From positions 1 through 47,993 of IMG/VR virus record IMGVR_UViG_3300021090_000034: a DNA stretch of 47,993 nucleotides. One strand, 5' to 3'. The DNA is from a virus. Shown here piece by piece: positions 1-47,993 of the stretch. Positions within the stretch are counted from its first letter, which is position 1. Each line of letters starts with the position of its first letter. A program made the translations under genes and the position numbers. The notes below the pieces were generated by a model. It was not told the DNA's origin and made no database searches. It was given only the letters and a program-made list of their open reading frames with translations.

Positions 1-2
1 CG

Positions 3-269
3 ACCGATGACATGGCCCTATCGCGCATCTATCGCAAGACTGGCCTACTTGAAGCCAAGCTTGTGCAGGACATACGTAATAAGAAGAAGCTCAAAGGAAC
101 TTACATGGAAGTGGAGTTCGATGCGGATGGCCGCCTGCGCTGCTCATGGAACACTCTTGGAACTTGGACGCGGCGCTTCTCTAGCGGTCAAACCATCTTC
201 GGCACGGGGATGAACCTACAGAATATTGATCCGCGCTTCAAGCGGTTCATCGTGGAGGAACAAAGATGA
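3..269 (+). CDS. DNA polymerase A, N-terminal half (3' end only, truncated by window edge)
   Basis: The last 88 codons of the uracil-glycosylase/exonuclease/polymerase protein that is complete at 45296-46954. The reading frame enters from the left edge. The protein sequence matches the C-terminus of the complete copy, with silent base changes only. It contains the TRRFSS and NLQNI segments that precede motif A in family A polymerases and ends at the same TGA, followed at once by an overlapping ATG. The stop is therefore present in both versions of the locus and is not a lone sequencing error. Confidence 0.9.
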   Translation, partial: TDDMALSRIYRKTGLLEAKLVQDIRNKKKLKGTYMEVEFDADGRLRCSWNTLGTWTRRFSSGQTIFGTGMNLQNIDPRFKRFIVEEQR

Positions 270-349
270 TGTTCACGTTGGGCTTTATCCTAGGCTTCAT
301 GCTCGGAGCCTTGGCATTAGCCTTCCTTATCGATAGGACAAATCAATGA
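266..349 (+). CDS. Micro membrane protein (27 aa)
   Basis: The start ATG overlaps the stop of the polymerase half (ATGA), which suggests translational coupling. The product is one hydrophobic helix (GFILGFMLGALALAFLI) with a short polar tail (DRTNQ). It lies directly upstream of another micro membrane protein and the endolysin, so a role in lysis (holin or pinholin helper) is possible but unproven. A near-identical copy is at 47037-47120. Confidence 0.6.
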   Translation: MMFTLGFILGFMLGALALAFLIDRTNQ

Positions 350-441
350 TGCTAGCTGAGTTAGCCCCCTTGGGCTATCTAATCGTGGGCGCGCTTGTGA
401 TGCTCGCCATTATGGTTATCTTCGCACTCTTGGGATTGTGA
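346..441 (+). CDS. Micro membrane protein (31 aa), holin candidate
   Basis: It overlaps the preceding stop (ATGA) and encodes 31 residues that are almost entirely one transmembrane segment. The endolysin ATG follows after one base. Adjacency to the endolysin makes it a candidate holin or lysis accessory (inference). The right-hand copy at 47117-47212 has conservative changes only, so the protein appears to be selected. Confidence 0.6.
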   Translation: MMLAELAPLGYLIVGALVMLAIMVIFALLGL

Positions 442-442
442 T

Positions 443-1171
443 ATGGCAGACCTCAAACTTTCGAAAGGCGAAGCTCTGGAGGTCCAACGCCGCCTAGAGC
501 AGCTCGGCATTTGGCAGACCAGCGCGAACGATTTCAAAGTTGCTGTGCGTGCTTTTCAGCGCGTCAACAATCTAAGGGTTGACGGCCTTGTCGGCCCAAA
601 GACCCGCACGAAACTCTGGCCGGCCAAGGTGCCTGAACGCGATCAAGATATTGTGCCCGGTTGGCTGCCACCTGAGCATCTTGGCAATAATTGGCCTGCG
701 CAGCGCGATTGCCCAAGCTTCTTTGGAGCCGTGGGCTCTAACCAGACAAAATGCATCCTGCCCTACGTGATGCGCATTGCCTGGAGCAAACAGCAAACTG
801 TGAAGCACTTCTCGTGCCATATGAAGGTGAAGGACTCAATTCAAAGCATCTTCGCCGAGATCATGAAAGCCTACGACACTAATTCGCGCAAGTATCTTGG
901 TCTCGACCTGTTCGGCGGTTGCCTAAACGTGCGCAAGATGACAGGCGGAAGCAATTGGTCCATGCATGCGTGGGGCATCGCAGTAGACATTGACCCAACA
1001 AGGAATGAGTTCACGTCGAGGCGTGAGCCCAGCCGGCCAGGACATCCACATGCCAAGATGGCTGATCCTGAGTACGACAAGTATTGGCAAATCGTAGAGA
1101 GCACAGGAGCTGTCAGCCTCGGCAGACATTCCAACATCGACTGGATGCACTGGCAGTTCGCTCGTCTTTAG
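443..1171 (+). CDS. Endolysin: peptidoglycan-binding domain plus M15-type peptidase
   Basis: 242 aa. Residues about 8-55 form a PG_binding_1-like domain (AVRAFQRVNNLRVDG, VGPKTRTKLW). The C-terminal half has the zinc-peptidase signature of VanY/M15 carboxypeptidases: S-x-H followed six residues later by D (HAWGIAVDID, around residue 175) and a final W-x-H (DWMHWQF). It should cut peptide cross-links in the cell wall at lysis. There is no signal peptide, so export would need a holin; the two micro membrane proteins upstream are candidates. Compared with the copy at 47217-47942, the catalytic half is nearly identical and the binding domain is clearly diverged. Confidence 0.88.
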   Translation: MADLKLSKGEALEVQRRLEQLGIWQTSANDFKVAVRAFQRVNNLRVDGLVGPKTRTKLWPAKVPERDQDIVPGWLPPEHLGNNWPAQRDCPSFFGAVGSNQTKCILPYVMRIAWSKQQTVKHFSCHMKVKDSIQSIFAEIMKAYDTNSRKYLGLDLFGGCLNVRKMTGGSNWSMHAWGIAVDIDPTRNEFTSRREPSRPGHPHAKMADPEYDKYWQIVESTGAVSLGRHSNIDWMHWQFARL

Positions 1172-1181
1172 AGGAAGCAAA

Positions 1182-1340
1182 ATGAACAGTCTTACACTAT
1201 GGGTATTAGCGGCTATGTTCGCCGTACTCGGCATCTTTGCATGGGCGCACTACTACTATCCGGGTGCGAAGGTTCCGCCTGTTGCGCCTGCCATTACGAA
1301 CCAGATAGCCCCGGCTACCCCGGTCGTTCCGGCTAAGTAG
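1182..1340 (+). CDS. One-TM protein with Pro/Ala-rich tail (52 aa)
   Basis: An AGAGGAAG ribosome-binding region precedes the ATG. The N-terminal hydrophobic segment (LWVLAAMFAVLGIFAWA) is followed by a proline/alanine-rich periplasmic-type tail. Position right after the endolysin fits a lysis accessory such as a spanin component, but there is no lipobox and no coiled coil, so function is not assigned. A second, truncated copy starts at 47953. Confidence 0.6.
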   Translation: MNSLTLWVLAAMFAVLGIFAWAHYYYPGAKVPPVAPAITNQIAPATPVVPAK

Positions 1341-2003
1341 GTGCTTGAGCGTCTTTGGACCTTCAATTCGGTGTGGCCCATCTGGGCCACCCCGGATGCT
1401 GAAGATCACATCATGTTCATAGCGCGGGTCAGCAACCCTGACAAGCAGGATAGCGGTGACGCGAAATTGCTGCGCTACATGATCAAGCACCAGCACTGGT
1501 CGCCCTTCGAGATGGCGAATTGGTGTGTCGCCATCGATACCACGAGAGATGTTGGAAGGCAAATCCTGCGCCATGACAACCACTTTCAGGAATTTAGCCA
1601 GCGATACGCTTCGTCTGAGAAGCTGGGCAAGCTTCAACGGCGCAATGCTAGGCTTAAGCATCCTACAAAGCGCCAGCTCTCAGTTGCTTGCACTGATGCA
1701 AAGATATCTGATGGATGGCTAGACAAGCAGCTTGCCGTGATCGCCGCCGTGAATGATGCCACAATCTTCGCGAACGAAAACGACATTGCGCCCGAGGTCG
1801 CGCGCGTCGTATTGCCCGAGGGCATGACGCCGACACGAATGTACGTCAACGGAACGATACGCAACTGGATTCATTATATCCAATCGCGCATGGCTGAAGA
1901 CACCCAACTTGAACATAGGCAGATAGCCAAAGCCATATTCCTGCTATTCGCACAAGCGTTTCCAATAGTAGCGGAGGCTGCGCTAGGCTACCACGAGGAC
2001 TGA
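1341..2003 (+). CDS. thyX: Flavin-dependent thymidylate synthase ThyX
   Basis: About 220 aa, a normal ThyX length. ThyX makes dTMP from dUMP with FAD and methylene-tetrahydrofolate. Family features include W-S-P-F-E near residue 54 and the region around the signature motif (RQILRH, then FQEFSQRYA). The usual RHR-x7-S signature is altered: the sequence reads R77-H78-D79 with six residues before S86, so the second Arg is Asp and one residue is missing. The GTG start follows the previous stop directly and lacks a clear Shine-Dalgarno; an ATG lies at 1413 but would remove conserved N-terminal sequence. A phage ThyX supplies dTMP for replication. Confidence 0.88.
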   Translation: MLERLWTFNSVWPIWATPDAEDHIMFIARVSNPDKQDSGDAKLLRYMIKHQHWSPFEMANWCVAIDTTRDVGRQILRHDNHFQEFSQRYASSEKLGKLQRRNARLKHPTKRQLSVACTDAKISDGWLDKQLAVIAAVNDATIFANENDIAPEVARVVLPEGMTPTRMYVNGTIRNWIHYIQSRMAEDTQLEHRQIAKAIFLLFAQAFPIVAEAALGYHED

Positions 2004-2005
2004 AG

Positions 2006-2380
2006 ATGCCTGTCGTTAGGAGAAATCTAAGCCAACTAGAAATTGTCGAAATTTCTAGGTTCATGGAAGAGCATGCCTTAACACCAGATAAGAAAGGATA
2101 CCGTGAGGGCTGGGATGATGAAGCTGTATCAAAGGCAATCAGCCCCAAGCTGAAAGAGCCCATCAACTTTCAGCACGTCTCCAGAATGCGCATCAGCGTG
2201 TATGGTTTCAACGTTGCTAGCCGCCACAAGAGCACATGGGATGCCGACGTATTGAAGGTGCTCGCTGAAGTGCCCATCATGAATGCCGCAGTAAACATGA
2301 ACGAGTCCATGGCGGCTTTCAGGATTGCCTATAACAATTGGGCGCGCGCCTTGAGGGCCGTCTGCACACCGAAGGAGTAG
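2006..2380 (+). CDS. Hypothetical protein (124 aa)
   Basis: Starts three bases after the thyX stop in an apparent operon. It is soluble, with a basic N-terminus (PVVRRNLSQLEIVEI) and predicted mixed helices. The HVSRMRISVYGF segment could belong to a helix-turn-helix, but I do not recognise the family. No membrane segment or metal-binding motif. Confidence 0.6.
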   Translation: MPVVRRNLSQLEIVEISRFMEEHALTPDKKGYREGWDDEAVSKAISPKLKEPINFQHVSRMRISVYGFNVASRHKSTWDADVLKVLAEVPIMNAAVNMNESMAAFRIAYNNWARALRAVCTPKE

Positions 2381-2382
2381 CC

Positions 2383-2577
2383 ATGCCTAATTACGGCAAG
2401 ACTGTGCCAAGATCGTTCTTGAACGAGAAGGGCGAACCTGTAGCTATCAAGGTTCAACTAGGCCCACACTCTGTGGGCATAACGATCCAGACTCCGCGCT
2501 CGTTTACCAATGCTATAGTTTCGCCTACGGAAGCCAAGCAACTCCTGCTTGCGCTCATGGAGGTGTTCGAGGAGTGA
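2383..2577 (+). CDS. Hypothetical protein (64 aa)
   Basis: ATG two bases after the preceding stop. Small, soluble, strand-rich protein ending in an amphipathic helix (PTEAKQLLLALMEVFEE). Its stop overlaps the GTG of the next gene (GTGA), indicating translational coupling. Family not recognised. Confidence 0.55.
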   Translation: MPNYGKTVPRSFLNEKGEPVAIKVQLGPHSVGITIQTPRSFTNAIVSPTEAKQLLLALMEVFEE

Positions 2578-2789
2578 GGCGCAAGCCCTACACAGCTATA
2601 GGCATCCGACGAAAGAAGTGCGTGCGCTGTGGCAGGCGTGCGCGCTTCCAATGGCAAATCTGCGCCGACAATAACATTTATCGCCCCCTGTGCGCCAAGT
2701 GCGACGTGGAGCTGAACGAAATGGTAATGCGCTGGGTATGGGGAGATACTCGTGAGGAAGACCTGCAACGTTACCGAGAGCGCGTATGA
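2574..2789 (+). CDS. Small zinc-ribbon protein (71 aa)
   Basis: GTG start overlapping the previous stop. A very basic N-terminus leads into two Cys pairs (CVRCGRR and CAKCD) about 28 residues apart, a C2-C2 zinc-ribbon arrangement typical of small phage nucleic-acid-binding or protein-binding proteins. The partner is unknown. Confidence 0.6.
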   Translation: MRRKPYTAIGIRRKKCVRCGRRARFQWQICADNNIYRPLCAKCDVELNEMVMRWVWGDTREEDLQRYRERV

Positions 2790-2901
2790 TTGGCGCGACA
2801 ATTTTGGCAAGTCGTGGAGCATGTGGCTCGACTACATGAGGGCGAAACACGAAGGCCGTATCTATGGCCCATTTCAAAAGGAGATGCTTAATGCTTCTTG
2901 A
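2752..2901 (+). CDS. Hypothetical small protein (49 aa)
   Basis: GTG start with a well placed Shine-Dalgarno (GGAG six bases upstream), overlapping the end of the zinc-ribbon gene by 38 bp in another frame. The product is aromatic-rich (WRDNFGKSWSMWLDYM). Its TGA stop supplies the first unit of the pentamer array that follows, so the array starts exactly at the end of this gene. Without homology evidence the call is moderate to low. Confidence 0.4.
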   Translation: MRKTCNVTESAYDWRDNFGKSWSMWLDYMRAKHEGRIYGPFQKEMLNAS

Positions 2902-2992
2902 AGCTTAGTAAAGTATAGCGCCGTGCAGTACAGGTAGTCGAGTAGCGTATAGCACAGGTTAGCATAGTCATGAGCAGTTTAGCGAAGTATAG
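2899..2992 (+). repeat. Pentamer-phased array A (19 units)
   Basis: The spacer can be parsed as consecutive 5-nt units (tgaag cttag taaag tatag ...) with one 4-nt slip at 2934-2937. All 19 units end in G and 16 end in AG. The units are otherwise degenerate, so this is a phase-locked array and not a simple tandem repeat. It begins at the stop of the upstream ORF and ends in tatag-gagtct, which contains the Shine-Dalgarno of the gene at 3002. The three consecutive units tttag-cgaag-tatag recur in array B. Not CRISPR: there are no constant long repeats. Confidence 0.8.
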
Positions 2993-3001
2993 GAGTCTGC
3001 T

Positions 3002-3550
3002 ATGAGATACATAAACCTAACTATTAAGGGCATAACTCCCTTAATGACCTTTCCCTTTACAGATGCAGACCTAGCAGCGGTCAGCAGTGGAATCAAACAA
3101 ACCAGTACCACAAAACAAAAGGACTCTATACAGGAGAGGGCAGCTAAAAAAGTATACTATACTCGCGATAATAAACCTTGCATACCTAAAGCCTTATTGG
3201 ACGCTACATTACGAGGTGCTGCCGTACTACTTAAAATAGCATCTCCGTATGCCTGCATAGATGTAGAAGATGCTGAGGCAGTTATTCAATCCGAACATCC
3301 TTTTGAGGTAGACGTTCGGAGCGCAGTGAATCCACACACTAAAGGTAGGATGGAGGTTGTAAGACCTATTTGGTATGACTGGACCCTCGACTTTAGTGTA
3401 GGCTATGAGGAGACCCTAATAAGTGAATCCATACTTAGAGATGTAGTGGATGCAGCCGGTATTAGGCAGGGTATAGGTTCTTATAGACCTGCTGCTAAGG
3501 GCAGTTATGGTAAGTTCAAAGTCATAGGATGGGAATCTAGGACACTTTAG
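3002..3550 (+). CDS. Conserved phage protein of unknown function; possible RAMP-like fold
   Basis: 182 aa, AT-rich codons (CTA, TTA, ATA, AGA) unlike the neighbours, so probably acquired. ATG six bases after AGGAG. The N-terminus (INLTIKGITPLM) looks like the first strand of a ferredoxin-like domain, and the C-terminus has a glycine-rich stretch (GIRQGIGSYRP, then GSYGKFKV) reminiscent of the G-rich loop of RAMP/Cas7-type RNA-binding proteins. I recall similar uncharacterised proteins in other phages with an ITPLL-type start and a GIG...RP...FG.F end. The RAMP comparison is inference from motifs. Both flanks are pentamer-phased arrays. Confidence 0.75.
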   Translation: MRYINLTIKGITPLMTFPFTDADLAAVSSGIKQTSTTKQKDSIQERAAKKVYYTRDNKPCIPKALLDATLRGAAVLLKIASPYACIDVEDAEAVIQSEHPFEVDVRSAVNPHTKGRMEVVRPIWYDWTLDFSVGYEETLISESILRDVVDAAGIRQGIGSYRPAAKGSYGKFKVIGWESRTL

Positions 3551-3685
3551 TATAGTTCCGTTCAGTAGCGCTCAGCCTAGCTCAGCCGCGTTTAGCGAAG
3601 TATAGACTAACTTAATACAGCCACGCTTAGCGCAGTCCAGTGCCGTAGGGTTCAGTAACGCTCAGTAGAGCAGAGTATAGTATAG
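3546..3685 (+). repeat. Pentamer-phased array B (28 units, no slip)
   Basis: 140 bp divide exactly into 28 pentamers (tttag tatag ttccg ttcag tagcg ctcag ...). By direct count, 27 start with a pyrimidine, 26 end in G, and the fourth base is A in 21 and C in 6. Consensus YNN(A/C)G. The first unit contains the TAG stop of the gene at 3002, and the last is followed by gagtct, providing the Shine-Dalgarno of the polymerase C-half. The array therefore fills the whole intergenic region. Array A has the same construction and the same 3' end (tataggagtct). Confidence 0.85.
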
Positions 3686-3696
3686 GAGTCTTGCCA

Positions 3697-4509
3697 GTGT
3701 TGTTAGAATTTGATTTAGCAGGAGCTGAATGGGTTATTGTAGCCTATGACTCAGGCGATGCTAACATGATAGCAGTGGTGGAGAGCGGAGAGTCGCCACA
3801 TGTCAACACCGGCGCGTTGATGACCAGCCTGCCAAAGGACATCATCGAGCTGGAACAGAAGTTCTTGCAGAGTGCCACTGATCCTGACACGATCTACGAG
3901 TTGCGCAAGGAGCATGTACCGGAGATATTCGACCTATTCGCGCGCTTTCTGCCTCGCAACATGACCGTGCGGCAGATGGGCAAGAAATCGAACCACGGCA
4001 TGAACTACAACGTGAAGTATCGCACCTTCGCCCTTGTGAACGAGATCAGCGAAACCGATGCGATCAAGATGATTGAGCTATACAACATGGTTGCCTACCC
4101 GACGTTGCCTCAGTGGCGCAAGGACTTGCAGAAGGAGTTTCGTGATAACAAACGCTTCATATACAACCTGCTCGGCAAGGGCGTCAGACTGCTCGACAAG
4201 CCAGGGACTGATTTGTGGAATGCTCTTGCAGCGTATAAACCCCAATCGACCGTGGCTGATATCATACGGCGCGCGCTCGTGGGTATCTATCGCGACGCTT
4301 CCGAACTTGCCGCGCCCATGCGACTGCTTGCCCCAGTGCATGATAGCATCCTGCTAGATTATCCTGCCGAGCCGAAGGAGCGCTTGCGCGATTTCATTGC
4401 GCTGATGAAGTCCTACATGACTGTGGAACTAGAAACGAAAGGTCGGAAGTTCACACTGAAAGTTGACGTTAAGGGCGGTCCCAATTGGGGCGCAATGAAA
4501 GGAATGTAA
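3697..4509 (+). CDS. DNA polymerase A, C-terminal half (palm and fingers)
   Basis: 270 aa carrying the three catalytic motifs of family A polymerases: motif A (EFDLAGAEW, D6 and E11), motif B with R92-x3-K96-x3-H100-x3-Y104, matching the spacing of E. coli R754/K758/F762/Y766, and motif C (V214-H215-D216). It begins where the N-half (45296-46954; end also at 3-269) stops, so the two together reconstitute one polymerase. GTG at 3697 is chosen because AGGAG lies eight bases upstream; TTG at 3691 would be too close. The first roughly 30 codons are AT-rich like the upstream cassette, then usage returns to the genome norm. Histidine at the F762-equivalent position is unusual. Confidence 0.9.
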   Translation: MLLEFDLAGAEWVIVAYDSGDANMIAVVESGESPHVNTGALMTSLPKDIIELEQKFLQSATDPDTIYELRKEHVPEIFDLFARFLPRNMTVRQMGKKSNHGMNYNVKYRTFALVNEISETDAIKMIELYNMVAYPTLPQWRKDLQKEFRDNKRFIYNLLGKGVRLLDKPGTDLWNALAAYKPQSTVADIIRRALVGIYRDASELAAPMRLLAPVHDSILLDYPAEPKERLRDFIALMKSYMTVELETKGRKFTLKVDVKGGPNWGAMKGM

Positions 4510-4967
4510 TGAGCATCTCGGTACTAATGGCTGTCGCCTTGTTCGGCACAGTCACCATAAAGGACGGCGACGACTACGATATCGAACGCTACCTCAAGCC
4601 GACAACAACAACCATTGTGATACTAAACGACAATGGAGGTGATATAGATCGCTTCAAGCGGAATGAAAAAATTCTGCGCGAGCGCAATATCAAGGTGCGC
4701 TTTGCCGGGCCTTGTATCTCAGCCTGCATGATGTACATGCGCCTGCCTGATGCGTGCGCTCTCCCGAACGCGGAATTCTGGGCGCACAAGCCTTCGATGA
4801 ATAAGAGTGATAAGCCTGCGGAGATGCGGAAGTATATCGCCGGCCTGATGGATCGGTACTTCATACCGAGCGTCGTGCGCTACATCAACGAGCGCGGCGG
4901 AATCTGGAAGATCGGCAATGACGACTACATAAAGATCAAGGCAATTAACCACGTTCGCGCGTGCTGA
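4509..4967 (+). CDS. ClpP-like / COG3904-type serine protease-fold protein
   Basis: 152 aa; ATG overlaps the polymerase stop (TAATG). The sequence ILNDNGGDIDRF followed by a helix and CISACMMYM resembles the ClpP/crotonase fold of the COG3904 periplasmic-protein family, where an SPGG-type loop precedes an SAC-type nucleophile elbow; FWAHKP could supply the histidine. A hydrophobic N-terminus (ISVLMAVALFG) might be a weak export signal. The peptidase role is inferred. The gene converges tail-to-tail with the virion operon, leaving one base between stop codons. Confidence 0.6.
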   Translation: MSISVLMAVALFGTVTIKDGDDYDIERYLKPTTTTIVILNDNGGDIDRFKRNEKILRERNIKVRFAGPCISACMMYMRLPDACALPNAEFWAHKPSMNKSDKPAEMRKYIAGLMDRYFIPSVVRYINERGGIWKIGNDDYIKIKAINHVRAC

Positions 4968-4968
4968 G

Positions 4969-6405
4969 CTACCAGCTACCGTTGCCCCAAGAGCCTATTC
5001 CGCCGCCAAAGCCTCCGCTGAACATAGGATATAGATAGTCCTTGTTCAGTGGAGGTGGCGCAGGTGGAGGATCGATCCGAACCGGACCGGATGACATCCT
5101 GTCAGATGGCGCGCCATAAAGATCGCCGAACGAACCGCCGAAGATGCGGTTCAATTCTTCGCGCGAGAACGAATTTTGCTGGGCATTACCTACGCCAGCT
5201 CCACCCATACCACTGCTAGGATCGCTGGAGGCGATCCCTTGCGGCCGAGACGAGGGCGCGGCGCTAGCAGCCGATTGCGACACAGGCGGATTCTCGCCGT
5301 ACACATTGCTGCCGCCCGGCGTTAGACCCTCAAGCTCTGGACGACGCTGTGGCATGGGAGGGGCTTGCGCCCCTACACCTACGCCTCCGCCTGGCGGTTG
5401 ATAAGGCGCGCCAGTTTGCGCATCGATCGGAGCGCCTCCGAACTGCACCCCGTTCGGCAAGGTCATGCCCATGGTGCCCTTCGGCTCTGCCGCAACAGGC
5501 TTGCCATTCGGCTGGACCTCCTGCGCCAGCGTCTTGTACGAGTGCAAGCCAATGTCTTGGCCAAAGCTCGTATCAGGAGCGTCCTGCGGAAGCCGATCCG
5601 TGATTTGCTTCGTCGAGGGCATATCAGCGGCCATGCGCTTGCTGGGCATATCTGGAACAGCATCTGGCGCGCGTAGCTTGGCGCGGCCTGTGCTCTCCTT
5701 CGGTCCCCAGTCACCGCCACGGCCTTCGCGATTGTAGCGCGCCGACCACATGCCGGTGAAGTCTCGGCTGGAGACATTCTCTACCGAACCAAACTGCTTC
5801 TTCATCTGCGCGGGCACATTGCCCCAAATGGCCCTTTTAGCCCAGCGCTCGCCCTTCTGACGGCCTTCGCCAGTAGCGTGCATATTTTGCCAGGCCGGCG
5901 CATCAGGATTGCGCAGATGGTTCACACCGCCCTGCTCACCCTGCTGATGCATCATGTACAGATCAGGCCCTGTCGGAGCGCGACCCATCTTCTTCTCGAA
6001 GGCCGCAGACTTATCCTTGATGACGTTCGCGAAGGCTCGCGTATTTGCTTCTGGGTTGTAGATGCTGCCTTTACCGCCCCCGCGTTTAAATTCAGCATTT
6101 GACAACTGGAATAAGCCCTTGTATGAGCCTGTCTTCGCGCCTGGATTGAACGAGCTTTCGATGCCTGCGAACCTGCGCATGACATCAAACGACACACCTG
6201 ACTCGCCAGCTACCCGGCGCATCATGTCGAAGAGAGATTGGTTGTTACTGCTCCTAGCCATGTGTCTATGTCTGCGTTCGTGTTTATGTTTGTGGTACTT
6301 ATGTCCGCTGTGATGCTTATGGTGCTTCCGCTGTCTGGCTTCCGCAGGTACTGCGGAGGCGCAGAGTACAACTAAGGCGCACAGCGCCCATAGAATCTTC
6401 CCCAT
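4969..6405 (-). CDS. SLT-type lytic transglycosylase, virion-associated
   Basis: 478 aa. The N-terminus looks like a signal peptide (ILWALCALVVLCASAVPAEA), followed by a striking His/Lys/Arg-rich tract at about residues 24-48. Then comes a goose-lysozyme/SLT-like domain with catalytic glutamate E83 (AGIESSFNP) and the GLFQLS motif near residue 97. The rest is Pro/Gly/Ser-rich and probably disordered. As last gene of the virion operon it is likely an ejected internal protein that opens peptidoglycan during DNA entry. An internal ATG at residue 49 would give a form without signal peptide and His tract; neither start has a clear Shine-Dalgarno. Confidence 0.75.
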   Translation of the reverse strand: MGKILWALCALVVLCASAVPAEARQRKHHKHHSGHKYHKHKHERRHRHMARSSNNQSLFDMMRRVAGESGVSFDVMRRFAGIESSFNPGAKTGSYKGLFQLSNAEFKRGGGKGSIYNPEANTRAFANVIKDKSAAFEKKMGRAPTGPDLYMMHQQGEQGGVNHLRNPDAPAWQNMHATGEGRQKGERWAKRAIWGNVPAQMKKQFGSVENVSSRDFTGMWSARYNREGRGGDWGPKESTGRAKLRAPDAVPDMPSKRMAADMPSTKQITDRLPQDAPDTSFGQDIGLHSYKTLAQEVQPNGKPVAAEPKGTMGMTLPNGVQFGGAPIDAQTGAPYQPPGGGVGVGAQAPPMPQRRPELEGLTPGGSNVYGENPPVSQSAASAAPSSRPQGIASSDPSSGMGGAGVGNAQQNSFSREELNRIFGGSFGDLYGAPSDRMSSGPVRIDPPPAPPPLNKDYLYPMFSGGFGGGIGSWGNGSW

Positions 6406-6472
6406 GTCATCTGGCTACCAGTGATTGCAACTGCCAGCATACTACCACACAGGGTTGCAAAAGTCAACTGGT

Positions 6473-7630
6473 TCAAGGACTTGGACTCCCACGTAGCAGC
6501 TTCTTGGCGCCTTCATAAATAGCCTGATCGTTGGGTATGCCCAGAGAGGTCAGATAACTATCCAGCTTGTCAATGAGCCCAGGGCTCGTCTTCTTGGCGA
6601 TGTTCATGGTCTGCATCACGTACTCGACCATGTCCGATTCAGGCACCTTGTACTTCTTGGCCATCGTGCTCACCATCGAACTGATATCCTCAGGCGTCTT
6701 GGCCGCGTACATGTCGCGCTTGAGTACCGCAAGCTCTTTGGTCGTGGGCCGAACGTTGTACTCCGTCTCCTTTGCCAGCTTCTTGCCAGCTGTTAGGTCT
6801 TCTGCCATGCGCTCGACAGAGTTCAAGCGAAACTGGAAGTCAGCCTTGCTATTGGCATTCGATAGCTGGCCCACTGCATCCTCAAATAGCCTCCGTTCAT
6901 AGTCAGAAACGGTACCTTGGCCCTTTGAGGTTGCACGGCTAACGATGAGACCTAGGCGCTGCTGTGTGGCAGTAATATCGTCCAGCACGCCCCATGCAGG
7001 GCTATCAGGGCTGGACATCCTGGCAGGCCCAGAAATATCAATCGTGCCGCCGCCATACGGGATGTTGACCTTGGAACCGGCCTTGCTAAGCTTGATAGCT
7101 GCGTCAAAGCCTGGCTGACCCGTCAAGTTTCGCGCATCGGAGATGATGTTCTTGGCTCCAGCAAAGCCCACCTCCTGCTCAGCAATTCCGCCCTTGAGCT
7201 TGCGCTCAGCCTCCGTATTCATCTTCGGAATCCAGCGGCCCTGCTTATCCGTTATGAAGTTGCCGTGATCATCCGTGCTGTACTGCGGCAGACCGCCTGG
7301 ACCAAGCTCATAGTTAAAGCCTTCCTGGGGCTTCGGAAGCGCATTCGGGTCGACAGGATACTCACGCCAACCGGGCTGCTGTGCGGCGGCAGGAGCCGCC
7401 TGCTGTTGCATCGGCTGTTGTGTCGGCGCAGGCGTAGGTGCAGGCTGTCCCTGTGGCATTCCGGCCACTGGCTGTTGCGACGCATTAGGCGTCGGCTCCG
7501 GCTGCGGCGCAGCGCCCATCGTCGGCGACGGAGCCCCAAGCGCACTAGGTGCTTGAGTAGGCGAGGGCGGGGCCTGCTGGCTTCGCTTTAGCCGGTCCAG
7601 CGCCTCGTCCAGAGTTAGAGGGCTTGCCAT
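6473..7630 (-). CDS. Internal virion protein candidate, Pro/Gln-rich N-terminus
   Basis: 385 aa from the ATG at 7630 (MASPLTLDEAL), preceded by GGAG. Residues about 15-95 are low-complexity Pro/Gln/Ala; the remainder is helical and charged. No enzyme motif was recognised. Position among large Gln-rich ORFs between the tail genes and the transglycosylase suggests a structural or ejection protein (inference). It overlaps the upstream ORF by 86 bp, unusually long for this phage. Confidence 0.7.
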   Translation of the reverse strand: MASPLTLDEALDRLKRSQQAPPSPTQAPSALGAPSPTMGAAPQPEPTPNASQQPVAGMPQGQPAPTPAPTQQPMQQQAAPAAAQQPGWREYPVDPNALPKPQEGFNYELGPGGLPQYSTDDHGNFITDKQGRWIPKMNTEAERKLKGGIAEQEVGFAGAKNIISDARNLTGQPGFDAAIKLSKAGSKVNIPYGGGTIDISGPARMSSPDSPAWGVLDDITATQQRLGLIVSRATSKGQGTVSDYERRLFEDAVGQLSNANSKADFQFRLNSVERMAEDLTAGKKLAKETEYNVRPTTKELAVLKRDMYAAKTPEDISSMVSTMAKKYKVPESDMVEYVMQTMNIAKKTSPGLIDKLDSYLTSLGIPNDQAIYEGAKKLLRGSPSP

Positions 7631-7928
7631 TTTTGTTTTGCTCCATGCGATAGTTCTTCCAGTCTGCCGTGGGCGCATCTGCGCCCGGCTTTGCTGGTTC
7701 GCCGCTTAGGCCGGCCTGAAGCTTGGGCAACTCCTTCGTCACGGCAGTGACCATGTCAGGGTTCGACTTTTTGACGGCGTCGATTTTCTCCTGGTACTGA
7801 CCGCGCAAACCGTCGAAGTTCTCGGGCGCACCGCCCGATGCAACGTCGAGCCCAGCTTCGAGCGCAGCCAGCTGTGGAAAGATCGCATCATACGCAATAA
7901 TGCGTAGTGGATCGTCGGTCATGGGCAT
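7545..7928 (-). CDS. Hypothetical virion-operon protein (127 aa)
   Basis: Its ATG overlaps the stop of the upstream 77-aa gene. The first 95 residues are a normal helical sequence (DDPLRIIAYDAIFPQLAALE) and the last 30 are Gly/Pro/Ala-rich. The 3' end is read in another frame by the next gene, so the C-terminal tail may be under dual constraint. Family not recognised. Confidence 0.6.
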   Translation of the reverse strand: MPMTDDPLRIIAYDAIFPQLAALEAGLDVASGGAPENFDGLRGQYQEKIDAVKKSNPDMVTAVTKELPKLQAGLSGEPAKPGADAPTADWKNYRMEQNKNGKPSNSGRGAGPAKAKPAGPALAYSST

Positions 7929-8161
7929 TAGGTAACTCCTTGCGGGTTCGCACGCTCAGACTCTTTGCCTTCGGCAAAGCTGGCTTTTGCAGTGGCTGCA
8001 ACCAGTGCGTCCTTCATGCTGTTGGTTTGTACCTCAACAGCGGCCACTTTTACCTCAGTGCGATTGGATGATCTCAGTGCAACGTATGCGATGATTGCAT
8101 TCATGAACTGCATCGCGCCAATACCAAGCAGCACCAACTGGTTGATATCAAGTCCCTTCAT
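7928..8161 (-). CDS. Small one-TM protein (77 aa)
   Basis: One membrane segment near the N-terminus (LVLLGIGAMQFMNAIIAYVAL), then a charged helical tail (VKVAAVEVQTNSMKDALVAA). This resembles small phage membrane proteins found next to internal virion proteins. A holin role cannot be excluded. Tight spacing on both sides places it in the virion operon. Confidence 0.6.
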   Translation of the reverse strand: MKGLDINQLVLLGIGAMQFMNAIIAYVALRSSNRTEVKVAAVEVQTNSMKDALVAATAKASFAEGKESERANPQGVT

Positions 8162-8167
8162 AGCAGG

Positions 8168-10072
8168 CTATCTCCTAATTGCTTCGTCTAACGGAACTGC
8201 TGCGCCTGGCCTAGGCGGTGTACGTTGCTGCGCCGGGTTGAGCCTAAACGCGCTGGAATCTTGGCCCCCGCCTCCGCCACCTCCGCCGCTTATGCCAGCC
8301 ACGCCATGCACGGACCCAGCTATTGCAGCGCCAAAGTGTTGAAAGGCTTTAGCAATGCGCTCGCGCGACTGCTCGCCCTTCTGCTCTTCGAACTTCTGCT
8401 TCTGCCAATCAAACTTCTCCCGCTCTAGCTTCTGATTGTCAGCCTGCGTCTGGGCCATGCGATCTTCGCGCTGGCCGGCAAGATCAAGGCGATCCTCAGC
8501 GCGCTTGTCCGATTGCTCGGCGCGAGTGTTGGCTTGCTGCGCAATGTCCATGCGCTGTGTGCGCTCGGCAATCTTGCCTTTCTCATCCTGGACTTCCATG
8601 CTGCCCAGCGTATTCCGTTCCTCGCTCAGCGTCGGAGACGCAGGTTCGATCTGTTGACCGATCGGCTGGCCGACCTTCCACTTCTCGCCGATGTCGATTA
8701 CTTCCTGCTTGGTCTCTGGCGACAGAATTTCAGCATTGTGCGCGAAGTCACTTAGCAGGCTGCGCTTATCCTGGGACTTGTTGAACATGACCGAGAGGCC
8801 GCTTTGTCCGCTTACGGAGCGCGTATAGCGGTCATATTCCTTGAGCGATGCCTCCAGGCCCCCCTGCGCCACGCTGTACATGTCAGACATCGAGTTGATG
8901 CTATTGATGTTCGACGCCAGCACGCCATTGGTCAGCTTATTGCCAGGGATATTGCCACCCAACGCGCCGATGTAACTCAGGTTCAGAAGCGTGTTCGTGG
9001 TGTTGCGAACGGCCTCTGGATCGCCGTTCTTCACAAGCTGCGCTGCCTTCTGCTGCGCAAGCCCTTCAACCGCTTCCCAGCCCTCTGAGCCCGGTCCGCT
9101 GGAATTGACGAAGCCTGGGCGCGTGGACATTTGGCCGATGACGCGCTGGCTAACCGTTCGATAGCTCTCCGAAGCGCCAGTCTCACGAATAGCAGCGGTC
9201 ACGCCGCCAACATCGCGCAGCGTCGTGGTCATGTTTGGCGTGCGCAATGAAAGCTCGCTGGCCGCCGCAGCCTGCTGCTTCTCATCGAGCGGGATCGTGT
9301 AGCCCTTATCGAGGAAGTCCTTGTTTCTCAGCTCCTTGTCAGCGCCAATGCCTAGTTGATCCGCAAACTGCGGATTGACACGCTCAGCCTCAGGCTGGAA
9401 CGTTCGCTTCTCTTTGAAGCTCATCACAGAGCCAGCGGGCTGCTGCCCGCCCGCTTGTTGTGGTTGCTGTTGCGGAGTGGCACCAGCGGAGCCTGCCTGC
9501 ATACTGGTGCCACCCTGCTGCGGAGCTGCCGATTGTGCAGGCGAGATGCCACTAGACTCCTGCACTGGCTGCGTCAACGCTTGCGCGCGGGTCAGGCTTT
9601 GAACCTTACCCATAAGATCGTTCAGCGGGACAGTTCCGCTCAGTAAGCCCTTCGCTAGTTGCGACACCTGGCCAGGATCGGCAGATTTCAGGTTGTCCAT
9701 GATCACGCCCTTGACGCCGCCCAACGTGTTCGGATCGAGGCCGCCAACCATCTGCGCAACGGCCTTAAAGTTGTCGTTCTTCGGATCAACGCCAACAGTC
9801 TGCGCAAGCTCGCGCAGAAGGAATTGCCTTGCGGCTTTGTTCACATTTGGATCAAGGATTTTCAGCAATCTATCCGCAATGCTCAAGTCATCCATTTTCA
9901 TGGAAACTTGCTGTTGCTTCATCTGCAAGCCTTGAGCGTAGTTTTGGTGCTGCTGTAGGCTCAAGTCCTGCGCTTGGCGCAGCTTTTGGTACTGCTGAAA
10001 CGCAGGGCTATCGCTCGACAAGCTGGTGTTCAAGCCAGCGGCTTGCGTGTCAAAGGGCGACGGAATGGCCAT
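8168..10072 (-). CDS. Large Gln-rich internal virion protein candidate
   Basis: 634 aa. N-terminal region rich in Gln with short helices, a Gln/Pro/Gly linker around residues 160-215, a central helical domain, and a long charged helix or coiled coil from about residue 500 (EQSDKRAEDRLDLAGQREDR) ending in a polyglycine run. It overlaps the upstream gene by one base. This layout fits podovirus ejection proteins that form a channel into the host, but no diagnostic motif is present. Confidence 0.65.
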   Translation of the reverse strand: MAIPSPFDTQAAGLNTSLSSDSPAFQQYQKLRQAQDLSLQQHQNYAQGLQMKQQQVSMKMDDLSIADRLLKILDPNVNKAARQFLLRELAQTVGVDPKNDNFKAVAQMVGGLDPNTLGGVKGVIMDNLKSADPGQVSQLAKGLLSGTVPLNDLMGKVQSLTRAQALTQPVQESSGISPAQSAAPQQGGTSMQAGSAGATPQQQPQQAGGQQPAGSVMSFKEKRTFQPEAERVNPQFADQLGIGADKELRNKDFLDKGYTIPLDEKQQAAAASELSLRTPNMTTTLRDVGGVTAAIRETGASESYRTVSQRVIGQMSTRPGFVNSSGPGSEGWEAVEGLAQQKAAQLVKNGDPEAVRNTTNTLLNLSYIGALGGNIPGNKLTNGVLASNINSINSMSDMYSVAQGGLEASLKEYDRYTRSVSGQSGLSVMFNKSQDKRSLLSDFAHNAEILSPETKQEVIDIGEKWKVGQPIGQQIEPASPTLSEERNTLGSMEVQDEKGKIAERTQRMDIAQQANTRAEQSDKRAEDRLDLAGQREDRMAQTQADNQKLEREKFDWQKQKFEEQKGEQSRERIAKAFQHFGAAIAGSVHGVAGISGGGGGGGGQDSSAFRLNPAQQRTPPRPGAAVPLDEAIRR

Positions 10073-10980
10073 TACAGGTCCTCGTACTGCACGGTCTTGT
10101 AGCCAAAGCGTTCGCCGACCGCACCAGGCGCGACCACCTCAGCGTCACTGGCAAACACCCCGATGTAGCGATCACCATCATACTCGAATTCGTAAATCGG
10201 GATGTCATACGGTTCCAGCGAACCGATCTTGATGGCGTTGGACTTCAACCGCTCGTCGCTGAAAAGTGAGCCGATAAGGCCGATGCCCGCGCCAAACATG
10301 CTCGCGCGGCTCTGCGAGTTAGCAATCGAAGCTTGGAGCTGCATCTGCCTTTGCTGGATGTAAGGCTCCTGAGCTTTGCCGTAGCCTGCTGCTGTCTGTC
10401 CGAACGCTCCAGCAAACGTGAGTGGATCGCCCACAGCCGACTGTCGGAGAATATCCTGAGCGCTTTGTTGGCTAAATTGGTTCTGTTGTTCACGAGTAAT
10501 GCCTAGCTGTTCAGCAAGCGTCAATTGCGCCGTGCGCGCGCCCTCGCGCAGCACATCAGCACTCTCTTGGTTCTTTGCCAGCGCCTCGATGCCGGGCGTG
10601 GAAGTCTCGTAGCCTGGCCCGAGCTGTGAACCAAGGCGCTCGCGCAACGTCTGCTCGTTCTGTTTCAGGTCTCTTTCGAGGCCCGGTGAAACCGGCAGGT
10701 CGCCATGCAGCGCATCAAGGCTCCGCTTTGTGAGCTGGAACTCTAAGTCCTTCTTCATGTTGTCCAGCTCGGACGGCGTCTTCGAAATCTTGGTAATGTT
10801 GCCTTTGTCGTCCGTCTCGACGTTGAAGCCTTCTTGCTCAGCCAGGAACGGAAGCAGAATCGCTTGTTGCTTCTGCTGCGCCTCAATGATCGAGCGTTGC
10901 AGGTCTAGCATCTCCTTCTGGCTAGCTTGAAGTGCCCTTTCCTCCGCAGACGGAGGAGGCACCTTTGCGCCTCCACCCAT
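10072..10980 (-). CDS. Virion protein with S74-like (SDERLK) C-terminal domain
   Basis: 302 aa. Residues 10-210 are helical and Gln-rich. The C-terminus has the FSDERLKSN motif, followed by IYEFEYDGDRYIGVFASDAE and YKTVQYEDL, which match the intramolecular-chaperone/S74 peptidase region of phage tail and internal proteins. The catalytic Ser-Lys pair of S74 would correspond to the S and K of SDERLK, so self-cleavage is possible but not shown. The gene starts with MGGGA, the same five residues that begin the homing-endonuclease ORF just upstream. Confidence 0.7.
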   Translation of the reverse strand: MGGGAKVPPPSAEERALQASQKEMLDLQRSIIEAQQKQQAILLPFLAEQEGFNVETDDKGNITKISKTPSELDNMKKDLEFQLTKRSLDALHGDLPVSPGLERDLKQNEQTLRERLGSQLGPGYETSTPGIEALAKNQESADVLREGARTAQLTLAEQLGITREQQNQFSQQSAQDILRQSAVGDPLTFAGAFGQTAAGYGKAQEPYIQQRQMQLQASIANSQSRASMFGAGIGLIGSLFSDERLKSNAIKIGSLEPYDIPIYEFEYDGDRYIGVFASDAEVVAPGAVGERFGYKTVQYEDL

Positions 10981-10982
10981 GG

Positions 10983-11477
10983 CTAAGCTCCCTTATAAGC
11001 TGGGTCTGTGTACGTCTGTTTAGCTTCACGCAGTTTGGAGATTAGCTTACCCTGTGCAGACCTCAACTCGACTATGGTTGCATCGGAGTGGTGCCCCCCT
11101 AAACTAAATTCTACCTTCTCACGAGATGTATAATATTCCTTCACAGACTCCAACTGATGCCGTTTGACAGACACTACGTAAGGACACATTTGTTCAACGA
11201 ACTTTAACATACCTGATTCAGTGCTAAGGGAAACGTCATACAAATCCGATCGTCTACCACCCTTGCCAGCCCGACGCGTCTTAAGCGTATAGTGGGTTTC
11301 CATAGCATCCAACACATGGCATGCGGTAATGATGACAGCCAAATCCGAGTTCGTTATCATAATCCTTATGCTAGGGGTATACCGAAGCTTACCTCTAAGA
11401 GAAGCTGTTACACAACCCTCCCCATCAAAAAGGCCTGCCAGCCATGCAACCTTTAACTCGTTGGCACCACCACCCAT
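10983..11477 (-). CDS. LAGLIDADG homing endonuclease, free-standing
   Basis: 164 aa from the ATG at 11477, chosen because AGGAG lies nine bases upstream. The LAGLFDGEGC motif near residue 12 is the family's active-site helix, with one clear copy, so it probably acts as a homodimer. AT-richer codon use than its neighbours indicates transfer. It lies exactly between the GNAT gene and the S74-like gene. Its first codons (ATGGGTGGTGGTGCC) mimic the start of the downstream gene (ATGGGTGGAGGCGCA), as if insertion duplicated or captured that start. It cuts DNA to spread into homing-site-free relatives. Confidence 0.85.
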   Translation of the reverse strand: MGGGANELKVAWLAGLFDGEGCVTASLRGKLRYTPSIRIMITNSDLAVIITACHVLDAMETHYTLKTRRAGKGGRRSDLYDVSLSTESGMLKFVEQMCPYVVSVKRHQLESVKEYYTSREKVEFSLGGHHSDATIVELRSAQGKLISKLREAKQTYTDPAYKGA

Positions 11478-11479
11478 AT

Positions 11480-11893
11480 CTATGCACTCCTGCGCGATGT
11501 GGGATTCAGTTTCCAATTATAGAACAAGAGCGAGCCCTTCTTGGCGTAAGGCTTCACATCTGGAAACCACCTACGAACGCCGCGCACAAACGGACTTTCG
11601 TTCTCATCAGCATAGAAGATAACAGATGTGATTCCAAGACTTAGCATCGTCTGTTCGTACAGTTCGACCAACCGAACGGAGGTAAATACGCGCTGCTTGT
11701 CGCCTTTCATCACCATGGGACCGCCAAGTACCATGTCAGGGTGCGGCGTCGTGGTGATGTAGCCAATCAGCGTTTCACCTTCCCAGGCCATCACAGTAGG
11801 AAAGCCGATTTCCTGCTCAGCAAAACCCTCAGCAAGCAGAAGCTTCTTGGCAGCTTTGAAGTCTTCCGGTGTTTCAGCAACTTTGTATTTCAT
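11480..11893 (-). CDS. GNAT-family acetyltransferase-like protein
   Basis: 137 aa. The fold is indicated by FKAAKKLLLAEGF, then VMAWEGETLIGYITTTPHPD (strands 3-4 with the acetyl-CoA region) and ITSVIFYADENE. GNAT-like proteins sit among internal virion or tail genes of T7-type podoviruses (gp13-like), so a structural role is as likely as a catalytic one. The stop lies two bases before the homing-endonuclease ATG. Confidence 0.65.
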   Translation of the reverse strand: MKYKVAETPEDFKAAKKLLLAEGFAEQEIGFPTVMAWEGETLIGYITTTPHPDMVLGGPMVMKGDKQRVFTSVRLVELYEQTMLSLGITSVIFYADENESPFVRGVRRWFPDVKPYAKKGSLLFYNWKLNPTSRRSA

Positions 11894-11903
11894 TTGCAGG
11901 TTC

Positions 11904-12677
11904 CTAATTCGTAAAGGGCGGCATATCGGCATTGCTAATATTCGTAGCATCCATATTGACGCCCGTAAAGTGCTGCGCGTTTGGACCGATATCATTGAAG
12001 CCATCCGAGCCGTCAAGGCAGAAGCCGTAGGTTCCATATGAGCCCACGAACTTCTTGCGCGTCCAGGTACCGCTATTGTTGAACGCGAAGTTGGTAGGAT
12101 CGAGCTGCGCGCCGTCGATCACGTCAATGAAGGCCATCTTGCCGCTGGAGAAATCGCCGCCTGCCAACTCGTCTGCGCCCATGACGAACAGCCGCCCATT
12201 CGTGAACATGGTATGCGCCTGCGAGGCCGTAGGCGAATCAAATGCGTCGTCCGTTATCAACGTGCCGTTCACATAGAACTGGAGCCTGTTGGCGGCCGTG
12301 CCCTGTGAAGAATCGTAATTGATCAGTATGTGGGTCCACGTAGTTGTGGGAATGTCTGGCGTGATCGACACGGTTTGCTCGTCAATCGCCGTTGCGCCGC
12401 CCACGTTCTGGACAAACGTCACCTTATCGCCACTAGCGGTAACGAGCCCAACGATGTTGTTGTTGATGGTGCCGTCGTGAACCATGAACAGCTCGAAGAA
12501 GCCCCCTACGTAGGATGCTGGCTTGATCCACATCGAGAACGTGAACTTGAGCGTGCCCGGCGCGCTCGTAGCAAGCGTGCGGCGCAACCTTTCATCAGTT
12601 CCATTGATCGTGTACGCCTTTGGCACACTGATGTTTGGCGAGTTGAAAGGCGCCGGCGACATGTTGGGAAAGCTCAT
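11904..12677 (-). CDS. Tail fibre/spike protein with LamG/concanavalin-like domain
   Basis: 257 aa. The body is a jelly-roll lectin-type domain: FTFSMWIKPASY, TWTHILINYDSS, RLQFYVNGTLI and GRLFVMGADEL are typical of LamG-like folds in phage receptor-binding proteins. Probably binds host surface glycans. Its start overlaps the preceding tail gene by four bases (ATGA). Confidence 0.75.
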   Translation of the reverse strand: MSFPNMSPAPFNSPNISVPKAYTINGTDERLRRTLATSAPGTLKFTFSMWIKPASYVGGFFELFMVHDGTINNNIVGLVTASGDKVTFVQNVGGATAIDEQTVSITPDIPTTTWTHILINYDSSQGTAANRLQFYVNGTLITDDAFDSPTASQAHTMFTNGRLFVMGADELAGGDFSSGKMAFIDVIDGAQLDPTNFAFNNSGTWTRKKFVGSYGTYGFCLDGSDGFNDIGPNAQHFTGVNMDATNISNADMPPFTN

Positions 12678-13342
12678 GCCAAGCCAATCCCTATTGGATA
12701 CACTTCGAAGATTGCAGCCGTCCGGCAGAAGATTGACAGGCGCGTAATAGCACCAGCGGCGGGCGCAATCACAATCGCAGTTCCGCCTGGCTTAACGTAA
12801 CCAGCGGCATATGCCAGCGTCCGACCGCCAGTGCCGTCTTGGGTGATCAGCAACGTTCGCCACGTCCCAGCCTGGCCATTCGTCGGCAGGCCGAGCGTCC
12901 TATTGCCGCCGATAGCTAGGGTGAAATTGATACCTGCATCCCAGTCTAGCGCAACTGTGGCTGCGTCACTCAGCGACACTGTGACAGCGGCGGTCTCAAT
13001 TAGGTCGGCGGCGACGTACTTATCAGCGACGGCCGCCCTAAACTCGGCAACGGTCGCCTTCTCGACTACGCCAGTAGTGGTTTCGTCAGCCAAGACCTTG
13101 ATGGCATTGAACAGGGCAGCATTGGCAACCAGCGGCGCGACTCCGCTAGTTCGAATTGCCGCACCGCTTGTACCGCTAAACACCACTATGTGGCCATCCA
13201 CGACAGGCGGTGTGGCGCCTTCGAGCTTGGTGGCATTCAAGTTCTGCGCGTTCGTCACATGGTTGACGTGATCGAAGTTGTAGATCGTCGCCGTCAAGAT
13301 CGTGCCAGGCGCGCGCGTAGTATGGCCGCTGATGGTTGTCAT
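12674..13342 (-). CDS. Tail fibre protein, paralogue 2
   Basis: 222 aa. Strong similarity through its whole length to the product of 14014-14673: the shared start MTTI.GH.TRA, HVNHVTNA, VVEKAT/VVEHAT and DAATVALDWD/DAATVAVDWD. The Ala/Thr-rich, strand-dense sequence fits a fibre. The two paralogues flank an unrelated 223-aa gene, which suggests duplication and then divergence. Confidence 0.7.
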   Translation of the reverse strand: MTTISGHTTRAPGTILTATIYNFDHVNHVTNAQNLNATKLEGATPPVVDGHIVVFSGTSGAAIRTSGVAPLVANAALFNAIKVLADETTTGVVEKATVAEFRAAVADKYVAADLIETAAVTVSLSDAATVALDWDAGINFTLAIGGNRTLGLPTNGQAGTWRTLLITQDGTGGRTLAYAAGYVKPGGTAIVIAPAAGAITRLSIFCRTAAIFEVYPIGIGLA

Positions 13343-13345
13343 ATC

Positions 13346-14017
13346 TTATGCCGCCCGTAGGTAAAACGAATGCAGCGCATTCTCAGCACCGAAGTCTGCC
13401 ATATCAGCTGTGATGTTTGCCGGACTGGAGTTGTATATCTTGTAATCCAGGTACGCAAAGTTATTAGTGCTTGAGTTGGTTATCTCACCATCGGCGGCTG
13501 GACTGAATGATCTGGTGGTTACAGTTGCGTTGCATCCAAATCCGGCAATAGCTACCAGTGGCGTGGCTATTCCACTTGCTGCGATGTTTTGTGATGCAGG
13601 ATCGCCAGCAGTCATCTCGGTTAATGGAGTGCTAGGGGTGATAACAAATACTTCAGAATCGCCTCGAAATACGTATAGCAGCCGCACGACAGACATAGCC
13701 TCGCTATGCGTCAAGCCAGATAGATCGGTTCCACTCTCAGTTCCAAGGGCGAGTTTGTAGCTGATCATCTGACGATCAGTGTCCAATCCTGTACTCGTCA
13801 GATTGGTAAAGCCAGGAGGCGTTGCAGCAGGTACTAGAAATGTGTTTCCTCGACCCCGCTCCATCATTACCAGAATATCACCCTTTAAGATGCCGCCTGG
13901 AGCAGTGAGGGCCGCAATAGGAGACCCCCCAATTCCAGATGTAGTTGTGCTAAGCGCTTGCGTAAGGGTTTTTACGCCGCCAGCCACTCCAGGATACCAG
14001 CCAGGCAGAAAGCTCAT
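13346..14017 (-). CDS. Tail-associated protein (223 aa)
   Basis: Strand-rich protein (GDILVMMERGRGNTFLVPAA) with the character of phage or virion adhesion modules. It lies between two paralogous fibre genes and overlaps the upstream one by four bases. More AT-rich than its neighbours by eye, consistent with a swapped module. Family not identified. Confidence 0.6.
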   Translation of the reverse strand: MSFLPGWYPGVAGGVKTLTQALSTTTSGIGGSPIAALTAPGGILKGDILVMMERGRGNTFLVPAATPPGFTNLTSTGLDTDRQMISYKLALGTESGTDLSGLTHSEAMSVVRLLYVFRGDSEVFVITPSTPLTEMTAGDPASQNIAASGIATPLVAIAGFGCNATVTTRSFSPAADGEITNSSTNNFAYLDYKIYNSSPANITADMADFGAENALHSFYLRAA

Positions 14018-14673
14018 GGCAACGCCTGCGTTGCTTTGAGGATCGCAATGGTTGAGGTAACGGCAAACAGCGTCAGCAAGTATTCCTTAGAGCTGGTGAT
14101 GTCGGTCAGGCTTGCTTGGCCGCCACGATAGCCAGAGAAGGTCAGCGTGCGCGGCGTAGCATCGTTGCCAACAACCTTAATAGTGCGCCAGGTGCCTATC
14201 TGGCCATTTGTAGGAGTGCCAAGGGCTCTATTCGCTGCAATAGTTAGCGTGGCGTATATGAACGTATCCCAGTCAACGGCCACGGTCGCGGCATCGGTCA
14301 GCGCAACAGGCGCAGATGCGCTTTCGAGGAGTGAAGCTATGACGACCAGATTGCCAGTCGTAGCGGCCCTGATCTCGGCATCAGTTGCGTGCTCAACTAC
14401 GCCAGTCGCAGCGTTGGTAGCGACCTGCTTGATACTGGTGAACAGCGCTGCATTTGCAACGAGCGGGGGCAAACCGTAGGTCTTTAGAATGACGCCGCTG
14501 GTTCCGCTAAACACAGCAATATCGCCGTCCGCCACAGGCGGCGTCGCGCCCTCCATCTTAGCCGCGTTCAACGTGTTTGCGTTGGTGACGTGGTTCACAT
14601 GGTCGGCGTTGTAGATCGCGGCGCTTAGCACCGTGCCTACGGCGCGTGTAATGTGGCCATTGATTGTGGTCAT
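14014..14673 (-). CDS. Tail fibre protein, paralogue 1
   Basis: 219 aa, paralogous to 12674-13342. The C-terminal third (LTFSGYRGGQASLTDITSSK) differs most from the paralogue, as expected for the distal, receptor-facing part of a fibre. ATGA overlaps at both ends show translation as one coupled set. Confidence 0.7.
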   Translation of the reverse strand: MTTINGHITRAVGTVLSAAIYNADHVNHVTNANTLNAAKMEGATPPVADGDIAVFSGTSGVILKTYGLPPLVANAALFTSIKQVATNAATGVVEHATDAEIRAATTGNLVVIASLLESASAPVALTDAATVAVDWDTFIYATLTIAANRALGTPTNGQIGTWRTIKVVGNDATPRTLTFSGYRGGQASLTDITSSKEYLLTLFAVTSTIAILKATQALP

Positions 14674-15023
14674 ACGATGCCGAGCCTCTTATGATCAGTG
14701 GCTACACAACGCGTGGGCAGTCCTTGCAGCTTCAAACTCGCTAGCGACGGTATTTCTCGCGCCATGTGATCTATGTCGGCGCAAAACACTTCGTACATCA
14801 ACGAAGGATCGTGCCGCGCGATCTCCATACAGTCGTGACATAGGTTCGTCACATGGTGTTCGCCGCCCTTGAACTTCATCTTCAGTTCGCCATAATTGGC
14901 ATAACGGACAAAGCCTCGCGCATCTGTGCCCGCGATCATGGTGCCACAGACCTTGCAGCCTATCGCTAGCATCTTGCCATCGCGGTCATTGACGATGTAG
15001 TCTGGCATCTTTATTCTACTCAT
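14670..15023 (-). CDS. Small Cys-rich virion-operon protein (117 aa)
   Basis: Contains CKVCGTM near residue 23 and a second pair (LCHDCME) around residue 61, a probable zinc-binding site. It overlaps the nozzle-like gene upstream by eight bases and the fibre gene downstream by four. Function unknown; perhaps a small tail component or assembly factor. Confidence 0.6.
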   Translation of the reverse strand: MSRIKMPDYIVNDRDGKMLAIGCKVCGTMIAGTDARGFVRYANYGELKMKFKGGEHHVTNLCHDCMEIARHDPSLMYEVFCADIDHMAREIPSLASLKLQGLPTRCVATDHKRLGIV

Positions 15024-16617
15024 AGCGGATTCTTTCGTCAGCGACCTTGAAGCCTACGCGCACTTCAGCAAGGCGCAGCTCGTCATCGAGGATATCGTTC
15101 ACGACGCTTAGCTTTAGGCGCCGACCCTGGCCATCGAGCTTGCCCCTAGAGATCACGATGCCCGTTGAGCTTAGCACGTCCGTATCGAGAATAAAGCTTC
15201 CAAGCGCCGCGCCGCTTGAGCCGATGTTGAACACGATAGGTTGGCCGACAAAGCCGTCCCATGTCGGCGTCACTGTAAGCGTGGTGTTGCGCACCAAGTC
15301 AGCTACGATCTCAAGGAAGTCGCCATTCTTCGTGCGCGGCGCAAGCTGCGGATCAAGAAAGCCAAAGTCATTCTCTGACGTGTCGAACGCCATTGTATAC
15401 GCAACGCCATCTTTATTGCGAGACTCACGATCCATGAGCCAGACGAAGCCGTCAGGATCGCCGAGCGTCGGCCTGCGCACACCAATCGTATCAGGCCGCA
15501 TCCAAAGCGCAGGGCCCTCATCGCGGCGGCTTAGTAGATAACGCGGACCTGCGTTGGCATCGTTGAAATCGACGACAATGCGTAAGTTATTAAATGTACT
15601 GCCCGCGAGGGGCACCATAAACCAAGCCTTCGCCTTTGCTGCATACCATACGCCCATAGCCTTACGAATGTCAGTCAGGCCTACGTTCTCGCGCATAAAC
15701 GGACCCATCACGCTTGACTGGCCGATATCGCTCGTGCGAATGTCGCTGAAATCCGTCACTGTGGACATGACGTGGAAATTGCCGCCATTGTCTAGCAGGA
15801 TTACATCGTTGCTGATCTGCACAAGGCAATGAGGGCTAGCAACGCCAACTGCGTCGTTTAGCTTGTCAACGCGCCAGTTCGCTACGGTAGGATCGCGCGT
15901 ATCAACCACATAAATGCCCGTGGGATATTTGAACAGGATGAGCAGACCACGAAATGAGATGCCGCCCACAAGCTGGTCGCCCTCGCCAGGGTAGATCGCT
16001 AGACTTCCAGGTGTGCCATCTAAGGGGTCTACTACGCCCAAAAAGTCTGTGTGTCGGCCAGTCTGGCTATAGTAAATGCGGTGCGGATCACTGCCGTTGC
16101 CACCTGCCCATAGCCGCTGATTATGCTGAACGCCAAAGATCGGAAATGAGCCTGACCAGTCAGCTGGTGGAACGACGGTTGTAAGGACATCGGCTGTGCC
16201 GCTGATATACTGGAGTTGCTGAGCCTCATTGAACACAAACAGCTTGCGTGTCGAGCCCACCTTCTCGCCGCCCGCGCGGACGAAAAAAGGCGGAAATACT
16301 GTCGGCACGCCAACTGAGCCCAAAAGCGTTGGGAACGTACCCAACCCTACGTCCTTGCGCATGGTGCCGTTGCTAAGCACAACTATGTCGTGGTTTGCCC
16401 CGGGCACAGGTGACCAATTTCTGCCTGCGAGCACTGCGCCACCCATGGCAACAGCGTTCAGCTTCGACGCGCCGCCATCCTTGACCAGCACACCGCCGTC
16501 AATATCCACACCCTCGACATAGCTGAAGTGGCCCGGCCCCAGCTTCGACATGTTGCGCGAGCCGTTAAACCCTGTCAGGCCGACTGGAAATGTTGCGATT
16601 AGGCCAGTAAACGCCAT
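15016..16617 (-). CDS. Tail nozzle / tail tubular protein B-like
   Basis: 533 aa, strand-rich throughout, with repeated blades suggestive of a propeller (LWAGGNGSDPHRIYYSQTGR, GLLILFKYPTGIYVVDTRDP, DVILLDNGGNFHVMS). This pattern and the position directly after the adaptor-like gene match the nozzle proteins (gp12-like) of short-tailed phages. Likely forms the tip of the tail tube. Confidence 0.7.
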   Translation of the reverse strand: MAFTGLIATFPVGLTGFNGSRNMSKLGPGHFSYVEGVDIDGGVLVKDGGASKLNAVAMGGAVLAGRNWSPVPGANHDIVVLSNGTMRKDVGLGTFPTLLGSVGVPTVFPPFFVRAGGEKVGSTRKLFVFNEAQQLQYISGTADVLTTVVPPADWSGSFPIFGVQHNQRLWAGGNGSDPHRIYYSQTGRHTDFLGVVDPLDGTPGSLAIYPGEGDQLVGGISFRGLLILFKYPTGIYVVDTRDPTVANWRVDKLNDAVGVASPHCLVQISNDVILLDNGGNFHVMSTVTDFSDIRTSDIGQSSVMGPFMRENVGLTDIRKAMGVWYAAKAKAWFMVPLAGSTFNNLRIVVDFNDANAGPRYLLSRRDEGPALWMRPDTIGVRRPTLGDPDGFVWLMDRESRNKDGVAYTMAFDTSENDFGFLDPQLAPRTKNGDFLEIVADLVRNTTLTVTPTWDGFVGQPIVFNIGSSGAALGSFILDTDVLSSTGIVISRGKLDGQGRRLKLSVVNDILDDELRLAEVRVGFKVADERIRYE

Positions 16618-16621
16618 CTCA

Positions 16622-17572
16622 TTATCCGATTATCAGGCCGCTAGCAGTGCGCAAAGGCAGGCGCGTGCCAATGTTGTTGCCATCTCCGCGCGGGAAGATA
16701 TGGCCGGCGTAGCCGCCCATCTTCGGAATTCTGCGGCGGTTCTCCTTCAGCATCGCGGCCAAGCCCGTGCGAGCGGCCAGGGCAACGGCGTTGCTCCGGT
16801 CGTCGTTCTTATCAAGCAATAGATATGTCAGGGCCATGTCAGCGAGCAGATGCCGCCACTGAAGCGGCACCAACGGAATTGACAGCACATCGTCGAACAG
16901 GTCAACTACGGTCGGGCGGAACCTATACTCGACGCGCATGGAAGAGCCATCGGTTTGTCCCCCATGGCTGAATCTGACGGACTGGTCATTTTCGAGGGCA
17001 AATCCTGTGGGGACTCCGGTGTCGAGTTCAGGGAGGGGAAACAGTTCATCCATCCGCTCGGGCGAGAGTCCGATGATTTTTCTGTTTCCTCGGTAGCCCA
17101 CCATTGGTGAGATGATGCTTGCGACGCTTGAGGAGAGGGCATATGTCACCTTCATGAGTTTGTATGTGGAAGCTGTGGCGGTCGGCCCGGTGTAGGGACT
17201 ATCGAGCACGGCTGTACCTAGGCCGCCTGTATGCGTAAGTATTTGGAACACTTCGGGCCAAGTCGGTATGCGCAGCTTGTAGCCAACAACGCTGGGGTTC
17301 GGCGCGACGCTAAATGTGACGTTGGCACTGTCCTTGACCAGCGCAATTGTGCCCGCCGTGATCACTGGAATGAGCGTCAGCTTCGCATCCGATCTAAGCC
17401 ACCACCAATCTTCGATATATTCGGGGAGAAACTCGCTTGCGCCCGAGCAGAGCGTGCGATAAACGCGGTTCAGATAATCAACCGCTTTCGCGTCATAGGC
17501 CGAGCCAGTCGTACCTTCGCTACCGCGAAAGAGCACGTCGTTCTTCAGCTCGTGGGTGTTTGCATATGCCAT
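16622..17572 (-). CDS. Head-tail adaptor / tail tubular protein A-like
   Basis: 316 aa. The N-terminal helical part (YDAKAVDYLNRVYRTLCSGA) and the later WRHLLADMALTYLLLDKND helix match gp11-type adaptors that join portal to nozzle. It sits between capsid-proximal genes and the nozzle, as expected. The assignment rests on order and general character, not on a sharp motif. Confidence 0.6.
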   Translation of the reverse strand: MAYANTHELKNDVLFRGSEGTTGSAYDAKAVDYLNRVYRTLCSGASEFLPEYIEDWWWLRSDAKLTLIPVITAGTIALVKDSANVTFSVAPNPSVVGYKLRIPTWPEVFQILTHTGGLGTAVLDSPYTGPTATASTYKLMKVTYALSSSVASIISPMVGYRGNRKIIGLSPERMDELFPLPELDTGVPTGFALENDQSVRFSHGGQTDGSSMRVEYRFRPTVVDLFDDVLSIPLVPLQWRHLLADMALTYLLLDKNDDRSNAVALAARTGLAAMLKENRRRIPKMGGYAGHIFPRGDGNNIGTRLPLRTASGLIIG

Positions 17573-17616
17573 CAGGGCTCCTTCGTGGCGTCGCCACGCG
17601 AGCCACTAACTATGGC

Positions 17617-17985
17617 TCACGGCGTCAACAGGCAGAAGATCGTAACGGTCACAGCCACGTCTGTTGCACCCACACTGCCGATCATGACAGGCCGAACGAA
17701 GCGCGGGTTGAAGTAGAATGGGTTGCCATTGAACGTGGGCTTGCCTGGATTTAGCATGTTCCACGTCAACGTCTGACCAGCCGCGATAACGTACCAAGGT
17801 AGGACTTCAGGCGTGTTATTGCCCTGCAAGCTGAGCTTGTTGGTCGAGCCTTTGCACTGGATCGTCCGGTCGCCGAACTGGTAGATTTCGACTGGATCGC
17901 CTTCGTCGCCCACGACCATGTCACTCCAGGTGAACATGGTGTACTTGGAGGCAACTTCCTCAGTGACGACCGGAATAAGTGTCAT
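17617..17985 (-). CDS. Hypothetical structural protein (122 aa)
   Basis: Strand-rich small protein (VEIYQFGDRTIQCKG, TLTWNMLNPGKPTF) in the capsid-to-tail gene block. It could be a head decoration or head-completion protein. Separated by 44 bp from the adaptor gene. No family recognised. Confidence 0.55.
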   Translation of the reverse strand: MTLIPVVTEEVASKYTMFTWSDMVVGDEGDPVEIYQFGDRTIQCKGSTNKLSLQGNNTPEVLPWYVIAAGQTLTWNMLNPGKPTFNGNPFYFNPRFVRPVMIGSVGATDVAVTVTIFCLLTP

Positions 17986-17988
17986 CTA

Positions 17989-18183
17989 CTAGCCCTTCGT
18001 GCCAGGCGATTCGCGAACTTCGTTCGAGCCATCACGGCGCGCGAGATGGCCCTTCTTCAGCCGCGTTTGCGAGCCGCCCCAGCCGTTGCCCATGCGCTGG
18101 CCGGCAGGAAGAAACTCTTCCTGATTGTAGCCTTTGATCTCATCAGGGCCGTTTGTGGCCCTGGTCTCGGCGCGTGTTTTCAT
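17989..18183 (-). CDS. Hypothetical basic protein (64 aa)
   Basis: Start taken at ATG 18183 (MKTRAETRA), which overlaps the previous stop. Highly polar, Gly/Arg/Lys-rich, likely disordered (GYNQEEFLPAGQRMGNGWGG). Possibly a virion or assembly protein. Confidence 0.5.
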   Translation of the reverse strand: MKTRAETRATNGPDEIKGYNQEEFLPAGQRMGNGWGGSQTRLKKGHLARRDGSNEVRESPGTKG

Positions 18184-18452
18184 GCCGCAGCTTTCTTGCC
18201 TGTGGGGCGCTTCACCTTGTCCAGGCCGACCGATTTCCGAGCTTCCTCGGACCACTTATCAATCGAATCCCAGACTTCTGAGGGAACATCCTCGATTGCG
18301 ATGGGTACGCCTCCGCCTCCCCAAAACTGCCCGCTCTGAACATGCACCGTAATGTTCGGGTCTACATGAACAGAGATGTAGGGGGTAACCCTGTAGCCAA
18401 CAAGATTACCCTCTTGCATAATCGGGTCGTGCGATTGGAAGGCGAAGCTCAT
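18180..18452 (-). CDS. Hypothetical protein (90 aa)
   Basis: ATG at 18452 overlaps the stop of the 139-aa gene. Strand-rich first half (GYRVTPYISVHVDPNITVHV), acidic helix, then a basic C-terminus (RPTGKKAAA). Part of the head gene block; function unknown. Confidence 0.55.
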   Translation of the reverse strand: MSFAFQSHDPIMQEGNLVGYRVTPYISVHVDPNITVHVQSGQFWGGGGVPIAIEDVPSEVWDSIDKWSEEARKSVGLDKVKRPTGKKAAA

Positions 18453-18871
18453 TAGGTGCTCGCGATCTGGTTGGTATTGTTCAGGGGCGCATCCCAAGAT
18501 TGTGAAGCACTCACGCCGATGTGTGCGTTGCCAGTTGCCGAAGCGCCAGCCGCTTGTACCACGATCTCACCACCAGGTAGGGCCTTATACGGCGTGATGC
18601 TCTTGTAATACTGCTTGCCGACGACAGCACCAATTGGCAAAACCAGGGTGCCAAAGATGACTTCATTGGTAGCAGCACCTGGGATAGGCCGCCACTTGAA
18701 GCTTAGGGTAACAATGGCAACAGCCGTAACTGTTGTAATTGTGGCCCACAGCTTGTCGATCATCATGGGCTGGTAGCCCACGGCCAGTCGAGCAAGCGCA
18801 ATTGGGTCCAAGGGGGCAACGCTGCCCGCCTGGACAATCTGGAAGTCAACTTTCTGTTGGTCGTAAGCCAT
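18452..18871 (-). CDS. Head decoration or fibre-type protein candidate (139 aa)
   Basis: Immediately follows the major capsid gene (nine-base gap). Small-residue- and strand-rich (TTVTAVAIVTLSFKWRPIP, LPGGEIVVQAAGASATGNAH). A gene of this size and place commonly encodes a capsid decoration or head-fibre protein; that is inference. Confidence 0.5.
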   Translation of the reverse strand: MAYDQQKVDFQIVQAGSVAPLDPIALARLAVGYQPMMIDKLWATITTVTAVAIVTLSFKWRPIPGAATNEVIFGTLVLPIGAVVGKQYYKSITPYKALPGGEIVVQAAGASATGNAHIGVSASQSWDAPLNNTNQIAST

Positions 18872-18880
18872 TTGGGCCTC

Positions 18881-19843
18881 TTAGTTACCGGACTCAAACG
18901 AGCCGACGTGGATGATCTTGGCTTCGCCACGGTTGCCGGTGTCCCAGATTGGCTCCATCCGCAGGATGCCGTACCAAGCAACGGCGCGCGAGCGGCCGAA
19001 GTCGCCAGGAATTGCGGCGCGCAACTCAGGCGTCAGAGCCTCTGCAAGACCCACGCCCTCATCGCCGAACACGATGCCTTCGCCCAACACGGAGGCCACG
19101 CCGACCTTACGAGCGGCAGTCGTGTGGTTTGTCTCTTGGAAGCGGATGCCTTCAATCCGTCCCACCTCGCCGTTGAACTTCGCCTGCGGGTCGGTGTACT
19201 TGTGCCACTCTTCCCACTTCGGATCGTTCTTGATGCCGCGCAGGCCGAGCGTCCGCACGATGGCCATGTAGTCGCCGCCTTCAAGTGGCGGAATGGTCAG
19301 GTCGTCGAACATATAGTCGCGGAGGAAAGCCACGTCAGAGACGAGCCAATTGCGGGTACTACCACCGCCGGTGGTGAAAACGCCGTTGGTCGAAACGTTC
19401 ACTGTAGTGGTTGCAGTGAAGTCGGCCTTGATCGATGTGCGGCGGAACGCCTGGGCTGCCAGCGTATCCAGCACGAGCCGAAGCTGCTCGCGGAGCTTCT
19501 TCTGAATCGGGTTCTCAAGATCGAATTCCGATAGGTCGAGCGACAAGCTCGTATACGGAATCGCCCGGCCCAGCTCTTGCACCGTGATTGCGCGAGTGCT
19601 CAGGCTGAATGTGTCCTCAGGAATCCGAGTGCTCTCATCGAGCACCGCACTCAGCGGCTCGGTCACGTTACGCACGCGAGTCAGGGTGATCGTCTCGCCC
19701 TTCTTGCGGCCATATCCTTCGACAGGGATGACGTGATCCATGAACACGCTGTTTTCGACAGCGGCCTCATAGAGCTGCTCAGACATGGCATGATTCTTGT
19801 ACGTGCCAGTCGGCGCGTCAAACGCCCAGGTGAATTGCACCAT
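18881..19843 (-). CDS. Major capsid protein, N4-gp56 family
   Basis: 320 aa. Features that match N4-gp56-type capsid proteins: a start of the form WAFDAPTGTYKNHAMSEQLY, then GYGRKKGETITLTRVRNVTE, EDTFSLSTRAITVQELGRAI and a C-terminal GRSRAVAWYGILRMEPIW. HK97-like fold expected. Preceded by an acidic scaffold gene and followed by decoration-like genes. Forms the head shell. Confidence 0.82.
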   Translation of the reverse strand: MVQFTWAFDAPTGTYKNHAMSEQLYEAAVENSVFMDHVIPVEGYGRKKGETITLTRVRNVTEPLSAVLDESTRIPEDTFSLSTRAITVQELGRAIPYTSLSLDLSEFDLENPIQKKLREQLRLVLDTLAAQAFRRTSIKADFTATTTVNVSTNGVFTTGGGSTRNWLVSDVAFLRDYMFDDLTIPPLEGGDYMAIVRTLGLRGIKNDPKWEEWHKYTDPQAKFNGEVGRIEGIRFQETNHTTAARKVGVASVLGEGIVFGDEGVGLAEALTPELRAAIPGDFGRSRAVAWYGILRMEPIWDTGNRGEAKIIHVGSFESGN

Positions 19844-19852
19844 GATCTATTC

Positions 19853-20629
19853 CTAAGCCACCTTGCCTCGTTTGTACCTAAGCTCTTTACGCCGCCTAAT
19901 AACGCCGCTCAGAGAGGTGACGTTGTCAGCTTTTGGCGGAGGCGCGGACCGCTTACGCGGCTCGGCGGCACCCTCAGCTTGTGCGCGGCTACGCTTCTTG
20001 CCGGGCTCAACTCCACTCTTGCCCGAGTATTTCATGATCCTCGCGCGTGTCAAGTCGGCAAGCTTCTCTTGCGCAAGGTCCGAACGCATTGAGCCGATAT
20101 CGTTGAAGTGCTTGTTCAACGTGGCCGTAACCAGATCGTGGTCATCTTTCAGGTCTGGGTTATTCTGGTAGAAGCTGTTCCAAAACCGCGTGTTGCTTTG
20201 GTCGCTCTCGTATTGGCGCGTCAAGTCCCGCTTGACTTCCTTCGCGACGCGCTCGCCGTGCAACTTCATCGCCGCCTTGGGGTCTTTGAACAGGAGTTCG
20301 TCCCAGTTGGGCTCCTCCTCATCGGCAGGGGCAGGCTCAGCTTGGCGCTGTGTAGGCGGGATGCTGCGGCGCAAATGCTCGTTCTGGGCCCGAAGCTCGC
20401 CAATCTGCCGGTTCATCTCAGCGAATTGCCGAGAAGTGTCGTCCTGAGGCTGATCGTCCTCGTCGTCGTCGTCCGCGCCGCCATCAACGCGCCCAACTAG
20501 CACGTCGTCGTCATCCTCATAGATTTCGCCGTGCTCAGGCATCCTACCGTAGGCTGCGCCTTCGTCATCGTCCTGCTGTTGCTGCTGTTGACGCAGGAGG
20601 CTGGGATGAACCTTCTGTTTACGAGCCAT
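19853..20629 (-). CDS. Scaffolding protein
   Basis: 258 aa. Poly-Gln stretch and very acidic region (about residues 10-70), a coiled-coil segment (RQFAEMNRQIGELRAQNEHL) and a basic C-terminal tail rich in Arg/Lys. This acidic-coiled-basic plan, directly upstream of the major capsid gene, is that of phage scaffolds, whose basic end binds capsid protein. Confidence 0.75.
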   Translation of the reverse strand: MARKQKVHPSLLRQQQQQQDDDEGAAYGRMPEHGEIYEDDDDVLVGRVDGGADDDDEDDQPQDDTSRQFAEMNRQIGELRAQNEHLRRSIPPTQRQAEPAPADEEEPNWDELLFKDPKAAMKLHGERVAKEVKRDLTRQYESDQSNTRFWNSFYQNNPDLKDDHDLVTATLNKHFNDIGSMRSDLAQEKLADLTRARIMKYSGKSGVEPGKKRSRAQAEGAAEPRKRSAPPPKADNVTSLSGVIRRRKELRYKRGKVA

Positions 20630-20885
20630 ACTTCATTTCCTTCTCGGCGGCAATGTGCCCAATCCGTTGGCGTGTCTCAAGCTCATTCATCAGACCGTGC
20701 ATCGCAGCAATTTCAGCAACCTTGCCTATGAGCACGTCGTGGTTGATCACTTCGCTTCTATACATCTGAATCAGCTGGGTGATGCAGACGTTAATGTGGT
20801 CTTCGACCAGCTCGTTAATCACGCTTTCAGCTAGCGTGGCGGCGCGGCCCTTCTCGATCTTTTCAATGTTGGCATCTTGGTTCAT
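20619..20885 (-). CDS. Hypothetical helical protein (88 aa)
   Basis: All-helical, acidic/basic mixed sequence (LAESVINELVEDHINVCITQ). Overlaps the scaffold start by 11 bp and the upstream gene by 4 bp. Lies between portal and scaffold genes; possible assembly factor. Not recognised. Confidence 0.6.
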   Translation of the reverse strand: MNQDANIEKIEKGRAATLAESVINELVEDHINVCITQLIQMYRSEVINHDVLIGKVAEIAAMHGLMNELETRQRIGHIAAEKEMKYGS

Positions 20886-21154
20886 GGGCGCATTTCAAGA
20901 GTGCTAGGCATGAACAGGTACTTCGAACCAGTCTTCTCGCGCAGGCGTTCGAGCAGAAGCGCATTAATCTCAAGCAAAGTCCAGATGGCCTTATCCTGAA
21001 AATCTATGCGCTTCGCAAGGTTGTCCGTTGGCACCATCTTCACGGTCTTGTAGTACCACACGGCAAAATCGGCCATGCGGCGCTCCAGCACAGGGTTGCC
21101 CGCTATGCCAGCATTCTCTTCAAGATCGCGCATCAGTGCCGCAGGAGGAATCAT
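20882..21154 (-). CDS. Hypothetical protein (90 aa)
   Basis: Helical protein (LERRMADFAVWYYKTVKMV, IWTLLEINALLLERLREK). ATG overlaps the upstream stop by one base. In the portal-scaffold interval; function unknown. Confidence 0.6.
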   Translation of the reverse strand: MIPPAALMRDLEENAGIAGNPVLERRMADFAVWYYKTVKMVPTDNLAKRIDFQDKAIWTLLEINALLLERLREKTGSKYLFMPSTLEMRP

Positions 21155-21363
21155 CAGTAATGCTTTCGGGCCTTCGGCCCAGGGCTCAGCATTTCATTGG
21201 TGCGCTTCGGTCCAAGCGGATTCGTCGCATCCTTGCTCAGGTCTCTGCCTAGATCAGCCACGCCAGTATGCTTGGCTTTCTGGCCGCGATGCACCTTGCC
21301 AGGATAATTTGCGTATGCGTTGCAGTGCTTGACCGTGTCAACACCGCCTTTGATAGGCTGCAT
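21154..21363 (-). CDS. Small basic protein ending SPGPKARKHY (69 aa)
   Basis: ATG at 21363 with AGGAG nine bases upstream. Basic, Gly/Pro/Lys-rich. Its last ten residues (SPGPKARKHY) are identical to the end of the 29-aa peptide at 21635-21724, so the C-terminus seems to be a functional tag or binding peptide. Possible virion, DNA-binding or capsid-lumen protein (inference). Confidence 0.6.
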   Translation of the reverse strand: MQPIKGGVDTVKHCNAYANYPGKVHRGQKAKHTGVADLGRDLSKDATNPLGPKRTNEMLSPGPKARKHY

Positions 21364-21373
21364 AATTTGCTCC

Positions 21374-21622
21374 TTATACCGCCGCCACACTGACTACGCC
21401 AGCCAAGCCACGAATTTGGCTTGTCATGGCATCGATCGGGTTGTTGACTCCGCCGACTGCGCCAGGAATGCTGAACGTCAGCGAAACAACGACGCGCAGG
21501 GTTGCCATTGATGCTACCGCCGCGACGCTCAACGAAAAGCCGTTTTGGCGAACGCATTCAAGGACGCGATCTGGCACGTCCTCACCGTTCGTCCCAAGAC
21601 AACTAACTGTATAGGCTGCCAT
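21374..21622 (-). CDS. Hypothetical hydrophobic protein (82 aa)
   Basis: Small-residue-rich sequence (LSVAAVASMATLRVVVSLTF, GLAGVVSVAAV) that may contain strands or weak membrane segments. Tail or head minor proteins can look like this. Overlaps the upstream ORF end by 20 bp. Confidence 0.5.
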   Translation of the reverse strand: MAAYTVSCLGTNGEDVPDRVLECVRQNGFSLSVAAVASMATLRVVVSLTFSIPGAVGGVNNPIDAMTSQIRGLAGVVSVAAV

Positions 21623-21842
21623 ATCGGCGCGCTCCTAGTAGTGCTTCCGAGCCTTGGGCCCAGGACTCTTCTGCTTGGGATTGTGACCGATCTTCTTGCC
21701 GCTGGTCTTCTTGGACTTGGCCATCTACATACCTCTTAGCCTTCAAGCGACGCTTCTTTGTAGTATTAGCGCGCTTCTCCTTTTTCGTCAACAAATAGGA
21801 CTTGCCGGGCTCGACAATCTCACGCTCAAGCATTTTACGCAC
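21603..21842 (-). CDS. Small basic protein (79 aa), C-terminal half overlapped by another ORF
   Basis: GTG start with AGGAG seven bases upstream. The first 38 residues are strongly basic (KKEKRANTTKKRRLKAKRY). The rest is Gln/Glu/Ser-rich and runs over the 29-aa ORF 21635-21724 in another frame, so either the tail is a by-product of that overlap or the region is dual-coding. Confidence 0.4.
   Translation of the reverse strand: MRKMLEREIVEPGKSYLLTKKEKRANTTKKRRLKAKRYVDGQVQEDQRQEDRSQSQAEESWAQGSEALLGARRYGSLYS
21635..21724 (-). CDS. 29-aa Lys-rich peptide ending SPGPKARKHY
   Basis: Starts MAKSKKTSGKK and ends SPGPKARKHY, the same ten-residue C-terminus as the 69-aa protein at 21154-21363. AGAGG is placed seven bases before the ATG. 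The shared ending, in a different frame from the overlapping 79-aa ORF, is the main evidence that it is translated. Net charge is strongly positive; could condense DNA or be packaged in the capsid (speculative). Confidence 0.55.
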   Translation of the reverse strand: MAKSKKTSGKKIGHNPKQKSPGPKARKHY

Positions 21843-21867
21843 TTGCAGACTCCTTATATATAGGGCT

Positions 21868-22062
21868 CTACACGAATGCCGAGCGAGATTGCGTCTTTTT
21901 CTTCTTTTTCAAGGGCTTAGCTTCGGCCATCTCGGGCATCTGTGTTGAGAGGTCTTGACCGCCTGGCGCGGCGCGAGCGCGAACTTTCCGCGTCAGCAAA
22001 GTGTTCGCTGTGCGGCTTCCGGCGCGGACTTTCAGTCCTGTACCTCGCATTGAATAGTCCAT
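21868..22062 (-). CDS. Small basic protein (64 aa)
   Basis: Overlaps the portal stop by one base. Arg/Lys-rich (LKVRAGSRTANTLLTRKVRA) with a poly-Lys stretch near the C-terminus. Third member of a run of small basic proteins between portal and scaffold. Function unknown. Confidence 0.55.
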   Translation of the reverse strand: MDYSMRGTGLKVRAGSRTANTLLTRKVRARAAPGGQDLSTQMPEMAEAKPLKKKKKTQSRSAFV

Positions 22063-24023
22063 TATCCATTCCCTGGTAGTTGAGCGCCTGGCTGGGCGCG
22101 GCGTTGAATTGCGGCCGTCTGTGGATCACCGCCAGTGCCAGCTCCGCTGGCCACTCCGCCCGGTTGGCCTTCTGCGTTCTGAGGTCCGCCGCCGAGCAAC
22201 TGCGTTGCACCGGCTACACCTTCCAACCCACCGCCACCTTGCGTCATCGCGGCCCGTTCGTCCTCATCCATTTCGAACGTCTTCGGATTTAGGTTCAGCG
22301 CCGCAAGCATCTGGTCCATGAACTTGTCAGGCGAGAAGCGCTTCAAGAATGCCGCCATGAACATTGGGTTCGTCGAAACCGTTTGCAAAAACGCCATGAT
22401 CTTCTGGAATTCCATGGCGCGCGCGAGTGTCGAGCTAAGGCCATGAACGCGAAGCCTATAGCGGCCGAAGAACAACGCAAACCGTTCCTCCGGGCTCGCT
22501 CGCATGATCATCAACGCAACCTTCTTGTCGTCGATGAAGTTGAACACTTCCTCCGGAAGTGCATCCGCCATCTGCATGACGACTTGAAAGGCAAGCTCTA
22601 GCGTCGGCGCCATACAGCGGTTTTCGAGGTCAGCGATGATGCCATCAAGCATCAAGTTTTGCCCTTGGCCGCTCTCAATAACCTCCGTCGCTAGAACTTG
22701 CCTAGGCGGCATCGAGCCCATCTTCAGCTCGTTTGTCAGCGCTGCTTGCGCAAACTCACTGTTGAGGGATTCGAACACCGCCGTCGCTTCGGTCGGAATT
22801 TTACCTTCCGAGACCATCTCATAAACTTTGGCGTCGTGCGGAAGCGTTTGCTTCACGGCGAGCGTCATGCCCTGCCGAATGCCCCCCTCGACCTGCGATG
22901 GGTCCTCTAGGTCCTCAACGCGAAGCTGCGAAATGCCCCACACTGACGCCATTGCGCCATCAATGAGCAAATTGTAAAGCTCGTTGATCGCAACGTTGAG
23001 GTCGCTCGCATGGTCGAAGATCGCCTTATGGAATACGCTGTGCGGCACGCGGATGAGCGGCGCGGCAACAAACGGGCTCCTCTGATGCCAAAACGGATTC
23101 GGCTCCGGCTTTCTGATCAGTATGGTGCTATTTGCAACAGTCGCGACCACATTGCGATGCGCAACCTTGCCCTTGTTATCAAGTAAGGTTCCCCAAAACT
23201 CGTCGAGTAGTACTTTCTTACGGAATTGCGGCGCAGTAGCTTCGTTCTGGTTGCGCGCCTGCTCAGACAGTTTCTCGTCGTCGGGCCGCTCGCCAGAAAC
23301 GCTTTCAACAAGCTGAGAGACCGCTTCCTTGCTGTAGATCGGATCGTCACCTTCGGCCATCTCTACAACTTCGTGAAGATCGCGCTCCACGCGGTGAATT
23401 TCGTACAAACCAGCCCCAGTAGGGTCAGGATAGTAATCCTCAAACCGCACCAGATCAATGCGGAGTTTCCACTCCTCACGCTCAGTTTCAGACAATCCAA
23501 CGCCATGCTCAAAGGCAAACCGGCGCTTCTTCGTGTAACCACCATGCACCTTGAAGATCATCAGGGCTTTGAGGAGCGCCTGCTTAACACTATCGCTGAC
23601 CGTTGTGGGAAAGTCGTTCGTCTGGCCGTTCGGCAGCCAAAGATCATTCGTGAACACTTCGATGATGTCGCGAACCTGGTTGCCAGTAATGAGCTGGCCC
23701 AGCTCTGCGTCCACGTCCACACTGAAGTATTTGCCAAACTGCACCAGCGCCCGCTTCACAAGCGCCGCAAGCTGTTCAACACTGACCGGCACCTTTGGCA
23801 GAAATTCTTGCGATTGGCCTGGCTGTTTGTGGCTCCAATCCTGCTTGCCCAGGTACATATCCCAGTTTCTGTCGCCTTTCCAATCGCGATCACGGCGCGC
23901 GTCTGCGCTCTCTTGTCGGTACTGATTAATCGCTTCGATCACGCCAATCCCGTCAGGAATGAGCTGATCGTTCTCGCGGAGCGCGACGCCCTCACCGATC
24001 GGGTTGTTGCCGTTTGATGCCAT
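22062..24023 (-). CDS. Portal protein
   Basis: 653 aa, a usual size for N4-group portals. Recognisable portal character: N-terminal helical region (QYRQESADARRDRDWKGDR), clip/wing segments (LVRFEDYYPDPTGAGLYEIH), a long stem region (NVAINELYNLLIDGAMASVW) and a disordered Gly/Gln-rich C-terminus. Located just after the terminase and before the scaffold. It forms the dodecameric DNA entry ring. Confidence 0.8.
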   Translation of the reverse strand: MASNGNNPIGEGVALRENDQLIPDGIGVIEAINQYRQESADARRDRDWKGDRNWDMYLGKQDWSHKQPGQSQEFLPKVPVSVEQLAALVKRALVQFGKYFSVDVDAELGQLITGNQVRDIIEVFTNDLWLPNGQTNDFPTTVSDSVKQALLKALMIFKVHGGYTKKRRFAFEHGVGLSETEREEWKLRIDLVRFEDYYPDPTGAGLYEIHRVERDLHEVVEMAEGDDPIYSKEAVSQLVESVSGERPDDEKLSEQARNQNEATAPQFRKKVLLDEFWGTLLDNKGKVAHRNVVATVANSTILIRKPEPNPFWHQRSPFVAAPLIRVPHSVFHKAIFDHASDLNVAINELYNLLIDGAMASVWGISQLRVEDLEDPSQVEGGIRQGMTLAVKQTLPHDAKVYEMVSEGKIPTEATAVFESLNSEFAQAALTNELKMGSMPPRQVLATEVIESGQGQNLMLDGIIADLENRCMAPTLELAFQVVMQMADALPEEVFNFIDDKKVALMIMRASPEERFALFFGRYRLRVHGLSSTLARAMEFQKIMAFLQTVSTNPMFMAAFLKRFSPDKFMDQMLAALNLNPKTFEMDEDERAAMTQGGGGLEGVAGATQLLGGGPQNAEGQPGGVASGAGTGGDPQTAAIQRRAQPGAQLPGNG

Positions 24024-24198
24024 ATCTCGGTTCCGGAATCGTTATGCGCTTAAATCGCAGTTGTGCATTGTAGACGCATCGAACGTGGACGCCAATTCGA
24101 TACTCGGCATCTGACATTAATGCTGTTGCGCACACGCGGCATAGCTTCTCATCAACGCTTCCTGTGGTGCCTTTTCCAGGCGGCGACGTATTCCTCAT
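23992..24198 (-). CDS. Small Cys-containing protein (68 aa)
   Basis: Contains CRVCATA and a later Cys (VHVRCVYN), a possible partial zinc site. Overlaps the upstream gene by 47 bp and the portal start by 32 bp, so the start may lie further downstream. No clear Shine-Dalgarno at 24198. Confidence 0.45.
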   Translation of the reverse strand: MRNTSPPGKGTTGSVDEKLCRVCATALMSDAEYRIGVHVRCVYNAQLRFKRITIPEPRYGIKRQQPDR

Positions 24199-24382
24199 AG
24201 GCTTGGCTCGCTGCCATCGCGAACATGGGTCGCGCGGTTGCTATTGCGGCCCTAGCGCCGTCATCGCCCACACGATGGGTTAGCGTCTCTGTCCACGCCG
24301 ATTCAACATAGTCAGCCCACTGGTCGAAGCTCAACAGCGTGCCGCTATACAGCGGCTCTGGATTATTGATGTCTGGTGCCAT
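24152..24382 (-). CDS. Hypothetical protein (76 aa)
   Basis: ATG at 24382 (MAPDINNPEPLY), overlapping the end of terL by 20 bp. Helical, with a basic end (AAWKRHHRKR). Between terminase and portal; may assist packaging. Not recognised. Confidence 0.55.
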   Translation of the reverse strand: MAPDINNPEPLYSGTLLSFDQWADYVESAWTETLTHRVGDDGARAAIATARPMFAMAASQAYEEYVAAWKRHHRKR

Positions 24383-25898
24383 ACTGAGGTCCCATGAGGG
24401 CGCGAAGGTCAACTCTCGGTCCAGCCGAGCCAAGGCCACCGCGCGACGCGACAGGACGAACTGGTTCTTCGAATGCGATCCAGTAGCCAGTTGCGTCGCT
24501 CGTGTGAGTTCGCTTGAAGTACGGATCGGTGCGGTTGCGGACTTTGAGCAATCCGCCTCGATTGTCGCGCTTAACCCCTTCAAGGTCGGCAATAAGCTCC
24601 GTGCATAGTGGGTCAATTGACAGCCTCAGATGGCCTTCTTCGTCTTTCAGAATGCGATTCATCGCGTTGATGCGATCCGGCACGCGCGGGTTCTCAGGCG
24701 GAATGCGCAGCCTGATCGGCGCGCCATACTGCTTCATCTCGTTCAGGATGAGCCAATAATCCGTCTTGCCAGTCTGCCCAGTGCGCTTTTTGCCCGTGCT
24801 GTCGCCGTACAACCATATCTCTGCACCGTGCCGAGGGAACAGATCGCAGAAGAACGCGCACATCTCGCTGATATTGCCTTCATCAAGCACCAGCTCGCGA
24901 TAGATGCGGTACATTAGGCCGTCAACTTGGCCCACTAACGAAACCATCGGCTCGACGTTGAAGTCCCACATCCAGCAAAGCGGCCTCCGAAGCGAGAGCT
25001 TCGGCTGTTCGGCAACATGGAGCATTCTATCAAACGCAGGATAGGCTCGCGCGCCTGCAAGGCCCGGAAGCATCTCGCCGTCGAGCCGAATTCTCCGGCT
25101 GGTGCTGCCCTCAGGGTAGATTGACTCCAACCTCGCGATTTCGCTCGGCAGGATGTGCGGATTGTCATAGATAGACGCGCCAAACACGCCAACATCCGGT
25201 GACTGGCCCATTTTCCATGGATTTATGATCTTGTCGAAGACCCAGCTCGTCGTTATCTGCTTTTGGCCCTCTGGAGGCAGCAAAGTGCATGTGCAGAAGA
25301 ACAAAAGCGGCGCATCGCCAACGCGGATCATGCTTTCTTCGTAAATTGAGAACGGATGCTCCTCGTCGAAGTGAATCCAGTCCTTGCCCGCGCCTTGGTA
25401 CTTGCCAGAACCGCTTTCGGCGCTCTTAAAACCTATGATTGAGCCGTTTTTCAGCTTCAATATCTGGTCATCACTACGCCACTGCTCAATTTCATGTTCA
25501 GGAATAAACGGCGTATGCGCATTTGGTGGTTTAAACCCATTATTGAAGTATTTCGGCTGTATGACGTCACGCGAAGTAGGAAAATCGAGCGCGGAGACCC
25601 AGCCACTCGTTGCCCTGTCACGTACTGCAACGCCCGAACCTTGCGCGGTGGCCCATTTTCCACCGTCAGGATGCCCAAACCGCGCAAGCTGCGCGCCGCA
25701 ATAAGCTCCCGCATCACTCTTTCCCGCTCGGTTAGCAGCAATAAACCAATTCGATGACTTTTTTTGGTACAAAACACTGTCCACAAACGTGCGTTGGCGC
25801 GGATGCAGCTCGAACGAGCGCAGCGGATCGCTTCCACGGCGCAACGCCAACTCTTCAGCCAACAGAAAAAATTGTTCCTGGTCGTCGCGACGCGGCAT
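24363..25898 (-). CDS. terL: Terminase large subunit
   Basis: 511 aa packaging motor. ATPase: Walker A variant AANRAGKS (residues 54-61) and Walker B IHFDEE (D178/E179). The C-terminal nuclease begins around residue 310 with MWDFNVEP, giving the first catalytic Asp, and continues with LYGDSTGKK. First gene of the virion operon, read away from a divergent promoter region. No small subunit is adjacent; candidates are at 31460-32357. Confidence 0.9.
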   Translation of the reverse strand: MPRRDDQEQFFLLAEELALRRGSDPLRSFELHPRQRTFVDSVLYQKKSSNWFIAANRAGKSDAGAYCGAQLARFGHPDGGKWATAQGSGVAVRDRATSGWVSALDFPTSRDVIQPKYFNNGFKPPNAHTPFIPEHEIEQWRSDDQILKLKNGSIIGFKSAESGSGKYQGAGKDWIHFDEEHPFSIYEESMIRVGDAPLLFFCTCTLLPPEGQKQITTSWVFDKIINPWKMGQSPDVGVFGASIYDNPHILPSEIARLESIYPEGSTSRRIRLDGEMLPGLAGARAYPAFDRMLHVAEQPKLSLRRPLCWMWDFNVEPMVSLVGQVDGLMYRIYRELVLDEGNISEMCAFFCDLFPRHGAEIWLYGDSTGKKRTGQTGKTDYWLILNEMKQYGAPIRLRIPPENPRVPDRINAMNRILKDEEGHLRLSIDPLCTELIADLEGVKRDNRGGLLKVRNRTDPYFKRTHTSDATGYWIAFEEPVRPVASRGGLGSAGPRVDLRALMGPQYGTRHQ

Positions 25899-25902
25899 GC
25901 TG

Positions 25903-25960
25903 TTGCTCTCAGCTCATAAACGCTGTAAAATCATGATCTTAGCGCGTTTTGCTCATAAAC
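25903..25960 (+). promoter_or_regulatory. Divergent intergenic region: sigma70-like promoter and 10-bp direct repeat
   Basis: Rightward TTGCTC (25903-25908), 17-bp spacer, TAAAAT (25926-25931). The exact 10-mer GCTCATAAAC occurs at 25912-25921, between the hexamers, and again at 25951-25960, 39 bp apart, as for a regulator binding site. The region separates the leftward virion operon from the rightward small-gene block. Confidence 0.45.
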
Positions 25961-25982
25961 TCCCTCAGAGAAGCGCACGAAC

Positions 25983-26246
25983 ATGTTCAACAATGACGTA
26001 AAAGGACCGCCAGGTCAAGAAATCACCGAAAATAGCGAGCCACCTCACCGCCTCTTTGGCACGGGCCGACAGTGGAAAGGCAACCAACGCAACAATGCCA
26101 TCACCATGCTGCACAAAGGGCTCAGCGCCGAGCAAGTAGCGGAAATCCTCTTGGTGCCAATTGAGAAGGTCATCAGGCTTGTTGCGCGACCCTATTTGCC
26201 GATCGGATGGCGCCGCAGTCGCCAAGATATGGATAGAAAGACATGA
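25983..26246 (+). CDS. Small helix-turn-helix-like protein (87 aa)
   Basis: Contains AITMLHKGLSAEQVAEILLV followed by PIEKVIRL, a good helix-turn-helix candidate, with a basic tail. Divergent from terL and preceded by the direct-repeat promoter region, so it may be a regulator of the late genes or a packaging protein (inference). Confidence 0.6.
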   Translation: MFNNDVKGPPGQEITENSEPPHRLFGTGRQWKGNQRNNAITMLHKGLSAEQVAEILLVPIEKVIRLVARPYLPIGWRRSRQDMDRKT

Positions 26247-26437
26247 AAGAACTGGTGCCCATAAGTCCTGCCGCGCGGCAACTTTGTCGCATCTTTAACT
26301 TCGACAACAGCTATGTTATTGTCGCAAAGAAATCGGACCTAGCTCAACTCCTTGAAGTAGGCGGGGACGAAGCCGCCATCTGCGTGCCCAAGGAAATTCT
26401 GGCCGCCGACCTAGAGCCATCACAGGAGCCCAAATAA
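26243..26437 (+). CDS. Hypothetical protein (64 aa)
   Basis: ATGA overlap with the preceding gene. Compact soluble sequence (YVIVAKKSDLAQLLEVGGDE) with acidic tail. Not recognised. Confidence 0.55.
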   Translation: MKELVPISPAARQLCRIFNFDNSYVIVAKKSDLAQLLEVGGDEAAICVPKEILAADLEPSQEPK

Positions 26438-26712
26438 TGTTCTTCGACCAGTCACAGCCTTATGCTCGCGTTCCAGAGCCTGGCGACAGCTCACGAATCC
26501 TGCTCGTGCAAGGCGACATTGCGCTCTGGGAAGGCTGGGCTCCTGGCGACGCTTTCGAGACGCCTGAATGGGCCAAGACTCCAGCCGAGGATACGCAGAT
26601 TCCGCTCGATGCGGAGGCGCGCGCGACCAAGATGTCAACGAACCTCAAGGGCATGAAGGCAAAGCTTGTCGGCGCGGCCGAGGAGCTAAAACGGCCGAAG
26701 TCAGCAACTTGA
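26437..26712 (+). CDS. Hypothetical protein (91 aa)
   Basis: ATG overlaps the previous stop by one base. Acidic first half (VQGDIALWEGWAPGDAFE), basic second half (LKGMKAKLVGAAEELKRP). The TGA stop lies inside the TTGACA of the next promoter. Not recognised. Confidence 0.55.
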   Translation: MFFDQSQPYARVPEPGDSSRILLVQGDIALWEGWAPGDAFETPEWAKTPAEDTQIPLDAEARATKMSTNLKGMKAKLVGAAEELKRPKSAT

Positions 26713-26737
26713 CAGTTGCGCACCGATGCGCGATTAT
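26709..26737 (+). promoter_or_regulatory. Sigma70-type promoter
   Basis: TTGACA (26709-26714), 17-bp spacer, GATTAT (26732-26737), 41 bp before the holin-like gene. A perfect -35 and a 4/6 match at -10. Confidence 0.5.
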
Positions 26738-26778
26738 GACTGCACTCGCCGCTTAATCAACGCTATGAGGCATCAGCT

Positions 26779-27036
26779 ATGCCTGCATTACCTCCCATAG
26801 AAGAGACCACCAAGTCGTGGTGGGCCTCAAAGACCATTTGGGCCAGCATTGCCCAAGTGGGTGTAGGAGTCGCCGTGGCCCTTGGCATCTTCGATGCCGA
26901 CAAGGGTACGGAGATCGTGTCGCAAGTTCCAGACTTGATCATCGGCGGGCTAACAAGCGTGCTCGGCGTGATCACATTTTGGGGGCGGTACGTCGCGAAG
27001 AAGACTGTGGTATTCGTACAACCGTCTTCGCAATAG
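26779..27036 (+). CDS. Holin-like membrane protein (85 aa)
   Basis: Two hydrophobic segments (ASIAQVGVGVAVALGIF and LIIGGLTSVLGVITFWGRYV) joined by a short polar turn, with a charged N-terminus starting after a proline-rich stretch. This is the plan of small two-TM phage holins. It is not next to the endolysin, so the assignment is provisional. Confidence 0.6.
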   Translation: MPALPPIEETTKSWWASKTIWASIAQVGVGVAVALGIFDADKGTEIVSQVPDLIIGGLTSVLGVITFWGRYVAKKTVVFVQPSSQ

Positions 27037-27071
27037 CAGATCGTTAACCAAAGCATTATAGGAGCTCCATA

Positions 27072-27353
27072 ATGCCAATCGACTGGACCCGCCTCGAAAC
27101 CGAAGTCGGTGAGATGAACACCGTAGTTGAAAGTGTCGTAGCCACGGTGAAGACCGTTGCCGAGGCACTTCGCACCATGGATATCAAAACTGCGGCCGAC
27201 CAGGCCAAGGTAAACGGCTTCGCCGATCAGCTCGACGCGCAGGCAGGTACGCTTGCTGCTGCCGTCAAGGAAAGCACCCCGGCCGTCACCGAGCCCGCAC
27301 CGGCAACCCCGGTCGTGGACATTCCGCCCGTCGACGGCGTCGTGACGCCGTAG
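27072..27353 (+). CDS. Hypothetical helical protein with Pro-rich tail (93 aa)
   Basis: Preceded by AGGAG. Long amphipathic helix (TVVESVVATVKTVAEALRTM) then an Ala/Pro/Val-rich tail (TEPAPATPVVDIPPVDG). Followed by a clear terminator. Function unknown. Confidence 0.6.
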   Translation: MPIDWTRLETEVGEMNTVVESVVATVKTVAEALRTMDIKTAADQAKVNGFADQLDAQAGTLAAAVKESTPAVTEPAPATPVVDIPPVDGVVTP

Positions 27354-27385
27354 TCGGCGCGCCGATTCCTTGCACTACACATGAG

Positions 27386-27413
27386 GGGGACGCTTTGGCG
27401 TCCCTTTTTCTTT
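27386..27413 (+). terminator. Rho-independent terminator
   Basis: Stem GGGACGC (27387-27393) and GCGTCCC (27398-27404), loop TTTG, then TTTTTCTTT. Strong, ends the transcript covering the holin-like gene. Confidence 0.85.
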
Positions 27414-27427
27414 AGGAGCTCCGCGCC

Positions 27428-27826
27428 ATGAAACTCGGCGGAACCGGCCAGAGACAGCAAACACGCGCTGATCCGTTCGGCACCTTGCTTGCCAAGCCCT
27501 ACAAGCAAACTGTCGGTGCGGGCATAGGAGTCAACAGACTTGAGACCGGCATCGCTTCTGGAGAAGCTAGCATTGGGCTTCCGTCGATGGAGAAGCAATC
27601 TCCGTACAGCGCGGCAACTAAGGAGGCTGCGCCAGGCAAAAACAAAGACCGCGACTTCGCCAATCAGGCACTCGGCGAGACACCGCCCCGAGATGGACCT
27701 TTCACCTTTGGAGCAGCTGGAGTTGCAGAGAACTATCCAACGGGCGCGATCCAGAAGAAGTCGTCAAAGGATAGAACGCGCCGCGCTCGACCTAATCCGT
27801 TAGCATTCGCTAACGCTTCGCGTTAG
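27428..27826 (+). CDS. Hypothetical protein (132 aa)
   Basis: AGGAG nine bases before ATG. Gly/Lys-rich, low in hydrophobics, probably disordered (KLGGTGQRQQTRADPFGT). Resembles minor virion proteins that bear short glycine-rich motifs. Not recognised. Confidence 0.5.
   Translation: MKLGGTGQRQQTRADPFGTLLAKPYKQTVGAGIGVNRLETGIASGEASIGLPSMEKQSPYSAATKEAAPGKNKDRDFANQALGETPPRDGPFTFGAAGVAENYPTGAIQKKSSKDRTRRARPNPLAFANASR
27799..27826 (+). promoter_or_regulatory. Two mutually exclusive hairpins at the end of the 132-aa gene
   Basis: GTTAGC (27799-27804) can pair with GCTAAC (27809-27814), or CTAACGC (27810-27816) can pair with GCGTTAG (27820-27826). The shared middle arm means only one can form. No U-tract follows, so this looks more like an RNA switch or processing site than a terminator. 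Confidence 0.35.
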
Positions 27827-27864
27827 GAAGTAAGTTTACAACCAATACCTACGAGACTATTGAG

Positions 27865-28116
27865 ATGGCCATAATAGCAGAAACACCAAACTTCTACATC
27901 GAGCCCAAGTTCGTTGTCAAACAAGCGCCTGTCGACGAATTCAACGAGGTTGTAATCATCGGCACGGCGAAGACTACAACAGGCGAACTCTATATCGCAT
28001 CCAGTCATCATGGTGAAATCGTAATCGCCATGTTGAAGAAAGCCCTTGCGCAACTCGGCCCGCAAGGCAAGTTTGATGAATGGCCGATAAAGGAGAGTTC
28101 GGATGAACGCATTTAA
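27865..28116 (+). CDS. Hypothetical protein (83 aa)
   Basis: Soluble, strand-rich N-terminus (NFYIEPKFVVKQAPVDEF), helix near the end. Overlaps the start of the following secreted-protein gene by 14 bp. Family not recognised. Confidence 0.55.
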   Translation: MAIIAETPNFYIEPKFVVKQAPVDEFNEVVIIGTAKTTTGELYIASSHHGEIVIAMLKKALAQLGPQGKFDEWPIKESSDERI

Positions 28117-28387
28117 AACCACTGTCGTAGCAGCTTCGCTGCTACTCATGAGCGGCTTCGCCGCGCGAGCCGAAGTCTGCGCCGTCATGCGCAATGGCGT
28201 ACTCGTTCACGTTTATTGCGCCGTCGTCGCGCCTGTCGTCGAAGCTGGCGTCGACATCATTGGCACGATCATCGCGATTCCAGAGCGCATCCTGTTCGGC
28301 CGCGATTACGCGGATGACGAGACGGTCGTGTATGACCGCCAGACGACGCGCCGCAAATACTACGGCCCGACGCCTCCGCTGAAATAG
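28103..28387 (+). CDS. Secreted or periplasmic small protein (94 aa)
   Basis: Signal peptide (FKTTVVAASLLLMSGFAARA with cleavage after ARA), then two cysteines, a hydrophobic segment (VVEAGVDIIGTIIAIP) and a charged tail. Likely exported; superinfection exclusion or envelope function is possible but unsupported. Confidence 0.6.
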   Translation: MNAFKTTVVAASLLLMSGFAARAEVCAVMRNGVLVHVYCAVVAPVVEAGVDIIGTIIAIPERILFGRDYADDETVVYDRQTTRRKYYGPTPPLK

Positions 28388-28439
28388 TCGACTGCGTCGA
28401 CAGGTCTCGTTGCCCGTCGCTGCGCCAGAAAGGAGTTCC

Positions 28440-28634
28440 ATGTTTTACAGCCTAATCCTCACGGTGCTGACCGTGACTGGTTCGCACAGCTTCGTTTCGA
28501 CGAAGACCTTTGCAACCGCCGAGGCTTGCGCCGCATACGGAGAGGATACTCGCGCAACGATTGCGGGCGGCGCGTATGTTTTGAGCACGCGCGTGCGCTG
28601 TAAGCTCAAGGGCATTCCTCGTAGCGAGCAATAG
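28440..28634 (+). CDS. Small exported protein (64 aa)
   Basis: ATG at 28440 with AAAGGAG. N-terminal hydrophobic segment (YSLILTVLTVTGSHSF), two Cys (EACAAYG and VRCKLKG) that could form a disulfide. Small, probably periplasmic. Confidence 0.5.
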   Translation: MFYSLILTVLTVTGSHSFVSTKTFATAEACAAYGEDTRATIAGGAYVLSTRVRCKLKGIPRSEQ

Positions 28635-28648
28635 CCGCCAAGGCGGCT
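28633..28648 (+). terminator. Intergenic hairpin, weak terminator candidate
   Basis: Perfect stem AGCCGCC / GGCGGCT with a two-base loop region just after the 64-aa gene. No T-run follows, so it may instead protect the 3' end of the transcript. Confidence 0.4.
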
Positions 28649-28702
28649 TAACACTCTCGCGTTGCTCGCACAACCAGGGAGGCACCAATGTAGGAGCATG
28701 CA

Positions 28703-28924
28703 ATGGTTCAAATCGTGTTAGGTCTGGTTAAGTTAGCGATTATCCTGTTTAGCTGGCTACAGGCTCGGAATTACATGCAGATGGGTCAGGACAAGGCAGT
28801 CGCAGAAGCAGCAACTGCGTTGCTCCTGGCCACCGCGACCGGAAAGCGCCTGCGCGAGCAGGTTCGCTCGGCGACCGACGAGGATGCTGACAAGCTGTGG
28901 GAGGAGATGATCAATGTTTCTTAA
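28703..28924 (+). CDS. One-TM protein (73 aa), inner-membrane spanin candidate
   Basis: N-terminal membrane helix (IVLGLVKLAIILFSWL) followed by a long charged helix (DKAVAEAATALLLATATGKR, LREQVRSATDEDADKLWEEM). The anchor-plus-helix plan and overlap with a downstream exported Cys protein resemble i-spanin/o-spanin pairs. Inference from architecture only. Confidence 0.5.
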   Translation: MVQIVLGLVKLAIILFSWLQARNYMQMGQDKAVAEAATALLLATATGKRLREQVRSATDEDADKLWEEMINVS

Positions 28925-29162
28925 CATCAGCGTTGTTTGCTTCGTCGTTTGCTTCGGTTCGACCGATGCGTTGCCTGTAGCTCCGCCAATCAGCGATTTC
29001 TGCACGCGGTACGAGCGGCAAGTGCTCACTCGCGAGGATGTCACCGCGCTGAAAACGCTGCCGCGCAGGCTGCGTGATCGCGTCCAGGGAAATGACCTTG
29101 ACTATGCTTGCCAGTGCCTTCACTGGAAAAGCAGGCGCTGCGCGCCGGAGCAAGGTGAATGA
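28914..29162 (+). CDS. Exported Cys-rich protein (82 aa), possible outer spanin
   Basis: Starts inside the end of the previous gene (11-bp overlap). Signal-like N-terminus (LNISVVCFVVCFGSTDALP) and a short Pro/Cys region. No perfect lipobox, so the o-spanin idea is tentative. Could also be a disulfide-rich periplasmic protein. Confidence 0.5.
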   Translation: MFLNISVVCFVVCFGSTDALPVAPPISDFCTRYERQVLTREDVTALKTLPRRLRDRVQGNDLDYACQCLHWKSRRCAPEQGE

Positions 29163-29228
29163 CAGATGCTAGCCAATGGCAATTCGGCGCAGCAAAGAGC
29201 TGTGGCCTTACAGGAAAAGGAGCGCAAT

Positions 29229-29492
29229 ATGGGAGAGCATAAATTCAAGCCCGAGCGAAACTGCTGCCGAACGTGCGGTTCGTTCGCCAAGACAGGGATT
29301 GACGTCGGAGAGTGCCATCACAATCCACCCACGGCGTTTTCGCTGCCACAGGCTGCGAAGTTCGGCGTGGTGCAAATCAGCTTCATAAGTGCCTTCGCGC
29401 CGACCAAGCCCGATAATTGGTGCGCCCAATGGCAGGCAGCAACGCTTGCCGCTGCGAGCGCGATTAGCGATGAAAAGGATGACACGCAATGA
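29229..29492 (+). CDS. Cys/His-rich small protein (87 aa)
   Basis: ATG at 29229 (MGEHKFKPERN). CCRTCGSF, then GECHHNPPTA and a later W-C pair (WCAQW) suggest a zinc or Fe-S site. Members with this arrangement occur widely in phages as uncharacterised proteins. Not further assigned. Confidence 0.55.
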   Translation: MGEHKFKPERNCCRTCGSFAKTGIDVGECHHNPPTAFSLPQAAKFGVVQISFISAFAPTKPDNWCAQWQAATLAAASAISDEKDDTQ

Positions 29493-29794
29493 CAGAGCCA
29501 GCGCCTGTGGCAACTATCTCCCCTGATGCGATCTCCCTCGCTTCGCCAGTAGTAGGGGACGTAGTCCACTATTGGCCTGCTGAGCACAAGGACGTTGCGC
29601 AGCCGTACGCCGCCATCGTTTGCTACGTGTATAACGATAGGCTTGTGAATCTGGTCGTGTTTATGTCGAACGGCATAGCCGTTGAGCGCCAACACGTTGT
29701 GCTTCTGCAAGAGGGCGACGTGAGGCCGCTAAGCGGCGCAATGAGTTTTGCGGAATGGCCGCAAGACAATGACGACGAAGGAGAAACGACGTGA
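29489..29794 (+). CDS. Hypothetical protein (101 aa)
   Basis: ATGA overlap with the previous gene. Strand-rich core (PYAAIVCYVYNDRLVNLVVF, VERQHVVLLQEGD) that looks like an SH3-like barrel; seen in other phages without known role. Confidence 0.55.
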   Translation: MTEPAPVATISPDAISLASPVVGDVVHYWPAEHKDVAQPYAAIVCYVYNDRLVNLVVFMSNGIAVERQHVVLLQEGDVRPLSGAMSFAEWPQDNDDEGETT

Positions 29795-29958
29795 GCGATA
29801 ACAACCCGATCCAAAAAGCTGGCGCAGTCACGACGGCCGGACTCGCTGTAGGTGGTATTGCAATCGCCCTGAGCGGCGGAGCGCTCGCGCTGCCAATGCT
29901 CGGCGCGGCCTGCGTTAGCGGCCTTGCAACGTTGATGGCCAGCAATAAGAAGAAGTAA
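29791..29958 (+). CDS. Small membrane protein (55 aa)
   Basis: GTG start overlapping the previous stop, with GGAG upstream. One or two glycine/alanine-rich hydrophobic segments (AGLAVGGIAIALSGGALALP) and a lysine tail. Possible holin or membrane modulator. Confidence 0.5.
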   Translation: MSDNNPIQKAGAVTTAGLAVGGIAIALSGGALALPMLGAACVSGLATLMASNKKK

Positions 29959-29960
29959 CC

Positions 29961-30155
29961 ATGTGGTGTAGTACCTGTGGCAAAGACAGCATCGCGCCCG
30001 AGTGCGAAAGTTGCTCGCGCTGGTGGCAAGACAACCCGCCTCCGCCGCACACACATGTGCGAAAGCTTCTGGTCTTAGCACCCACGTCAGAGGACATGGT
30101 CAAAGCCACAATGCTGGCCGGGGGGCCACCCCCCTCGACCACAGTGTGGTACTAA
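29961..30155 (+). CDS. Small zinc-ribbon protein (64 aa)
   Basis: Two Cys pairs at the N-terminus (CSTCGKD and CESCSRW) define a zinc ribbon. The 3' end lies over a G/C-run hairpin (30119-30133). Last gene of the rightward small-gene block. Confidence 0.55.
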   Translation: MWCSTCGKDSIAPECESCSRWWQDNPPPPHTHVRKLLVLAPTSEDMVKATMLAGGPPPSTTVWY

Positions 30156-30170
30156 GAGCGCAGTGCAAGA

Positions 30171-30207
30171 GAGCCACACCGCTTGGTATACCAGGCTAGT
30201 GTGGCTC
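30171..30207. terminator. Long nested inverted repeat between convergent genes
   Basis: Outer arms GAGCCACAC (30171-30179) and GTGTGGCTC (30199-30207) enclose the palindrome TGGTATACCA (30184-30193). Placed between convergent operons, so probably a bidirectional terminator. The inner palindrome also occurs at 32757-32766 next to the origin-like region and may be an operator. Confidence 0.5.
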
Positions 30208-30222
30208 AATTGCATGAGGCGC

Positions 30223-30486
30223 TTACGCCACGATGCGTGGCTTAACAGTTACAACAGGCTTGGGTTGTACACCGTAAGTGGCGATAGCTAAGGTTGCAAG
30301 AGTGCGGCGAATTGACTCAACCTTAACTTGCATGCTCTTTACAACTATTGAGTGTACTTCGTCGCCCTGCACGGCTTTGGTGCACCATTCGCAATGCTCT
30401 TCCAGGTTGCTAAGCTGTTCCTCACACTCAATCATGAGCTGCGCCTGCACTGCCTGCAACTTCTGGTTTGCGCTGTTCTGAGCCAT
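30223..30486 (-). CDS. Hypothetical coiled-coil protein (87 aa)
   Basis: ATG at 30486 (MAQNSANQKL). Predicted coiled coil (QKLQAVQAQLMIECEEQLSN) with a Cys pair (EHCEWC) and a helical middle. In the leftward block with putative small terminase genes. Not recognised. Confidence 0.55.
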   Translation of the reverse strand: MAQNSANQKLQAVQAQLMIECEEQLSNLEEHCEWCTKAVQGDEVHSIVVKSMQVKVESIRRTLATLAIATYGVQPKPVVTVKPRIVA

Positions 30487-30563
30487 AGTTCGTCTCCCTT
30501 TCGATGGTTCAGAGTAGCACACGGAGCAGGAATTGCACCTCTTATTTTATCACGAAAAAGTGA

Positions 30564-30580
30564 ACGGCCGATTAGGCCGT
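30564..30580 (-). terminator. Hairpin terminator of the 173-aa gene
   Basis: ACGGCC / GGCCGT arms with a five-base loop; on the minus strand it is followed by TTCACTTTTT, a modest T-tract. Confidence 0.45.
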
Positions 30581-30597
30581 CCACTGAAGGTCTTGAT

Positions 30598-31119
30598 TTA
30601 CTTGAGGTTTTTCTCCAATTCTTTCAGCAATTTGCGTGCCTCTTCGATATCCATTTTACCAATCGCACTGCGCGCCTGGGTTGCAGGATCGGCAGTTTTG
30701 CGACCACCAGATATCTCATCCTTCACATCGACGTTGACATGCAACACCGGGTTGCAAGCCTCACGCAAAGGTAACGCTCTGCGTTCATTCTGGAGGCGAA
30801 TAATTATTGACTTAGAGGCAAGCTCAAGGATTTCCTCATCGCTGCAACCAGTGAAATCCAAAGTTGTGGATGTCTGATATCGCAACTTATCCTCATTCGG
30901 AGTGAAGGTATACTCGACGAGCGCAACCTTCGCTTGCAGAACCTTGAAACTCTTGCGTCCGGTTGCATCATCGGCGATTGGTTGCAGCCGAGGCGCTCCC
31001 TCAACTACAGGTTTCACAACCGCCTGAGTCTTCGACTCAGCTACAGGTTGCAGAATTTTCTTCTCGCTCGCCTGTGACTTTTTGGCAACAGGTGCAACAG
31101 TCTGTTCAATAATCGTCAT
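30598..31119 (-). CDS. Hypothetical protein (173 aa)
   Basis: N-terminal 50 residues Lys/Ala/Val/Gln-rich and probably disordered. The rest is a mixed domain (FKVLQAKVALVEYTFTPNED) and a C-terminal helix (IEEARKLLKELEKNLK). Preceded by a 340-bp AT-rich intergenic region with an operator-like palindrome, so separately regulated. Function unknown. Confidence 0.6.
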   Translation of the reverse strand: MTIIEQTVAPVAKKSQASEKKILQPVAESKTQAVVKPVVEGAPRLQPIADDATGRKSFKVLQAKVALVEYTFTPNEDKLRYQTSTTLDFTGCSDEEILELASKSIIIRLQNERRALPLREACNPVLHVNVDVKDEISGGRKTADPATQARSAIGKMDIEEARKLLKELEKNLK

Positions 31120-31459
31120 GGTTGAGTCCTCTGCATCTCCAATGCAACGTTGTGCTGCATCTGTGTGTATCTTGCGCCTGGGATCGCCGATCTACAATAT
31201 TTATATTATCACATGTTTGTGATTACTCGGCTGGCGCCGAGCTGCTTTGTTGCAAGGCAAAAGAAACCGCTTGCTACCTTCGCAATGCAGCATACAATAA
31301 GCTATTGATTTGATTGAGTAATTCATCAGTGTGCTGCGCCGCACCAGACAACTCAAAGTTGCACCTGGGCGGCGCAGGGGAGAGACCAGCAATTTTTTGG
31401 GCCTATACGCCTAAACATTTTCCTGCGGCTCGCGCCGCATTTTAACCGCTTTCTCAGCA
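31120..31459. promoter_or_regulatory. Intergenic regulatory region of the 173-aa gene
   Basis: No convincing gene. Contains an AT-rich tract (31196-31207), a 16-bp inverted repeat ATCACA-tgtt-TGTGAT (31208-31223) that could be a repressor site upstream of the leftward gene, a CTCGGC/GCCGAG hairpin just beside it, and near the left-operon side a terminator-like hairpin (31424-31443). Confidence 0.4.
31424..31443. terminator. Hairpin terminator
   Basis: TGCGGC / GCCGCA arms around TCGC, followed by TTTT on the plus strand and by GGAAAA on the minus strand. It lies just past the stop of the leftward gene 31460-31996. Confidence 0.45.
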
Positions 31460-31996
31460 CTAAATTCCACTCGGACGCCTTGGATTTCTAGGTTTCAGCA
31501 CCTCGCTTACTCCCTCGCTACGCTCGTTACCCACGCTTTCAGCCTGCACATCAATCACAGGCTTATGCTCAATACCAAGCTCAGAGGCCATCCGCGCAAG
31601 CCGATCCTCAAGCTGTGAATCGCTCATGGTACGCACATTCACATTCACTTGCACGGTTGCCTCAGTCTTATCGGTGAAACCGGCGGTCCTCGCAAGCACA
31701 TGGAGGCCCATCAAATACTTGTCAGGGTAGCGCTCAGCGAACGCCTCAAGCGCTTCCGGACTCGGAAATAGCTCAAGGTACATGCCGAGCAAATTTAGAA
31801 ATGGCGATCTATCATAGTTCTTGAGATGGTCATTAACGCCCTCAAGCGCATTTTTGTACCGCTCACGAATCCGCATCACCTTCGGGCTTGGGCTGCTCGG
31901 CGGTTGTTTCGCCGCCCTCGCCTTCGCGAACTTGTCGTTCTTCATAGAATCTTGGGCTGCGCCCTGTCCGTTTTTCCCACGCGCGTTTGTAGTCAT
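31460..31996 (-). CDS. Candidate terminase small subunit (178 aa)
   Basis: Disordered basic N-terminus, a helical middle (NLLGMYLELFPSPEALEAFA) and a C-terminal VQVNVNVRTMSDSQLEDRLA strand-helix that is common in small terminase subunits. No TerS lies next to terL, which strengthens the case. Overlaps the upstream gene by 134 bp unless an internal ATG (31945 or 31876) is used. Confidence 0.5.
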   Translation of the reverse strand: MTTNARGKNGQGAAQDSMKNDKFAKARAAKQPPSSPSPKVMRIRERYKNALEGVNDHLKNYDRSPFLNLLGMYLELFPSPEALEAFAERYPDKYLMGLHVLARTAGFTDKTEATVQVNVNVRTMSDSQLEDRLARMASELGIEHKPVIDVQAESVGNERSEGVSEVLKPRNPRRPSGI

Positions 31997-32357
31997 TGTT
32001 TGTGTGGCTGTAACTTAGCCGCTCCTTTGTTAGGCCGATCTGTTCCGCTGCGCGAAGCGCAATAGCACTGGGCGCGTGCAATTCTCGCTCATCGACAGCT
32101 CTCTTGCTCTCAAGGCACAGCCATATCCATTCATCGATTGCGGTCATTGTGGTCATCCACATGCCGTCAGGGCGCATGATCGCAGGAAATGCATGCTTAT
32201 CGACCCAGCGATGCAAAGCCACAATCGATTTGAGGCCCAAATATCGGCAAATGTTCTTGTGGCCAATGATCAGGTTCTGATCGCGCTGAATCTTGAGCGA
32301 GCTGTCGCGAACCTCAGTAAGGCCCCACTCGCGGCCCCTATTGAAGTTTCTTGGCAT
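31863..32357 (-). CDS. Helix-turn-helix protein (164 aa), possible second packaging or regulatory factor
   Basis: KNICRYLGLKSIVALHRWVD followed by IMRPDGMWMTTMTAIDEWI is a winged-helix/MerR-like arrangement seen in excisionases and Nu1-type small terminases. It could recognise the packaging site or repress early genes. Overlaps the genes on both sides. Confidence 0.6.
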   Translation of the reverse strand: MPRNFNRGREWGLTEVRDSSLKIQRDQNLIIGHKNICRYLGLKSIVALHRWVDKHAFPAIMRPDGMWMTTMTAIDEWIWLCLESKRAVDERELHAPSAIALRAAEQIGLTKERLSYSHTNNDYKRAWEKRTGRSPRFYEERQVREGEGGETTAEQPKPEGDADS

Positions 32358-32496
32358 CAGCTTTGCTCAGCAACGTAGCTGCGGCATTAAGCGCGCGGCT
32401 CTCGACAATACGATTTTCAATCGCAAGCCAGGCGGCGCGTACCTCGGGCGTCATAAGCTTGATCGCGGCAATCGTCGGCATTTGTAAAAACTCCAT
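32338..32496 (-). CDS. Small helical protein (52 aa)
   Basis: MEFLQMPTIAAIKLMTPEV start with GGAG eight bases upstream. Two short helices ending in KADAKKLQ. First gene of the leftward block, facing the origin-like region; overlaps the start of the HTH gene by 20 bp. Confidence 0.5.
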   Translation of the reverse strand: MEFLQMPTIAAIKLMTPEVRAAWLAIENRIVESRALNAAATLLSKADAKKLQ

Positions 32497-32549
32497 ATCG
32501 AGCGCTCCGTTTCAGCAATTTACCATCGCATGGAGGATAGGAGTTGTCA

Positions 32550-32729
32550 ATGAAGAGAACATCATGTGAACTAATGCTGCAAACGGCGGAAATTTCCGCC
32601 AAGTGTGCTAAATGTTCTCATCTCGTTCTAAACAGTGTCGCTTCGATGGCGCTTAAGTGTCGCTTCGATCACGTAAAAAATACAACAGTTTCAATAAGTA
32701 AGGCGCTTAGTGGCGCTTATGACGCTTAG
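32550..32729 (+). CDS. Possible small Cys/Lys protein (59 aa) over the origin region
   Basis: ATG with AGGAG upstream; contains AKCAKCSHL. But it is read across a perfect 16-bp palindrome and the iteron cluster, so coding may be incidental. Confidence 0.3.
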   Translation: MKRTSCELMLQTAEISAKCAKCSHLVLNSVASMALKCRFDHVKNTTVSISKALSGAYDA

Positions 32730-32820
32730 AAGTCTCATTCTCTCTATATTATACGCTGGTATACCAAGGGGTCCACTGAGTGTAATGCAAAAACGAAGCG
32801 TCATGCGACATGCGACATCG
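32585..32820. other. Candidate replication origin: palindrome, phased iterons, AT tract
   Basis: A perfect 16-bp palindrome GGCGGAAATTTCCGCC (32585-32600). Two exact copies of AGTGTCGCTTCGAT at 32634 and 32656, 22 bp apart (two helical turns). The 8-mer GGCGCTTA at 32648, 32702 and 32712, plus GACGCTTA at 32721. An AT-rich stretch 32672-32700, then TGGTATACCA at 32757-32766. Directly upstream of the helicase gene. Function inferred from layout. Confidence 0.55.
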
Positions 32821-32840
32821 AGCGATCTCAAGACGCCCTA

Positions 32841-32869
32841 TTGAGCGCAATCGGCACTCACGATATACT
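32841..32869 (+). promoter_or_regulatory. Sigma70-type promoter of the helicase gene
   Basis: TTGAGC (32841-32846), 17-bp spacer, TATACT (32864-32869), 42 bp before the ATG. Good spacing and near-consensus -10. Confidence 0.6.
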
Positions 32870-32910
32870 GATTTCTCACATAAAATCAATAACTTAGACA
32901 GGCTCAGCTC

Positions 32911-34314
32911 ATGGCCCAAAAGCGCAACACCCTCAGCGATGACGCGCTGGCGGGTGGTTTCGTTGCCCAGTTCTCAAACTCAATCCGATACAACGCACAG
33001 CTCGGCCAATGGTTTGTTTGGAATGGGAAGCTGTGGGAAATCGATTATAGATCGCGTGCTGACTGGCGCTGTCTCGAATTCCTACGCGCGACGGTCGATG
33101 AACTATCCGTGAGCATTGCCAAGGCACTGCGCGCCAAGTCGCGCTTCAAAACACCAACCGAAGAAGAAAAGGCCGAGGCATCCGAGGCAGCTGCCAACAT
33201 AGCTGTTTCGCTGCTCAGCGCGTCGCGCCTCAAAAACGTGATGCACATTGCGCAGCGTCACAAGAAAATTACCATGGATATCAATTCATGGGATGCCGAT
33301 CCGTGGCTCTTGAATACACCTAATGGCACGGTGAACCTAAAGACCGGCGAGCTACGCAAGCACGATCCGCTCGATTACATGACCAAGACCACAAGCACCG
33401 ATGTTAACTTCACGGAGCCCGAGCTGTGGCTCACATTCTTGCATCGCATCACAAACGGCAATAGCGAACACATCGCCTATCTACAGAAAATCCTTGGCTA
33501 CTCATTGGTCGGCCTAGTCAAAGAAAACCGTATGTGGTTCTTCTATGGCACTGGCGCAAATGGCAAGAGCGTATTGCTCAATACAGCCTATCATATTCTT
33601 GGCTCATACGCGCGGTGGGCTAACAGCTCAACCTTCATGCGCACATTCGGTCAGCAACATCCAACTGAACTGGCTGATCTCTGTGGCGCACGGCTAGTGA
33701 TGTGCGGTGAGACCTCGCGCAATCACCAATGGGACGAGGAGCGCATCAAATCGATTACAGGTGGCGAACCGATCAAGGCTCGGTTCATGCGTCAAGACTT
33801 CTTTGAGTACACACCACAATTCACAGTTGTGCTGGCAGGCAATCATAAACCTAAGCTTGAGAACGTTGACGAAGCTGTGCGCCGTCGCTTCAACCTTGTA
33901 CCGTTCGACGTAACGATACCTGAGAAGGAGCGCGACAATGAGCTAAGCACAAAGCTTGAGGCTGAGTTTCCACAAATACTTGGGTGGATGATTCAAGGTT
34001 GCCTAAAATGGCAGGATCAAGGTCTTGAAGCGCCTGACGTTGTGCGCAATGTCACGCGCGATTACCTCACACAAACTGACTGCATGCTTTCATGGCTTGA
34101 GGAGTGCGCCGAGTTTAGCAAAGAAGCCTTCACTACCTCGTCCGACCTTTATCGTTCATTCAACACATGGACCGCTGAGAACGGTGAGAAGCCCCAGTCT
34201 ATGCGCGGCTTCTCAATGCAGCTCGAAGATCGGGCGCGAGCGCTTGGCATTGAAAAAATCAAGACCGCGAAGTCACGCGGCTTCAAGGGCATCGGCTTGC
34301 TGGTATACGACTGA
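32911..34314 (+). CDS. SF3 helicase (D5/P4-type replication protein)
   Basis: 467 aa. D5_N-like N-terminal region (LLNTPNGTVNLKTGELRKHD), then Walker A FYGTGANGKSVLLNT at about residues 211-225, Walker B region CGARLVMCGETS and sensor FTVVLAGNHKP. This is the C-terminal helicase part of phage/plasmid primase-helicases that unwinds DNA as a hexamer. The N-terminal primase domain usually fused to it is absent. Located next to the origin candidate. Confidence 0.85.
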   Translation: MAQKRNTLSDDALAGGFVAQFSNSIRYNAQLGQWFVWNGKLWEIDYRSRADWRCLEFLRATVDELSVSIAKALRAKSRFKTPTEEEKAEASEAAANIAVSLLSASRLKNVMHIAQRHKKITMDINSWDADPWLLNTPNGTVNLKTGELRKHDPLDYMTKTTSTDVNFTEPELWLTFLHRITNGNSEHIAYLQKILGYSLVGLVKENRMWFFYGTGANGKSVLLNTAYHILGSYARWANSSTFMRTFGQQHPTELADLCGARLVMCGETSRNHQWDEERIKSITGGEPIKARFMRQDFFEYTPQFTVVLAGNHKPKLENVDEAVRRRFNLVPFDVTIPEKERDNELSTKLEAEFPQILGWMIQGCLKWQDQGLEAPDVVRNVTRDYLTQTDCMLSWLEECAEFSKEAFTTSSDLYRSFNTWTAENGEKPQSMRGFSMQLEDRARALGIEKIKTAKSRGFKGIGLLVYD

Positions 34315-34333
34315 CGCCGCCATACGATTACAC

Positions 34334-34361
34334 TTGCTACCTAGCATAACTGTGCTATGCT
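34334..34361 (+). promoter_or_regulatory. Promoter with overlapping dyad
   Basis: TTGCTA (34334-34339), 16-bp spacer, TATGCT (34356-34361). The -10 is one arm of the inverted repeat AGCATA ... TATGCT (34343-34361), so a repressor bound there would block it. Serves the secreted-protein gene at 34461. Confidence 0.35.
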
Positions 34362-34460
34362 ATATGACGCTCAGATGAGTTGCCAGCCTTGTTGCCCCTT
34401 TGGTGTCACTCATCGCCCAACAGTCTGGGCGTGACTACGTCACACAATTAGGAGACTCGC

Positions 34461-34736
34461 ATGAAACTTACTACATTTGCCGTCATTGCCACACTGCTCA
34501 CAGGCGGCGCAGCTGTTGCCATCGAGAACGGCGATCCATTCAGCACGGGCGATAGCTATGGCCCACGTGGCGGCGACTTCGGCGCGCAGCACCAAGTTCT
34601 CGTTCCTGCCGAGCGCACAACGCATCGCGCAAAGATCGATTGCAAGGCGCAGTTCCTGACCGCCGACGAGTGGATGGCATGCTCGCCGGAATTCCAAAGC
34701 CCGGCACCCGGCCTTCCGAAGAATTCCCGGCGCTAA
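34461..34736 (+). CDS. Secreted protein (91 aa)
   Basis: Signal peptide (KLTTFAVIATLLTGGAAVAI), then a polar, Gly/Pro-rich mature part with two Cys. Probably periplasmic. Isolated between a promoter and a stem-loop. No family recognised. Confidence 0.55.
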   Translation: MKLTTFAVIATLLTGGAAVAIENGDPFSTGDSYGPRGGDFGAQHQVLVPAERTTHRAKIDCKAQFLTADEWMACSPEFQSPAPGLPKNSRR

Positions 34737-34757
34737 GACCGCATCGCATAGCCTGAG

Positions 34758-34779
34758 TGAAGGGGCCCCAGCCCCTTCA
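34758..34779 (+). terminator. Perfect 9-bp hairpin after the secreted-protein gene
   Basis: TGAAGGGGC (34758-34766) and GCCCCTTCA (34771-34779) with a CCCA loop. No T-run follows, so termination may need Rho or it may be a stability element. Confidence 0.5.
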
Positions 34780-34797
34780 TTGAGTTGGAGGACTCAC

Positions 34798-34974
34798 ATG
34801 ACCAAAGCAGATTTCATATTCATTGCGCATGCGATTGCGCACACGCGCATGGACCAGAATGAACGCAACAAGCTTGTTACCAGCCTGTGCGGCTACTTCC
34901 AAACACGAAATTTGCGCTTCGACCGCTCACGCTTTACAGACGCGGCGCAGCTTCTCGCGGATGCAGTCAAATGA
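34798..34974 (+). CDS. Hypothetical protein (58 aa)
   Basis: ATG at 34798 preceded by GGAGGA. Helical, basic (AHTRMDQNERNKLVTSLCGY). Similar small proteins of this plan with an F.IAHAI start are found in many phage replication regions. ATGA coupling with the next gene. Confidence 0.55.
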   Translation: MTKADFIFIAHAIAHTRMDQNERNKLVTSLCGYFQTRNLRFDRSRFTDAAQLLADAVK

Positions 34975-35225
34975 CTATGGTGCTGTATCCCTTCTACGAT
35001 TGCGTGCGCGGCGCGGACGAAAAGATTGCGCTGGGCGGCACCGTCCATCAGCAATTCAATTGCGCTTCGTGCGGCATGAAACAGACCATGCCCACGCCGA
35101 ACGCCTTTCATCTGCGCGGCTCGTGCGAGGAATGTGGTCATATTACAGACATCGAAAAGGATGGCTGTAACTACATGGTTATGTACACCAACACGCCGCA
35201 TCTACTCAAGGAGATTTTGAAATGA
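34971..35225 (+). CDS. Zinc-ribbon protein (84 aa)
   Basis: ATG at 34971. Two Cys pairs (CASCGMK and CEECGHI) about 20 residues apart. Small nucleic-acid or protein-binding zinc ribbon. Coupled to both neighbours. Confidence 0.6.
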   Translation: MTMVLYPFYDCVRGADEKIALGGTVHQQFNCASCGMKQTMPTPNAFHLRGSCEECGHITDIEKDGCNYMVMYTNTPHLLKEILK

Positions 35226-35503
35226 GCGAGCAACGCGCGAAGGACGCGCTATATGTCCAGCTTCAGAAGGCCGTGAACGCGGTCCTCAATGAGCAGATGC
35301 CTAAGTGCGAAGTGAGCATCGAGGAGCTTATTCAGGAAGTAATTCCTCAGTTTTTCGGCGCGGTCACGGCGACGCTCATCCACACGCAGTGCGAGGAGCG
35401 CGTAACTGAGCGCGAGCGGTCCGAGGAAGCCGTGGATATGCTGCTTGATGCCATCCAGTATGCTATTCGGTTCGTCAGGAACCCGCCAAGCGAGTTGCTA
35501 TGA
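35222..35503 (+). CDS. Hypothetical helical protein (93 aa)
   Basis: Helical, acidic (EELIQEVIPQFFGAVTATLI). Overlaps both neighbours by four bases. Function unknown. Confidence 0.55.
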   Translation: MSEQRAKDALYVQLQKAVNAVLNEQMPKCEVSIEELIQEVIPQFFGAVTATLIHTQCEERVTERERSEEAVDMLLDAIQYAIRFVRNPPSELL

Positions 35504-35715
35504 AAAAGCCTGTTCAAACTACCAACGAGCAAATCGAGTACCTGCTAGATTTGCCTGGCAACGGCATCAGCAACCGCTTGCAAGCTGCGTGCTACCTCTA
35601 TCTTTGCGAATATCCTGGAACGGCAAGCGCCGAGACTCGTGATCGCTTAGAGACGGCGCGAAGCCTTGCTAAGTTCCTTAGCCAACACGTCCACATGGAC
35701 GTAAACCGGGAGTGA
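35500..35715 (+). CDS. Hypothetical protein (71 aa)
   Basis: Helical (NRLQAACYLYLCEYPGTASA). Coupled to the previous gene by ATGA. Function unknown. Confidence 0.5.
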   Translation: MKKPVQTTNEQIEYLLDLPGNGISNRLQAACYLYLCEYPGTASAETRDRLETARSLAKFLSQHVHMDVNRE

Positions 35716-35722
35716 GATTCCC

Positions 35723-35983
35723 ATGACCACACGCTTTAGAGCGCTAGGCTTCAGCTATAGCGACATCCTAGACCGCTCGCTCTTTGCGAAGCAGCGCGTT
35801 TGCCATCGTAGCTTGGTCAATCGACACCTTGAGCTTGCGGCCTCGTATAGGCTCGAATCAAACCTTATGTCGCTCTACTTCACGATCACAGATCGCACGC
35901 CTAACAACTGTAAGGTCTGGGCGCGCGAACATATTGCCGCTGCACGCACGATCAACAAGCAAGCGAGCGCATTGCCGCGCTAG
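35723..35983 (+). CDS. Hypothetical basic protein (86 aa)
   Basis: Arg/Lys-rich, compact (RALGFSYSDILDRSLFAKQR). Preceded by GGGAGTGAG at suitable distance. Last gene before the structured spacer 35986-36077. Confidence 0.5.
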   Translation: MTTRFRALGFSYSDILDRSLFAKQRVCHRSLVNRHLELAASYRLESNLMSLYFTITDRTPNNCKVWAREHIAAARTINKQASALPR

Positions 35984-35985
35984 CA

Positions 35986-36077
35986 GTGCCGTTGCAAAAA
36001 ACGGCACGTCATGCTACTACTCTAGAACGGCAAGGCGTGCTTCTACACGCTAGTTACACAAGAGCAGCTAGAGTAGT
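35986..36077 (+). promoter_or_regulatory. Highly structured spacer with three stem-loops
   Basis: GTGCCGTT / AACGGCAC (35986-36007), then outer arms ACTACTCTAG (36016-36025) and CTAGAGTAGT (36068-36077) enclosing GCGTG / CACGC (about 36035-36050). Almost every base can pair. Could be a small RNA, a terminator-leader combination or a 5' UTR switch for the gene at 36084. Confidence 0.45.
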
Positions 36078-36083
36078 ATCTAA

Positions 36084-36323
36084 ATGGCAACACCAGAAGA
36101 AATTCGTGTGCTACTAAATTTGGACAAAGACGATGAACGTCCCTTAAAAGAAGCTCTCGCAGAACAGCTAAGCTCTCGCGAGGCTCCACGAGGCACCAGA
36201 GTTCGCTGTGCGTGGTGTGGGCATGAATTCGTCAAGGTTCGCGCAACGCAGCAATATTGTCAGACAGCCTGCAAATCTGAGTTCCACGCTTACGCAAAGC
36301 GCTACTTGCGCAACGTCAAATAG
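36084..36323 (+). CDS. Zinc-finger-like protein (79 aa)
   Basis: RCAWCGHEF and YCQTACKSEF form a C-x2-C ... C-x3-C site like the treble-clef fingers found in small phage and bacterial DNA/RNA-binding proteins. N-terminal acidic helix. Downstream of the structured spacer. Confidence 0.6.
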   Translation: MATPEEIRVLLNLDKDDERPLKEALAEQLSSREAPRGTRVRCAWCGHEFVKVRATQQYCQTACKSEFHAYAKRYLRNVK

Positions 36324-36332
36324 GAGCCTAAC

Positions 36333-36629
36333 ATGAGATCGCTCGTCCTGAAAGCTCGCCGAATTGGCCGCACAGAAGATGGCGTCATATCCAAGTTGAC
36401 TGACGATAATTACCTATATCGTGATGGCAAGATCACAATCGAGGAGCTTGTCAGCCGCGCTGAGATGGTCCGCGTGCGTTGGCAAGCCACTTGCGAACAC
36501 ATGTTCGAAAACATCCGTATCGCTTATGCCGACGACGACGCGCCGAGCAATACACAGTATTGCCCGACCGGACAGGGCAGCAAAAACGTCGCCGAGCGCA
36601 AGCGTTCGACAGGCTCAAAATTCGCTTGA
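36333..36629 (+). CDS. Hypothetical protein (98 aa)
   Basis: AGGAG before the ATG. Basic ends with an acidic middle (NIRIAYADDDAPSNTQYC). Function unknown. Confidence 0.5.
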   Translation: MRSLVLKARRIGRTEDGVISKLTDDNYLYRDGKITIEELVSRAEMVRVRWQATCEHMFENIRIAYADDDAPSNTQYCPTGQGSKNVAERKRSTGSKFA

Positions 36630-36657
36630 AACCGTTTCGCGAATGCGTTAGATTGAG

Positions 36658-36675
36658 TGACGCATAGTTGCGTCA
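36658..36675 (+). terminator. 7-bp perfect hairpin
   Basis: TGACGCA / TGCGTCA with loop TAGT, between two genes and 30 bases before a TTG start. No T-run. Attenuator or RNA-protection element. Confidence 0.4.
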
Positions 36676-36704
36676 TCAACATAACCATTCGAAAGGACTG
36701 AGTT

Positions 36705-37052
36705 TTGGACATTACCGTTTCCACAAAAGAGGGCGCTTCTATCACCGTCAATTACGCAATCGGTGAGAGCGTCGACGAGAACCTGAAGCTGTACGGCGAA
36801 GACGTTTGCAATGATGCCCTGCGCGCTTCGCTTATCCTGCGCGTTCAGGGTCGCGTTCGTTCGCTGATCAACAGCGGCAAAACCGCCGAAGAGATCAACA
36901 CTGCCTTGTCCGGCTGGAAAATCGGTATCGTGACGCGCAAGGGCGTGTCGCCGAAAGAAAAGATCAAGGGCCTGTACGAGAAGTGCTCGCCTGAGGAGCG
37001 CAACGCGCTTCTGAAGGAGCTGAAAGCAACGGCCAATCGCGTCGCTGCCTAG
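36705..37052 (+). CDS. Hypothetical protein (115 aa)
   Basis: TTG start with AAAGGA upstream. Strand-rich N-terminus (DITVSTKEGASITVNYAIGE) and helical C-terminus (PKEKIKGLYEKCSPEERNAL). Similar proteins of unknown role occur in phage early regions. Codon use is regular and the frame is long, so a real gene. Confidence 0.6.
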   Translation: MDITVSTKEGASITVNYAIGESVDENLKLYGEDVCNDALRASLILRVQGRVRSLINSGKTAEEINTALSGWKIGIVTRKGVSPKEKIKGLYEKCSPEERNALLKELKATANRVAA

Positions 37053-37377
37053 CGGTCTACGACCGCACGAGCATCACAGTTTTGGCGCAGAGTTGAGTCC
37101 TCCTCATTCGCGCCAAGGGCAGTCGGCAGTTAGCGAGAAGTCTCCCTCGTTTGCCGGCTGCTTTCATTTTGGAGACATGTGCGCTGGATCACCAGTGGAA
37201 GTGCGTTCTTACCTCACGCACCGACGCGGTGGAAGCACTCGGGGCGGAACCAGTATACGCTTCGTGGCAGAGCGGGCATCATTGTAGGGCATTAGAACGC
37301 CGAAAGTCCTTACCGCTTAGACTAGGCGTGACAGCCGGAGAGACGGCACTTTAAGCCTGCAACCCAAGGAGACTATT
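37052..37377 (+). ncRNA. Structured non-coding region, RNA candidate
   Basis: 326 bp with no convincing gene (a 67-aa frame, 37151-37354, lacks a good ribosome site). Several stems: GCGGTC/GACCGC (37052-37066), a long imperfect stem from CAGTCGGCA (about 37119) to TGCCGGCTG (about 37160), and GTGCGT/ACGCAC (about 37201-37221). It does not fit a tRNA cloverleaf. Could be a phage small RNA or a leader for the gene at 37378. Confidence 0.4.
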
Positions 37378-37755
37378 ATGAACCATCGTTCGCACGTTGT
37401 CATCAAAGCCATCGAAGACATCGACGGCAGCTCGGATGAAGCCTTCGAAGCGGCACTTGCCAAGTGCGAAAACCCGCTCCAATCGTTCATCGTCGAACTC
37501 CAGCACAGCGTCAACCATCTCGTTGACAAATATTCGTCAGAGGACACGCCGTCCGACCTTCTAATTTTGAAGGGCCTGCCAGGCGGCTTTGCCGCAATGC
37601 GCATCAGCACCTTAATGCGCTTGCAAATGCCAATCTTGGTCATGGCCGTGGTCGTGCATGACATGATCCGCGAGGACATGGAGATGACCGGCAACATCTT
37701 GGCCGAAATGGCTGGGGGCAAGCAGCCCAATGACAACGAACCTCAGCAAGGCTGA
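37378..37755 (+). CDS. Hypothetical protein (125 aa)
   Basis: AAGGAG precedes the ATG. Helical, with a hydrophobic helix (LMRLQMPILVMAVVVHDMIR) that is too polar to be a clear membrane span. Acidic N-terminal half. Function unknown. Confidence 0.6.
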   Translation: MNHRSHVVIKAIEDIDGSSDEAFEAALAKCENPLQSFIVELQHSVNHLVDKYSSEDTPSDLLILKGLPGGFAAMRISTLMRLQMPILVMAVVVHDMIREDMEMTGNILAEMAGGKQPNDNEPQQG

Positions 37756-37933
37756 AGAGGCGGCCTTAGCCGCCGTTGATCGTATCCAGCGCAAAGCCGA
37801 CCTTGTGCGGTCGCGAGGAGCGACCGAGTTCGCCGACAAGCTCGACCGTGTCGCGGATCATTGCAAGCTGCGCGCCCAGGCCGAGCACCTGCTAGAATTG
37901 CGGCGCAAGTCCCGCAAGAAGAAGGAGGCATGA
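37730..37933 (+). CDS. Basic coiled-coil protein (67 aa)
   Basis: Overlaps the previous gene by 26 bp. Helical with a Lys/Arg-rich end (LLELRRKSRKKKEA). Possible nucleic-acid-binding helper. Confidence 0.5.
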   Translation: MTTNLSKAEEAALAAVDRIQRKADLVRSRGATEFADKLDRVADHCKLRAQAEHLLELRRKSRKKKEA

Positions 37934-38151
37934 GCAAATTTACCGTTTATCACGTCTGCCGAAATCTTTTGCACGACGTGATCGAGCCCGACTGGATCGT
38001 CAATATAGCCATTCTCGACCCACACGGAAACCCAACGTTCATGAAGGTCTCACGCATAATTGCGTGTCCCGCCACGAACAAAGTTCACATTCAAGTCGAT
38101 GGAATCGACGAGGAGGACGAATGCCAGAAAGCACAGAAGAAGCCATCTTGA
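37930..38151 (+). CDS. Hypothetical protein (73 aa)
   Basis: ATG at 37930, ATGA overlap with the previous stop. Strand-rich (KFTVYHVCRNLLHDVIEPDW) with acidic tail. Function unknown. Confidence 0.5.
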   Translation: MSKFTVYHVCRNLLHDVIEPDWIVNIAILDPHGNPTFMKVSRIIACPATNKVHIQVDGIDEEDECQKAQKKPS

Positions 38152-38639
38152 GCGTAGCGCAGGAGCCAGAGGCTCCCATCTTGAACGTCGCGAATGTCCA
38201 GCGGCTAATCGGCAAGCTCACGGACTTAGCAAATGCTGGCCGCCATGACAAGTTCAAGATGTCAACCTATGGCAGCTATATAAACTACGACTACGCCATC
38301 CAGGCCGGCCTCACTAACGGCTTGGTCAACAGTAGCCGTTACCACGAATGCAACACTGCCTGCTGCATGGCTGGTTGGGCGAACGTGATCAATCTTCACG
38401 AGGATCATGGCACGCCGCTTGACGAGATTTTAATCGACCATCTTGCAAACGCCGATGCGGCCATGGAATGGCTCGGCCTAACGAAGGTGCAGGCTCGCGC
38501 CCTGTTCGGCGGCACTTGGAATGCAACGCCTTTGCAAGGCATTCGTGTGCTTGAGAACCTCATCAAGTATAGCGAGGTTAATTGGCACCTAGCTATGCGT
38601 GAGGTTGAGGCTTTGAATAACAGTCGGCAACCACAATAG
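38121..38639 (+). CDS. Phage protein with CNTACCMAGWA motif (172 aa)
   Basis: ATG at 38121 (MPESTEE) with GAGG upstream. The core has HECNTACCMAGWANVINL, which resembles the CGTxxCIAGWA motif of a widespread but uncharacterised phage and plasmid family. C-terminal helical domain contains a leucine-rich stretch. Function unknown; the conserved Cys may bind a metal. Confidence 0.6.
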   Translation: MPESTEEAILSVAQEPEAPILNVANVQRLIGKLTDLANAGRHDKFKMSTYGSYINYDYAIQAGLTNGLVNSSRYHECNTACCMAGWANVINLHEDHGTPLDEILIDHLANADAAMEWLGLTKVQARALFGGTWNATPLQGIRVLENLIKYSEVNWHLAMREVEALNNSRQPQ

Positions 38640-38663
38640 CTGAATAACATCGGCGCGGGCATT

Positions 38664-38708
38664 GGACAATGAGCAGCACAGCTTGATGCTCGGTAGCTTA
38701 AATTGTCC
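38664..38708 (+). promoter_or_regulatory. Intergenic stem-loop
   Basis: GGACAAT (38664-38670) pairs with ATTGTCC (38702-38708), with an inner GAGCA/TGCTC stem. Lies in the 110-bp gap before the 61-aa gene. Candidate leader structure. Confidence 0.35.
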
Positions 38709-38750
38709 GATGGGTAACGGGAGCGCTGCCCCCCGCATAGGAGACACAAC

Positions 38751-38936
38751 ATGGCCGATAGTACAACGTTCGTCCTAGACGACCTAAGCGCCGAAGTCCA
38801 CATGGCGCAAAGCCTCGTGATAGTTGGTCTTTCCGACACGCCTGGGCCAAGCATCACGCTCAGCTTTAAGCAGGTATTCGATCTAGCCTCGCTCATTGCG
38901 AGCGAGCTTGCCGAGGGTGAGCACGATGGTGAATGA
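38751..38936 (+). CDS. Hypothetical acidic protein (61 aa)
   Basis: AGGAG upstream. Acidic and hydrophobic, strand-helix plan (SLVIVGLSDTPGPSITLSFK). Overlaps the next gene by 11 bp. Function unknown. Confidence 0.5.
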   Translation: MADSTTFVLDDLSAEVHMAQSLVIVGLSDTPGPSITLSFKQVFDLASLIASELAEGEHDGE

Positions 38937-39135
38937 TGCTGAACTGCGGCGCGCCTTCACCAAGATTGAGGCGCTCGAAAAAACTGTCTTGGCCTTGAAG
39001 CTCGACATTCTCAAGATCGCTCAAACCCATGTTGAGACGCTAGAAAACCAGCAAAGCATGCTCGACGCAACAAACCACCTGCTCGACGCATTGGGCGTGC
39101 CGCGCTTTGAGGACTTGCCCAAGAAAGGCGCTTAA
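38926..39135 (+). CDS. Coiled-coil protein (69 aa)
   Basis: ATG at 38926 (MVNDAELRR). Long heptad-patterned helix (IEALEKTVLALKLDILKIAQ). Coupled to the 24-aa micro-ORF that follows. Confidence 0.5.
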   Translation: MVNDAELRRAFTKIEALEKTVLALKLDILKIAQTHVETLENQQSMLDATNHLLDALGVPRFEDLPKKGA

Positions 39136-39209
39136 TGGAACCGTTTGTCGCTATCCTGTTCATCATCGGTATAGCCGGCCTACTGTTTTCAATCTTTGGC
39201 GATTGGTAA
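39135..39209 (+). CDS. Micro membrane protein (24 aa)
   Basis: MEPFVAILFIIGIAGLLFSI and four more residues: a single membrane helix. ATG overlaps the upstream stop (TAATG). Too short to assign, but the coupling supports translation. Confidence 0.4.
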   Translation: MEPFVAILFIIGIAGLLFSIFGDW

Positions 39210-39211
39210 TT

Positions 39212-40189
39212 ATGGCCCACACGCTGTTCGACAATACGCGCCTGCAAGATTTCCGGCGCTGCCCGCGCTACTATTTCTTTCGGCACGTTCAACACTGGAG
39301 CCGCGATAGCGGCCCATCGGCCCCCCTCGCGTTCGGCGGCGCATGGCACGCAGCCATGGATATCATGTGGGGCAGCATTGCCGCAGGCAAGCCGCGCGAC
39401 GAATGCATTGAGCAAGCCTTCAAGGCGTTCAAGCTCTTTTGGTTCATAGCCGGAATGCCTGACGAAGACGAGATGGACGAAGATGATCGCAAATTCTGGT
39501 CGCCGCGCCTGCCATCGACGGCGCATGAAATGCTCTGGGAATATTACGAGGCACGCCAACGATTTATTAAGAGTGTGGAGATACTGGAGATTGAACGTCC
39601 GTTCGCCGTACCGCTCACGCCAGACGATCCAACTTTGTTCTATGTTGGCCGAATTGATAAGATTGTCCGTGCGGACGGAAAGCGCATCCGTGGCATCGAG
39701 CACAAGACCACTACAGCGACGAAAGCTGTTGGCAAGGAGACGAGAATTCGGCCTCTATTTATGGAGAGCTTCTCGCCAAATTCACAAGTTGACGGCTACT
39801 TGTTCGCGCTAGCCATTCTCTATGACGCGCCCGAGACCGACGTGTGGGTAGACGCGGCCATGGTTCACGCAACGAAACAGGATTTCAGCTTTATTCCTGT
39901 CGAGCGCATCGGCGCAATGCTCGACCAATGGCTTTTCACCACACATTGGTGGATCAAGCGCGTCGAGGAAGAACATCGGCAGCTCCTAAAGGACTCGCCG
40001 AAAGATGTGTACCTGCGGGCCTTTCCGCAGGACACGCGCAGTTGCTTTGATTTTAATGCAGCCTGCCCGTTCTTAGCGCTTTGCAAAAGCCGGGCTAACC
40101 CGCTAACGTGGGACGAAGCGCCGCCTGGCTACAAGATTGAACGCTGGGACCCGCTTGAACATGTCGGCACGCCAAAGGAGCTGTTGTGA
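39212..40189 (+). CDS. PD-(D/E)XK nuclease of the Cas4/RecB type with Fe-S cysteines
   Basis: 325 aa. N-terminal RLQDFRRCPRYYFF with C17, then GGAWHAAMD, the nuclease core GRIDKIVR ... GIEHKTTT (E163-x-K165) and C-terminal cysteines C278, C285, C291. One N-terminal plus three C-terminal Cys is the AddB/Cas4 iron-sulfur arrangement. Exonuclease that probably makes 3' or 5' ssDNA tails for the neighbouring annealing ATPase and ssDNA-binding protein. Confidence 0.85.
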   Translation: MAHTLFDNTRLQDFRRCPRYYFFRHVQHWSRDSGPSAPLAFGGAWHAAMDIMWGSIAAGKPRDECIEQAFKAFKLFWFIAGMPDEDEMDEDDRKFWSPRLPSTAHEMLWEYYEARQRFIKSVEILEIERPFAVPLTPDDPTLFYVGRIDKIVRADGKRIRGIEHKTTTATKAVGKETRIRPLFMESFSPNSQVDGYLFALAILYDAPETDVWVDAAMVHATKQDFSFIPVERIGAMLDQWLFTTHWWIKRVEEEHRQLLKDSPKDVYLRAFPQDTRSCFDFNAACPFLALCKSRANPLTWDEAPPGYKIERWDPLEHVGTPKELL

Positions 40190-40410
40190 CCTGCTTTACT
40201 GACAATGCATGCCCATCCGTATGGCGCCATGATGATGGTCGACTGGTCATTACTGGCACGCGGACCCAGTTAGTCGGGCTAGTTCCTCGGCGCGTTCAGG
40301 AGGTTGAGGACGAGGAGGACACTATTATAATCAACATCTCCTTCTTCGAAGAGGTGTTCAAACAATGGTTGATGGAGCGAATAGAATGCCGATCGAATTC
40401 AAAGACCTGA
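40186..40410 (+). CDS. Hypothetical protein (74 aa)
   Basis: GTG start overlapping the nuclease stop. Strand-rich (GRLVITGTRTQLVGLVPRRV) with an acidic centre. Overlaps the next gene by 25 bp. Function unknown. Confidence 0.5.
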   Translation: MTCFTDNACPSVWRHDDGRLVITGTRTQLVGLVPRRVQEVEDEEDTIIINISFFEEVFKQWLMERIECRSNSKT

Positions 40411-40709
40411 CAATTCGCGCGAAGCCCGAGGACATGTTCGTCCTTCCTCAGGGTGAAGTAGGCAGCAAGTTCTTGATGGACCTCCAAGAGGCCATTCAAA
40501 AAGCGTTGATGGAAGCGCTCGCGCCCAAGACCGTCACGGACATGCACACGCTTGCCACGCTGCTTGCTGTAACTTCGATTGGCATCATGGGCGACAGTTC
40601 GAAGCTTCCATTCACAGAGAGGAGCGTGAACACGATCACGGAAGTTTTCATTGAGCGCGTCATGGCGACCGCCAAATGCATGAAGATGGACGTGGAGGTG
40701 CCAAACTAG
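40386..40709 (+). CDS. Hypothetical protein (107 aa)
   Basis: ATG at 40386 (MPIEFKDLT); an alternative ATG is at 40365. Helical (LMDLQEAIQKALMEALAPK). Between nuclease and ATPase in the recombination block. Function unknown. Confidence 0.5.
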   Translation: MPIEFKDLTIRAKPEDMFVLPQGEVGSKFLMDLQEAIQKALMEALAPKTVTDMHTLATLLAVTSIGIMGDSSKLPFTERSVNTITEVFIERVMATAKCMKMDVEVPN

Positions 40710-40723
40710 AAACGAGGTTAGCA

Positions 40724-41503
40724 ATGATATCTATCACGAAACAACGGCTATTAGAGGCAATGAAGAAAATGGAATCTGTAAACCAGCTCGTACACGTTCG
40801 GTGGTATGATACCACAGTCTTCGCGCTCAGCGCAGGGCAGCCTTATCAAGTGCCGTTTCCGACTGTCGTGCAGGCAGTCGGCTGGGTCGTCTATGAGGAT
40901 TCGACCTTCCTCGAAATTCGGTCCGCATATGCGCGGCCATCGTCGGGCAATCCTGATCGCACGATTTTCTCGCTCTTTATTCCCAAGGGCGCGATCAACT
41001 ACCGCACGGTGCTGACCGATCCAGGTACTGACAGCCCCAATGTCGGCGTTGATTGGGGCCAGGTGCAGTCATCCATTGACAAGTCGATGCCATATACGCA
41101 GCAAGGCGCTGCTATGGATGACCTCGGCGCGGTGAAGGAGAATCCAAAGCCTCAGAAAGACTACGGTCAGCAAGGAGAAAATCCAAAGATCAGTCCTGAA
41201 CAGATTAAGGAAATGATCGCGCAGAAGTACGCAGCGGCCAAAGCTGAGCAGGAAGCCTTGGTTGGGCAGGTAGCACAAGCCAAGCCCAAAGCCTGGCCAC
41301 ATCCCGCATCTCCAGCCATTGAGCCCAGCGGATACGGCAAGGACGAAAGCTTCAGCGAGTTCACCAAGACCGAAGAAGCTGCGCTGGATATTGATACGGC
41401 AACCATCAAGGCTTTCGCAACCACTGGCGACTTCAAGGAATCGGCCGACGGACCGAGCACCGTCACGCCGCCATCAACGAAAGACTTGACTGGCAGCAAG
41501 TAA
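40724..41503 (+). CDS. Hypothetical protein (259 aa)
   Basis: ATG at 40724 (MISITKQRLLE). The N-terminal half looks like an OB or similar domain (VQAVGWVVYEDSTFLEIRSA); the C-terminal half is Pro/Lys/Gln-rich and disordered. Placed before the ATPase; may be an ssDNA-binding or recombination partner (inference). Confidence 0.55.
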   Translation: MISITKQRLLEAMKKMESVNQLVHVRWYDTTVFALSAGQPYQVPFPTVVQAVGWVVYEDSTFLEIRSAYARPSSGNPDRTIFSLFIPKGAINYRTVLTDPGTDSPNVGVDWGQVQSSIDKSMPYTQQGAAMDDLGAVKENPKPQKDYGQQGENPKISPEQIKEMIAQKYAAAKAEQEALVGQVAQAKPKAWPHPASPAIEPSGYGKDESFSEFTKTEEAALDIDTATIKAFATTGDFKESADGPSTVTPPSTKDLTGSK

Positions 41504-41514
41504 GCTGCTATAAT
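41486..41514 (+). promoter_or_regulatory. Near-consensus sigma70 promoter
   Basis: TTGACT (41486-41491), 17-bp spacer, TATAAT (41509-41514). 26 bp before the ATPase ATG. The expected start site at about 41521 lies inside or just after the first hairpin arm. Confidence 0.75.
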
Positions 41515-41537
41515 GTGCTCTCAGTAGTTCGGAGCAC
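41515..41537 (+). promoter_or_regulatory. Hairpin covering the ATPase Shine-Dalgarno
   Basis: GTGCTC (41515-41520) and GAGCAC (41532-41537). The 3' arm contains the GGAG that serves the ATG at 41541. Readthrough mRNA would hide the site; transcripts from the promoter at 41486 would start after the 5' arm and leave it open (inference). Confidence 0.5.
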
Positions 41538-41540
41538 TAT

Positions 41541-42398
41541 ATGGCACCACAACCTAAAGCGGCCCCAGCCGCTCCGGTCATCAAGAGCATGAAGGAAGCG
41601 TTGGAGCCTGCACTCCATCGCTTTCTTGTTATCGGTCCCACAGGAGCGGGCAAGTCCGGTTTGATCCGCACCCTGCCCGGCAAGAAACTCGTCTACATCT
41701 TCGATCCTAACACCATGCCAACAATCCATGGCACGGCAGACTGCGATTATGCGGAATTCCTACCAGAATTCCAAGAACTTGATGCCACACTGAAGGGCTT
41801 CAACAAAGACCCCAAGACCGGAAAAACCTATCTCGGCGATAAGCCTGCCGAGCCGATTGAGCCTAAGCTGTACGAGACTTGGCGCGAGCACTTCAACGCC
41901 CTTGTGGACTCCGGCGCATACGAGCAATACAAATGGCTCTGCTTCGATAGCGCGACCTTCCTCGTCAAGGCGATGATGGATCGCATCCTTTACATCAACA
42001 ATCGCTACGGCGATCTAACCGATAGGAGTGATTACCGCCAGGTCGGCGACAAGCTAAGCGACGTGTTCGGCAAAATGTCAGGCTTGCCCGTCAACATGTT
42101 CCTGACGGCGCACATGCAAACCTGGCAAGACGAAAAAACTTCCCGCATAACGACGCAAATCGCCACGCCGGGCAATAGCCGGATCATGCTGCCGCTCAGC
42201 TTTACCAGCGTGATGGAGGCTATCGGCGACAACGGCAAATACTTCCTGCGCACCGTGCCACAAGCGGGCGCGGGCAACTTGAAGGATATTCGTACCAGCA
42301 TACGCGGGCTCTTGCCTGTCGAAGACGTGACTATCAAGGATTTCAACCGCGCCACCGAATACGGTATCGGAGCGCTTCTTAAGAAGGGCAGGAAGTAG
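41541..42398 (+). CDS. Sak4-like RecA-fold ATPase (285 aa)
   Basis: Walker A GPTGAGKS at residues 32-39; Walker B-like LCFDSATFL around residue 136; the C-terminal half includes VNMFLTAHMQTW. This AAA_24/Sak4 type acts in phage ssDNA annealing and recombination. Next to a DUF669-like gene, its usual partner. Own promoter and RBS hairpin upstream. Confidence 0.75.
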   Translation: MAPQPKAAPAAPVIKSMKEALEPALHRFLVIGPTGAGKSGLIRTLPGKKLVYIFDPNTMPTIHGTADCDYAEFLPEFQELDATLKGFNKDPKTGKTYLGDKPAEPIEPKLYETWREHFNALVDSGAYEQYKWLCFDSATFLVKAMMDRILYINNRYGDLTDRSDYRQVGDKLSDVFGKMSGLPVNMFLTAHMQTWQDEKTSRITTQIATPGNSRIMLPLSFTSVMEAIGDNGKYFLRTVPQAGAGNLKDIRTSIRGLLPVEDVTIKDFNRATEYGIGALLKKGRK

Positions 42399-42399
42399 C

Positions 42400-42786
42400 A
42401 TGCCATTTATCGATGAAAGTTTGGACGACGTAGGAGAAGCCAAACCAGCGCCAGAAGGCGAATATGACCTGCGCATTGTCAAGGCCGAGGAAACGACCTC
42501 GAAGAACGGCAACGCAATGGCAGAGGTCATTATCGTCTTCGAAGACCCAAGTATCGACGCCTTGCCAATTCGGCATTATATGACCAAGTGGGACCACGAC
42601 ACGCCGTCAGACCAAGTTCGCATGCGCAAGCTCGAATTCAAGCGGTTCTTTACCTGCTTCAATATCGATCCTGACGGAGAGGTTGTAGACTGGGTCGGCA
42701 ACACCGGGCGCTCGCTCGTCATCCAAGAAGAGGGCCAGGACGGCAACACTTACAACAGGTTGAGGCTGCCCAAGCTCCGCGATTGA
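42400..42786 (+). CDS. DUF669-like ssDNA-binding protein (128 aa)
   Basis: PEGEYDLRIVKAEETTSKNG followed by strands AEVIIVFEDPS and a YMTKWDHDTP turn match DUF669 proteins, OB-like companions of Sak4/Erf-type recombinases. Starts one base after the ATPase stop. Likely coats ssDNA during recombination-linked replication. Confidence 0.7.
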   Translation: MPFIDESLDDVGEAKPAPEGEYDLRIVKAEETTSKNGNAMAEVIIVFEDPSIDALPIRHYMTKWDHDTPSDQVRMRKLEFKRFFTCFNIDPDGEVVDWVGNTGRSLVIQEEGQDGNTYNRLRLPKLRD

Positions 42787-42807
42787 TACCGAGCAACGGC
42801 TAGCTTC

Positions 42808-42843
42808 GGGCAGAGGGTGATCCCATGAAGACACCCTCTGCCC
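42808..42843 (+). terminator. Perfect 12-bp stem-loop
   Basis: GGGCAGAGGGTG (42808-42819), 12-nt loop, CACCCTCTGCCC (42832-42843). Very stable; no T-run follows. 3' stabiliser or Rho-type barrier between recombination genes and the next block. Confidence 0.5.
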
Positions 42844-42858
42844 ACTAGGAGGACTGAA

Positions 42859-43113
42859 ATGTCAAAGGGTGACTGGGACTTGGTTGGAATAATCGTGCTG
42901 ATCCTAACATTCCCGTTTTGGATACAGCTCGCCTTCATGGCGGCCATCCCGCTCGCCATGGTATGGATCGAAATTTTCAAGTCGCACGGATTGTTGATTA
43001 CCGTTCTTGTGATCCTGACTACCGTGGCTCTTGTCGTGCTGCTACCAAGACGGCGCAACAGCTCGTCAAGGGAAATCAAGCGCTTCCTGGATGGCATGAA
43101 AGGACGTGAGTAA
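42859..43113 (+). CDS. Two-TM membrane protein (84 aa)
   Basis: AGGAGG before ATG. Two hydrophobic segments (LVGIIVLILTFPFWIQLAFM and HGLLITVLVILTTVALVVLL) then a basic tail. Function unknown; small membrane proteins in early regions sometimes block superinfection. Confidence 0.55.
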   Translation: MSKGDWDLVGIIVLILTFPFWIQLAFMAAIPLAMVWIEIFKSHGLLITVLVILTTVALVVLLPRRRNSSSREIKRFLDGMKGRE

Positions 43114-43317
43114 ATGTCAGAACGGCGGATGACAATTCTAGTGGGAACCGAGCGCTTGGAGCGCGTCAATCGTTCCATCCGTTTCGGCCTGCGCTCGCAC
43201 CTTGTAAATGCTGTGGTTGACCTTGTGCTCGACGCTATAGAGCGGGACGGCGAACGCATCGTCGGGTTCATCCTAGAGGGCCGCTACAAGCTGGTGAGAA
43301 ACGAAGATGACAAGTGA
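43114..43317 (+). CDS. Ribbon-helix-helix-like protein (67 aa)
   Basis: RRMTILVGTERLERVNRSIR, a helix, then LVNAVVDLVLDAIERDGERI: short strand plus two helices, as in small transcriptional regulators. It adjoins the ParB-methyltransferase gene set. Regulator role inferred. Confidence 0.55.
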   Translation: MSERRMTILVGTERLERVNRSIRFGLRSHLVNAVVDLVLDAIERDGERIVGFILEGRYKLVRNEDDK

Positions 43318-43537
43318 GCCGGACCGGATCAACCCGCTCTTTGCATACATGGAAGATATGACCGTGGAGGAGCTTGATGAACGCATCAAGCAAATACGCG
43401 CGGAGCGGCGCAGCTATAAGAAGAAACCATCCAAGGTCAAGAAGGAATCGGTTAAATCTTCCGAGAAGGCTAAGAAGCTGCTCGCCGGACTGTCCGAAGA
43501 AGAGATCGCTAAGCTGATCAAGGAACTTGAGGAATGA
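43307..43537 (+). CDS. Hypothetical Lys-rich helical protein (76 aa)
   Basis: Charged coiled coil (MEDMTVEELDERIKQIRAER) with a Lys-rich segment. Overlaps the preceding gene by 11 bp and the methyltransferase start by 4 bp. Function unknown. Confidence 0.5.
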   Translation: MTSEPDRINPLFAYMEDMTVEELDERIKQIRAERRSYKKKPSKVKKESVKSSEKAKKLLAGLSEEEIAKLIKELEE

Positions 43538-44847
43538 AGGAAGTCAAGCTTGTCCCCATCAGCTCTATCAAGATCGAGCCGCGCCAACGTTCCAAAGAGG
43601 CTGCGCAGATTGAGTTAGATGTGCTGGCTGAGAGCATCGAACTGATCGGCTTGATACATCCAGTAGTACTGGACAAGTATGGTAGGCTGCTTGCCGGTGA
43701 GCGCAGAATCCTTGCCTTCAGAAAGTTGGGGCGCAAGGAAGTTCCGGCGATTACCATGGACGCTAAGGAGCTTAGCGAGTGGGAACGCAACCAGGTCGAA
43801 TATGACGAAAATGAGGTTAGGTTAGCCTTTACTTGGCCCGATAAGTGCCGAGCTGCTAGGCGCATATATAATCTACGTCTGAAATATGACCCTAAATGGT
43901 CCTATACTAAACAAGCGCAGGAGACTGGTAAGGATCGCGATGCAATTGCGCAGAAGGTACAGCTAGCTGATGCCTTCATGGAAGGTAAGCTCGGCCGCGT
44001 CGTCGTCATGGGCGAGGCATTAGAAACGCTCAAGGACCTTGAGAACTGCGAGACTGAAGACGAAGCATGGAAGGCTCTCAAAAAGCTTGAAGAGGCTAAC
44101 GCGCTCAAAACCACGCGCTCAAAGCTTTCGCCCGAGCTTAAGAACGCGCCTCAGTGGGCCGAAGACCACTACACAATCGGCAACGCGCTGAGGGAAGTTG
44201 AAGCCATCGCGCCCGAGACCGTCGATTTTGTTGAGGTTGACCCACCATACGCAGTTGACCTTGTCACGCGCAAGAATAGCCGCAACAAGGGGAAGGCGGA
44301 AGCCTACACAGAATGGTCAGTCGAGGCGTACAGCAAAGACATGCAGGTGGTCGCGGACCATTGCTATCGCGTGCTGAAGAAAAACACCTTTGGCATTTTC
44401 TGGTACGGGACGCGGCACCATTGCTTGACCTATCAGATACTTACTGGCGCAGGCTTTGCAGTCAATCCAGTAAATGCTATTTGGTACAAGGGCCAGAGCG
44501 GACAAGCCGACCAGCCGGACGTGGCTTTCAGTTCGTGTTACGAACCATTTTTTCTCGTGCGCAAAGGAAAGCCAAAATTCAACTTGCCCGGTCGCGCAAA
44601 CGTTTTTCACTACGCGCCTGTCGCGCCGAGCACAAAGCGCCATCCAACGCAGAAGCCTTTGGCATTGATGGAGGACATTCTGAATACGATTTGCCGACCA
44701 GGAAATCGCATCATGGTGCCATTTCTCGGAAGCGGCGTGACGCTAATCGCCGCGTACAAGCTCCAGATGACGGGCTTTGGCTGGGACCTGGGCGAGAAGA
44801 ACCGTGAAGAGTTCCTGAATGCAGTCAGGAAGGAGTTCAGCAAATGA
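43534..44847 (+). CDS. ParB-like nuclease/sulfiredoxin domain fused to DNA methyltransferase
   Basis: 437 aa. Residues 1-95 are ParB-like (IKIEPRQRSKEAAQIELDVL, GRLLAGERRILAFRKLG). From about 190, a DNA adenine/cytosine N-methyltransferase with DPPY at 236-239 before FLGSGVT at about 397, the permuted (beta-type) order. Likely modifies phage DNA against host restriction or marks the genome. A stretch at about 43806-43970 has AT-richer codons, suggesting a recombinant patch. Confidence 0.85.
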   Translation: MKEVKLVPISSIKIEPRQRSKEAAQIELDVLAESIELIGLIHPVVLDKYGRLLAGERRILAFRKLGRKEVPAITMDAKELSEWERNQVEYDENEVRLAFTWPDKCRAARRIYNLRLKYDPKWSYTKQAQETGKDRDAIAQKVQLADAFMEGKLGRVVVMGEALETLKDLENCETEDEAWKALKKLEEANALKTTRSKLSPELKNAPQWAEDHYTIGNALREVEAIAPETVDFVEVDPPYAVDLVTRKNSRNKGKAEAYTEWSVEAYSKDMQVVADHCYRVLKKNTFGIFWYGTRHHCLTYQILTGAGFAVNPVNAIWYKGQSGQADQPDVAFSSCYEPFFLVRKGKPKFNLPGRANVFHYAPVAPSTKRHPTQKPLALMEDILNTICRPGNRIMVPFLGSGVTLIAAYKLQMTGFGWDLGEKNREEFLNAVRKEFSK

Positions 44848-44859
44848 AGGAGACACATC

Positions 44860-45306
44860 GTGCTGAGCGAGGAGGACGCAAGGAAGGTAGCTAAGTTCGT
44901 TCGATTGCTAGGTAGCGACAACGAGCACGAAGTTTACGCCGCTGCCAAGAAGATGAAAGAGGCTCTTGCAAAGAGCGGAATGAACCTAAGCGACCTTGGC
45001 AATGTGCTGGAACAATTGCCAAAGATCATTTCGCTGGTCAACAGTGGCGCGGCCTTTAAGCCAGCTCCGCCGCCAGAGCCTGAGAAATCCAGCACGATTG
45101 ATACGGTTGGCGATGCAGTGCGCTATGCCTACGAGATGCGAGGCAAGCTGCTGCCACGAGAACAGGAATTCATCGAGAGCGTCACAAGGCAGTACGACGC
45201 TGGCAAGACACTAACGCAGAAGCAGGTTGATTGGCTCAAGATTATCGCGCAAAAGCTAATGCGCCGCTATGGCTACAGGCCTCAAGAGAGTTTCCATGAC
45301 ATCTAA
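44860..45306 (+). CDS. Hypothetical protein (148 aa)
   Basis: GTG start with GAAGGAG upstream. Helical N-terminal part (EEDARKVAKFVRLLGSDNEH) resembling DUF2786-like small proteins, Pro-rich linker near residue 70, helical C-terminus. Overlaps the polymerase gene by 11 bp. Function unknown. Confidence 0.55.
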   Translation: MLSEEDARKVAKFVRLLGSDNEHEVYAAAKKMKEALAKSGMNLSDLGNVLEQLPKIISLVNSGAAFKPAPPPEPEKSSTIDTVGDAVRYAYEMRGKLLPREQEFIESVTRQYDAGKTLTQKQVDWLKIIAQKLMRRYGYRPQESFHDI

Positions 45307-46954
45307 GTGGACGCAGTACGAAGCCGGCGATCCAGAAGCCAAGGTGCTAATTCTCGGCCAGGCACCCAGCTATATGGAAGTGCGGCAAAGTGAGCCGCTA
45401 GTCGGTCCGGCTGGAACGATCTTCAATGAGTGCCTAGCTAAGACTGGCACAGCTCGGCGCAGCTTGTACATCGTGAACCTGTGGGAAGACCCAGTCTATA
45501 CGGATCGGCGCACGGGGCATATCTACAATTGCGAAGGCGGTCAGCTCCTGTGGGGTCCGCGCCTCACCGAGCTAGGCCGCGAGCTAGCCATGCCGACCAT
45601 GCGCCGCATTCGCGACAGTGGTGCGAACGTCATCCTTGCGCTCGGTCAGCAAGCGCTTGAGATTTGCACTGGCAAGAACAAGGAGATCATGAAGTGGCGC
45701 GGCTCGATCCTGTGGAGCGATACGTTCGAGCGAAAGATTATTGCGACCGTGCATCCTACTGCCGTCATCCATGGTCAGTACGTCTGGAAGTACCTAATCA
45801 TCAACGATCTAACGAAGGCGCTTGAAGAAGCCAAGACGCACGAATTGGTCCTGCCCAAGCGCGATATCCTAATTGAGCCCACGTTCGACGAGGTCATGGA
45901 TGCCTTTGCGCTCATTGAGCAGCTTGGCATTATAGCCACTGATATCGAGGTAGTCAACGAGCAGGTCTCGTGCTTCTGCCTATGCCCGACGCCGATGCAA
46001 GGCGTGGTTGTGCCTTTTGTGGACTCTGCTGGAGATTACTGGACCTTCGAAGAGGAAAAGCAGATATGGCTTCACTATGCGAGCGTCATGTCCAATCCGG
46101 ACATCATGAAAGTGAACCAGAATATTGTGGGCTTCGACGCCACATTCTTGCTAAGCAAGAACCGTATCCGTACCCGTGGACCGATTGGCGACACGATGAT
46201 TGGATACGGGATGCTTTATCCCGAATTCTCAAAGGATTTGGGCTTCCTAGGGAGTATCTACACTCGCGAGCCGTTCTGGAAGAACGAAGGCAAGATTTGG
46301 AAAACCATAGGGCAAGCGACCGGCGACAAGACCGAAGACTATAGAATGTTCTGGCTTTACAACGGCAAGGACGGATGCGTCGCGCTCGAATGTTGGTATC
46401 CTATCGAGCAAGAGCTGAAGCAGCTTGGTTTCTGGGAACAGTACCTTGAGGTGATCGACACACTTGATCCTATCTTGTTCATGTCCACGTTCGGCTTGCG
46501 CGTTTCGCGCGACGAGATCGAGCAGGCGAACTACGACCTGAACATCGAGATTGAGAAGCTGGAGATTGAGCTGGCGCGCGTTGCCGAGCGGCCCTTCAAT
46601 CCGAACAGCACCAAGCAGTGCGCCGAATATTTCTATGGCTTGAAGAAGATCAAACCGTATCTGAACCACAAGACCGGCAATGTCACGACCGATGACATGG
46701 CCCTATCGCGCATCTATCGCAAGACTGGCCTACTTGAAGCCAAGCTTGTGCAGGACATACGTAATAAGAAGAAGCTCAAAGGAACTTACATGGAAGTGGA
46801 GTTCGATGCGGACGGCCGCCTGCGCTGTTCGTGGAACACTCTTGGAACCTGGACGCGGCGCTTCTCTAGCGGTCAAACCATCTTCGGCACGGGGATGAAC
46901 CTACAGAATATTGACCCGCGCTTCAAGCGGTTCATCGTGGAGGAACAAAGATGA
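45296..46954 (+). CDS. DNA polymerase A, N-terminal half: uracil-DNA glycosylase + 3'-5' exonuclease + pre-motif-A polymerase segment
   Basis: 552 aa. Family 4-like uracil-DNA glycosylase: GQAP (21-24), PLVGPAG (34-40), HPT (153-155). DnaQ-type exonuclease: D216/E218 (ExoI), N274 and D281 (ExoII), Y355/D359 (ExoIII), so proofreading should be active. Then the thumb/palm start, TRRFSS (520-525) and NLQNI (535-539), and a stop just before motif A. Motifs A, B and C are in a separate ORF at 3697-4509. The two parts presumably reassemble as one enzyme. Glycosylase-polymerase fusions are known in phages; this split position is the odd point. Confidence 0.9.
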   Translation: MTSKWTQYEAGDPEAKVLILGQAPSYMEVRQSEPLVGPAGTIFNECLAKTGTARRSLYIVNLWEDPVYTDRRTGHIYNCEGGQLLWGPRLTELGRELAMPTMRRIRDSGANVILALGQQALEICTGKNKEIMKWRGSILWSDTFERKIIATVHPTAVIHGQYVWKYLIINDLTKALEEAKTHELVLPKRDILIEPTFDEVMDAFALIEQLGIIATDIEVVNEQVSCFCLCPTPMQGVVVPFVDSAGDYWTFEEEKQIWLHYASVMSNPDIMKVNQNIVGFDATFLLSKNRIRTRGPIGDTMIGYGMLYPEFSKDLGFLGSIYTREPFWKNEGKIWKTIGQATGDKTEDYRMFWLYNGKDGCVALECWYPIEQELKQLGFWEQYLEVIDTLDPILFMSTFGLRVSRDEIEQANYDLNIEIEKLEIELARVAERPFNPNSTKQCAEYFYGLKKIKPYLNHKTGNVTTDDMALSRIYRKTGLLEAKLVQDIRNKKKLKGTYMEVEFDADGRLRCSWNTLGTWTRRFSSGQTIFGTGMNLQNIDPRFKRFIVEEQR

Positions 46955-47037
46955 TGGGAGGTATTGCCGAGGGCATCCTAATAGTGCTCGTGGTGTTGCT
47001 GATCTTTGGGCTGCTAGTTCCTTGGGAGGACGACTGA
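46951..47037 (+). CDS. Extra micro membrane protein, only in right copy (28 aa)
   Basis: One hydrophobic helix (GILIVLVVLLIFGLLVPW) and an acidic end, inserted in frame-overlap between the polymerase stop and the conserved 27-aa micro protein. Its absence at 266 shows a recent gene gain or loss. Confidence 0.5.
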   Translation: MMGGIAEGILIVLVVLLIFGLLVPWEDD

Positions 47038-47120
47038 TGATGTTCACGTTGGGCTTCATCCTAGGCTTCATGCTCGGAGCCTTGGCATTAGCCTACCTTA
47101 TCGACAGGACAAATCAATGA
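47037..47120 (+). CDS. Micro membrane protein (27 aa), right copy
   Basis: One residue different from the product of 266-349 (Y for F in the helix). Start overlaps the preceding stop (TGATG type). Confidence 0.55.
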   Translation: MMFTLGFILGFMLGALALAYLIDRTNQ

Positions 47121-47212
47121 TGCTAGCCGAACTAGCCCCTCTGGGCTATCTGATCGTGGGCGCAATCGTGATGCTCGCGGTTATCACCATCTTCGCACTC
47201 TTGGGACTGTGA
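47117..47212 (+). CDS. Micro membrane protein (31 aa), right copy
   Basis: Counterpart of 346-441 with conservative substitutions only (V/I, M/T) in the membrane helix. Confidence 0.55.
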   Translation: MMLAELAPLGYLIVGAIVMLAVITIFALLGL

Positions 47213-47216
47213 TGCC

Positions 47217-47942
47217 ATGGCAACGAAACTGACAGACGATGAAGCCTTAGAAGTCATCAGACGCCTAGAACAACTTGGTATTTGGAAAACCAGCGCCAAC
47301 AATTTCACGGTTGCGGTGCGTGCCTTTCAGCGCGTCAACAATCTGAGGGTTGACGGTGTTGTTGGCCCAAAGACCCGCGCAAAGCTCTGGCCCGAGCCCA
47401 TGCCTCAGCGCGATGCCGACACTGTGCCCAGCTGGCTGCCTGCCGGTCATCCTGGCAATAATTGGCCTGCGCAGCGCGATTGCCCAAGCTTCTTCGGAGC
47501 CGTAGGCTCCAACCAGACAAGATGCGTCCTGCCCTACGTGATGCGCATTGCCTGGAGCAAACAGCAAACCGTCAAAAGCTTCGAATGCCACATGAAGGTG
47601 AAGGACTCAATTCAAAGCATCTTCGCCGAGATCATGAAAGCCTACGACGTCAATTCGCGCAAGGCGCTTGGACTCAACCTATTCGGCGGCTGCCTGAACG
47701 TGCGCAAGATGACAGGCGGCTCGAATTGGTCCATGCATGCATGGGGCATCGCAGTAGACATCGATCCATCAAGGAATGAGTTCACGTCGAGGCGCGAACC
47801 CAGCCGGCCAGGACATCCACATGCCAAGATGGCTGATCCTGAGTACGATAAATATTGGCAAATCGTAGAGAGCACAGGAGCTGTCAGCCTCGGCAGACAT
47901 TCCAACATTGATTGGATGCACTGGCAGTTCGCTCGCCTTTAG
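47217..47942 (+). CDS. Endolysin (241 aa), right-copy allele
   Basis: Same domain plan as 443-1171. Catalytic half nearly unchanged, including HAWGIAVDID and DWMHWQF. N-terminal binding domain differs in many residues (ALEVIRRLEQLGIWKTSANN), as if exchanged or adapted to a different wall ligand. Confidence 0.88.
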   Translation: MATKLTDDEALEVIRRLEQLGIWKTSANNFTVAVRAFQRVNNLRVDGVVGPKTRAKLWPEPMPQRDADTVPSWLPAGHPGNNWPAQRDCPSFFGAVGSNQTRCVLPYVMRIAWSKQQTVKSFECHMKVKDSIQSIFAEIMKAYDVNSRKALGLNLFGGCLNVRKMTGGSNWSMHAWGIAVDIDPSRNEFTSRREPSRPGHPHAKMADPEYDKYWQIVESTGAVSLGRHSNIDWMHWQFARL

Positions 47943-47952
47943 AGGAAGCAAA

Positions 47953-47993
47953 ATGAACAGTCTTACACTATGGGTATTAGCGGCTATGTTCGC
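47953..47993 (+). CDS. One-TM protein, right copy, truncated by window end
   Basis: First 13 codons of the protein that is complete at 1182-1340; identical as far as the window goes. Confidence 0.6.
   Translation, partial: MNSLTLWVLAAMF

Follow-up and report, generated by a model that had tools for sequence, protein, structure and literature searches.

What reads, or builds, DNA in steps of five bases on both sides of a single small gene, and what would such a gene be doing next to a phage DNA polymerase? The question arises at 2899-3691 of the window, by which we mean the whole 47,993-nt stretch of viral DNA that was analysed, where the spacers before and after one open reading frame are filled with degenerate pentamers. 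The features concerned are as follows.

2899-2992, plus strand: spacer A, putative vrRNA array A, 19 YNN(A/C)G units, of which one has slipped to 4 nt.
2988-2998, plus strand: TATAGGAGTCT, final unit of array A and Shine-Dalgarno sequence of vipr.
3002-3550, plus strand: vipr, encoding a 182-aa Cas7-like RAMP protein (phrog_4652).
3546-3685, plus strand: spacer B, exactly 28 pentamers with zero slips.
3681-3691, plus strand: TATAGGAGTCT, unit 28 of B and Shine-Dalgarno sequence of the polymerase C-half gene.

The unit counts and coordinates given for both spacers in the earlier note were reproduced, and the phase proved exceptional. In spacer B, 27 of the 28 units start with C or T and 26 end in G, and position 4 is A in 21 units, C in 6, G in 1 and T in 0. 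The 5-nt phase information of B amounts to 106.3 bits, compared with 25.4 bits for the best other 140-nt stretch in the window and with a mean of 9.6 bits (maximum 35) over 2,000 dinucleotide shuffles. Spacer A consists of 18 pentamers and one 4-nt unit, GTAG (2934-2937), and all 19 units end in G; with the one slip allowed, YNN(A/C)G occurs in 15 of 18 units, as against at most 8 elsewhere on both strands of the window, and when scored without the slip the spacer is unexceptional within the window. Equal phase in ordinary spacers had been set beforehand as grounds for abandoning the pattern, and none comparable is present in the window. Also seen in the sequence, as first described, are array starts in stop codons (A begins inside the preceding gene's TGA at 2899-2901; B begins at 3546, where the preceding gene's stop TAG occupies 3548-3550), the TATAGGAGTCT ends, and the 15-nt TTTAG-CGAAG-TATAG common to A and B. 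Tandem Repeats Finder reports no repeat at the arrays because the units are too degenerate. The pentamers of spacer B make more sense as a pair of guides, one running over units 1-12 and the other over units 15-27.

3546-3605, plus strand: putative vrRNA array B1, units 1-12, with terminal TTTAG CGAAG TATAG.
3606-3615, plus strand: linker ACTAA CTTAA, in phase, joining B1 to B2 as judged from the sequence.
3616-3680, plus strand: putative vrRNA array B2, units 15-27, with a guide that the 1-nt skip rule decodes.

B2 thus counts 13 units, B1 12, and A either 7 + 11 or 19, depending on how the slip is treated.

To the profile match and the predicted Cas7-type fold we owe the identification of the 3002-3550 product, which is a RAMP of the Vipr family. 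The protein has no Pfam match; tblastn finds homologues of 21-27% identity in mycobacteriophages, phiHSIC, LESphi2 and the Felixounavirus/Suspvirus group, including phage SUSP1. A family profile made from the window protein and 12 homologues matches PDB chain 36pp_D ("SUSP1 Vipr protein") with E = 9.2e-64, and the window protein as a single sequence matches the same chain with E = 3.8e-4. The AlphaFold2 model computed on that family alignment has a pLDDT of 86, and its best 50 PDB matches in Foldseek are all CRISPR type III or VII effector subunits of the Cas7 family (best E = 1.7e-6). Single-protein scans of IMG/VR and GTDB returned no close Vipr relatives. The locus holds a lone RAMP gene, with neither a CRISPR array or CRISPR-type repeats nor a multi-gene cas operon, and no additional gene (vap) separates the arrays from the phage genes on either side.

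The arrays had been thought to resemble no named element, but an element of this kind was published in April 2026 as VIPR (Viral Interference Programmable Repeat), a CRISPR-related phage weapon composed of Vipr and of vrRNAs with 9-16 YNNGG repeats (PMC13142463). The NN bases of a vrRNA pair with double-stranded DNA, and one base, mostly at a codon wobble position, is skipped per step; the published systems act against competing elements, and the SUSP1 VIPR blocks transcription (PMC13142463). A structured 3' tail is conserved in the SUSP1 clade, the accessory gene vap is typical without being stated to be universal, and all VIPR types are said to follow GGY/NN "or a related consensus" (PMC13142463). 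Set against the published GGY/NN, the (A/C)GY/NN of the window fits only as such a related consensus. Among the 20 Vipr loci that we scanned, 18 have pentamer arrays adjoining vipr, mostly of the YNNGG form, so that the case envisaged in the earlier note, related phages with the same gene and unphased spacers, gives way to one in which the arrays are phased. Position 4 is loose in the units of the phiHSIC array. A Vipr locus in a Dechloromonas MAG (L088, 3553-3727) carries two arrays that are strictly CNNAG, a non-GG repeat type, and a Vipr homologue in a Clostridia MAG (L086, 3428-3482) has YNNNG units in which position 4 is free. A scan of IMG/VR with TTTAGCGAAGTATAG yielded 25 contigs, none with a Vipr match, and the two high-phase contigs among them are 15-nt pentapeptide-repeat genes. 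By protein, array and code the locus is a member of VIPR, and its arrays are, as predicted from their sequence, the vrRNAs of a VIPR with a variant consensus. The proposal that they act as an RNA scaffold for a filament-forming protein came close, in that gene 3002 encodes a Cas7-like RAMP, and missed the guide role. A search for a structured 3' tail showed no unusual folding in either spacer and no Rfam match, and for covariation analysis there were no close relatives.

Membership by code was examined by decoding B2 with the SUSP1 rule. The comparison uses L011, an IMG/VR contig with a polymerase C-half 87% identical to that of the window and the same gene neighbourhood, without vipr.

6001-6039 of L011, antisense to the gene: target of B2; the skip falls on the wobble base.

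Read with a 1-nt skip, the NN bases of B2 match the first 13 codons of the L011 polymerase C-half at 25 of 26 positions, and at the single miss (unit 17) a U.G pair would form. With skips of 0, 2 or 3 the score never exceeds 20/26, and when the NN order of B2 is shuffled the maximum is 22 over 215 kb of relatives' sequence and 18-20 over 710 kb. When all IMG/VR contigs were scanned with 18 decoded B2 bases, two were hit, each at the start codon of the polymerase C-half gene, and one of the two belongs to a phage with a polymerase of only about 40% identity. The match is 24/26 in L049, which likewise has a polymerase of about 40% protein identity. In each of the 29 loci compared (the window and 28 related ones) B2 has its single best site at the polymerase start, with 19-25 of 26 positions matched, although these loci are homologous and hence not independent tests of B2. 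The stretch targeted encodes catalytic motif A. Compared by eye, the letters at unit positions 1 and 4 do not obviously follow the target bases that are skipped. This tests the VIPR code independently, in that the SUSP1 rule decodes a guide in a divergent member with a different consensus to a well-defined target that makes biological sense, and it bears out the view that something reads the sequence in five-base steps; a DNA-binding protein of 5-nt register or a patterned synthesis reaction, both once considered, is unneeded, the NN positions being a DNA-recognition guide code. Neither vipr nor an array lies upstream of the polymerase in the 28 related loci, and none was found in about 660 kb of the relatives' genomes. 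The earlier note was right to call the 3002 gene acquired. At the place of the cassette, L011 has two small ORFs (5626-6077; 83 and 64 aa) with no Pfam match, the second of which resembles by eye the start of an HNH endonuclease.

The window has its own homologue of this target, directly downstream of array B2.

3697-4509, plus strand: C-half of a split family A DNA polymerase, with motif A at its N-terminus.
3697-3735, minus strand: the carrier's counterpart of the B2 target, covering 13 codons from the start, 21 of 26 Watson-Crick.
45269-46954, plus strand: polymerase N-half, with an N-terminal UDG-like domain.

For the C-half gene, GTG 3697 is a more probable start codon than TTG 3691; some 3.5 kb of the circular map separate the two halves, and the split is common to L011. 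Five of the 13 dinucleotides that the guide reads carry a mismatch in the own allele, all of the G.U/G.T type. Its Leu codons are TTG, TTA and TTA and its start is GTG, compared with CTG, CTG, CTA and ATG in L011; the fifth mismatch, at unit 17, is shared with L011 and most relatives. Within these 13 codons, it is only at the Leu and start codons that a change which leaves the amino acid unaltered touches guide-read bases, and there the Leu codons of the 28 relatives are CTN except in about five cases. As far as sequence comparison goes, the resident allele is a poorer match to B2 than are the relatives' alleles of the same protein sequence. Since all five mismatches could form G.U or G.T pairs, escape from the guide is not certain; the resident allele would probably escape at least in part.

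We consider it very likely that the locus is a minimal VIPR cassette (A, vipr, B1 and B2) aimed at the polymerase of co-infecting relatives, with an own allele that is mismatched to the guide. This reading draws on protein homology, the predicted fold, array anatomy, the decoded target, the allele differences and the VIPR-free relatives; from these we infer transcription, complex formation, repression and self-escape. The cassette would have inserted into the genome of a tailed phage, upstream of a split DNA polymerase gene, and its arrays would be transcribed as vrRNAs. Vipr would polymerise on the vrRNA, one subunit per pentamer, gripping (A/C)GY and exposing NN, and the exposed bases would pair with double-stranded DNA with one base skipped per step, on codon wobble positions. 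Vipr guided by B2 may then bind the polymerase start of relatives and block its transcription, as the SUSP1 VIPR does with its own target (PMC13142463), and silencing of the polymerase would stop the replication of co-infecting relatives. The function suggested, which does not appear in the main text of the VIPR paper, is one in which near relatives compete over a single essential gene of which the resident allele is mismatched to the guide.

How the own allele came to differ allows two readings. The first is a poison-and-antidote drive, in which VIPR would silence the cassette-free polymerase allele and a linked, altered allele would be poorly matched by the guide; we put it forward tentatively, as a possibility that falls somewhat short of probable. 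If it is true, only genomes carrying the whole block would replicate in mixed infections, and the block would spread by recombination. Cleave-and-rescue toxin-antidote drives and intronless homing endonucleases likewise attack the element-free allele and are linked to an altered, resistant one. The likeness to the window is in logic only, an analogy and not a homology, and the window differs in having no nuclease, so that it would neither cut nor copy. Guide matching to the own locus at 37 arrays of other Vipr loci is at chance level, bar two marginal cases, and the allele-targeting arrangement is therefore not general in this sample.

The second reading is that of an ordinary anti-competitor VIPR whose own-allele differences are accidental, brought in with an AT-rich donor segment without selection for escape. 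It may well be correct, although we would stop short of calling it probable. GC3 is 0.20 in codons 1-15 of the own polymerase, nearer to that of vipr (0.36) than to that of the polymerase beyond codon 28 (0.69), and the start is AT-rich at wobble positions that the guide leaves unread as well; an AT-rich donor may thus have supplied the own polymerase start together with the cassette. Accident sits less easily with the finding that all three Leu codons and the start differ, these being the sole silent guide-read positions, and with the CTN codons that the relatives have kept there.

A different role for B2 would be cis-regulation, the vrRNA binding the own polymerase start with its wobble pairs tolerated, as autoregulation. 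The array lies immediately upstream of the own polymerase gene, whose start is the best site in the own genome (21/26, the other 5 being wobble-type); however, the next-best site there already reaches 20/26, the VIPR-free phages match better than self (25/26 and 24/26 in L011 and L049), and the published role is against competing elements (PMC13142463), all of which makes autoregulation unlikely. That the arrays are drifted slippage or recombination repeats, or sites of a DNA-binding protein, devoid of guide function is extremely improbable, and the earlier doubt about replication slippage was justified. Although TATAG and CTCAG recur and A and B1 have 15 nt in common, conservation is position-specific with NN free, the array stands beside a RAMP gene, homologous loci show the same anatomy, and a rule fixed beforehand by others decodes the guide to its 25/26 target in a related phage.

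As an anti-competitor VIPR, the locus is closest to type II, known from Escherichia phage SUSP1 and a Pseudomonas fulva prophage (PMC13142463). Both have homologous Vipr RAMPs, some 20 kDa in size, with tandem pentamer vrRNAs on either side of the gene; in both, the NNs match a target in a competing phage when one base, at the codon wobble position, is skipped per step. The window differs in its consensus ((A/C)GY/NN and not GGY/NN), in that no structured 3' tail was found and no vap adjoins, in array ends that double as Shine-Dalgarno sequences, and in a target that is the rivals' allele of the polymerase gene which adjoins the cassette in the carrier; its Vipr is only 21-30% identical to the Viprs compared. 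Repeat consensus and locus logic are therefore variants of VIPR, with the guide aimed at a neighbour's cassette-free allele. The main text of the VIPR paper (PMC13142463) mentions neither a polymerase nor self, and its supplements may catalogue this variant. The Cas7 filaments of class 1 CRISPR systems (Csm3, Cmr4 and type VII Cas7) resemble the predicted assembly in their RAMP fold and in subunits spaced along a guide RNA with unpaired bases at intervals; the window differs from them in the absence of a CRISPR array or cas operon, in an RNA period of 5 nt as against 6 nt, and in a gapped target.

For arrays A and B1, scans of IMG/VR and of 29 related records gave no targets or chance-like ones only, and array A has no target at three or fewer mismatches in the 29 related records. 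A match in L038 was rejected as an array target, as it lies inside a larger gene (499-aa ORF). In the window itself, the start of an 84-aa gene at 42859-43113 (MSKGDWDLVGII) matches decoded B1 at 18 of 24 positions; the score is suggestive when gene starts alone are considered, but we do not claim it as a B1 target, since shuffles over 710 kb reach 17-19. The terminal units TTTAG CGAAG TATAG shared by A and B1 could be a handle or could reflect a common ATG-TCN-AAN gene start. The two ends of the record (1-1222 and 46686-47993) overlap imperfectly: identity is 98% over 271 nt and falls to 87% over a further 974 nt, as would be seen if sequences of two strains present together met where the circle was closed; the genome is about 46.7 kb.
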